Below, piece by piece: positions 1 to 38,896 of a DNA stretch of 38,896 nt. Made by a program: the position numbers and the translations under genes. The notes under the pieces were generated by a model that saw only the letters and a program-made list of their open reading frames with translations, ran no database searches and was not told the DNA's origin. The stretch covers positions 1 to 38,896 of the forward strand of contig JADFFS010000013.1 in NCBI GenBank assembly GCA_022568195.1, read 5' to 3'. This stretch comes from Chloroflexota bacterium. GTDB lineage: Bacteria; Chloroflexota; Dehalococcoidia; Lucifugimonadales; UBA3495. Within the stretch, counting starts at the first letter, position 1. The number at the start of each line of letters is the position of its first letter.

Positions 1-244
1 GGAGCTAACCGTCCCCGTGGTGGAACGGGACGTGGAGCGAACGGAGCTGTACGTCGCCGACGAAGCCTTTATTTGCGGTACCGCAGTGGAGGTCCAGGCT
101 ATCGGCAGCGTAGACCGCTATCAGGTGGGCGACGGTGAAACCGGACCCATAGTAGCCCAGCTCATAGAGCGGCTGTCCGGCGTGGTCCGCGGGTTGAACC
201 CCCAATACGACCGTTGGCTCACTCCCGTTTACCAGGCCCGCTGA
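1..244 (+). CDS. ilvE: Branched-chain amino acid aminotransferase, C-terminal fragment
   Basis: The reading frame is already open at the left edge and ends at TGA 242-244, so only about 80 C-terminal residues are visible. They carry the class IV PLP aminotransferase ending: an ERDVERTELYVADEAF stretch, then the FICGTAVEV segment where the family places its phosphate-binding threonine, then GDGETGPI and a WLTPV end close to that of IlvE. The enzyme moves the amino group between leucine, isoleucine or valine and 2-oxoglutarate in the cytoplasm, using PLP. The catalytic lysine lies upstream of the window. A D-amino-acid or aminodeoxychorismate-lyase relative of the same fold is less likely given the conserved ending. 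The next gene converges on it 36 bases away. Confidence 0.82.
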   Translation, partial: ELTVPVVERDVERTELYVADEAFICGTAVEVQAIGSVDRYQVGDGETGPIVAQLIERLSGVVRGLNPQYDRWLTPVYQAR

Positions 245-280
245 CCAGCCGTCTACCCGGCAGGTTGCCTTGCCTTCTGC

Positions 281-895
281 CTAGGGCCAGTGCCAATCGA
301 ACTGGGAGAAGTGCCCGTTTTTGCTGGTGTTGTCCCAGCTCATACCGTGGTCGGTATAGGTGCTGGCCGTTCCCTTAGCCAGGTACAGGTCCCGGTTCAC
401 CGGGTGGCCCGTGTTGGTCAAGCGCATGGGCTCGCCTTGGCTGCCTACCACGATGCCTTCCACGCTGAAGTCGATGATCTCGGGGATGGAGACCCGGCGG
501 GTGTGGCCCTCGGCCTCGTAGGTGATTGCGCTGTACTTGATGCCCAGGAAATTGCTGGTTAGCGGCATCCATCGTCCGGCGGGGCCTCCTATGTCGCCCG
601 ACAGTATCCGGGCGATGGCCTCTCGTTGCTCCGAGTCCGCTTGCTGATCCACATAAGCCGCCATGGTCCAGTTGCCTTCGCCCATGTTTCCCGGCGTGTA
701 AACGGCCACCACAAAATTGAGACCGTTCAGGGCAATCCCGTTGTAGTCTCCTTCTTCGATATGAAAAGCAAAGGCCACGTCGCAGTGGCCTTCGGTGGGA
801 ACCGCGGGGCCGCCTTGGACGACGCAAGGGCATAGCACCTCGCAGTTGCAGTTCTCGAAATAGTCGCCTTTCAAGCTCCAGCGTTCTTCGGCCAT
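281..895 (-). CDS. DUF1326 domain protein
   Basis: A 204-residue cytoplasmic protein with no signal peptide or membrane segment. The start MAEERWSLKGDYFENCNCE followed by a CPC motif and a glycine-rich stretch is the recognisable DUF1326 signature; the clustered cysteines (C-x-C, then C-P-C) could bind a metal or form a redox site, but no function is established for the family that I can name. The body has further conserved-looking blocks ending in a tryptophan- and histidine-rich tail (FSQFDWHWP). The start at ATG 895 is preceded by GGGAGG, although about 15 bases away. It is convergent with the ilvE fragment and divergent from the FAD enzyme. Confidence 0.75.
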   Translation of the reverse strand: MAEERWSLKGDYFENCNCEVLCPCVVQGGPAVPTEGHCDVAFAFHIEEGDYNGIALNGLNFVVAVYTPGNMGEGNWTMAAYVDQQADSEQREAIARILSGDIGGPAGRWMPLTSNFLGIKYSAITYEAEGHTRRVSIPEIIDFSVEGIVVGSQGEPMRLTNTGHPVNRDLYLAKGTASTYTDHGMSWDNTSKNGHFSQFDWHWP

Positions 896-1021
896 GGTGT
901 TTGCTTGCTACCTCCCTTGTTCTAAGTGGGTGCCACCCAAATACGGAAAACTGGGTGTCGTTGGCTCCTCTAGCAGCGTGGCTGAGTGTAGTAAACGCCC
1001 TGGCAGGTGTCAAACGGCCCC

Positions 1022-1051
1022 GGGGTTGTTATAAACGGGGGTTGTTATAAT
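1022..1051 (+). promoter_or_regulatory. Duplicated GGGGTTGTTATAA with a perfect -10 box
   Basis: The 13-mer GGGGTTGTTATAA occurs at 1022-1034 and again at 1038-1050, a 16-base period. The second copy completes TATAAT at 1046-1051, 36 bases before ATG 1088. No convincing -35 is present at 16-18 bases, so this is a candidate promoter only. It argues for starting the next gene at 1088 and not at the GTG at 1007. Confidence 0.4.
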
Positions 1052-1087
1052 CAGAATCAGCCGCCGGCGAAGGGAGAGGTGCACGAC

Positions 1088-2698
1088 ATGGCTGACAGCG
1101 GGGCAAGGAGAAGTTTCTGGGCTTGGGGCATGGAGGCCGACGAACCAACGGTACAGCAAAGACAGGAAATGGCGGCCAAACTCTCCCAGCGATACGGCGT
1201 TGCGGTGGAGCCGGTCCCGGTTCCCACCGCCGCTGGTCTGGCCCTGCGCCAGCCCAGGATCAAGCCCCCCGCGTCTCTAGCGGATGTCTGCTCCAGCGAC
1301 ACCCATGACCGGGCCGTCCACAGCTACGGAAGAAGCTTCCGCGACCGGATCAGGGCCTTCAACCTCCAGTTTCCCAACCCGCCGGATGTGGTGGCCCATC
1401 CCCGGGACGAAAAAGACGTGGAAGCCATCCTGGATTGGTGCTCCTCATCGGGCTATGCCGCCATCCCCTACGGAGGAGGCAGCTCCACCGTGGGTGGGAT
1501 AGAGCCGGGCGAGGATTCATCCGGCGTGGTGACCATCGACCTGGGCAACCTCAACCGGGTGCTGGAGATCGACGACGTGTCCCGGGCGGCCCGCATTCAG
1601 GCCGGCGTGTACGGTCCCGCTCTGGAGGAGCAGCTTCGGCCCCACGGGTTCACCCTGCGTCACTTCCCTCAAAGCTTCGAATACTCGACTCTGGGAGGTT
1701 GGATCGCCACCCGCTCCGGCGGGCATTACGCCACCAATCATACCCACATCGACGACTTCGTGGAGTCGGTGCGAATGATCACTCCGGTGGGTGTCTGGGA
1801 GTCCCGGCGGCTGCCCGGCAGTGGGGCGGGTCCCAACCCAGACCGTCTGGTTATGGGGAGCGAAGGGGTACTGGGAATCATCACCGAGGCGTGGATGCGC
1901 ATCCAGGCCAGGCCCCAGTTCAGAGCCTCGGCCGGGGTTGTTTTTCCTACTTTCCAATCTGGCGCCGAAGCAGTGCGGCAGATTGTCCAGGCGAAGCTGT
2001 GGCCGGCCAACTGCCGGTTGCTGGACCCTGGTGAATCAGCCAGCGCCGCGGGAATGGACGGAAACCACGCTTTGCTGGTGATCGGCTTCGAGTCGGCGGA
2101 GCTTCCCCAGGGTGACCTGATGCGCCAGGCCATCGCCATCGCCAGTGATGCCGGAGGCAGCGTGGACGGGGACGGGATAAGGATTTCCGGCGAGCCCGGG
2201 GGCAGTACCGGTCGGGAAGGCGCGGTGGGAGCTTGGCGCAGCGCGTTTCTGGGGGCGCCGTACCAGCGCAACCTGACCACCGGCCTGGGAACCGTGGAGG
2301 ACACCTTGGAAACGGCCGTCACTTGGGACCGGTGGCCCCAGTTGGATGCGTCGGTCCGTGGGGCCTTGCAGGACGCCTTGGACCGCATCTGCGGCGGCGG
2401 CGTTGTCACTTGTCGCTTCACCCACGTGTATCCCGACGGTCCCGCCCCTTACTTCACCTTCGCGGGCATGGGACGGCGCGGGGCGGAGATCGAGATGTAC
2501 GACGCCATCAAGAAAGAAGCGTCAGATGCTGTTATGGCGGCAGGCGGAACCATTACCCACCACCACGCCGTTGGGCGGCTCCACAAACCCTGGTATCAAC
2601 TGGAGCGGCCCGACCCCTTTGCCGAGGCTCTACGTGCCGCCAAACGCGCGGTGGATCCCAATGGGGTGCTCAATCCCGGGGTGCTGTTCGACCCGTAG
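1088..2698 (+). CDS. FAD-linked oxidase, alkyldihydroxyacetonephosphate synthase-like
   Basis: A 536-residue member of the VAO/PCMH flavoprotein family. The FAD_binding_4 domain shows the P-loop-like IPYGGGSSTVGG, the HFPQSFEYSTLGGWIATRSGGH stretch and the GSEGVLGIITEAWMRI end. The C-terminal part contains THVYPDGPAPYFTF and a triple histidine (HHH, codons 2558-2566) in THHHAVGRLHKPW. Both motifs are typical of alkyl-DHAP synthase, where the tyrosine and histidines are catalytic. That enzyme swaps the acyl chain of acyl-DHAP for a fatty alcohol and so makes the ether bond of ether lipids. I infer the same class of reaction, but related FAD oxidases share the fold, so the substrate is uncertain. 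The start at 1088 has GGGAGAGG upstream; the GTG at 1007 would overlap the likely promoter. Confidence 0.75.
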   Translation: MADSGARRSFWAWGMEADEPTVQQRQEMAAKLSQRYGVAVEPVPVPTAAGLALRQPRIKPPASLADVCSSDTHDRAVHSYGRSFRDRIRAFNLQFPNPPDVVAHPRDEKDVEAILDWCSSSGYAAIPYGGGSSTVGGIEPGEDSSGVVTIDLGNLNRVLEIDDVSRAARIQAGVYGPALEEQLRPHGFTLRHFPQSFEYSTLGGWIATRSGGHYATNHTHIDDFVESVRMITPVGVWESRRLPGSGAGPNPDRLVMGSEGVLGIITEAWMRIQARPQFRASAGVVFPTFQSGAEAVRQIVQAKLWPANCRLLDPGESASAAGMDGNHALLVIGFESAELPQGDLMRQAIAIASDAGGSVDGDGIRISGEPGGSTGREGAVGAWRSAFLGAPYQRNLTTGLGTVEDTLETAVTWDRWPQLDASVRGALQDALDRICGGGVVTCRFTHVYPDGPAPYFTFAGMGRRGAEIEMYDAIKKEASDAVMAAGGTITHHHAVGRLHKPWYQLERPDPFAEALRAAKRAVDPNGVLNPGVLFDP

Positions 2699-2732
2699 AC
2701 CCGTTTCAAAATGTGGTTCGACGAGCCTGTCC

Positions 2733-2777
2733 TGAGCCCTTCGGCCTGCCTCAGGGTAAACTCCGCCGAAGGGCTCA
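2733..2777. repeat. Stem-loop repeat between convergent genes
   Basis: Perfect 13-base inverted arms TGAGCCCTTCGGC (2733-2745) and GCCGAAGGGCTCA (2765-2777) with a 19-base loop. A related string, GTGAGCTTGTCGAAGGG, follows at 2812-2828. The pattern resembles dispersed intergenic palindromes of the CCTTCGACAAGCTCAGG type that I recall from many Chloroflexota genomes. Its place between two convergent genes would suit a bidirectional transcription end. Confidence 0.6.
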
Positions 2778-2863
2778 CCACGAACGGAAGGAGACATCTT
2801 TACCGATCTTCGTGAGCTTGTCGAAGGGCCCGTAGGGCAGGTCTAGGCCAGGTGTTTCGGCGC

Positions 2864-3661
2864 TCACTCTCCAGTGAATCTGGGGGCGCGGCGCTCGCGG
2901 AAAGACGCGGCCGCCTCCTCCACGTCGTGGGGCGCCCGGCGGGCAAATACGATGCCGTGGGTTTCGTATTGAAGCTGCTCCTCCAACCGGGATTCCATGC
3001 TGTTCTGAAGGACTCGTTTGGACATCTGCATCGCCACCGGCGGCCAGAAGGCTATTTCTGCCGCCAGGGCCTTGGCATCCTCCAGCAGTCTGTCGGAGGT
3101 GGTCACGCGGTCCAGCAGTCCGATGCGATAGGACTCCTCGGTCTCCACGAAGCGGCTGGTGAACACCAGGTCAAAGGCCCGGCTGGAGCCAACGATGCGG
3201 GGCAGGAAGTAGGACATACCTGAATCCGGGCTGAGACTGCGCTCGATGAACACCGTTTTGAACCTGGTGTTTTCGCAACCTACCCGTAGGTCGCAGGCCA
3301 GGGCCAGGGACATGCCTGCGCCCACAGCCACGCCGTTGACCGCGGCTATGGTGGGCTTGTTCAGCTCCCGGGAAACCATCATGGCCTGGCGGCCCACCCA
3401 ACCGAACTCGTCCAGCCTTTCCTGCCGGCCGGAGACCTCCGGCCTATCCCGGCTGGCGGTGAGGTCCACTCCCGAGCAAAAGCCCCGGCCGGCCCCGGTC
3501 CAGATGACGACCCTTATCTCGTCGTCGTCCTTGAGTTCCCGGCACACCTGCATCATCTCTTGATGGAGCTCCCGGCTGATAGCGTTCAGCTTTTCGGGAC
3601 GGTTCAGGGTTACAATACCTACGTTATTTTCCTTTTCAAGGAGCAGGTTCTGGTAGTCCAT
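2864..3661 (-). CDS. Enoyl-CoA hydratase/isomerase family protein
   Basis: A 265-residue crotonase-fold protein of usual length. Visible family marks are the N-terminal VGIVTLNRPEKLNAIS, the first oxyanion-hole segment GAGRGFCSGVDLT, and the second block PTIAAVNGVAVGAGMSLALACDLR, followed by a C-terminal helix with the FxERRAPRF ending. In place of the usual catalytic glutamate region the sequence reads ERSLSPDSGMSYFLPRIVG; the pattern with an aspartate (SPDSG) is more often seen in isomerase-like or PaaG-like members, so a hydratase reaction is not certain. It probably acts on a CoA thioester in fatty-acid or aromatic degradation. ATG 3661 has GGGAGG seven bases upstream. Confidence 0.8.
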   Translation of the reverse strand: MDYQNLLLEKENNVGIVTLNRPEKLNAISRELHQEMMQVCRELKDDDEIRVVIWTGAGRGFCSGVDLTASRDRPEVSGRQERLDEFGWVGRQAMMVSRELNKPTIAAVNGVAVGAGMSLALACDLRVGCENTRFKTVFIERSLSPDSGMSYFLPRIVGSSRAFDLVFTSRFVETEESYRIGLLDRVTTSDRLLEDAKALAAEIAFWPPVAMQMSKRVLQNSMESRLEEQLQYETHGIVFARRAPHDVEEAAASFRERRAPRFTGE

Positions 3662-4108
3662 TTCGTACCTCCCGAGTCAGGATGTTTCTTTGTCAGCACC
3701 CTGGCGGTAGGGGACCGGAAGCGGCTGAATGAGGCATAGGGCTAAACCGCAGCGAGTGTAGCAGCGGCCGGATAGCCGGTCAACCGGACGCTATAAACGG
3801 GTTTGCGTCAAAATTATCCACCGCGGGTCGTAGGTAGGAAATGATTATGTAGGGGCAGACTCGTGCGTCTGCCCGCCCTTGCCGGCGTGTGCAAAGGTAC
3901 GCGATGGAACCAAGGCGGCCACGAATGGTCGCCCCTACCGGGCAGATGCCTATCAAGGAGGCTCAGCGCGCAAAAATCCGGCTGCCGCCTCCCATTGGGA
4001 AGCGGCGAGCGCTTGTCAATGAACACAGCGGTGTTAAAATGCGAAGTGTTGGTTACTCCAACGTGACTGAGGCTCCACAGCAAATTCCCCTCCCGTAGGC
4101 GCACCGGC
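3662..4108. other. Intergenic region with palindromic element
   Basis: No gene is supported in these 447 bases. Short frames here lack a Shine-Dalgarno sequence and any recognisable family. The region holds the palindromic element at 3849-3938 and presumably the divergent promoters of the hydratase and kinase genes, which I could not place. Confidence 0.5.
3849..3938. repeat. 90-base palindromic element, REP- or MITE-like
   Basis: The outer ends are inverted copies, GTAGGGGC at 3849-3856 and GCCCCTAC at 3931-3938. Inside lie a perfect hairpin GGGCAGAC (3853-3860) / GTCTGCCC (3867-3874) and an imperfect one, GGCGGCCA / TGGTCGCC, near 3914-3932. This is the layout of a small non-coding dispersed repeat; no transposase is present. 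Confidence 0.55.
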
Positions 4109-7100
4109 GTGGCAAGTGAGCGGCTCAAACGGCAGATCGATCGCCTCTTAGACGAGGTTGAGACGGCAGTCTCTCAGCTAGACTGGGACCTCGTTCGTGA
4201 CCGTGGCCGCGCTGTGCTTGCCCTGGACCCCGACAATCCCGACGCCCTGAGCTTCCTGTCTGCGGCTGATCGAGCACTTGAAGAGCCGGATTCGGCCGAG
4301 CCGTCCCAGGTTCCGCCCGGAGCTACCATCGCCGCTCCTCTCAACCAGCAGCCGATGGTCTTTGCCAACGGCCGTTACCAGGTGCAAAGGCTCCTGGGTG
4401 AGGGCGGCAAGAAAAGGGTCTACCTCGCCCACGACACCCTCTTGGACCGGGAAGTTGCTTTCGCCCTGATCCGGACCGAAGGGTTGGACGATATCGCCAA
4501 AGCCCGCATAACCCGGGAAGCGCAAGCCATGGGGCGCCTGGGATCCCACCCTCATATCGTCACTGTCTTCGACCTGGGCGAAGATGGAGATCAGCCCTAC
4601 ATGGTCACCGAACTGATGGGCGGCGGCGACGTTGAAGGGATGATCGAGAGGGCGCCCAACCGCCGGCTTCCCATCGCCCAAGCTATCTCAATCTCCCAGC
4701 AAGTCTGCCGTGGCCTTCAATACGCCCACTCCATGGGTGTGGTGCACCGGGACCTCAAACCCGGCAATGTCTGGCTCACCAACGACGGCACGGCCAAAAT
4801 CGGCGACCTGGGCCTGGCCGTGGTGTTGGACCGTTCCCGGCTAACCCAGACGGCCATGATAGTCGGCACGGTGTCCTACATGCCACCCGAACAAGCCATG
4901 GGCGGCGAGGTCTCACCAAAGTCCGACCTGTATTCTCTGGGGGCCATGCTCTACGAGATGGTTACCGGAAGACCGCCTTTTGTGGGTGAAGACTCCATGG
5001 CCGTCATCGGGCAGCACATCAACACCCCTCCGGTGGCCCCCACCTGGCACAACCCCCAGTGTCCCCGGCAGTTGGAGGCGTTAATTCTCCGTCTCCTGGC
5101 CAAGGACCCCAGCGAGCGTCCCGAGTCGGCCGCCGTCGTGCTTGAGGCTCTGGAAGCCATCGATCTATCCGATGCTGCCGCCGCAGCCATTGGTGACACG
5201 GCTCCCCGTGATGAGCCGCCGCCTCAGGATCTGCTGGCGACCTACGAGTTCGTAGGCATGCAGCGGGAAATGAGGGATTTGCGGGCCGCTCTGGAAGACT
5301 CTTTGTCTGGGCGTGGCCGCTTGATTATGCTCACGGGTGACACGGGGATCGGCAAAACCCGGGTGGCCCAGGAACTAGCGACCTATGCCGGTCTGCGGGG
5401 CGCTCAAGTGCTTTGGGGACGTTGCTACCGGGAGCAGGGCACGCCTCCTTATTGGCCCTGGATACAGGCCATTCGGTCCTACGTTCAAGGCAGGGATGAG
5501 GAACGGCTGCGCTCGGAGCTGGGCGCCGGCGCCGCGGATATCGCCGAGCTGGTGACCGAGGTCCGGGAGCGGCTTCCGGAGCTGACCTCCCCGCCTCCGT
5601 TGGCCAGTGCCGACCAGGCCCGTTTTCGTTTGTTCGATTCAATTTCCAACTTCTTGAAGGCCGCCTCACGGCAACAGCCCTTGGTCGTTATTCTGGACGA
5701 TTTGCATTGGGCCGACCAGCCCACCCTATCCCTGCTCCAGTTCGTTGCCCGGGAGCTCCGGGGCACCCGGCTTTTGCTGCTTGGCACCTATCAGGACGTG
5801 CAAGTGTCTCTGCGGCATCCTTTGTCCCAGGCCCTGGGAGAACTGACCAGGGAAAGGCTCTTCCAACGGGTACCGTTACGGGGATTGAGTCAGGAAGAGG
5901 TCGCCTATTTCATCCAGATAGTGTCAGGTAGTACGCCGGCTCCGGGACTGGTAGAGGCGGTGTTCCGCCAGACCGAAGGCAATCCTTTTTTCGTCACCGA
6001 GGTGGCCCGCCTGCTAGTTCAGGAAGGGGCCCTGGCCGGCGAAGCGGCCAGAGATGGCCGGAGGTGGAGCGTCCGCATTCCTCAAGGAGTCCGCGAGGTG
6101 ATTGGGCAGAGGCTGGACCCCTTGTCGGAGGGCTGCCGGCAAGCCCTGACCGTGGCCGCGGTGATCGGGCGGGAGTTCTCCCTGGAACTACTGGGTCGAT
6201 TGGTGGAAGATATGCCCTCCAACCGGCTGCTGGAGGTGATGGAGGAGGGACTCTCGGCCCGGGTGATCGATGAAATACCCATGGAGGTGGGCCGATACCG
6301 GTTTGCTCATGCGCTGATCCGAGATACTCTGCTGGAGGAGATGTCCAATACCAGGAAGGTACGCCTCCACGCAGTCATCTCAGAGGTTTTGGAGCAGTTG
6401 TACGGCCGCGATTCCCAAGACCACGCCGCGGAGATCGCCCAGCACTTGGCGGAGGCCGTGACGGTTACCGGCTCGGAACGGCTGGTGCGCTACTCCCTGA
6501 TGGCTGGAGAACGGGCCCTGGAAACCCACGCTCCCGACGAAGCTCTGGACTACTTTCAGCGGGCACTGCAGGCCAAACATGGGCAGAGCGGCGCCGGGGG
6601 GTCCGAAAGGGGCATGGACGAGGAGACGGCGGCCCTCATGTTCGGTATCGGCCGGTCCCAGCTTGCCACCTTGGAGCGGCATGAGATGCGGGAGGCAGTG
6701 TCCAGCCTCAGCCAGGCGCTGGACTTCTACGTGCAAGGCCGTGACGTGGTCAAGGCAGTGGCTGTTGGGGAGTATCCCTTGCCGCCGTTGCCCGGCCAGC
6801 GGGTTGGAGTGACTCAGCTGGTGGCCCGGGCTTTGGCCATGATTCCACCGGACTCCCATGAGGCAGGCGGGCTGTTATCACGGTATGGGCGCGTGATAGG
6901 GGTGGAGGAAGGAGACTACGAAGGGGCCCAGGAAACTGCGGGCAGGGCCCTGGCCATCGCCCAGCGGGAGGGCGATCTCCAGCTGGAGATGCGTAGCCTG
7001 GCCGATTCGGCCTTCGTGGACATATTCCACCTTCACTTCGAAAAGAGTTTGGAACAGAGCCGCCGGGTGATTGACTTGGCCCGCCGGTTGAACCAGGTCG

Positions 7101-8623
7101 ATGGTGAAATGCACGGGCATCTGTACGCGGCGTCTTGCCTCATGTTCACCGGTGATCGAGAGGGGGCACGGCTCCACGCGGCGGCCAGTCTGGCTCTGGC
7201 GGAAAGGCTACGGGACCGGTTCTGGCTTTCCAGTGCTCTGTCACTCAACCTGGCAGTTTCCCGTCTGCAAGGAGACTGGGCTGTCGGACGTACCTTTAGC
7301 GAACGCGGCCTTACCGCGGCGCCACGTGATCCACGCATTCTCGGTGGGCGGACCATGTTGGAGTACGAAGTTGGGGAATTCGGCGATGGCGAGGGATATC
7401 TGGAACGGCTGCTGGAGACCATGCGCCAGGCGGTGACCGGCCCCAACTACGAACACACTTATGCCGCCACGGTGATTCCCTTTGTGGCCCGAATCACTGG
7501 AGATTTCGACCGGCTGCCGGTCGCAGAACAGGCCGCCAACGCGGTCCTATCCTCCCCATCCGCCAGCCCATACTTGGCCGTCCGCGCCAGGATCGCTCTG
7601 GGCATGGTATCGGTGCTGAGGTCCGATGCCGACGCCGCCCAGGAGCAATACGAAGCCCTTGAAACGGTGCAGGGAACCCAGGTGGCGGCCGGCGGGATAA
7701 TCTGCACGGACAGGCTCCAGGGCTTGCTGGCGGACACAATGGGCAGGACCGATGATGCAACTGGGCACTTTGAGGACGCCCTGGGATTCTGTCTTCGCGC
7801 TGGCTACAGGCCTGAGTACGCCTGGACCGCCAGCGACTATGCGGACATGCTGTTGCAACGCAACGCTCCGGGAGATCGCGGCAAGTCGATCTCTTTGCTG
7901 GATGAGGCCCTGACCATCGCCAGCGAGTTGGGCATGGCGCCCTTGGAGGAGCGTGTCAAGCGCCACGGTCTGCATACCGAACGCCTCGCAATGACCGATA
8001 ACCAGACGGCCGCTCGGGCCATCGCTTCGGTCACGACCATCGAAGGCCCCAGCCTCCGGCCTCAAGCCGGGCCAGACGGTACAATCACCCTTTTGTTCTG
8101 TGACATCGAGGGCTTTACCGCCCTGAGCCAAAAGCTGGGCGAGCAGGAAACCAAAAACCTTTTGAGCGCATACGGCTCCATCGTACGAGACCAGGCCCAA
8201 GCCCACGGAGGCACCGAGGTCCGGTCCATACGGGACGGATTGATGATATCTTTTCCCGACGCCTCGGAGGCTCTACGGTGTGCCGTGGATACTCAGCGGG
8301 CGTTTGTTGGCTACAACAATGCCCACCCCGAGGAACCGGTTCGGGTACGCATGGGATTGAACTACGGTGAGGCTTCCGAAGGCGACGATGATCAACTGAG
8401 CAACGACCTTATCCTGGCTGCCCGCATTGCCGACCAAGCTCAGGGAGGCCGCATCATTATTGCCGCTGCATTGAAGCGGATTACCGAGAACGACGGCGAG
8501 TTTGAGTTCGACGAGGGCCGTGAGGTCCAGCTTGAGGGCGTTTCCGGACCCAGCCTGATATTCGAGTTGCAGTGGCAAAGACAGGGCGACCGGCCGTCGG
8601 ACTCGATACACTACTTCGGCTAA
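4109..8623 (+). CDS. Ser/Thr kinase - STAND ATPase - adenylate/guanylate cyclase fusion
   Basis: A 1504-residue signalling protein starting with GTG. Residues about 90-350 form a protein kinase: glycine-rich loop GEGGKKRV (97-104), alphaC glutamate E137, HRDLKPGN (213-220), DLG (233-235) and a PPE in place of APE (259-261). The usual VAIK lysine is replaced (VAFA, A119), while K102 sits in the glycine loop. Residues about 380-700 are an AAA_16/STAND ATPase with Walker A GDTGIGKT (410-417) and a Walker B of type VVILDDLHWAD. A long helical, TPR-like region follows. The C-terminus is a class III nucleotidyl cyclase domain (FCDIEGFT, IRDGLMISF, LILAARI). The position of the transition-state asparagine in the last motif is isoleucine, so cyclase activity is uncertain. 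It is probably a cytoplasmic sensor; the ligand is unknown. No membrane segment is seen. Confidence 0.88.
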   Translation: MASERLKRQIDRLLDEVETAVSQLDWDLVRDRGRAVLALDPDNPDALSFLSAADRALEEPDSAEPSQVPPGATIAAPLNQQPMVFANGRYQVQRLLGEGGKKRVYLAHDTLLDREVAFALIRTEGLDDIAKARITREAQAMGRLGSHPHIVTVFDLGEDGDQPYMVTELMGGGDVEGMIERAPNRRLPIAQAISISQQVCRGLQYAHSMGVVHRDLKPGNVWLTNDGTAKIGDLGLAVVLDRSRLTQTAMIVGTVSYMPPEQAMGGEVSPKSDLYSLGAMLYEMVTGRPPFVGEDSMAVIGQHINTPPVAPTWHNPQCPRQLEALILRLLAKDPSERPESAAVVLEALEAIDLSDAAAAAIGDTAPRDEPPPQDLLATYEFVGMQREMRDLRAALEDSLSGRGRLIMLTGDTGIGKTRVAQELATYAGLRGAQVLWGRCYREQGTPPYWPWIQAIRSYVQGRDEERLRSELGAGAADIAELVTEVRERLPELTSPPPLASADQARFRLFDSISNFLKAASRQQPLVVILDDLHWADQPTLSLLQFVARELRGTRLLLLGTYQDVQVSLRHPLSQALGELTRERLFQRVPLRGLSQEEVAYFIQIVSGSTPAPGLVEAVFRQTEGNPFFVTEVARLLVQEGALAGEAARDGRRWSVRIPQGVREVIGQRLDPLSEGCRQALTVAAVIGREFSLELLGRLVEDMPSNRLLEVMEEGLSARVIDEIPMEVGRYRFAHALIRDTLLEEMSNTRKVRLHAVISEVLEQLYGRDSQDHAAEIAQHLAEAVTVTGSERLVRYSLMAGERALETHAPDEALDYFQRALQAKHGQSGAGGSERGMDEETAALMFGIGRSQLATLERHEMREAVSSLSQALDFYVQGRDVVKAVAVGEYPLPPLPGQRVGVTQLVARALAMIPPDSHEAGGLLSRYGRVIGVEEGDYEGAQETAGRALAIAQREGDLQLEMRSLADSAFVDIFHLHFEKSLEQSRRVIDLARRLNQVDGEMHGHLYAASCLMFTGDREGARLHAAASLALAERLRDRFWLSSALSLNLAVSRLQGDWAVGRTFSERGLTAAPRDPRILGGRTMLEYEVGEFGDGEGYLERLLETMRQAVTGPNYEHTYAATVIPFVARITGDFDRLPVAEQAANAVLSSPSASPYLAVRARIALGMVSVLRSDADAAQEQYEALETVQGTQVAAGGIICTDRLQGLLADTMGRTDDATGHFEDALGFCLRAGYRPEYAWTASDYADMLLQRNAPGDRGKSISLLDEALTIASELGMAPLEERVKRHGLHTERLAMTDNQTAARAIASVTTIEGPSLRPQAGPDGTITLLFCDIEGFTALSQKLGEQETKNLLSAYGSIVRDQAQAHGGTEVRSIRDGLMISFPDASEALRCAVDTQRAFVGYNNAHPEEPVRVRMGLNYGEASEGDDDQLSNDLILAARIADQAQGGRIIIAAALKRITENDGEFEFDEGREVQLEGVSGPSLIFELQWQRQGDRPSDSIHYFG

Positions 8624-8690
8624 ACTCCCGCTCCCGGGCAACTCCCCTTGGCGGCGGCGCAAATGGCTGCTTCGCATTTTGAGCGGGAGT
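8624..8690. terminator. Candidate bidirectional terminator stem
   Basis: ACTCCCGCTC at 8624-8633, directly after the TAA of the kinase gene, pairs perfectly with GAGCGGGAGT at 8681-8690. The pair lies between two convergent genes. There is no strong T-run on the plus strand, so intrinsic termination is not assured. Confidence 0.45.
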
Positions 8691-8767
8691 GTGCCCCCTC
8701 GGTTGGACCGGCGGTCGAGAACCCATGAACTCAGCCACGGGATCCCCCTGGATACGGCCCTGCAGAC

Positions 8768-10996
8768 TTACCATCGGCCTTGGGACTTGAGCTGTGTCAA
8801 GCGCACCCGCGCCTCTTCAAGCATACTTTCTGGGACCTCTACGGGGTTATAGGCCGCGTGCCAGACCGCCCTGGCGAACCAGGATAGGTGTCCCTGGACC
8901 TCCGGTTGTCCTGTGGCCCTCAGCGTTGTGTAGCTGCCTACCGTCTGCCAAGATGACCGGCGTACCCCAGTCCGGCGCCGCAGCAGCCTCTCTACCTGGT
9001 AATACAATCGCAGCAACTCACGGCGGCGTCTGCCTGGGAGGCTGGAGTAGGGCAATCGATGTCCAGGCATAATTGCCTTGTCGCTGCTGGAACGGGTGTA
9101 CAGCCACCTTCCCACCAACATCACCAGTGCCACCAACGGCCCCAGGACGGAAAACAGGGGATTCTTCAGCAGTTCCAGCGTGGGCGGGGCCAGCCGGGCC
9201 GGAGCCGCCTTGGCCGCTCCGTAGATGTTCTCGCCGACACCGCTTTGGAAAAAACGGTGGAGCCGGGAGCCGCCCCCGCCCGGCACAACCAGGTCTTCCC
9301 GCGGGGCGGCATCGAAGGGTACCCAGCCATAGCGTGCAAAGTACACCTCGGCCCAGGCGTGGGCGTCGCTTTCCCGCACCATGTAAGCACCGGACAACGG
9401 GTCGCGGACACCGGGCAGATATCCCACGGCCATGCGGGCTGGCAGCCCGGCGCCACGGGCCAGCAGCACCGTGGCGCTGGCGTAGTCCAATGCGCTGCCC
9501 GGCCTACCTTGAAACAGGAATTGGTCCGGGGTCGCCGAGGATAACAAGTCGCCGGGCCGGTTGGGGTCGAACTTCCCTTCTTGGGTCAGGAAATTGACGA
9601 TGCGTTCGGCCTTGTCAAAGTCGGAGGTGGCGCCCTCGGTTATTTTTCGGGACAGATTTTTGATCCGGGTTGAGCCGAGGGGCAAATGCGTTAACCGGGG
9701 ATCGATGTTGCGCGCAGCGTCGTTTCGTAGCCGTTCCGGGGTGTATCTGGGATGGGCAGAAAGCACCCGGTAGGAGTCACCGCGGCTCACTCCCCTTTCC
9801 TTCAAGGCCTCTTTATCGGCCCAGATACGGAGACCCTGGTAGCCCATGAACACAGAGGTGGGATGGTCCTCCTGCACGAAGAAGGTCTGGTAGTACCGGA
9901 CACGGTTCCGACGCCCAAAGTTTTCTCGATTGATGAGGAGAACGGTCGGTCCATCACGCGTTCGGACCACGAACTGGGGAGTACGGCTACTGGTCCAGTT
10001 TTGGCCGTCGAAGCGTTCCAGGGTCTGCCCCCGCCAGTAGCTGGCGACCTTGCTGCGAACGAATAAGACTACTGGGTTGAAGGGGTCATCGGGACTACGG
10101 GGTTCTTCGCTACGTCGTGGAGCGCCGTCTCCCAAGGCAGGAGCAGCGCTCAGCGAGCCGATGGTCTCCTCTGGTGTCTCTGAGGCGTCTCCAGGCACGA
10201 TCTCCGGCAGCGGCGGCGCCTCTTTGATGGTGCTGGCCGTGTAGGGCAGAATAGTCACCTGGGCCGGCCTGATGAAGGCGCTTTGCCCCCGGGGCATCAA
10301 CCAAAAAGCCACGCCGGCCAATGTGAAAACAGCGCAGGCCGTCCCAATCCAGTAAATCAGCGCCGTCGGCCGCCCGTGCACCCAGTGGACTTGGGCTCCC
10401 CGGATGCCGTCCTCGAGGAATGTGACGCTCAGGAAAGCCAGGATCAAAACCACAAAGCCGACCACGAACATGCCGAAGCTGACGTCGAAGGCTTGTTGGC
10501 TGGCAAAAAACAGGACAATGCCGCTCATGCCCAGGCTGGTATACAGGCCGCCCCGGGTCCGCAGGTCGAAACTGGCCAGGGCCAGCACCAGGACCAGGAA
10601 ATGTCCCGCCGGCAACCAATCGCCGCTGAAAATCTCCAGCACCTTGAAGCGCATCAGAAAGGCTAGGGCCATCACCGAGACGACTATCAAAACCGGCCGT
10701 AGCCGTGACGGTTGATGCCGCCAGCGCCAGCTTACCCAATGGCCCAGGGTGCCCAGGGCGCCGCCCCCCAGGCTGAGCCACAACGAACCCCCAACCCAGC
10801 TCATCCCGAAGGCCGCCAGCCAGAGGGAGGCCAGCCCCAGCAACCGCAACCGGGGCGAGTCCTCGGTCCTGGGAGAAAAGAACCGCGACAGCCACAACCT
10901 TAGTAGCTGCAATAGTTTCCGAAATCCGGCCGCCCGCGCTCCCGGTGGATTCGCCGTGGTCGATCTCGGGTTGCCTGCGTTGTTGGAAAGACGCAC
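8768..10996 (-). CDS. TgpA-like membrane protein with transglutaminase-like domain
   Basis: About 742 residues with several N-terminal membrane segments, an extracytoplasmic transglutaminase-like domain, one more membrane helix (NPLFSVLGPLVALVMLVG) and a C-terminal DUF4129-like tail. The order matches the TgpA/YebA family (DUF3488 - transglut_core - DUF4129). The histidine block SDAHAWAEVYF and aspartate block WVPFDAAP are present, but the cysteine position in GSALDYASA is alanine (codon 9491-9493, residue 502), so peptidase or transglutaminase chemistry is doubtful. I placed the start at GTG 10996, just after the stop of the DUF58 gene and nine bases from GGAG; an ATG at 11101 would overlap that gene by 98 bases. 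Third gene of the moxR operon. Confidence 0.85.
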   Translation of the reverse strand: MRLSNNAGNPRSTTANPPGARAAGFRKLLQLLRLWLSRFFSPRTEDSPRLRLLGLASLWLAAFGMSWVGGSLWLSLGGGALGTLGHWVSWRWRHQPSRLRPVLIVVSVMALAFLMRFKVLEIFSGDWLPAGHFLVLVLALASFDLRTRGGLYTSLGMSGIVLFFASQQAFDVSFGMFVVGFVVLILAFLSVTFLEDGIRGAQVHWVHGRPTALIYWIGTACAVFTLAGVAFWLMPRGQSAFIRPAQVTILPYTASTIKEAPPLPEIVPGDASETPEETIGSLSAAPALGDGAPRRSEEPRSPDDPFNPVVLFVRSKVASYWRGQTLERFDGQNWTSSRTPQFVVRTRDGPTVLLINRENFGRRNRVRYYQTFFVQEDHPTSVFMGYQGLRIWADKEALKERGVSRGDSYRVLSAHPRYTPERLRNDAARNIDPRLTHLPLGSTRIKNLSRKITEGATSDFDKAERIVNFLTQEGKFDPNRPGDLLSSATPDQFLFQGRPGSALDYASATVLLARGAGLPARMAVGYLPGVRDPLSGAYMVRESDAHAWAEVYFARYGWVPFDAAPREDLVVPGGGGSRLHRFFQSGVGENIYGAAKAAPARLAPPTLELLKNPLFSVLGPLVALVMLVGRWLYTRSSSDKAIMPGHRLPYSSLPGRRRRELLRLYYQVERLLRRRTGVRRSSWQTVGSYTTLRATGQPEVQGHLSWFARAVWHAAYNPVEVPESMLEEARVRLTQLKSQGRW

Positions 10997-11003
10997 CAAG
11001 GTC

Positions 11004-12287
11004 TTACTCCGCAGCCCCGGTGGGCGTACCGTTGGTGGGTATGCCAGCGGCGGACCGGTCAAAAGAGAGCCCGCCCAACCGCTCCAGGGATTCAAGGGCA
11101 TCGGGAAGGCGGTGGGGCCGGCATAGCAGCACGGAGACCCTGGAGCGCTCCAAGGCGCTGAGGCCAGAGCCCCTTGTTTCAGTTGTTTCAGTCTCGCCGA
11201 ATCCAGCCAGTGCCACCACCACCAACCGCTCCAGCCGCGGGGCCTCTCTGATCAGCGCCTGGATTGCTTCTTGGTCGTCCGACGAGACGATCACCAAGGC
11301 GCTGCACCCCGGAGGCAGCCGGCTTAGCGACTCGGCAATCCCCCATCCTTCTCCGGCCTGCATTAACGACATCTGCCTCAGGAGGGCGGGCCAACTCATG
11401 CCGTCACCCTCGGAGACGCCGGCCGTCTCTCCTCGCAAGTTGCCCCCCCAGACTCTTACGGTTCCCTGGTTTCGTATAGCGTAGTCGGCGGCACTGGCTG
11501 CTATTTTGATGCTGTATTCCAGGGTAGTATCCTTGCCCTCGCCTTCCACCTGGATAGCATCGAAGATTATATCCAGTGTCGGATCCTTGGCGTCTTCGAA
11601 CTCCTTGACCATCGGCCGGCCCATCTTGGCGGTGTTGCGCCAATGGATGTAGCGCCGGGGATCGCCGGGGAAGTAGTGCCTGGAACCGACGGGATCCATG
11701 CCGGCCAACGATTTTCGAGGCTGAACCGACTCGCCGTACCGGGCTTCCACCAAAGCCAGGCGGCGCAGTGGGTGGACCATGGGATAAACCAGGACCGGCT
11801 CAGAAGCCGTGCGGTAAACCCTCCGGCGAAATAGGCCAAAGGGGGCCGAAGACTCCACGGTCACCGGGCCGAGATGGTGGAGCCCGCGTTGGTAGGCGGT
11901 GACCGTGGCAGATAGATTCACCTGGCCCCAGGCCGGCATCTGGGCTATAAAGAACCGTTTTAGCCGGCTGTCCGGCGCAGCCACGGGGCAATCATAATAG
12001 ACGTTGAACAGGAATCTGGGGAAAAAGGCTCGATTGCGCACCGAGACGTCAATGTGGAGAAGGTCCCCCTCAGCGGGTCCGGGGTGCAACGCCCCCGATT
12101 TTGGCCGGTCCACCCGCCGTTGGGTCTCCAGAAAGGCCGCGCCCAGCCAGGGCACCAGAAACGACAGAATTATGATTCCCCATAAGACGGCGTCTACCAG
12201 GTAAACCCATCCGACCAGCGTTACCCGCCCCACCAGGAACAAAAGAATAGCAACGCTGATAAAGCCGGTGGCTTTGGCGGTAATCAT
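11004..12287 (-). CDS. DUF58 domain protein
   Basis: A 427-residue protein with two N-terminal hydrophobic segments (residues about 8-50) and a large soluble part. The stretch SRHYFPGDPRRYIHWRNTA is the DUF58 hallmark, followed by KMGRPMVKEFED. The C-terminal half looks like the von Willebrand A-type fold that the family carries (LDIIFDAIQ, then CSALVIVSSDDQ). DUF58 proteins are routinely encoded beside MoxR ATPases and TgpA-like proteins and are thought to act together in envelope or protein-complex maturation. Here the gene starts 17 bases after the moxR stop and ends 7 bases before the TgpA start, so the three are almost surely one transcript. Confidence 0.88.
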   Translation of the reverse strand: MITAKATGFISVAILLFLVGRVTLVGWVYLVDAVLWGIIILSFLVPWLGAAFLETQRRVDRPKSGALHPGPAEGDLLHIDVSVRNRAFFPRFLFNVYYDCPVAAPDSRLKRFFIAQMPAWGQVNLSATVTAYQRGLHHLGPVTVESSAPFGLFRRRVYRTASEPVLVYPMVHPLRRLALVEARYGESVQPRKSLAGMDPVGSRHYFPGDPRRYIHWRNTAKMGRPMVKEFEDAKDPTLDIIFDAIQVEGEGKDTTLEYSIKIAASAADYAIRNQGTVRVWGGNLRGETAGVSEGDGMSWPALLRQMSLMQAGEGWGIAESLSRLPPGCSALVIVSSDDQEAIQALIREAPRLERLVVVALAGFGETETTETRGSGLSALERSRVSVLLCRPHRLPDALESLERLGGLSFDRSAAGIPTNGTPTGAAE

Positions 12288-12303
12288 GGGAGTGGACGCT
12301 CAG

Positions 12304-13227
12304 TTACACAGGCACGGCGACGGACTGGAGCAGCCGCGATATGGCATTACGGCCAGAGCCCACGCCATCTTCCTGCTCCACGATGATTCGGTGGCCCCAT
12401 ACGTAGGGGGCTAACTCTTGAACGTCTTCGGGGATCACGAATGGCCGTCCATCGAAAGCGGCCCAAGCCTGACAGGCCCACAGTAAGGCGGCGGACCCCC
12501 GAGGACTGACGCCCACGGAGATGTCGCTGCGCTGCCTTGACTCCCCGGCAAGGTTTACGATGTACTGCTTCACCGGCATCGCCACCTCCACTCGGAGGGT
12601 TGTCTCCTGCATTTCAATCACGTCGGCGGGAGTGAGCGTGGGATCAACGTGGGATACGCCGTGCTCAGACCGGTGTAGAATCTCCATCTCCTGCTCGGGC
12701 GTCGGTAGCCCCAAAGACATGGAGATCATGAAGCGGTCCAGCTGGGAGTTGGGCAGAGGGAAAGTCCCGTGCTTTTCTATGTTGTTCTGAGTAGCCAGGA
12801 TCAGAAAAGGCCGGGGCAGGGGCCGCACTGTGCCATCGGCGCTGACTTGCCTCTCGGCCATGGCTTCCAGCAACGCCGATTGGGTGCGTGGGCCAGCCCG
12901 GTTTAACTCGTCGGCAACCACCACATTGGCGAAAATGGGCCCCGGGACGAAGTCAAATGTTTGGTTCTTGACGTCGAAAACCGACGTGCCCGTGATATCG
13001 CTGGGCAAGAGGTCCGAGGTAAATTGTATCCGGCAGAAGACACCGTCAATGGATTGGGCGATGGTCTTGGCCAGCAAGGTCTTGCCAACGCCGGGCAGGT
13101 CTTCCAGCAGAACGTGGCCTTGAGCAAATAGGCCTAGGAGAGCAAACCGTAGATTGCGAGGGGAAGTGACTACTACGCTGGCGACATTCTCTTGTAACTT
13201 CTCGAACCGTTCCCGAAAGAAGTCCAT
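12304..13227 (-). CDS. MoxR-family AAA+ ATPase
   Basis: About 307 residues when started at ATG 13227; a TTG at 13326 gives 33 more residues that do not look conserved. Walker A is LEDLPGVGKT (about 41-50), followed by the MoxR-specific RIQFTSDLLPSDITG, Walker B VVVADELNRA, and sensor region FLILATQN. The C-terminal lid shows SPRGSAALLWACQAWAAFDGR in part. MoxR ATPases are cytoplasmic chaperone-like proteins that help mature partner proteins, often with von Willebrand A or DUF58 partners, which fits the next gene. It is the first gene of the leftward operon. No clear Shine-Dalgarno sequence decides the start. Confidence 0.88.
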   Translation of the reverse strand: MDFFRERFEKLQENVASVVVTSPRNLRFALLGLFAQGHVLLEDLPGVGKTLLAKTIAQSIDGVFCRIQFTSDLLPSDITGTSVFDVKNQTFDFVPGPIFANVVVADELNRAGPRTQSALLEAMAERQVSADGTVRPLPRPFLILATQNNIEKHGTFPLPNSQLDRFMISMSLGLPTPEQEMEILHRSEHGVSHVDPTLTPADVIEMQETTLRVEVAMPVKQYIVNLAGESRQRSDISVGVSPRGSAALLWACQAWAAFDGRPFVIPEDVQELAPYVWGHRIIVEQEDGVGSGRNAISRLLQSVAVPV

Positions 13228-13324
13228 GTCATCGAGATTGGCCTTTGATTGTTCGTCCTTTCTCAGTAGACCCAAGGCGATGACCTTCCGCGTAACATCT
13301 TTGTGGTATCTTTGCGAGGCCGGC

Positions 13325-13363
13325 AATCCGCCGGTAAAGGGGCCTACCGGTCAAAGGCGGATT
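13325..13363. repeat. Nested inverted repeat upstream of moxR
   Basis: AATCCGCC (13325-13332) pairs with GGCGGATT (13356-13363), and within it CCGGTA (13331-13336) pairs with TACCGG (13345-13350). The two arms share two bases, so they may be alternative stems. The element would lie upstream of, or in the leader of, the moxR operon. Confidence 0.4.
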
Positions 13364-13658
13364 TAGTCCGCCAACTACTTTAGTTCAACCCAATCGTAGG
13401 AAATTTAACATGATGACGGTAAGCCCCGCCTATCTTGCAACGGCGTTGTCTCGGGCAAGTTAATTGCACCGGGTTTCCCAGGTTTCCCGGATTTCAATGA
13501 GCCGGGGGAGCCGGAAGCAAAGTACGTGGAGAAATAAATCAGACAGGAAATCTGTTCAACCCTCTTTCTTCAAGTATACTGACGCATACAGCGATTTTCA
13601 ATCTAGGTTCCTGTGCGCAAAGGGTTCCGATCCCAGGTAACCACGACTCCAGATATCG

Positions 13659-13687
13659 TTGACACGACTGAGAGCCAACATTACACT
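13659..13687 (+). promoter_or_regulatory. Sigma70-type promoter for archaellin 1
   Basis: A perfect -35 TTGACA at 13659-13664, a 17-base spacer, and TACACT at 13682-13687 (four of six consensus bases). Transcription would start near 13694, leaving a leader of about 117 bases before ATG 13811. It is a bacterial-type promoter in front of an archaeal-type filament gene. Confidence 0.6.
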
Positions 13688-13810
13688 CCGATGGACCTTG
13701 GTGGCGTATCCAATTCTGAATTTGTTGCTATCACGCAAGAGGGGCCATATTTTGGGCTGGGATAAACACTTCCTGGCCGAAAATCACACCAGAGGGCGGG
13801 CAGGAAGTCG

Positions 13811-14377
13811 ATGGGCAGGTACACATCGCTGGGAGAGGATCAAAGGGGCATTACCGGCCTTGAAACGGCCATAGTTCTTATTGCCTTCGTGGTGGTGGCC
13901 TCGGTGTTTGCTTTCGCGGTCCTCAGTACCGGCCTGATCAGCTCCGAAAAAAGCAAAGAGACGGTGCTTGGCGCTGTCGGGGAAGCCTCTGCGACTTTGA
14001 ACGTCCGCGGCGCGGTCGTGGCGAACGTTAACGCAGCTCTTACCGGGGTTGACACCATTAAGTTCAATCTAAGTAACGCCAGCCAATCGTATAAGGCGGT
14101 AGAGGTAAGTGACAAAGCGATGATCCTGACCTACGTGGACGAGGATCAAGCCCTAAATATTGCTGCATCGGATTGGACGGTAACCTGGTTGACCGGCTCA
14201 GGTGTTATTCTTGATCCAGGCGAGCAGGTAGAAATAGTGGTTACGCTGACGGGTTTAACCCCGCGTCTGGGTAAAGGCAAAGAATTCAGCATTCAAGTTA
14301 AGCCCCAAACAGGGGCCGTGCTGCTCATTAACCGGACCATGCCTCCGGAGCTATTTCGCAGTCTGAGTCTGAATTAG
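13811..14377 (+). CDS. Archaellin 1 (archaellum filament subunit)
   Basis: A 188-residue protein with a class III (prepilin-like) signal: a short charged leader ending QRG, then ITGLETAIVLIAFVVVASVF. Cleavage is expected after G13. The hydrophobic helix with ITGLETAI is the archaellin (ArlB/FlaB) hallmark and differs from bacterial pilins, whose mature N-terminus is FTLIELL. The rest is a beta-rich outer domain with EQVEIVVTLTGL and AVLLINRTMP near the end. Filament subunits are processed by a prepilin peptidase, inserted in the membrane and assembled by ArlI/ArlJ. AGGAAG precedes the ATG. It is closely similar to archaellin 3 at 27760-28389 along the whole length. Confidence 0.9.
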   Translation: MGRYTSLGEDQRGITGLETAIVLIAFVVVASVFAFAVLSTGLISSEKSKETVLGAVGEASATLNVRGAVVANVNAALTGVDTIKFNLSNASQSYKAVEVSDKAMILTYVDEDQALNIAASDWTVTWLTGSGVILDPGEQVEIVVTLTGLTPRLGKGKEFSIQVKPQTGAVLLINRTMPPELFRSLSLN

Positions 14378-14624
14378 GGCGGCGTTACGGGCCGAGCTCC
14401 CGGTATTCGCATGGAACGTGAAACCCGGCCGTTACCCCAAAATCGCATCAGAGACCATTCGCGGTCAGGACCAACGCCAGGGGCCGCCTTTGGGCTCCGG
14501 GGCCACGCCCTTCCCGATGTGGTGAGGACGAGAATGAGCCAGTGGTTGGTTGCCACGAGCGGTGACCAGGCGTTCGCTTTTTTGGTGAACGGGGACTGCC
14601 GGCCTGAGACGGAGGCAGGTTGCT

Positions 14625-15164
14625 TTGCGTGGTCTCAACGCAATTCAGATGGTCATCATTCTGATCACCACGGTGTTGATTTCGGTAGCGTTTGCTGTTG
14701 CGATCCTTAGGGCTGGAGGCAACGCCGCCGAGAGAAGCGAGCAGTTGATACGGCAGGCCTTGTCGGAGAGCACTGCCACCCTTATTCTTCGAGGCACGGT
14801 AGTCGGCGCCTCCAATCAAAAGAGGACAGCCCTGAAAGATATTGCCTTTACCCTGGCCAGCGGCGGCCAATCCCACGAGGCCGCCGACATCTCTCCCGCG
14901 GGCACGATCATCAGCTACATTGACCGCGACCAGGCTTTGAATATCCCAGGAACCGAGTGGTCGACGTCTTGGCTAATCGGCAATGGTCCCTTGCTTGACG
15001 CCGGTGAGGCGGTGGAACTGCGCGTGAGCCTGGCCGGCTTATCTCCCGCCTTGGGGACCCGCAGGGATTTTACCATCCGGGTCCACGCGCTTGGGGGGGC
15101 GGTTTTGTTGATCAACCGGAAGACCCCGGCCGAGTTGTCGCCCGTGGTCGACTTGACTCAGTGA
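14625..15164 (+). CDS. Archaellin 2, divergent archaellin-like subunit
   Basis: A 179-residue protein that I start at TTG 14625, nine bases after GGAGG. The leader is only MRG, and cleavage would follow G3, leaving LNAIQMVIILITTVLISVAF as the hydrophobic helix. From residue 30 on it matches archaellin 1 in layout: a TATLILRGTVVGASN block, TIISYIDRDQALNI, SWLIGNG, LDAGEAVELRVSLAGL and GGAVLLINRKTP. The altered N-terminus suggests a minor or basal subunit, but this is inference. It is 248 bases downstream of archaellin 1, on the same strand, and could be co-transcribed. The intervening 247 bases show no gene that I trust. Confidence 0.82.
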   Translation: MRGLNAIQMVIILITTVLISVAFAVAILRAGGNAAERSEQLIRQALSESTATLILRGTVVGASNQKRTALKDIAFTLASGGQSHEAADISPAGTIISYIDRDQALNIPGTEWSTSWLIGNGPLLDAGEAVELRVSLAGLSPALGTRRDFTIRVHALGGAVLLINRKTPAELSPVVDLTQ

Positions 15165-15192
15165 CAACACAGCCGGCGGGCCTAACCTGCGG

Positions 15193-16263
15193 CTAACATG
15201 TTCCGGACAGGGCTCGCTGGTCCCTTCGGGTAGCCTCCTGATTCCCGGGGGAGATGCTCCCATTGGCCCGAACCGTCCAAACCCCGTAGTCTGTCTCGGA
15301 GCCCGGTTTCGTAATGACGATCCACTCGCCTTTGGCCGGATTCAGCGTGGCTTCCAACGCTTCGGTGGTGAGGTCGGGGGAGCACTTTACCAGGTAGGAC
15401 CACAGGGTGGTTACTGCTTCGACGGTGTCCAGCACTGCCGGAGTTGCCGTGGGAACGGGGGTAGGCGTAAACAAGGATGCCAGAGCATCTGGGTTACATT
15501 CTAGCTTCACCACCGAGTCCCACTCTCGGGAAAATCCGGCGTAAGGGGCAAGAGCCCCAGTGGCGGCGTCCACGGTCCAGGCGCCGAAGTCCGTCAGGGA
15601 TTCGGCTTTTGTGGTGACCACCCATTGGTTTAGGACGGGACTCAACGTTGCTTCGAAGTTCTCCAATGGCGTGTCAGGAAGACATTGGGCGACATAAGAC
15701 CAAACCACCGCCACAGCGCGGGCGCCGTCGGCTATCGCAGGAGTAGCCGTGGGTACCGGGGTGGGCGTGGTGAGGGCGCTCAGGCTTTCCGCGCTACATT
15801 CGGACTCCACCACCGTCTGCCATTGGCGGGACAAGACGTCGTAGGGCTCCACCGCGCCCGCAGCTGCCCCCACCTTCCAAAGACCGGTTCGACGCTCTGA
15901 CTCGCCGGTGCTTTTCACGAACCAATCTCCCGTTATTTGAGTAGCTTGCAAGTCACTGGCGGCGAAGTTGATGCATTGACTGAGGTGGACCCAGACCAGG
16001 TTGCGGGCTTCTTCCTCTGTCTGGACCGACGGCTCCGGCGCGGAATCAGGTTCCGGTTCCGCGGGAGCTTCGGGCTCCGGGGGCGTCTCGCCTCCACCCG
16101 CGGCCTCACCACCTTGTGCTGATACGCTGGCCAGCTTGGTCAAGATTTCAGGGCGCGGGGTTAGGGGATTGTCGGCGTCTCCATCACCTTCCCCCTCTCC
16201 ATTACCGCCGAGGAGACCGCAACCAAGCAGAAAAACCGCCAAGCAGGCGGCCATAAGGGCCAT
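15193..16263 (-). CDS. Lipoprotein with three repeated domains
   Basis: About 356 residues. A hydrophobic N-terminus ends in the lipobox LLGC, so the protein should be lipid-anchored outside the membrane. An acidic and proline-rich linker follows. Three repeats of about 95 residues come next, each with a VWxxLxxC-type helix, a TLxPxxxxWVVxT-type strand, and an ExxC-type end (degenerate in the third); they are joined by the linker TPTPVPTATPA, which occurs twice. I do not recognise the repeat as a named family. The start is uncertain: ATG 16263 puts the lipobox cysteine at residue 15 but leaves no positive charge before the hydrophobic core; the frame stays open to 16362. It converges on archaellin 2 with 28 bases between them. 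Confidence 0.72.
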   Translation of the reverse strand: MALMAACLAVFLLGCGLLGGNGEGEGDGDADNPLTPRPEILTKLASVSAQGGEAAGGGETPPEPEAPAEPEPDSAPEPSVQTEEEARNLVWVHLSQCINFAASDLQATQITGDWFVKSTGESERRTGLWKVGAAAGAVEPYDVLSRQWQTVVESECSAESLSALTTPTPVPTATPAIADGARAVAVVWSYVAQCLPDTPLENFEATLSPVLNQWVVTTKAESLTDFGAWTVDAATGALAPYAGFSREWDSVVKLECNPDALASLFTPTPVPTATPAVLDTVEAVTTLWSYLVKCSPDLTTEALEATLNPAKGEWIVITKPGSETDYGVWTVRANGSISPGNQEATRRDQRALSGTC

Positions 16264-16686
16264 TGGGACCCGGAGTTGGAGCGTTCGGGGGTTGGGGTAG
16301 GAGACGCAGCCGTAGGTTCTCGACCCTATTAGGCACCTGGGAACATCAAACATACCCACCACCCCTTCACGCCACTTGTGGATTTCGAATCGTTACCCCG
16401 GTGGCGGCCTCCAGTGCTCGGTCGCAGCCGTTCCGCGGTTTCTACCGTTCCAATTATCCCAATGTGGTTGCGGAGGCCTATGCCCTGGGGCCATGAGGGT
16501 GTAAATAGTGCAAGCCTGGGGCCAGGAAACTGCAACCTGCAACTGCAACCGTGGAGACTATCGAGGACTTATCTGCCGAGAGCGCGGGCCGCCGCAGTGT
16601 ACTGCGCCACGCCCGGCCGACGGTTGCAGGCCCCACGGTCCACCAAGTGAACCGTGGGCGGCATGATAACCCGGAGATAGCCAGCC
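16264..16686. other. Intergenic region
   Basis: No gene is supported. A weak direct pattern (TGCAACCTGCAACTGCAACC, near 16531-16550) is visible and has no clear meaning. The lipoprotein start may extend into the first 99 bases. Confidence 0.4.
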
Positions 16687-17373
16687 TTAGCTTGCCGGTT
16701 CGTCCGGAACGTAAACTTTGATGCGCGTGGCCAGATTCTTTATTTCTTCGACCAAATCCTGGGAGTCTACAAAAGGCACCCGCGCCAACAAGGCTTCTCG
16801 CTTGGTATCCACGATCCGAGCGGTCTTGAAAGCTCCCTCCAAAGTATTATCGAGGGTCATGGTATCGAACGCCTTGTCACCATCCGAATCCGAGGGACTG
16901 CCGTCTTCGTTGCCGGATTGACCGTCGGCCCCTTCTGCGGCTTCCCCACCCGTTAACGCACGAAAGGCGTCGGCTTCGGCGGTGGTTAGCTGCTCGGGGG
17001 CGTCCGTGGTCACAGCCGCCAGCAATGCATCTTGATCCTGGGAAAGCGTTTCCCCCGCCAGTCCGCCTTCAGATATCTGTGCGGGATCTTCAACCGGTAT
17101 AGTGCCGAAGTCGGTCAGCGCCGAGACTCCACCGGGCATCAAGGACTGCTCCCCCTTTTTGCCGCGGCGGAAGATCCCGAATACTCTCTCGAAGAGCCCG
17201 GTACCTTCGGTCTGCACGGGGTCCGCCGGTCCTCCCGGCCTGTTGGCGTCCATTGGTGCGGGACGGCTTCCCAGCTTGCGGCGTCGCTTGCCACGCATTA
17301 AGACCAGCGCGGACAGCGCTACCAGGGAGAAGATTAATACTGTGCCCAGCAGGAGATTTGCCACGTTTTCCAA
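16687..17373 (-). CDS. One-TM acidic protein in the archaellum operon
   Basis: A 228-residue protein with one N-terminal membrane helix (residues about 5-26), then a basic patch (RGKRRRKLGSR) that predicts a cytoplasmic body by the positive-inside rule. The middle is acidic and low in complexity and likely disordered. The C-terminus has a short amphipathic helix (LVEEIKNLATRIKVYVPDE). I recognise no family. It starts 17 bases after the arlJ stop, so it is probably the last gene of the arlHIJ transcript. A single-TM cytoplasmic protein beside ArlHIJ is what ArlX is in some archaea, so a scaffold role is possible, but the sequence does not show ArlX similarity that I can see. Confidence 0.7.
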   Translation of the reverse strand: MENVANLLLGTVLIFSLVALSALVLMRGKRRRKLGSRPAPMDANRPGGPADPVQTEGTGLFERVFGIFRRGKKGEQSLMPGGVSALTDFGTIPVEDPAQISEGGLAGETLSQDQDALLAAVTTDAPEQLTTAEADAFRALTGGEAAEGADGQSGNEDGSPSDSDGDKAFDTMTLDNTLEGAFKTARIVDTKREALLARVPFVDSQDLVEEIKNLATRIKVYVPDEPAS

Positions 17374-17390
17374 GTACTATTCTCCTGCTT

Positions 17391-18905
17391 CTACCCGGCG
17401 AACAAGTTCGTGGCGGCCCGGGGGATCACCAAGAAGTTGACTCCAGAAATTATTGAGGTGATGCTGAAGGTTTGAACCAGTGTCAAGTTATGGCCCCCCG
17501 CCGCGAACTTGGGAGCCAGAGCATTGGCCACCGTTAACACCAGTACAACGAACGCCACCACCGCTGTAGTCATCCCCAAATCCTGGGTTTGGAACATGTC
17601 CAGGCCCGACCCTGTCGTCCCCAATGAAGCCGTGGCGCTTTGCGCCTGGTCCAGTACCGAAGCCGAAACTTCCTCCAGCTTGGCATTAAAGGTGCTGATG
17701 ATCGCCATGATGAACATGAGTAGCCCGGTCATAGCTGCGTGCATGGGGTAAGCCAGGAAGGTGAAGCTGCCTGCCGTCAAGCGGCGTATACCCCTCATCT
17801 CGGCCACCGACGAAGCATACGTCGAGGCAATATCCCCGATTTCCCCGGCATCTCCGCCCAGCTCTACAGCCTCCACCAGCATCCCAGTGGAACGGCGGAC
17901 CAACTCGCTTCCCGCTTCGGCCGCGAACTGCTCCCAGCATAAACTCGGGGGCAACTGGTTTGCGATGCGGTTTTTCAGGCGCAAAATGTGGGGTTCCAGA
18001 CCACCCATGGACTTCAGGTCGATATCGGGTAATGCCATACCCAGGGTGGTTTTTTTCGCCCCAGCGGTTGCTCCCAGGGTTCGCAGAAAGGTAGAAATCT
18101 CTTGGTCCAGCCCGGAAATTTTTTTAGCGTCCCTGGCGGCGAAATAGCCTGTGGGAAAAAGCATGAGCCCGATGGTAAGAAGGCCGGCGCCGAGTCCAAA
18201 GATAAAGCCCATGGCCACGGCTAGGGGTAACCCGATGCCGCCCAGGGTCATCAAGAGAAACTTTGCCTTGCGCCTGTCCGGTGGCATGCCAGTTTTGCTG
18301 GAAAAAGCCATCTCTTCATAGGGCGACGTGCGCAGTATCAGGTACACCCCTACGGCGGTGATGAAGAACGTGGCCATGCCCATCAAAACCACGAAGTTTT
18401 GCTGCAGCCCGCCGGTCATGGCGGAGACCAACGCCACCACCACGATCAAGGTGACCGACACCAGCAGAGCGGCGTAGGCGTCGGTCCATTTTTTTAGGTT
18501 TTCGATGCTGGTCTGGTATTCGGCGATGTATCTCCTAGATTCGAGTCTGGATTCTTCCTTGATAAAGGTCCCCTCCGATTCCCCTGAGGAGATGGTGCTG
18601 GCAAATCGGAGCAAAAGGCTCTTGATATTCGATGCCTTGGCCCTTCCGGCCACCGACTGGAGAGCCTCGGTGTACTCCATTCCGAGCCGCGCGGCCAAAA
18701 GGAATACCTGTTGGAAGAAGACCGCGGTCTTGTGGGGCTGCTCCCCAGCCTTCCTGAATATGGCCTCCCGGGGTAGCTGGGCAATGGCCAGGCACGACAT
18801 GTAAGTTAGACTGGAGAGAAGGTCGAAAGCAATGACGATGTTGTCCGAAGAGACCTTCTCAATCTCTTCTGGGGACGATAATGCTGGCGGTGCTGAGGTA
18901 GTCAT
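17391..18905 (-). CDS. arlJ: Archaellar membrane platform protein ArlJ
   Basis: A 504-residue protein with two GspF/TadC-type cytoplasmic helical domains and several membrane segments: about residues 144-166, 171-191, 213-250, 368-395, 440-460 and 470-497. Two halves each carry the T2SSF pattern (for example LGMEYTEALQSVAGRAKA in the first). The length and the double-domain layout fit ArlJ/FlaJ better than TadB or TadC, which are separate proteins of about 300 residues. It would anchor the filament in the membrane and be driven by ArlI, whose gene ends 88 bases upstream. The frame starts at ATG 18905. Confidence 0.87.
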   Translation of the reverse strand: MTTSAPPALSSPEEIEKVSSDNIVIAFDLLSSLTYMSCLAIAQLPREAIFRKAGEQPHKTAVFFQQVFLLAARLGMEYTEALQSVAGRAKASNIKSLLLRFASTISSGESEGTFIKEESRLESRRYIAEYQTSIENLKKWTDAYAALLVSVTLIVVVALVSAMTGGLQQNFVVLMGMATFFITAVGVYLILRTSPYEEMAFSSKTGMPPDRRKAKFLLMTLGGIGLPLAVAMGFIFGLGAGLLTIGLMLFPTGYFAARDAKKISGLDQEISTFLRTLGATAGAKKTTLGMALPDIDLKSMGGLEPHILRLKNRIANQLPPSLCWEQFAAEAGSELVRRSTGMLVEAVELGGDAGEIGDIASTYASSVAEMRGIRRLTAGSFTFLAYPMHAAMTGLLMFIMAIISTFNAKLEEVSASVLDQAQSATASLGTTGSGLDMFQTQDLGMTTAVVAFVVLVLTVANALAPKFAAGGHNLTLVQTFSITSIISGVNFLVIPRAATNLFAG

Positions 18906-18993
18906 TGACCTTTAAATACAGTTATAAAAGTTGGTTCGATAGTTTCCCTGATTCCATCTGGGGAGCGCAAAACGACCGGAACCAAAGCGCCGG

Positions 18994-20703
18994 TTATCGG
19001 AAGAGCCCTTCTCTGTATGCTTTGGAGAGCACGTTGAAGAAATCGTAAAAGTCGGTGAACTTTTGCTCGGCCAGACTCCTCAGCACCGTGGCGCGCTGCT
19101 CCATCTCGGTGTAGATATTCCGAACGTCTTTGGGCGCCATCCCTCTCTTGGGGGCGATGACGCGCTCCAACAGGTAGCTATTGTTGTAGGCCACGAACTC
19201 GTGTTCGTCGGTAACCGGGTTCCATTTAAACACTTCGATGAACGAGAAGGAATCGGAAATCGAGTCGTAGCCAATGATCTCGCTGATGCTGATGACTCGA
19301 CGGCCTTCCTTGCCGTTCGGTAGGCGGACGGCGCTACAGATGACCACCACGTTGAGGTTGTCGATGTAGACCTTGGGGATATTGATGGGGGCGCCGGTCA
19401 GCCTCTGAATCAGCTTCTCCACCGTGGCGGCGTGGAAGGTGGCCATACAGGCGTGGCCGGTCTGCATGGCCTGGAAGGCCACGGCTCCCTCTTCACCGCG
19501 GATCTCACCGATGATTATTTCGTTGGGCCGTTGCCGCAGCGCTGACTTGAGCAGGTCCATCATGGTCACGGCGGACCCGGACGAATCCTTGGAAGCGCCT
19601 CTTGTGGACTCTCTGATCCAGTTGGGGTGGGGCAACTGCACTTCCGGCGTGTCCTCGATGGTGACTATCTTGGCCGGGGGCGGGATAAAGGCGGCGATGG
19701 CGTTGAGCAATGTGGTTTTGCCCGAAGCTGTTTCACCCGAGATGAAGACGTTCATGCCCTCCCGCATGATAAAGGACAGGTAGGCAGCCATCTCGTAGGT
19801 CAGGGCGCCGAACTCGATCAAGTCCAGGATGCTCAACGGGGTTGCCGAGAACTTCCTGATGGTGAAGTTGCTCCCTCGTTTCGACACGTCTCCACCGTAG
19901 ACTATGTTTACGCGGGAGCCGTCGGGCAGGATCGCGTCCACAAGGGGTTCGCGGTAGGTTACCGGGCGGCCTATCTTTTCGGAGAGGCGGACCACAAAAC
20001 GGTCCAACTCTTCATTGGTATCGAAGGTGACGTTGGATGTCAGTGCGCCAAAAACCTTGTGCTCCACAAAGAGAGGCCCCACACCGCTGCAGCTCACATC
20101 CTCGATGTAGGGGTCGGTAATCAGGGGTTCGAGGACACCCAGCCCAACCTTATCCCTGACGATCAGGTACCTCAACCCGAGGTATTCCGCCGGGGTCACC
20201 CTCAGATGGCCGTCCCGTTTGAAAAATTTGCCGAACAGCCCGTGGCGATCCTCCTCGGGGGTGCAAATCTTTTCCAGGCTGTCCAATAGGGCCATGGCCC
20301 TCACTTCGGGGTCATCGGAGCCGGCGATTTCGTCGACCACGTGGACCAACCTGGCATCCACCAAGGGCATCAACTGGGCCAGCCCAGGGATTCCTGTCGG
20401 CTCAATGGTGTTGTACCGGTCCCGGCTGTTCTCTGGGTCGGGGTGAATGTGTATGTATACGCCTTTACCCGACGGGTAAACCACGTTGGGGTCTTTCATG
20501 CCCTTGTGGGCACGGCCAAGGGTCGCCGTAAACTCGGGAACCCCGATCTCGTCTATACGCAGGTCGTGGAGGTATTCCCACAGGTGGGGCTTTTCCCTGG
20601 ATTGCTCCTGCAGCATGGCCGGCAGCATGCGAAAGGCTGGGCAATCGAAGGGATCATCTGGGTGCCCGTGGACATTGGCAACTTCGGCAACCCTGGTGGC
20701 CAT
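18994..20703 (-). CDS. arlI: Archaellar secretion/rotation ATPase ArlI
   Basis: A 569-residue member of the GspE/PilB/TadA ATPase superfamily. Walker A is GETASGKTT (323-331), the Asp box is TIEDTPE (348-354), Walker B is IIIGEIRGEE (396-405), and the His box lies in TGHACMATFHAAT (415-427). The long N-terminal part with YIHIHPDP and the DPYIEDVSCSG segment (197-207) is typical of archaeal FlaI/ArlI and its close GspE2 relatives. The enzyme hydrolyses ATP to assemble the filament and, in archaea, to rotate it. Its gene starts two bases after the arlH stop (TAACCATG), so translation is likely coupled. TadA is the main alternative; the ArlH neighbour and archaellins decide against it. Confidence 0.92.
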   Translation of the reverse strand: MATRVAEVANVHGHPDDPFDCPAFRMLPAMLQEQSREKPHLWEYLHDLRIDEIGVPEFTATLGRAHKGMKDPNVVYPSGKGVYIHIHPDPENSRDRYNTIEPTGIPGLAQLMPLVDARLVHVVDEIAGSDDPEVRAMALLDSLEKICTPEEDRHGLFGKFFKRDGHLRVTPAEYLGLRYLIVRDKVGLGVLEPLITDPYIEDVSCSGVGPLFVEHKVFGALTSNVTFDTNEELDRFVVRLSEKIGRPVTYREPLVDAILPDGSRVNIVYGGDVSKRGSNFTIRKFSATPLSILDLIEFGALTYEMAAYLSFIMREGMNVFISGETASGKTTLLNAIAAFIPPPAKIVTIEDTPEVQLPHPNWIRESTRGASKDSSGSAVTMMDLLKSALRQRPNEIIIGEIRGEEGAVAFQAMQTGHACMATFHAATVEKLIQRLTGAPINIPKVYIDNLNVVVICSAVRLPNGKEGRRVISISEIIGYDSISDSFSFIEVFKWNPVTDEHEFVAYNNSYLLERVIAPKRGMAPKDVRNIYTEMEQRATVLRSLAEQKFTDFYDFFNVLSKAYREGLFR

Positions 20704-20705
20704 GG

Positions 20706-21428
20706 TTACGCCTTGGCTCGGGAGAGGGGAATGGTTTTCAGCCCCACTCCTGGTTCAACGTCGAAGCTCATCGTATTGTCCTGCCGGTCCGCGTTACGGA
20801 CCTTGGTCACTTCCATTACCTTCACTACCAGGTCCCTCATTTCCTCCAAGCGCAAGCTGAGGTGAGCGTCGCAAAGCGACCGAATGCGTTGGAGCATACC
20901 CTCGCCAAAAGCGTAGGTGTGCACCACCAGGAAAATTGTCCTGCCGTCCTCGCAAAGCTGTTTGCATGCCGAGAAGAAGTCTACAATACCAACTTCTTGG
21001 CCATGGGTTACTATTCTCGTGGCGGAATCGACAATGATTACCTCGTAGTTCTTCGGCAGCTTCTCGATGTGATCGGCCAACCGGTCAAAGAGAACTACGG
21101 AGTTTTCGTTTCTACCGCTTATCTGCATCCGGTAGATTCTAAGAAAGTCCATCAGGAAGTGATCGGTCACGTCCAGATTGATGGAGCTCATTTGAGTCAA
21201 CAGGTTTTTTACGGTGGTCTCGGTGGTGTAGTAAGCGACGTCGACCCCCGAGTTCAAGGCGCCATAAGCAAACTGCTGGCATATCACGCTTTTTCCAGAA
21301 GCCGGCGCACCCTCTATCAAGGTCAGGGCGCCCCGCTGCACGCTTCCACCCAACCGGGCATCCATCTCTGTCCTGCCCGTGGAAATGACAACTTCTCCCG
21401 GCGCCGCATCAACGTCGCTGGTTACCAT
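20706..21428 (-). CDS. arlH: Archaellum regulator ArlH, RecA/KaiC-like
   Basis: About 240 residues from ATG 21428, which has GGAG six bases upstream; a GTG four codons earlier is less well placed. The fold is RecA-like: Walker A GAPASGKS (40-47), then the ETTVKNLL segment (70-77) and Walker B EVIIVDSATRI (129-139). ArlH binds ATP but is a weak or inactive ATPase; in archaea it docks on ArlI and its nucleotide state is thought to gate assembly and rotation. ArlH is found with archaella and not with ordinary type IV pili, so it is the strongest marker in this locus. It is the first gene of the arlH-arlI-arlJ transcript. Confidence 0.88.
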   Translation of the reverse strand: MVTSDVDAAPGEVVISTGRTEMDARLGGSVQRGALTLIEGAPASGKSVICQQFAYGALNSGVDVAYYTTETTVKNLLTQMSSINLDVTDHFLMDFLRIYRMQISGRNENSVVLFDRLADHIEKLPKNYEVIIVDSATRIVTHGQEVGIVDFFSACKQLCEDGRTIFLVVHTYAFGEGMLQRIRSLCDAHLSLRLEEMRDLVVKVMEVTKVRNADRQDNTMSFDVEPGVGLKTIPLSRAKA

Positions 21429-21866
21429 TAGACTCTCCACGCCCGTTTACATGGCGTCATTATCAATATTGTATCACGAAAGAGCCAATTTAACCTGCCC
21501 GAAAACAGCTTGTGAATAAGGCTTTTTCAACTTGGCTGGCGCCTTATACAGGTGTTAATTTGTCGATGGCACGGGATGCCGGCGGGACCGCGATCAATTG
21601 GAACAGCGATAGAGCGGGCCGATAAGGCGTAATGCGAGTTAGTCTGAAGGCTCGAATGGGGCACGCCGCGTGATACTATATCTTTATATGTTTAGCCAAG
21701 GTCCTCTTACCGCGCTCGCCCAGCATCAGACACTTCGGCGCGACTTTGAGCACAGCTATCGCGCCAAAACAGATTGTAACTGTCGTGGGGAATAGGCCAC
21801 CCGACCATATCCGTTGGTTGTTGCCCCAGATATCACCGCCACAAAACCGTTTTCGTGTAGGACGCG
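21429..21866. promoter_or_regulatory. Divergent region between arlH and the ArlF-like gene
   Basis: No gene is supported in these 438 bases. On the minus strand TACAAT (plus coordinates 21468-21473) is a reasonable -10 for arlH, about 40 bases before its ATG, but I found no -35. Near 21671-21692 an AT-rich patch (TGATACTATATCTTTATATG) stands out; its role is unclear. Confidence 0.35.
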
Positions 21867-22367
21867 ATGGCAGATAGCGTAGCCGCCATGCTGATACTGG
21901 CGCTATTGCTGGTTGTAATTACGCTGATGGCTCGGGCCACCATCGCTGGCGGAACCATGATGGACCTGGCTTCTAAGGCAGCTTTTGACCGGGCGGAGGA
22001 CCGGGCCAGGACCAATATCAGCGTCACCAGCGTAACCGCCAGCGGAACCAGTGTCACTGTGAAGCTCAAAAACACGGGCGCCACTTCCGTGGCCGACTTT
22101 GACAAGATGGACTTCATCATAAGCTACGTGTCCTCCAACGCCACGGTCATAACCCGCTTGACCCACACAGCGGGGACTCTGGCAGCCGACCAGTGGAAAC
22201 GAACCTCGATTTCGCCGGACACCCTGGAACCAAACACTTGGAACGAATCGGAGACGTTGACCCTGGACGCGTTACTGGGCAACACCCTGGATTCGGCTTC
22301 CACCGGGACAGTGGCTGTAGTAACCCCCCACGGCGTAGACGCCCTGGGATTTTTCACAGTTCCCTAG
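21867..22367 (+). CDS. ArlF-like stator/pseudoperiplasmic protein
   Basis: A 166-residue protein with an N-terminal hydrophobic helix (about 5-25) and a beta-sandwich body. The strand pattern VTVKLKNTGATSVADFDKMDF followed by ITRLTHTAG and TWNESETLTLDAL is like the archaellin-fold ArlF (FlaF) proteins, which in archaea sit outside the membrane and form the stator with ArlG. It matches the first 160 residues of the two 486-residue proteins encoded next to it, and lacks their repeats. ArlF-type proteins keep the N-terminal helix as an anchor. TAGGA is placed upstream of ATG 21867. It is the only gene of this part of the locus on the plus strand. Confidence 0.78.
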   Translation: MADSVAAMLILALLLVVITLMARATIAGGTMMDLASKAAFDRAEDRARTNISVTSVTASGTSVTVKLKNTGATSVADFDKMDFIISYVSSNATVITRLTHTAGTLAADQWKRTSISPDTLEPNTWNESETLTLDALLGNTLDSASTGTVAVVTPHGVDALGFFTVP

Positions 22368-22446
22368 CTAAGCCTCAGCCTCATCTCCAGCAGCGGGCTG
22401 CCCTCCACCCAAGCATCCAGGTCTCTGTCCCCACAGATTTTTCGGG

Positions 22447-23907
22447 CTAATTGGTCAGCGCCTTGGTGTAGGCCGCGATGAACACGTCTACCTGGGCGTG
22501 CTCCAGGTACTCATCCCACACGTTGTCCGCCCTGATGCCGGTGCCCCCTTGCAGGTGCGACCGTCTTTCTATGTCCCCGTTCCAGTCGTCCGTGGAGTCC
22601 CCGTGTCGAAAGCCAGCTTTTCTGGCCTTACCCCCTGTTGTCCCGGCGCGGAAGATCAGCCCGTTGGCCTCGGTTGGCACGCTGTAGGTATCGGCGTCCA
22701 GCTCCTGCCAGGAATCCAGCGCAGGGTCGGCAACAGCCACATCTTCTATGTAATAGACCACCGAGTCCTTGGTCTGGCCCACCAGGTAGACCTTCACTGT
22801 CGCCACGTCACCGATCCAGGCCTGAAACTGGTCAGCGGCGTTGATGCCCACCAGATACATGGTGTTCGAGTACTTCCGCAGATCCGACTGCGGTTCAGGG
22901 AAGCTACTGCCGGTCTCCCGGATGCCGTATTTGACATCACCGTTTTTCGTGGAGTCGATGAAAAGTATAACCCCGTCGGCCGCGCCTCCCACGTAGGCGG
23001 ACACGTCTACAGTGGCCCACAGCCCCTCCTGGCTAACCGGAGGAGTGATGTCAAACGGGGTGTTGAAATACGAGGGGTCTGCCCCCAAGGTATACCCCCG
23101 CAGCTTGAAGTCTATTGCGGTATCCTCGATATATCCCTGAATCAGCCGGTTGCCGTCCACCTCGACGATCTGCCACCGGTGGGTCTCCCCGGCCATCGCT
23201 TGAAATAGCGTATCGGACATGTAGTCCCGGGTATCTTTCTTGCCCCGTACCACTCCACTTAAATTGCCGGTGGTGCCGGTATTCACCAACTCGACGATGG
23301 CCCCGGTCGTTGTTCCCACGGGGACGTAGGACGACAGGTCTATGTCCTGCCAGGAGCCGGTGGTAGTGAGGCTGATGTCCTGGGCATTGGTGAACCAGAA
23401 GAACCCCCTGGCGGAGAAGGGTGAGGTGTCCAGCACACCGTTGGGCGTTGCTACGATAACGTTCCCTATGGTGTCGTCGCTCTGTGCGGGGGACAGGAGG
23501 GCGTCCAGGGTAATGGTTTCGCCGGGGTTCCAGGCGTTGGGCTGGAAGGAGTCGGGCGAGATGGAGGTCATTTTCCACTGGTTGGCGCCCAATGTGCCGG
23601 TGGTATAAGCCAGGTAGGTGGCCACCGTGTTAACTGCGGCGTCGGTGTAGTCGACGATGAAGTCCATGGCGGCGTAGTCGTAGACGGAGGTGAGGCCCGT
23701 GTTCTTAAGCTGCAAAGTTAGGGTGGTGCCGCCGCCCTCGGCACTGACCAAGGTCAATCCGGTCCTGGCCCGCTCCCCGTCCCGGTTAACGGCCTCCGCG
23801 GAGGTTAGGCCGACGGCGGTGCTGGAAACGATCGAGGCCCAGGACATGAGGGACAACACCACGATCAGCACGCCCAGCACCAGGAGTCCGGCTACATTGA
23901 TGGCCAT
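22447..23907 (-). CDS. ArlF-like protein with three extra beta-rich repeats, copy B
   Basis: A 486-residue protein. Residues 1-160 are an ArlF-like module (hydrophobic helix 5-25, LTLQLKNTGLTSVYDYAAMDF at 63-83 in shortened form, TWN-like PNAWNPGETITL). Three repeats follow, at about 186-273, 297-379 and 400-481. Each starts with W-x-x-(I/V/L)-D, includes a xGxI(V/L)x strand, and ends with a V/F-rich strand (FKLRGYT, VKVYLVGQT, VDVFIAAYT). The repeats look like one beta-sandwich fold, not a named domain I can assign. The layout suggests a stator-like base with a large external extension. It starts 21 bases after the stop of copy A, which is about the same length and clearly homologous along its whole length. 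Confidence 0.75.
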   Translation of the reverse strand: MAINVAGLLVLGVLIVVLSLMSWASIVSSTAVGLTSAEAVNRDGERARTGLTLVSAEGGGTTLTLQLKNTGLTSVYDYAAMDFIVDYTDAAVNTVATYLAYTTGTLGANQWKMTSISPDSFQPNAWNPGETITLDALLSPAQSDDTIGNVIVATPNGVLDTSPFSARGFFWFTNAQDISLTTTGSWQDIDLSSYVPVGTTTGAIVELVNTGTTGNLSGVVRGKKDTRDYMSDTLFQAMAGETHRWQIVEVDGNRLIQGYIEDTAIDFKLRGYTLGADPSYFNTPFDITPPVSQEGLWATVDVSAYVGGAADGVILFIDSTKNGDVKYGIRETGSSFPEPQSDLRKYSNTMYLVGINAADQFQAWIGDVATVKVYLVGQTKDSVVYYIEDVAVADPALDSWQELDADTYSVPTEANGLIFRAGTTGGKARKAGFRHGDSTDDWNGDIERRSHLQGGTGIRADNVWDEYLEHAQVDVFIAAYTKALTN

Positions 23908-23928
23908 CGTGATCCATCCGGCATTGCT

Positions 23929-25389
23929 TTATTCCGTCACCGCCACGGTGTACGCCGCTATGAACACCTCTGAGCTGGTAGACTCCATGTATTCATCCCA
24001 CACGTCGTCAGCCCTGATGCCGGTGCCCGCCAGCAGATAAGTAATTCGTTCGATGTCCCCGTTCCAGTCATCGGTGGAGTCCCCGTGTCGAAACCCAAGT
24101 TTTTTGTTAACCGCGGTCAATGCCCCGGCGCGTAGGAACAGCCCGTTGGCCTCGATGGGAACGTTGTAGGTATTGGCGTCCAACTCCTGCCAGGAGCCCG
24201 TGACCGGGTCGGCAACGGCCACATCCTCCAGGTTGTACACCACCGAGTCCTTGGTCTGGCCCACCAGGTAGATCTTTACAGTGAGCACTTCTTCGAGCCA
24301 CGCCTCAAACTTGTTAGCGGCGTTAATTCCCACCAGGTACATGGTGCTCGAGTACCTACCGATCTCGTGATCGTCGAGTCCGGCGGCTAAAAAGGTGCTT
24401 CCAACTTCGCGGATGGCGTATTTTCTTAATCCTCCATCGGTGGAGTCGACGAAAAGTATTACGCCGTCGGCGTCGGCGTCCACGTGAGCGGACACGTCAA
24501 CAGTTTCCCATTGGGCTTTCGTGGCGGGCGTGATGTCCGGCGGATTGGCAAAATACGACGGGTCTGACCCTATGGTATAGCCTCGCAGCTTGAAGTCTAT
24601 GTCCCCATGCTCGATCCATCCCTGAATCAGCCGGTTGCCGTCGACCTTAACTATCTGCCACCGGTGGACCTTATTAGTCATCGCTTCGAACACAGGATTA
24701 GACATGTAATCCCGGGTATCTTCCTTTCCCCGCACCACCCCGCTCAAGTTGTTGATGCTGGAGGTGTTCACAGCTTCGACTATGACTCCGGTGGTTCCCA
24801 CGGGGACGTAGGACGACAGGTCTATGTCCTGCCACAAGGAGGTGGTTGACAGGCTTATGTCGAAGGCGTTGGTGAACCAGAAGAACCCCTTAGCCGTGAA
24901 AGACGCGGTTGCCGCCACGCCGCTGGGAGTTGCCACGACCACCCTGGCTGAGGAGTCGGCCTTTTGCGTAGGATTCAGCTTGGCGTCCAGGGTGATAATC
25001 TCTTCGGGGTCCCAGGCGTTGGGCTGGAAGGTGTCTGGGGTCAGAGAGGTCTTCTTCCACTGGTTATCGGCCAATGCTCCTGTGGTGTAGGTGAGGCGGG
25101 CGATGACCCGGTTGTTCGACGAGTCGGTGTAGTCTACGATGAAGTCCATGTGGGGATAGTCAAACACGGAGGTGAGGCCCGTGTTTTTGATCTGCACCGT
25201 CAATGTTCCGCCGCCTCCCCAGGCGCTGATCATCTGCAGATTGGTCCGGGCCCGCTCTCCGGCCCGGCCTACGGCTTCCGTGGAGGTGAGGCCGAGGGCG
25301 GTATTGGAGGCGACGGACACCCGGGACATGAGGGACAATACGATGATCATCACACCGAGCACCATGAGCCCGGCTATGTTGATTCCCAT
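23929..25389 (-). CDS. ArlF-like protein with three extra beta-rich repeats, copy A
   Basis: A 486-residue paralogue of the neighbouring copy B. It has the same order: an ArlF-like first 160 residues (helix AGLMVLGVMIIVLSLMSRVS, then LTVQIKNTGLTSVFDYPHMDF in its strand region) and three beta-rich repeats ending DFKLRGYT, VKIYLVGQT and VFIAAYT. Blocks such as RDYMSN, DGNRLIQGWIE and GFRHGDSTDDWNGDIER are shared almost word for word between the copies, which points to tandem duplication with later divergence. It starts six bases after the ArlG-like stop, so the two are surely co-transcribed. The extracellular side and stator role are inferred from the ArlF-like module and the neighbours. Confidence 0.75.
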   Translation of the reverse strand: MGINIAGLMVLGVMIIVLSLMSRVSVASNTALGLTSTEAVGRAGERARTNLQMISAWGGGGTLTVQIKNTGLTSVFDYPHMDFIVDYTDSSNNRVIARLTYTTGALADNQWKKTSLTPDTFQPNAWDPEEIITLDAKLNPTQKADSSARVVVATPSGVAATASFTAKGFFWFTNAFDISLSTTSLWQDIDLSSYVPVGTTGVIVEAVNTSSINNLSGVVRGKEDTRDYMSNPVFEAMTNKVHRWQIVKVDGNRLIQGWIEHGDIDFKLRGYTIGSDPSYFANPPDITPATKAQWETVDVSAHVDADADGVILFVDSTDGGLRKYAIREVGSTFLAAGLDDHEIGRYSSTMYLVGINAANKFEAWLEEVLTVKIYLVGQTKDSVVYNLEDVAVADPVTGSWQELDANTYNVPIEANGLFLRAGALTAVNKKLGFRHGDSTDDWNGDIERITYLLAGTGIRADDVWDEYMESTSSEVFIAAYTVAVTE

Positions 25390-25395
25390 GGTTAG

Positions 25396-25869
25396 TTAGA
25401 CCGTGAATTCCTTCTCGGCGGACACGGCGTTGTGGGTTATGAATCTAACCAGGTAGTCGCCGGTACCCAAAGTGGTCAGGTTAATGGTGACCTTGATGGT
25501 AGCTCCCGGCCTCCAGATGGTGTCCCCCTCGATGGTATAGGACCAGCAGTCGCTGCTGCAACTGGCGTTATAGCTAAGGCGGTTAAAGGTGGTGGAGGTT
25601 TTGAAGAAAAGGTCGGAGGAGTCAATCGCCGTTATCTCGGCTCCTCCCACGTTTTTGACCCAGGTATACACTATTTTCGGGCTGCCGGAGGTGTCGGTGG
25701 CGACGTGAATAATCTCCGTATCTGTTTTCAGCCGTTCCGAAGCCGCCGAACTGGACGAAAGCACGGCGCTGGTGCTCCTACCCAGGGCAGGCAGCATAGT
25801 GTTGACCACCATTACGGCGGCCACCACCGCAGCCATGGTCAGCAAGGTGGTAACCAGGACTTTATCCAT
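25396..25869 (-). CDS. ArlG-like stator protein
   Basis: A 157-residue protein with an N-terminal hydrophobic helix (about 5-28) and a beta-rich body. The start MDKVLVTTLLTMAAVVAAVM and the YTWVKNVGGAEITAIDSSDLFF strand region resemble ArlG (FlaG), the partner of ArlF in the archaeal stator. A C-x3-C pair (SCSSDC, about residues 103-108) may form a disulfide outside the cell. The gene overlaps the end of the ArlD/E-like gene by eight bases and is followed six bases later by the extended ArlF-like copy A; such tight spacing supports a shared machine. ArlF and ArlG are hard to tell apart by eye, so the letter is less certain than the class. Confidence 0.68.
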   Translation of the reverse strand: MDKVLVTTLLTMAAVVAAVMVVNTMLPALGRSTSAVLSSSSAASERLKTDTEIIHVATDTSGSPKIVYTWVKNVGGAEITAIDSSDLFFKTSTTFNRLSYNASCSSDCWSYTIEGDTIWRPGATIKVTINLTTLGTGDYLVRFITHNAVSAEKEFTV

Positions 25870-27145
25870 ATCTGTCTTTGATCACCGCGGGTGCCTGCGC
25901 AAAATCCGTGACGCCCTGGGCCGGCTGGTATTCGGTGCTGTGGACTATGCCGTGTAACTTGAGCAAGGAGTCAATGAATTCTTGGAGAGTAAACCCGGAA
26001 CCGTCTATGTCACTGGGAAGGGTTTCCAGTTGAGCCGCCTTTAAGAGCATACGCTCCACAGCGGGTGGCAGATTTCCGGTCAGCTTGTAAACTCGAAGCA
26101 GGGTCTCCAACTGATCCTGGCCGATTTTGGGCTGAACCGTACCGGCCCAACGCATGAGATTAGACACCAGGTTGGCGTCCAATCTGTCGAACTCCCCGTA
26201 GCCTCGTACAACTCCGTCAGGGTGATGCCGATTTCCGGAGACCCCGGCCGGCGCTTGCTGTCCGGGTACTTGGCCCAGGTCCGAACCGAGGTGTGCCGAA
26301 TCCGGAGAGTGGCCGGGCATCCTTGCCGACCCGTTGGACGAAGAAGAGGCTTGGGCCGGTTGGCGCCCGTAGCCACCTTGACGGTATTCCAGCCCGGACA
26401 CGATGGCGTGCAATTGCAATATGGAGTCAATGTATTCTTCCAGGGTGAACCCCGGAGCGTCCGTGGCGCCTGGAAGGGCGTCCAACTTGGCTGCCTCCAG
26501 GATCAGGTCTTCGATACTCTCCGGCATATGGCCAGTTGTCTCGTATATCTCCAGCAGGGTCCACAGCTGGGTGAGACCAATCCTGGGTCGAAGCCCGCCG
26601 ACCCACCGTATGATGTTGGCCACGGAGTGGATGTCCAGCGCGCGAATCTGAACAGCCAACTGGCTGGAGTCTTGGGGAATGAGTTGGTAACCGCCAGACT
26701 CAGGGAACTGGGAAGCTCCCTGCTGGTTTGGGTCCGAGCCCATGTCGGGCATCACGGTATCCAGTTGCTGGAACCAATCGGGGGGCGGTTGCATCTCGTC
26801 CACAGGTAGCTGGCCACCGGTGGACTGATCGACCGGCTCTACGGCGGGCTCGGGCTCTTCTTCGATAGGTTCTTCTGGCTCCTCTTCTTCCTCAACCTCA
26901 TCTACCGGCTGCTCTTCCTCTTCTTCCACCGGCTCTGCTGCGGGTTCTTCTACCGCTGGCTTCGGAGCCTCACCGGTGGCGACACTCGCGCCTTGGCGTA
27001 TCTCGATAATTTGGGATTCGCTTTCTGTGGGACGGGTTTCTATTACGGTAACCATGTCCCTTAACTCGACCAAGGCTTGCTGGATCTCTCCCTTAATCAG
27101 GGTGATCTCACTCTCGATATAATCGACCCTTTCGTCTAGTTCCAT
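25862..27145 (-). CDS. ArlD/E-like protein with two tandem domains
   Basis: A 427-residue soluble protein. Residues 1-35 form a predicted coiled coil (LDERVDYIESEITLIKGEI), 65-105 are a glutamate- and proline-rich linker, and two copies of an 80-residue helical domain sit at about 170-253 and 322-404. The copies share the pattern (I/L)MRW-x-G-x-x-x-x-(R/K)IG-x-x-QL-x-x-LL-x-x-Y-x-x-TG. That pattern resembles the FlaD/E domain of archaeal motor proteins (a W, then G, then LL-x-Y-x-x-x-G-x-(I/L)). In euryarchaea ArlC, D and E form the cytoplasmic ring around ArlI and ArlH and link to chemotaxis. It overlaps the ArlG-like gene by eight bases. Confidence 0.65.
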   Translation of the reverse strand: MELDERVDYIESEITLIKGEIQQALVELRDMVTVIETRPTESESQIIEIRQGASVATGEAPKPAVEEPAAEPVEEEEEQPVDEVEEEEEPEEPIEEEPEPAVEPVDQSTGGQLPVDEMQPPPDWFQQLDTVMPDMGSDPNQQGASQFPESGGYQLIPQDSSQLAVQIRALDIHSVANIIRWVGGLRPRIGLTQLWTLLEIYETTGHMPESIEDLILEAAKLDALPGATDAPGFTLEEYIDSILQLHAIVSGLEYRQGGYGRQPAQASSSSNGSARMPGHSPDSAHLGSDLGQVPGQQAPAGVSGNRHHPDGVVRGYGEFDRLDANLVSNLMRWAGTVQPKIGQDQLETLLRVYKLTGNLPPAVERMLLKAAQLETLPSDIDGSGFTLQEFIDSLLKLHGIVHSTEYQPAQGVTDFAQAPAVIKDRYG

Positions 27146-27296
27146 TTTTTAGCCTCTGGAGTCTAAATCCTGACCACAATGGCTTACTCCCCTCCCTGGG
27201 CGTACCCTGGTCACCCCAACACAACAAACCCGGAGGCCATTAGGTATTTCGAATTCTAGTACCGTTTCCCGATAAAACTACCTTCTTTCGCTGCAT

Positions 27297-27374
27297 CCCC
27301 ATTCTTCCGCTCCCCGTCAACTGGGAGAGGAACGGTCCATTCCCTCTCAATGGGGGAAGGCTAGGCTGGGGTGG
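27297..27374. repeat. Degenerate intergenic repeat
   Basis: CTGGGAGAGG (27321-27330) faces CCCTCTCAA (27342-27350) across a short loop, followed by GGGGGAAGGCTAGGCTGGGG. The pattern recalls the CTCCCAGTGGGAGAGGGCTAGGG-type intergenic repeats of many MAGs, in a decayed form. Support is weak. Confidence 0.3.
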
Positions 27375-27379
27375 AGATC

Positions 27380-27577
27380 CTATCCAGACCCAATTCCAGG
27401 CACCCCAATGACCACTATGCCACCAGGCTTGGAAGGCGAAGCGTCCGCGGCTTCTCCTCCAAGTGGGTTCTGGTCCCTAAGGACCAACTCCTTTAGGTCA
27501 ACTAGGAGGCGCTTGATGTCCACCTTGAGCTCGGTCAGGCCTTGCTCTAGTAGCTCGATCCGTTCTTCCAGTTCCAT
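27380..27577 (-). CDS. 65-residue coiled-coil protein, ArlC-like fragment or partner
   Basis: Residues 1-34 (MELEERIELLEQGLTELKVD and on) form a heptad-like coiled coil that matches the start of the ArlD/E-like protein downstream (MELDERVDYIESEI). A glycine- and proline-rich tail follows. It has no ArlD/E domain. Its place between archaellin 3 and the ArlD/E-like gene, on the same strand, suggests a small partner that could pair with the coiled coil of that protein. The upstream Shine-Dalgarno signal is weak. An alternative is a decayed copy of the larger gene. Confidence 0.6.
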   Translation of the reverse strand: MELEERIELLEQGLTELKVDIKRLLVDLKELVLRDQNPLGGEAADASPSKPGGIVVIGVPGIGSG

Positions 27578-27759
27578 AATCGTTCTTCATGTCCAGATGG
27601 TAAAGAGGTTTAATTTCCCTTCCACCCAGCCGATGGACCTCGCTTGCTACACTCTCAGCCCTGCTGCCCACTGCCTACCGTGTGCGTATTTATTATCTTG
27701 GTTACAATACCAGCATTGCGGGTCCCACTGATGCGCCGGTGGGGTCGCTTTGCATTATT

Positions 27760-28389
27760 CTAGTTAAGGGACATGATCTTTTTGAGTTCCCCCGGCGTGG
27801 TCCTGTTGACGATGACCACTGCGCCCTTGTTGGGCTTCACTTGGATTGTGAACTCTTTGTTCTTGGGCAGCAACGGTGTGAGGTTCGTGAGGGTCACGGT
27901 CATGTCCGTCTGCTCCCCGGGGTCCAGCAGTTCGCCGTTACCGATGATCCAAACGGCTTTCCACCTGCACTCCGTAGTCTCGGGGTCGTTATCGAAGGTA
28001 TAGTCTTTGTCCTTACAGTTGATGGCTTGGTCGGCGTCCAGGTAGGTCACCACGACACCGGTTTTGGACAGGTCCACGGCGTCTGCTGCCTGAGCGGCGC
28101 TGCTTAATGTGAACTTGATGCTGTCGATAAAGGTTTTATTTGTGTTGGATTCGGCTATGATGTCACCGCGTATGGCTATGGTGGACGAGGTTTCCGCCAG
28201 CCCACCGAGAACCGTTTCCTTGCTCTTTTCGGCGCTGAGCAGACCGGTGCTCAAAACCGCGAAGGCAAACACCGAGGCGACCACCACGAAGGCTATCAGG
28301 ACTATTGCTGTTTCTAGCCCCGTTATCCCCCGTTGGTCCTTGGATAATGCGCCCCACCGCCCTAACAAGCGCTTGTCGTCGTCGCGCAT
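27760..28389 (-). CDS. Archaellin 3 (archaellum filament subunit)
   Basis: A 209-residue archaellin. The leader ends KDQRG (cleavage expected after G21), followed by ITGLETAIVLIAFVVVASVF, identical at the helix start to archaellin 1. The outer domain keeps the same strands (VTYLDADQAI, DPGEQTDMTVTL, FTIQVKPNKGAVVIVNRTTP). It differs by an insertion of about 15 residues carrying C125 and C141, a possible disulfide pair on the outer surface. GGGAGGA lies just upstream of ATG 28389. It is the first archaellum structural gene downstream of the two-component genes. Two archaellins with the same helix but different outer domains could share one filament or be expressed at different times. Confidence 0.9.
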   Translation of the reverse strand: MRDDDKRLLGRWGALSKDQRGITGLETAIVLIAFVVVASVFAFAVLSTGLLSAEKSKETVLGGLAETSSTIAIRGDIIAESNTNKTFIDSIKFTLSSAAQAADAVDLSKTGVVVTYLDADQAINCKDKDYTFDNDPETTECRWKAVWIIGNGELLDPGEQTDMTVTLTNLTPLLPKNKEFTIQVKPNKGAVVIVNRTTPGELKKIMSLN

Positions 28390-28433
28390 GCGAGAATCCT
28401 CCCATGTTGAACCCGTTAATGTGATGGAATAAT

Positions 28434-28501
28434 GCTATGCATAGCTAAAAGATACAGCTATACCCTTGTAGACTACCACCGGAGCCTACCTATGTCCATA
28501 G
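28434..28501 (-). promoter_or_regulatory. Two CTATG/CATAG dyads upstream of archaellin 3
   Basis: GCTATGCATAGC (28434-28445) is a perfect palindrome. CTATGTCCATAG (28490-28501) shares its CTATG and CATAG half-sites; the centres are 56 bases apart. On the minus strand the second dyad contains TGGACA, and 17 bases further lies TAGTCT (plus 28470-28475), a weak -10. So one dyad overlaps a possible -35 and the other lies in the leader. A dimeric regulator, such as the LuxR-type protein encoded next door, could bind both. A third pair, ATAGCT (28441-28446) / AGCTAT (28456-28461), also lies here. Confidence 0.45.
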
Positions 28502-28604
28502 TATTTAAAACCGGGTTTGCGGAGAACAAACGAGCCCCCCAGTAGAAAACCCGGTTCAAAAGGAGATTGCAGCGGAGGGGAGGGCCGTGTTGGCTCTATG
28601 ACGG

Positions 28605-29273
28605 CTAGCGGGATTTGGAGATTTCACTCACCGCAGATACGATGGCATGCACCAGGCTGTCATAGCCCGCGGAAACGTGGAGGTTGAATCTGGCGTAGAT
28701 CGAGCTGATGTGCTCTTCTGTAGTAGCTTGGTCCAGGCCCAGCATCTCCCCAATGGTGACTTCGGAATAGCCATCGGTCATCAAGGAGAGTACTTCCTGC
28801 TCCGGTTCCGAGAGGTTGGCCAAAGGGAATCCGGGCTGGACCAAGTATGAATCCACCAGACGCTGCACGATGGCCGGGTCCATGACGGTGCCACCCTTGG
28901 CCACCGTCTCGACAGCTTTGATCAACTCTTCGATATCGTCGATGGAAGTCTTGAGCAAATAGGCCTTTCCTTGGGTGCCATGCTTCAGCAACTCTAGAAC
29001 ATATTCTGGATCGTCGTAGGCCGAGATGATGACAATGCCGGTTTGAGGTTGGTTCGCGAGAATCTGACTGGCGGCTTCGATGCCGTTGAGTTTGGGCATC
29101 CTGACGTCCAAGATGGCAACCTGGGGCTTGGTGCTCTCGGCTTGCCTGACGGCTTCTTCGCCGTCGGCAGCCATTCCGACTATTTCCAGGTGCTCTTGGG
29201 TCTCGAGTATCCGTTTGTATGCGACCCGCATAAATTCCGAGTCGTCGGCGACAATGACCCGCAGTTTATCCAT
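28605..29273 (-). CDS. NarL/FixJ-type response regulator
   Basis: A 222-residue protein. The receiver has acidic residues D10 and D11, phospho-acceptor D56 (QVAILDVRMP), S84 at the switch position and K108. A LuxR-type helix-turn-helix follows (SEPEQEVLSLMTDGYSEVTI, then TTEEHISSIYARF). Phosphorylation by a kinase should alter DNA binding. It lies between the 2TM gene and archaellin 3, all on the same strand, and its likely partner is the hybrid kinase at 30359-31708. A perfect 12-base palindrome CATGGTACCATG at 29311-29322 lies 38 bases upstream of its start and could be a site for autoregulation. Confidence 0.9.
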   Translation of the reverse strand: MDKLRVIVADDSEFMRVAYKRILETQEHLEIVGMAADGEEAVRQAESTKPQVAILDVRMPKLNGIEAASQILANQPQTGIVIISAYDDPEYVLELLKHGTQGKAYLLKTSIDDIEELIKAVETVAKGGTVMDPAIVQRLVDSYLVQPGFPLANLSEPEQEVLSLMTDGYSEVTIGEMLGLDQATTEEHISSIYARFNLHVSAGYDSLVHAIVSAVSEISKSR

Positions 29274-29310
29274 CTTTCAAGCCCCGTGCCAGAGGATGAG
29301 GTCCCGCATC

Positions 29311-29322
29311 CATGGTACCATG
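29311..29322. promoter_or_regulatory. CATGGTACCATG palindrome upstream of the response regulator
   Basis: A perfect 12-base palindrome, 38 bases upstream of ATG 29273. It is a candidate operator and nothing more; the DNA shows no -35/-10 pair around it that I trust. Confidence 0.3.
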
Positions 29323-29367
29323 CTGGCATCTGCGCGTCCATGTTCGGAGAATGAATAATTGCTGCCG

Positions 29368-29652
29368 TCATTCACGCGATTGTATCACGTTTTCGTCACG
29401 CTCCCACCACTCATTGAATAAAGCCACCGAGATGGTGTAATGGATTAAAACGCCGACGCCCCAGAATATCAGTGGGATCGGAAACCACAAGAGTTCGTTG
29501 CCTTTGACATAGTAGGTCAAGCTGTTCCAGACGCCCAAGAAGATATTACCGATTATGAAAACGGCCAGGTGGACCAGGAATGTGCGCACCACCCGATCCT
29601 TTTCCACGGTCTTCCTGGCCTCTTTATAATTTTCCAGTTCCTCGTTGACCAC
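29368..29652 (-). CDS. 2TM-domain protein
   Basis: A 94-residue protein with a charged helix at the N-terminus (EELENYKEARKTVEKDR), a first membrane helix (FLVHLAVFIIGNIFLGVWN), a short loop, a second helix (FPIPLIFWGVGVLIHYTISV) and a charged tail with NEWWERDENV. This is the 2TM family layout; such domains often sit with or are fused to two-component regulators. The charged parts are predicted to face the cytoplasm. Its function is unknown. It lies between two response regulator genes on the same strand and could present a signal to them. Confidence 0.72.
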   Translation of the reverse strand: MVNEELENYKEARKTVEKDRVVRTFLVHLAVFIIGNIFLGVWNSLTYYVKGNELLWFPIPLIFWGVGVLIHYTISVALFNEWWERDENVIQSRE

Positions 29653-29852
29653 AGTGTCGCCTCCTTCGTGAGTACCCGCAAACCTGCCCGAGGGGAATTA
29701 ACGCGCTGCATTAAACCAAATAATCCGTTGGACAAATGCTTATCAATCTTGTCCAGCCTGTCCAGCCTGTGTCAAGGTACCTGCCCCACGTGGATTGGCG
29801 GTTTCGTGCATCGAATGGTTGATAGCAGCATGAAATGCTTCGGGACAAGTCG

Positions 29853-30305
29853 TCAAAGCGACTCAAGCTGATCCAAAACGGTCTGTGGCAGCCGCTCTCT
29901 CAGGTGCGGGTCGAGAATGGTCTCACCCCGTGCTACACCTTCAACTGCGTCCAGCAGGATGTCCAAGTCGTCCATCGAGCTTTTCAGGATATAGGCCTTT
30001 CCCTTAGAGCCGTACTTGAGCAGTTCCACGAAATACTGGGTATCGTCGTACGCGGATATAATTACGATTCCGGTTCCTGGAGAATTAGCCAAGATTTTGC
30101 GGGCCGCCTCCAAGCCGTTGACCTTGGGCATCTTGATGTCCAAGATTGCCACGTCTGGGTGCGTCGCCTCGGCTTGCTTAACCGCTTCTTCCCCATCGGA
30201 GGCCAAGGCTACAACCTGCAGGTTATTTTGGGTTTGCAGGATTTTTTGGTAGGCCGATAGCATCATCTTCGAGTCATCGGCGACTAGGATTCGTAACTTA
30301 TGCAT
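29853..30305 (-). CDS. Receiver-only response regulator (CheY-like)
   Basis: A protein of about 150 residues from ATG 30305, which has GGAG eight bases upstream; a GTG at 30323 gives six more residues. The receiver is complete: D10, D11, D56 in DVAILDIKMP, S84 and K108. It is similar to the receiver of the LuxR-type regulator encoded 580 bases further on, including the ISAYDD segment. It stops shortly after the receiver, where that regulator begins its DNA-binding domain, so this one either lost the domain or was made without it. A CheY-like role in signalling to the archaellum motor, or a phosphate sink, is inference. The next gene upstream is the hybrid kinase. Confidence 0.85.
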   Translation of the reverse strand: MHKLRILVADDSKMMLSAYQKILQTQNNLQVVALASDGEEAVKQAEATHPDVAILDIKMPKVNGLEAARKILANSPGTGIVIISAYDDTQYFVELLKYGSKGKAYILKSSMDDLDILLDAVEGVARGETILDPHLRERLPQTVLDQLESL

Positions 30306-30358
30306 TCCAGATGCTCCAACCACGTTCAGCCTGGCAATCAGGCCCTGTGCGAGCGGGG

Positions 30359-31708
30359 CTATTCGACTTCAGGCACTATTTCGGGGCCGTCAGATACACG
30401 ACCAACGCTTAGACGATAGCTTGAGACCTGAAACTCAGCATTGCTTTCAGATTTGGATCGGATGGGAATACGGGCGCGAATTGTAGTGCCCACGGACTCG
30501 GTGGACTCGATGTCCATGGTTCCTTGAAGACCCTCAATCCGGTCTTGCAATTGAGCCAGATCCAGGTGTCCGGGACGCACCTCACCTGTCAAGTCGTGGA
30601 CATTAAAGCCCCTGCCGTCGTCGGCAATCAATATGTCCAGGCCAACATCGGTCCAATTCAGGTCAACCACCAGCCGCTTGGCATGAGCGTGCTGGATGAC
30701 GTTGTTCACCCCTTGCTGGATCGCCCGGTAGAGGCCTAGCTCCACCTCTTCCGAAGGGCGCCCATTGTCGAACCCCCGGGACCTCAGTTCGATTTCCAGC
30801 GGGTGTGGACCCCGCGTGGGCCGGGACGCTAGCTGTTCCATGTAGGACCTGATTGCCGGTACCAGGCCTAAGTTGACCAACACCGAGGGATAAATGTTCC
30901 AGACAACTTGTTTGAGTTCGCGGTCGATTTCTTTAATCTTGGCGCCCAGGTCCACCACGTCCTCGGCCAACTCCGGGGACACCTGGCTTGCTTTCCGCCG
31001 GATCAGGCCCAACTCCGCGCCAATAGCGGTCAACGGTACCATAACGTTGTCGTGAAGCGTCTCTGAGAGCTGCTTTCGTTCCTCTTCGGTGGCCCCGTGC
31101 CGGGCCTGGAGGCGCCGGATTTCCAAGGACCGGGCTAACTCTGCTTCTAGGTTCTTTCGCCTCTCATTTTCGATGGCTAATTCCCGGGCGTGGGCCGCCG
31201 ACGGCTGATCGTGCTCCCCCTGGGGCACGGTGCTGCCAGAGGGGCTGTTGCTGGCGAGTTGCTGGGCGCCGGCATGCTGGTCTAGCCTGGACGCCGCGAT
31301 TCTCAGGGTTTCCAAGAGTCTGGTATTCTCCTGCACCAAACTGCGGTGCCTCAGGGCGGATCGGACCATAGCCCGAACCTCGACCCTGCGAATAGGTTTG
31401 GCCAGCCATCCGAACGCCTCGTTGCTCAGCACGTGGTTTGTGATGGTGGAGCTCGCGCCATCGGTGGCGAAAATCAGGCTGGCGGCAGCGTCCAATTCCT
31501 TGGTGGCGTTGAGAATATCCAACTGGCCCTGAGGGTCTATGTCGGCCAAGACCACATGGGGCGGGGATTCTGCGATGACGTCCAGCGCCTCCCGGACGTT
31601 CTTGCAGGAGGTTACCGAGTAACCCTCGCCATCGATGGAGTCGGCCAAACGCCGGTGCACCCGGGCGTCTTTGGCCACTACCAGTATTTTCGGGAAGTCT
31701 TGCGTCAT
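30359..31708 (-). CDS. Hybrid sensor histidine kinase, receiver - HisKA_3 - HATPase
   Basis: About 449 residues from ATG 31708; upstream frame to 31885 has no conserved content. Residues 6-120 are a receiver with D56 (VVLADIDPQG) and K104, though the first acidic pair is altered (VAKD). A coiled-coil linker follows. The HisKA_3 helix carries H219 in SETLHDN, and the HATPase shows N-box QQGVNNVIQHAHA, and G-box DDGRGFNVHD. This is a cytoplasmic NarX/DesK-class kinase. The downstream regulator genes are its likely partners. The kinase half is closely similar to the FHA-linked kinase at 35943-37232 (blocks EVELGLYRAIQQGVNN, EVGTT-type ends), so the two are paralogues. Confidence 0.88.
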   Translation of the reverse strand: MTQDFPKILVVAKDARVHRRLADSIDGEGYSVTSCKNVREALDVIAESPPHVVLADIDPQGQLDILNATKELDAAASLIFATDGASSTITNHVLSNEAFGWLAKPIRRVEVRAMVRSALRHRSLVQENTRLLETLRIAASRLDQHAGAQQLASNSPSGSTVPQGEHDQPSAAHARELAIENERRKNLEAELARSLEIRRLQARHGATEEERKQLSETLHDNVMVPLTAIGAELGLIRRKASQVSPELAEDVVDLGAKIKEIDRELKQVVWNIYPSVLVNLGLVPAIRSYMEQLASRPTRGPHPLEIELRSRGFDNGRPSEEVELGLYRAIQQGVNNVIQHAHAKRLVVDLNWTDVGLDILIADDGRGFNVHDLTGEVRPGHLDLAQLQDRIEGLQGTMDIESTESVGTTIRARIPIRSKSESNAEFQVSSYRLSVGRVSDGPEIVPEVE

Positions 31709-32174
31709 CTGGCGCCTGTCAGGGTACAAATAGGTGATGCTTGAGGCTGGACCAGCCTTGTAATGCACGCAATCGGCGAGGCCAATCGGCCGACGAGCCC
31801 CGGTTATCAGTCTCCAACGAAAGGTTGAATCACCTGGCCGCGTCGAACGCCCGCAGGTGGTGAATCCGTCTTTGGCGGGCGGCATTATTCCGTTTCAAAT
31901 TATAACATAGAGGTTGCTTGGCTATTTAGATTACCTTTCGGCCAAGTCACTAATTGTTGCGCCACGGCGTGGCTACCAAATCGAATTATGCCGAACGATT
32001 TGGGGGATTAGAGAAAGCCAACCACATCACGGCGTCCCGTCTCCGCCCGCGATGGAAGGTACGCGCTCGACCGCCAAAGCCGCACTACGCTTTGGGGCAA
32101 GTGGGCCCGGAGATGCGAAAGGCTAAACTGCGATGGAAGGTGGTAGGCCTGGGTCGCAACAAACGGCCGCGTGG
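31709..32174. other. Intergenic region upstream of the hybrid kinase
   Basis: No gene is supported; two overlapping plus-strand frames (31914-32126 and 31954-32178) have no family features and no Shine-Dalgarno sequence. A perfect TATAAT on the minus strand (plus 31899-31904) could be the -10 of the kinase operon with a leader of about 180 bases. The string GCGATGGAAGGT occurs twice (near 32049 and 32130). Confidence 0.4.
31899..31904 (-). promoter_or_regulatory. Candidate -10 box for the kinase operon
   Basis: TATAAT on the minus strand matches the sigma70 consensus exactly. No -35 is visible at 16-18 bases, so support is limited. A start near 31892 would leave a leader of about 180 bases. 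Confidence 0.35.
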
Positions 32175-33581
32175 TTAGAGACCGAGCCTATTCACCCCAT
32201 CGAATGCTGCTGTTTTGTAGCATTCGGCCAAGGTGGGGTAGTTGAAGACTGTGTCGAGGAAATAGTCCACCGGGCCCCCGTAGGCCATAACCGCTTGGCC
32301 GATGTGCACCAACTCGGCAGCGCCTTCGCCTATAATGTGCACGCCAAGCAGCTTGCGGGTCTCCAGGTGGAAAATCAGCTTCAACAGACCGGTGCTGTCG
32401 CCGATTATCTGGCCCCGGGCGATCTCCCGGTATTGGGCTTTGCCCACCTCATAGGGAACCGACGATTCGGTAAGGTCCTCTTCGTTGCGGCCGACGGTGG
32501 AAATTTCAGGAATGGTGTAAATCCCGTAGGGAAAGAGCTCCGGCAGAAGTTTGGCCTCAATGTCAAAGGCGTGGCACGCCGCCAAGCGGCCTTGCTCCAT
32601 GGAAGTGGACGCCAGGCTGGGAAAGCCGACCACGTCGCCCACGGCGTAGATGTGGGGCACCTCGGTCTGAAAACATTCGTTGACCTTGATCCGGCCTCTC
32701 TCATCGGGTGTAACACCGATGGCTTCCAGGTTGAGTCCGGCCGTCTGTCCCGTGCGGCCTATGCTGTACAAGGCCTTCTCACTAACGATCTGCTTGCCGC
32801 TGGCCAGGTAGATCCTGACCCGTTGGCCCCGCTCGTCGTCAATGGGCTCAATCTGGGTTACTTGTTCGCCCAGGCGGAAGATGACCCGGTTCCGCCGCAG
32901 GTGGTAAACCAACGCGTCGACGATCTCGGAATCGACAAAGGTCAATAGCCGGGGATACTTGTCGATCAACGTCACCCGGACACCCAAGGTTGCGAAAATA
33001 CTGGCGTATTCGCAGCCGATCACGCCGGCACCCACCACGGCCAGGGTCCTGGGTAGCTCGTCCAAGTCCAGAATGTCGTCGCTGGTGAACACCCGCTTCC
33101 CGGCAATGGATACGTTCTCGTCCCGGGTGGAGGAGGTGCCGGTGGCGATTACGATCTTGTCGGCGGTGACCTCCCTTTGGCCTCTGCCATTGGGATAATT
33201 CAGGTGTATGGTATGGGGTGCGGTGAAGGAGGCTTCGGCCGTCAACAACTCGACTCGGTTGCGCATGAGTTGGCTGAGGGTAACGTCGATTTCGTTGCGT
33301 ATGACGTGGTTGGTGCGCAACAGCAGATCCTGCAGCTTGATGTCCTTCTTTACCATGTACGACTCGCCGTAAAGGCCTCGTTCGCGGTAGCCGGACAAAT
33401 AGATAACCGCCTCCCTCAGGGTCTTGCTGGGGATGGTCCCGACGTTGACGCTCACACCACCCACCGACTCATTCCTCTCGACCACGGCAACGCGGCGGTC
33501 CAGCTTGGCGGCTTGAATCGCTGCTCTTTGGCCTGCGGGGCCAGAGCCGATGACAAGCAGGTCATATTCGTATTCGGACAT
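32175..33581 (-). CDS. sthA: Soluble pyridine nucleotide transhydrogenase
   Basis: A 468-residue flavoprotein of the disulfide-reductase family. FAD-binding GSGPAG (12-17), NAD(P)-binding VVGAGVIGCEYASIFATLG, FAD block IYAVGDVVGFPSLAS, and dimer domain with GVHIIGEGAAELVHIGQAV are visible. The redox-active CxxxxC of dihydrolipoamide dehydrogenase is absent: the segment reads GGVSVNVGTIPSKTLREAV. Loss of these cysteines and the GTIPSKTLREA string are typical of SthA, which moves hydride between NADPH and NAD+ in the cytoplasm. ATG 33581 has GAGG close upstream. It starts 34 bases after the GH15 stop and is probably co-transcribed with it. Confidence 0.9.
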   Translation of the reverse strand: MSEYEYDLLVIGSGPAGQRAAIQAAKLDRRVAVVERNESVGGVSVNVGTIPSKTLREAVIYLSGYRERGLYGESYMVKKDIKLQDLLLRTNHVIRNEIDVTLSQLMRNRVELLTAEASFTAPHTIHLNYPNGRGQREVTADKIVIATGTSSTRDENVSIAGKRVFTSDDILDLDELPRTLAVVGAGVIGCEYASIFATLGVRVTLIDKYPRLLTFVDSEIVDALVYHLRRNRVIFRLGEQVTQIEPIDDERGQRVRIYLASGKQIVSEKALYSIGRTGQTAGLNLEAIGVTPDERGRIKVNECFQTEVPHIYAVGDVVGFPSLASTSMEQGRLAACHAFDIEAKLLPELFPYGIYTIPEISTVGRNEEDLTESSVPYEVGKAQYREIARGQIIGDSTGLLKLIFHLETRKLLGVHIIGEGAAELVHIGQAVMAYGGPVDYFLDTVFNYPTLAECYKTAAFDGVNRLGL

Positions 33582-33615
33582 TCTCGCCTCGATCTGTGTT
33601 AGCCCCAGTACCTGG

Positions 33616-35472
33616 CTAGCTACCGCCGGAGCTGCTGTTCTCCCGTTTCTTCTCAGCCTGGTCCAGGTGCACGGCAGTGTTGATGATGCCCAGGTGAGAG
33701 AAGGCTTGGGGGAAATTCCCCAACATTTGACCGGATACGGGGTCGATCTCTTCGCTCATGAGGCCCAGATCGTTGGAGTAAGACAGAATTTTCTCAAACA
33801 GAACGCGGGCGCGGTCTATCTCGCCGAGCAATATCAGGTCATCCACCAGCCAGAAGGTGCAAATGACGAATATGCCTTCGTCGCCGCCCAGCCCGTCATC
33901 GAAATCTTTATAACGGTATACAAAGCCTTGAGGCGATGTCAACTCGGATTCCACCGCACGTATAGTGGCCAACATCCTCGGATCATCCGCTTTTATGAAG
34001 CCGACCAACGGAAACATCAAATTGGCGGCGTCCAGTGTGCTGCTGCCGTAGGCTTGGACGAAGGCGCCTCGTTGCTGGTCGAATCCCTTGGCCAGAATCT
34101 CCTCGCGAATCTCTGTCCTGACTCGCCGCCACAGGTCAACATCGCCGGGTAGATGCAGCGCCCGGGCGGCTTTGATGGCCCGGTCCAGGGCCACCCAGCA
34201 CCAGACCTTGGAAAACACAAATTGCTGGCGTCCCGCCCTGGTTTCCCAAATGCCTTCGTCGGGCTCTCGCCAGTGGTCAAGGACGAAAAGGACAACCCGC
34301 AGAAGATACTCCCAGTACTCGGAGTCGATCTCGCCGACAAACTTCCGGTACAAATGCGCCGAGTCCAGAATCTCACCGTAAACGTCAAGCTGGAACTGGG
34401 AATACGCCCCGTTGCCGATGCGGACCGGCCGGGAATGCTGATACCCCATCATCTCCGGCAGCTCGATTTCGGTGAGCCGCTTCTCTCCCCCCAAGCCGTA
34501 CATTATCTGCAGGTCCCGAGCCCGTCCGGTCGAGGCCCATTCCAGCCACTCTTTAAACGCTCGGGCTTCGGCCGTATATCCCAGGATGAACAGCCCGTAG
34601 AGCGCGAAGGAGGCGTCCCTAATCCAGGTGAACCGGTAGTCCCAATTGCGTGAACCCCCGATCACCTCGGGGAGGGATGTGGTGGGAGCGGCGACCAGAC
34701 CCCCTGACGGCTCGTAGGTCAAGGCTTTGAGGGTCAATGCGCTGCGCAGCACGGCCTCTCGATTCTTGCCCGTGTAAGTGCATATCGAAGACCAATTCTC
34801 CCAGTAGCCGATGGTTTCGGCCAGCAATTGGCTGAGCTCGGCTTCGTCCCATGAATCCACTTCGTGGGAGAAACGATAGCGGTAGGCCACCACCGTCCAC
34901 ATTTTTTGGCCTGCGCTCAAATCACCTTCTGCAAGGAAGCCGTCGTCCACCACCCGGACCGGCGCGGAGCACCAAACTGAAATGGCGTCGGCGCCACCAT
35001 GGGCAAAGCCGGTATTTTCACTGGAGTGGTGAGCGTGGGGCACTATGCTGCCGTATTCGAACCTGGGATAACACTCCATCCTGTAGTGCACGCTGCCGCT
35101 GGAGCATTCCAAGACACGGACTATCTGCTGGTCGGGGGCTTGCTCCCGGGGTCCCATCTCGTGGGAGTGATCCCGAATCGGCATGAAGTCGGTTAGTGTG
35201 GCGGTCCCACTGTCGGTGACGAAGGTGGTTTCCAGGACGTTGGTACCGGGGATGTAGCGCCGCTCCACCGACTGGATGCCTGTGGGGGCTACCTGGAAAT
35301 AACCACCCTTGTCCCAGTCGAGGATGCGCCCGAAAATCGATGCGCTATCGAAACGAGGTAGACAACACCAATCGATTGACCCTGCTTTGGAAATCAGGGC
35401 GCAGGAGTGTAGGTCGCCGATGAGACCGTAATCTGCGATCGGGGGAGAATCTGTATGGGTAACCATATCCAT
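33616..35472 (-). CDS. GH15 family glycoside hydrolase, trehalase/glucoamylase-like
   Basis: About 618 residues from ATG 35472; the frame runs on to a TTG at 35565 but those 31 residues look unconserved. The N-terminal beta-domain has the DYGLIGDLHSCALIS start and SIDWCCLPRFDS. The (alpha/alpha)6 barrel shows RNWDYRFTWIRDASFALYGL, the acid region EPDEGIWETR, FSKVWCWVALDRA, and the C-terminal SEEIDPVSGQMLGNFPQAF with its conserved base region. These belong to GH15, whose bacterial members of this kind hydrolyse trehalose or alpha-glucosides. No signal peptide is seen, so it is likely cytoplasmic. Substrate cannot be fixed by eye. It is divergent from the FHA kinase. Confidence 0.87.
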   Translation of the reverse strand: MDMVTHTDSPPIADYGLIGDLHSCALISKAGSIDWCCLPRFDSASIFGRILDWDKGGYFQVAPTGIQSVERRYIPGTNVLETTFVTDSGTATLTDFMPIRDHSHEMGPREQAPDQQIVRVLECSSGSVHYRMECYPRFEYGSIVPHAHHSSENTGFAHGGADAISVWCSAPVRVVDDGFLAEGDLSAGQKMWTVVAYRYRFSHEVDSWDEAELSQLLAETIGYWENWSSICTYTGKNREAVLRSALTLKALTYEPSGGLVAAPTTSLPEVIGGSRNWDYRFTWIRDASFALYGLFILGYTAEARAFKEWLEWASTGRARDLQIMYGLGGEKRLTEIELPEMMGYQHSRPVRIGNGAYSQFQLDVYGEILDSAHLYRKFVGEIDSEYWEYLLRVVLFVLDHWREPDEGIWETRAGRQQFVFSKVWCWVALDRAIKAARALHLPGDVDLWRRVRTEIREEILAKGFDQQRGAFVQAYGSSTLDAANLMFPLVGFIKADDPRMLATIRAVESELTSPQGFVYRYKDFDDGLGGDEGIFVICTFWLVDDLILLGEIDRARVLFEKILSYSNDLGLMSEEIDPVSGQMLGNFPQAFSHLGIINTAVHLDQAEKKRENSSSGGS

Positions 35473-35942
35473 CTGGTAGGCAGTGGTGCGGCCTAGTCCG
35501 AACTCCCCGCGGGAGCCGCCATCCGGCCGCGCGGCGGGCTGACAGTTCCGTGAGATTTGATTCAAAAATCAAACAGCTTGGCAGCGAATGTACTGGAAGA
35601 CAAACCCAGTGTCAACGAGACTTGAATACGGGTTACGACCTCCTGACGTCGACCGAATTTTGCGATGGTCCGGCCGGACTATGAAATTGGCTGGCCTGGG
35701 AAAGACGCCGTGGCCCACATACGGTTTGGACTTTGCCGGACTGATTGCCTATCACCGCCGGGCATTTGGCGGCGGCCGTGGTTTTGCACGTTGAACTATG
35801 GACAGAGCGGAGGGGGTTAGCTAAAATAATTGCCACAAGGTGATCGGCGCGGGGCCCGGTTATCCGGCAGCGGCCGGAGTAGATTCCGTGCCAGAGTCGG
35901 CAGTACAAGCTGTCCATTCCCGCGCCCGACTGGTGATGTTCC
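35473..35942. other. Divergent intergenic region
   Basis: No gene is supported. It holds the FHA-kinase promoter at 35799-35827 and presumably the GH15 promoter, which I could not place. Confidence 0.45.
35799..35827 (+). promoter_or_regulatory. Sigma70-type promoter for the FHA kinase
   Basis: TGGACA at 35799-35804 (five of six), a 17-base spacer, and TAAAAT at 35822-35827 (five of six). Transcription would begin near 35834, leaving about 110 bases before the TTG start at 35943. Confidence 0.6.
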
Positions 35943-37232
35943 TTGAGCACAGCCTGGAGCCCCAGCGACCACGCCGTATTGATGGTAAAAGGCGGCCCCA
36001 ATGATGGCCGGACGATAATCCTGGCCAAGCCGACCATTTCCATGGGCCGGTTGCCCGATAACGACGTGGTGGTCAACGAGCCTGCGGTGTCCCGCAGGCA
36101 CGCCGAAATTTTCCGCACCGATGCCGGATATCAGTTGCGGGACCTGGGCACCACCAACGGAACATTCGTGAACGGCCGCAACATCGAGAGCGAACCCCAT
36201 CCGCTCATGGATGGCGACCAGATCTCGCTCTCCCGGACCGATATTTCCTTCATGTTTGGGCTGAATACGGCCAAAACGATACAAATACCCAGGGGGGAAA
36301 TCCCCGGTCAAGGGGTTGTGCTACCCGGAACCTTGGGCCAGCAGACCGGCAGTAGGGAGGAGAGGGCGGCCGAGCTTCAGGAAAATCTGAGACAGCTGGA
36401 GATCGCGTATCAGCAGGCTTCCAATCTTGCCCAAGAGCTGGCCGAGGAATACGCCTCCGACAATCGGGAAGAAGAGGAGTCCAGGCAGCGAGTGGCGGCC
36501 GAGGCGGCCAGGGAAGATGAACGGAAGCGGCTGGCCGAGGAGTTGCACGACGAAACCATGTCGGATCTGGCGGCCCTGTCTCTGGAAGTGGGCCTGCTGC
36601 GGCGCCAAGCCGGTAAGGTCTCCGAGGGCTCCCCGGGGGATATGCGAGACGTTGAGTCCAGCCTGGCAGAACTTGGCGGCAGGTTAAAGAAAACCAACGT
36701 CCGACTGAGGCAGATGGTCCAAGGCATTTTCCCGTCGGCCCTTACCGAGCGGGGTCTGGTTTTGGCCCTTCGCTCCTTCATGGAGGATCTGGCGAAGCGG
36801 CCTATCGGGAGTCCCGAACCGCTAAACCTCCGATTCCACGTGACGGGGTTCGATGACGACCGGTTGGAAAGCGATGTAGAGATTGGCTTGTACCGGGTGG
36901 TTCAGCAGGGCTTAAACAATGCCATCCAACACGCCCAGGCCAAAAACTTGGTGGTCGGTTTGACCTGGGGTGACGATGAAATCACCCTGTCCATCGCCGA
37001 CGACGGAGTCGGCTTCGATGTGGAAAACCCCAAGGAAAGCCCTTCATCCGGGCATTTCGGGCTGTCCAACCTGAACGACCGGATGGAGGCTATCCAGGGA
37101 ACCATGGAGATTACCTCTGTACCGTCCGAAGGCACGACGCTACGCGCTACCATCCCGTTCAAGTCCGGGACAACACGTTCCACGGAAACCCAGACATCCG
37201 GCTATCTTTTGAAACCGGCTCCGCCAGTCTGA
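35943..37232 (+). CDS. FHA domain - histidine kinase fusion
   Basis: A 429-residue cytoplasmic protein started at TTG 35943; the next ATG (35982) would cut the first FHA strand. The FHA domain shows GR (35-36), SRRH (50-53) and TTNGTFVNG (70-78), the residues that bind phosphothreonine. A coiled-coil linker (about 137-190) leads to HisKA_3 with H202 in EELHDE and a HATPase with N-box QQGLNNAIQHAQ and DDGVGFDV. FHA domains read Ser/Thr kinase output, so this enzyme may join a Ser/Thr kinase signal to a two-component route; which kinase is unknown. The kinase half is a paralogue of the hybrid kinase at 30359-31708. No receiver protein is encoded beside it. Confidence 0.9.
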   Translation: MSTAWSPSDHAVLMVKGGPNDGRTIILAKPTISMGRLPDNDVVVNEPAVSRRHAEIFRTDAGYQLRDLGTTNGTFVNGRNIESEPHPLMDGDQISLSRTDISFMFGLNTAKTIQIPRGEIPGQGVVLPGTLGQQTGSREERAAELQENLRQLEIAYQQASNLAQELAEEYASDNREEEESRQRVAAEAAREDERKRLAEELHDETMSDLAALSLEVGLLRRQAGKVSEGSPGDMRDVESSLAELGGRLKKTNVRLRQMVQGIFPSALTERGLVLALRSFMEDLAKRPIGSPEPLNLRFHVTGFDDDRLESDVEIGLYRVVQQGLNNAIQHAQAKNLVVGLTWGDDEITLSIADDGVGFDVENPKESPSSGHFGLSNLNDRMEAIQGTMEITSVPSEGTTLRATIPFKSGTTRSTETQTSGYLLKPAPPV

Positions 37233-37257
37233 CGGTCCACCGGCCGTTATTGAAGTC

Positions 37258-37704
37258 TTAGCGTTGTTTCTTTAGCTCGTCGATTGCCCGCAGCAACAGG
37301 CGCGGGTCGTGTCCCAACTCCACTGCCCTTCCGATGTCTTCCTGTGCCTCCGAGTCGTTGCCCAACAGGGTATAGGCCATGGCCCTACTGGCGTAGACCA
37401 ATCGGACCTGGGCGCGATCGGGGTTTAGCCGGATGGCCTCGGCGTAGTCTTGGACGGCCTTCTGGGGCTGGCCCAAAGCGAAGTAGGTCTGGCCCCGGTT
37501 GAAGTAGGCCACGGCGAAGCTGGAGTCCAGCCGGATGGCTTCATTGTATTCGGCCAGCGCTTCTTCGGCCTGCCCCCGCTCGAACAGCTTGACGCCGCTG
37601 CTGTTGTACCCCTGAGCGTCGGTGGGTCCGCCGCAGCCAGCTAGAAACAGGGCTAGGGCGATGAGGAAAAACAGCGTGCGTAAGCGTGCGGCTTGAAAAT
37701 GCAT
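37258..37704 (-). CDS. TPR lipoprotein
   Basis: A 148-residue protein. The N-terminal signal ends in lipobox LAGC (C24), so the mature protein is probably membrane-anchored outside the cell. Three to four tetratricopeptide repeats follow, e.g. AEEALAEYNEAIRLDSSFA and QKAVQDYAEAIRLNPDRA. TPRs bind partner proteins, here unknown. It starts five bases after the stop of the Phd-type antitoxin gene, an unusual companion, so the two may share a transcript. Confidence 0.82.
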   Translation of the reverse strand: MHFQAARLRTLFFLIALALFLAGCGGPTDAQGYNSSGVKLFERGQAEEALAEYNEAIRLDSSFAVAYFNRGQTYFALGQPQKAVQDYAEAIRLNPDRAQVRLVYASRAMAYTLLGNDSEAQEDIGRAVELGHDPRLLLRAIDELKKQR

Positions 37705-37709
37705 TTAAG

Positions 37710-38012
37710 TCAGGGGTCGAGTTCCACAAGGTGGCCCAGGTCTTTCTCCCGCTGGGAGTAGATTTCTTGAATTGCTCCCTCCAGGTCCCGGTCTTCGACG
37801 TCCCGCCAAGCCCCCACCAGGGCGAGGGCCCCTTGGGGGCGGAGCGAGGCCTCCCGGTCCTGCTCTAGACGCTCCAAGTCCTCTACGCTGACCAAAGCGG
37901 CCAACGGCTTGCCACGCCGTTCAATGATAACGTGCTGGCCGGCATAGGCGACCTCTGCCACCAATGCTGAAAGCTGCGCCTTTGCTTGTGCCGCACTTAC
38001 CCTCTTGACCAT
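37710..38012 (-). CDS. Phd/YefM-type antitoxin
   Basis: A 100-residue protein. Residues 1-65 match the Phd/YefM fold: VSAAQAKAQLSALVAEV, then HVIIERRGKPLAALVSVEDLE. These proteins bind DNA through the N-terminus and neutralise a toxin through the C-terminus. The expected toxin (Doc, YoeB or PIN type) is not encoded next to it: the downstream gene is a TPR lipoprotein. It may be an orphan or act on a distant toxin. ATG 38012 sits beside TTGACCA, a half-site like that in the palindrome at 38032-38045, so self-repression is likely. Confidence 0.8.
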   Translation of the reverse strand: MVKRVSAAQAKAQLSALVAEVAYAGQHVIIERRGKPLAALVSVEDLERLEQDREASLRPQGALALVGAWRDVEDRDLEGAIQEIYSQREKDLGHLVELDP

Positions 38013-38031
38013 GCATGCCCATCCTGCGTTG

Positions 38032-38045
38032 TGACCAATTGGTCA
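38032..38045. promoter_or_regulatory. Operator palindrome of the Phd-type gene
   Basis: TGACCAATTGGTCA is a perfect 14-base palindrome, 20 bases upstream of the start codon. The related half-sites TGACCA at 38006-38011 and ATTGGTCA at 38109-38116 flank it. Phd/YefM proteins repress their own promoter by binding such dyads. Confidence 0.55.
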
Positions 38046-38129
38046 TTTCGACCTATCGTACTTCAAACGAGGGATGACAGCGCCTAGCTCACCTGCGCCA
38101 TTCGGTCGATTGGTCAAGGGGCGTGGCGA

Positions 38130-38362
38130 TTAGCCTCGCAGCAACAATACGAACTCCTGGGGAGTCAATCGAGACTGCCGTAAGATGGATCGAAGGGTTC
38201 CAAGCGGTAGGGTCCGGTTGCCATGGATGGGCACAACCACCAAAGAATCCGCGCCGGGCTTGCGCAGATAGTGGTGGCTACCTCGGATGTGAGTGAGCTC
38301 AAAACCGCCTCTCCGCAGCGTCCGAGTACCTGCCTGCCGGTTACTCTTGGCAGGCGGGTCAT
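38130..38362 (-). pseudogene. hicA: hicA toxin gene with a one-base frameshift
   Basis: The natural start is ATG 38362, which overlaps the hicB stop as ATGA and gives MTRLPRVTGRQVL, the usual HicA start. After codon 13 (CTC, 38326-38324) the HicA reading continues in another frame, beginning at 38321: TLRRGGFELTHIRGSHHYLR, then VVPIHGNRTLPLGTLRSILR. Two bases (GG, 38323-38322) stand where a codon should be, so one base is missing. The catalytic histidine of the GSHH motif is intact in the second frame. HicA is a small mRNA-cleaving toxin. Either the gene is dead or the assembly has an error here. Confidence 0.78.
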
Positions 38363-38595
38363 CCCACCTGGATGTTAATGCACACCAGCTCGGCTTCGGC
38401 GCCGCCGGTAGGCACGGGCAAGCCTTGCTTTGCCGCAGCCTCCATGTACCCAAGGATGGCTTCCCGGGTGTTCCCTATCGCCTGTTCCTTAGTCTCTCCA
38501 TAGGTTGATAGGAGATCAAGGGCCGGCACATAGGTGACCCATAGACTTTCCTCTGGGTCCCACTCCAGCATGACCTGGAACGAGTGTTCGGCCAT
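38359..38595 (-). CDS. hicB: HicB-family antitoxin
   Basis: A 78-residue protein with the HicB fold: FQVMLEWDPEESLWVTYVPAL, a GETKEQAIGNTREAILGYME helix, and a short tail ending ELVCINIQVG. This HicB type lacks a C-terminal DNA-binding domain, so it is a partial-RNase-H-like antitoxin only. It binds and blocks HicA. GGGAG lies nine bases upstream of ATG 38595. It precedes hicA, with a four-base ATGA overlap. Confidence 0.85.
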   Translation of the reverse strand: MAEHSFQVMLEWDPEESLWVTYVPALDLLSTYGETKEQAIGNTREAILGYMEAAAKQGLPVPTGGAEAELVCINIQVG

Positions 38596-38705
38596 TTCGC
38601 GACTCCCTTTTCCTAACCGATTTCTTGACCAGACGAGGCGTGTTGGCTACTGCTCATCATACCCAGCTCCCTCCATCCGGTCAACGAGACTCTCCACGGC
38701 TACGG

Positions 38706-38896
38706 CTAAGGCCCCCAGTCGGGGTCGAAGTCGATAGCCGTGTTGTTGGTGAGGCGGGTCTGGCCAGAGCCGTCGGCGTTCATGACGTAAATTTCATGGT
38801 TGCCGTCTCTCGCCGACACGAAGGCAATTTGGCTTCCATCGGGAGACCAAACGGGCTCACCGTGCCTGGCTGGCTTGCTTGTGAGACGGACTTGGT
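38706..38896 (-). CDS. PD40/TolB-like beta-propeller protein, C-terminal fragment
   Basis: The frame is open at the right edge and ends with TAG at 38706-38708; about 62 residues are visible. They contain PD40 repeats: [20 protein letters not shown] and then [17 protein letters not shown], ending DFDPDWGP. Such repeats form beta-propellers of the TolB type, often extracytoplasmic. The N-terminus and any signal peptide are outside the window, so family and place are not settled. Confidence 0.8.

Follow-up and report, generated by a model that had tools for sequence, protein, structure and literature searches.

Tandem ArlF proteins with a predicted C1q/TNF-like knob in a divergent arl locus of a SAR202-type Chloroflexota genome

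The arl locus and its tandem ArlF genes

The window, by which we mean the whole stretch of 38,896 nucleotides that was analysed, carries a complete arl locus on the reverse strand: arlB, an arlCDE-like gene, arlG, two long ArlF genes (copies A and B), arlH, arlI and arlJ. The archaellin gene arlB (27760-28389) was identified with Pfam Arch_flagellin (81.2 bits), and a motif check found its class III signal peptide, DQRG/ITGLETAIV. The arlCDE-like gene (25862-27145) has a weak match to Pfam Arch_fla_DE and was assigned by position and by similarity to its counterpart in other arl loci. It is followed by arlG (25396-25869; NCBIfam ArlG, E 1.9e-10; ArlG clade, 100/100). Copy A (23929-25389) lies 6 bases behind arlG and precedes copy B (22447-23907). 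Downstream of both copies are arlH (20706-21440; NCBIfam FlaH accessory protein, E 1e-73), the motor ATPase gene arlI (18994-20703; NCBIfam archaellum motor, 639 bits, above the curated cut-off of 550) and the membrane platform gene arlJ (17391-18905; NCBIfam ArlJ, E 2.3e-102). A short, undecorated ArlF paralogue of 166 aa (21867-22367; NCBIfam ArlF, E 9.3e-8) is encoded on the forward strand, convergent with copy B and divergent from arlH.

Other genes surround the locus. A second archaellin with a class III signal (13811-14377) and an archaellin-fold protein without one (14625-15164) are encoded on the forward strand 2-3 kb beyond arlJ. MoxR, DUF58 and TgpA-type transglutaminase genes (8768-13326, reverse strand) adjoin the locus. 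A response-regulator gene flanks it, as one does the divergent arl loci of two other genomes, G040 and G043.

The source genome (3.74 Mb, 293 contigs) is 89.7% complete and 6.6% contaminated. It has another arl locus, on contig C83, which is complete and canonical and encodes an ordinary ArlF of 172 aa. The arl locus of the window is thus the divergent second arl locus of a SAR202-type Chloroflexota genome. G043 likewise has two arl loci, one canonical and one divergent. Comparison with two of the genome's other contigs speaks against a foreign origin of the contig: GC is 0.591 here and 0.588 and 0.596 there, and tetranucleotide usage correlates at 0.77-0.79.

The first-pass annotation had described a tandem pair of 486-residue proteins whose first 160 residues or so resemble the stand-alone ArlF-like protein and whose remainder forms three beta-rich repeats. 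The reading frames bear this out. Both copies are 486 aa long and are 67% identical over 488 columns. Residues 1-165 of copy A are 46% identical to the 166-aa neighbour. The three repeats, which end in RGYT, VGQT and AAYT, are weak but real: within-protein comparisons gave Z 3.4-7.6 against shuffles, and comparison of the A and B repeats with related repeats of another protein, at locus L049, gave up to Z 24.9.

Full-length homologues of A and B with 56-57% identity occur in a second genome, G032, where the arrangement is conserved. MAGs of relatives that have the extension go under the names SAR202 cluster, Chloroflexi or Dehalococcoidia. All reading frames are intact, and since dN between A and B is 0.24 against a dS of 0.69 (dN/dS about 0.34), the two copies have been kept by selection. 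Together with the full-length homologues, these rates show that the frames are genuinely coding. They also bear on another possible explanation, in which the second arl locus is decaying and A and B are no more than inert duplicates. The complete canonical locus on C83 would allow such decay, but the selection estimate, the intact frames and the homologues and arrangement kept in another genome speak against it, and we regard it as very improbable.

The ArlF head and the predicted knob

Copy A was modelled with AlphaFold2 from a 29-sequence alignment. The model (pLDDT 92.7, pTM 0.81) consists of a helix, an Ig-like head and three beta domains. Residues 2-48 (25246-25386), helical according to DSSP, form the predicted N-terminal transmembrane and stalk helix. 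Residues 49-165 (24895-25245) form the head. Residues 166-486 (23932-24894) comprise the three repeats, at approximately 24559-24894, 24241-24558 and 23932-24240. Copy B has the same architecture, with the head at about 23413-23907 and the remainder at about 22450-23412.

The best solved matches of the head were the Sulfolobus FlaF/ArlF structures 4p94 and 4zbh (Z 17.0), with 4p94 superposing at 1.6 Å over 112 residues. FlaG entries (Z 14.4-14.6) and then archaellins (Z up to 12.7) were the runners-up. A sequence profile of the head compared with PDB sequences matched FlaF alone (E 4.3e-8). In a tree of heads, 44 ArlF-type heads, including canonical ArlFs from the arlG-arlH slot, were separated from 5 ArlGs (100/100), so that ArlG identity for A and B was rejected. 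A, B, the short ArlF and their G032 counterparts form one clade (97/91). A and B do not match the NCBIfam ArlF model, and the short paralogue scores 32.3 bits, below the cut-off of 110; this cut-off is not a biological defining feature, and the model appears to be built on archaeal members. The ArlG of the window is also below its NCBIfam cut-off (40.9 versus 110). Structure, sequence profile and operon position together support an ArlF fold for the modelled head of A, and the archaellin-like fold proposed earlier for the first 160 residues holds in the prediction, with FlaF as its closest relative.

Could A and B instead be minor archaellins or pilins that enter the filament, for example at its tip, and present the extension there? 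In favour of this, ArlF and archaellins have a common fold, and the heads are hit by Pfam Arch_flagellin (32.1 bits for copy A). Yet a simple motif check found no class III signal peptide in 20/20 ArlF-type heads, A and B included, whereas the arlB genes, that of the window among them, have one. Structure and profile also favour FlaF over archaellin. We therefore consider a filament role unlikely.

Like A and B, the ArlF (FlaF) of Sulfolobus acidocaldarius has an Ig-like head and an N-terminal helix without a class III signal, and is encoded beside arlG. It ends after the Ig head, at residue 164, whereas A and B, in two tandem copies, add a 320-residue extension with a predicted pseudo-trimeric fold. 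The extension was also modelled alone (pLDDT 90.2, pTM 0.89). The five best matches in VIA-align were all single-chain trimers of C1q/TNF type, 4zch (Z 12.7), 5hzf (12.3), 5hkj (11.8), 5kca (10.5) and 4dou (10.0), and the next match had Z 5.2. Between 288 and 291 of 323 extension residues align to these trimers, at a sequence identity of 4-7%. In the model, three jelly rolls are packed round a pseudo-threefold axis as a compact knob seated directly on the Ig head. Foldseek alone does not place C1q/TNF trimers on top, and a phage C1q-domain model was also found in structure comparison with the knob. The assignment thus rests on VIA-align and, more weakly, on the viral C1q-domain model. In sequence, the extension could be tied to neither C1q nor TNF: it gave no Pfam hit and no match among PDB sequences, and searches of Pfam, PHROGs, PDB and phage records produced nothing firm. 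By its fold alone, then, the extension is predicted to be a single-chain C1q/TNF-like pseudo-trimer.

Single-chain C1q/TNF trimers (5hzf, 5hkj, 4dou, 4zch) resemble the knob in that a single polypeptide supplies all three jelly rolls, packed about a pseudo-threefold axis. Those in the PDB are laboratory constructs, whereas the predicted one-chain trimer of the knob is encoded in a genome. The bacterial TNF-like lectins BC2L-CN and PLTL, likened here by description, share the trimeric jelly-roll fold and bind glycans (PMC12914763). They differ in being homo-oligomers without an ArlF head.

ArlF forms within and beyond the arlG-arlH slot

arlJ was found in 50/250 genomes of the order, and the loci were then read. 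The commonest ArlF between arlG and arlH, present in most loci, is 172-178 aa long. In an ArlI tree, 12/14 loci of the clade that contains the window (99/96) have a decorated ArlF in this slot, and none was seen in 22 loci outside the clade, in a few of which no ArlF was recognised; the clade rows are not independent and the counts are given without a p-value. Of nine further arl loci elsewhere in the class, four have readable ArlFs, of 128-172 aa. Decoration, which the first-pass annotation had suggested following across Chloroflexota with archaella, is therefore common in one clade of arl loci and was not seen in the 22 loci beyond it.

The modules differ between lineages. The window has two 486-aa proteins with the C1q-like knob, and G043 and G040 have 549-aa proteins with a head and two jelly rolls. 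In G196 the ArlFs are 923 and 357 aa long, the larger with PD40 beta-propeller repeats. A PPC-like domain suspected by eye in the smaller was dropped for want of Pfam support. G433 also has a 357-aa ArlF, its larger one being cut by the contig end. In G319 (L096, 7383-14377) the interval between arlG and arlH holds three ArlFs in tandem, 497, 1285 and 546 aa long, whose Ig heads are interrupted by PD40 beta-propeller repeats. Six genomes of one family (f8) have ArlFs of 324-330 aa in which a block of about 150 residues interrupts the head at the same point. Two members of the clade are undecorated or nearly so, with ArlFs of 174 aa (G391) and 189 aa with a Pro-Thr tail (G457). As the modules differ in at least four sub-lineages, decoration has recurred or modules have been exchanged. 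In the six f8 genomes the decorated ArlF is the sole ArlF detected with the head profile, which makes decoration compatible with stator duty.

Knobs were also found outside the slot. The C1q-like triple repeat occurs on longer ArlF-headed proteins in G043, G045, G027 and G352 and at loci L073 and L075. In G206 it is carried by a DUF11 protein that lacks an ArlF head. The knob protein of G045 adjoins an arl locus and one in G546 adjoins arlB. The MoxR, DUF58 and TgpA trio that adjoins the window locus also precedes knob proteins of 669-670 aa in G045, beside its arl locus, and in G043. One chain in G352 combines the knob with the jelly rolls found in the operon ArlF of G043. In the head tree, two other groups of knob-bearing heads stand apart from the clade of the window, so the knob has joined ArlF heads at least three times. 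The archaellum ATPase was not found in G352 (94% complete) or in the genomes of L075 and L077, all of which encode ArlF-headed knob proteins; these proteins cannot all be stator parts. In G032 the homologues of A, B and the short ArlF are on a 20.7-kb contig with no arlGHIJ adjoining.

At L049 (8279-9937), in a small Chloroflexota genome, a triple-repeat protein has genes for a phage major head protein and a portal as neighbours, so that the knob module is shared with a provirus-like region. A scan of viral contigs with the L049 repeat found relatives on three IMG/VR contigs. A scan with the knob profile found none.

ArlF heads carry other modules too. A second ArlF-headed family (326-351 aa) with different C-terminal modules is found in SAR202-type genomes at a conserved locus outside arl (L056, 8849-9829; L059, 4046-5032; L065, 9700-10680; L067, 7154-8209). 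A counterpart of the short ArlF of the window, at L042 (8560-9993), is 477 aa long and has an ArlF head and about six repeats of 50 residues (DVYAIAYAGDGDDGFLKTVTI). The near-duplicate contig L057 shows two ORFs, of 165 and 329 aa, in its place.

Envelope and possible roles of the decorated ArlFs

The extension had been proposed to reach through a bacterial surface layer or cell wall and anchor the stator. Passage through a cell wall is not supported, on two counts. The models give a compact knob that follows the head directly, and the fold search on the repeats returned a C1q/TNF-like pseudo-trimer, which is not a rod spanning an envelope. In addition, mraY and murG were not found in 16/16 genomes tested (this genome and 15 relatives from the order), while the same searches matched in all ten bacterial control genomes. 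The marine bacterium of the window therefore appears, from its gene content, to have no peptidoglycan wall, and peptidoglycan is an unlikely anchor. SAR202 isolates are similar in that peptidoglycan genes are absent and an S-layer-like coat has been shown (PMC10444878). Of 244 archaellated Chloroflexota, 235 encode peptidoglycan synthesis (PMC13319060), and the genomes studied here depart from that majority. Other parts of the first-pass description hold: the extension is an addition to ArlF and rich in beta structure, and the repeated decoration of ArlF in a constant operon slot makes a stator link plausible.

In archaea, ArlG is capped by ArlF, which also binds the S-layer; when this is lost, swimming stops (PMC13319060, PMC8667602, PMC12024892). 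In the simplest and likeliest interpretation, to which we give an even chance, A and B are ArlF stator caps with an added module that grips the surface layer. The Ig head would cap ArlG as in Sulfolobus, and the knob would take hold of the outer surface layer through one of its proteins or glycans, much as TNF-like lectins of other bacteria bind glycans (PMC12914763). This would keep the stator fixed as the filament is turned by ArlI and ArlJ. Modules would vary by lineage because the gripped surface layer varies.

The main competing explanation makes A and B surface adhesins or receptors for which the ArlF-type helix and Ig head serve only as membrane anchor or stalk. The targets of the knob would then be external, whether glycans, particles or cells, with the arl locus as a convenient home or a site of co-regulation. 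Several of the observations above count for this explanation and, in part, against a stator cap: the knob on ArlF-headed proteins away from arl loci, on the DUF11 protein and beside phage genes; orphan knob proteins in several genomes that give no archaellum ATPase match; the second ArlF-headed family at its non-arl locus; and the G032 trio away from arlGHIJ. Moreover, the short ArlF of the window and the canonical ArlF of the C83 locus could suffice for stator duty. An adhesin role alone, however, does not predict that other lineages decorate their sole ArlF in exactly the arlG-arlH slot. It also sits poorly with the placement of A immediately behind arlG and of both copies before arlH, and with heads that group with the local short ArlF, apart from the two orphan clades. 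We judge the adhesin explanation possible, though we lean against it.

We found no report of decorated ArlFs in the open-licence literature. Six modelled archaeal ArlFs showed minor differences and no distinct binding motif (PMC12448462), and arlF duplication in some Chloroflexota has been mentioned, with nothing on decoration (PMC12488501). The nearest parallel is PilO-LysM of Litorilinea aerophila, a proposed archaellum anchor that likewise adapts archaella to a bacterial envelope (PMC13319060). It relies on peptidoglycan, whereas here ArlF itself is modified, in genomes where mraY and murG were not found. The same paper treats the way archaella are held still in bacteria as an open question, stating that for members without PilO and PilN the anchoring 'is unknown' (PMC13319060). 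Decorated ArlFs are concrete, expressible candidates for such an anchor where peptidoglycan is an unlikely partner, and the predicted one-chain C1q/TNF-like trimer is of structural interest in its own right.

More broadly, and more tentatively, ArlF may be a modular anchor in one bacterial arl lineage, with varied modules tracking the changing surface layer of peptidoglycan-free Chloroflexota; we place this a little short of an even chance. If it is true, a rotary motor that moves into a new envelope adapts through its stator cap. The decorated ArlFs point to the ArlF slot as the place of that adaptation, and suggest a way in which a motor of archaeal type could take hold of the surface of a bacterial cell.
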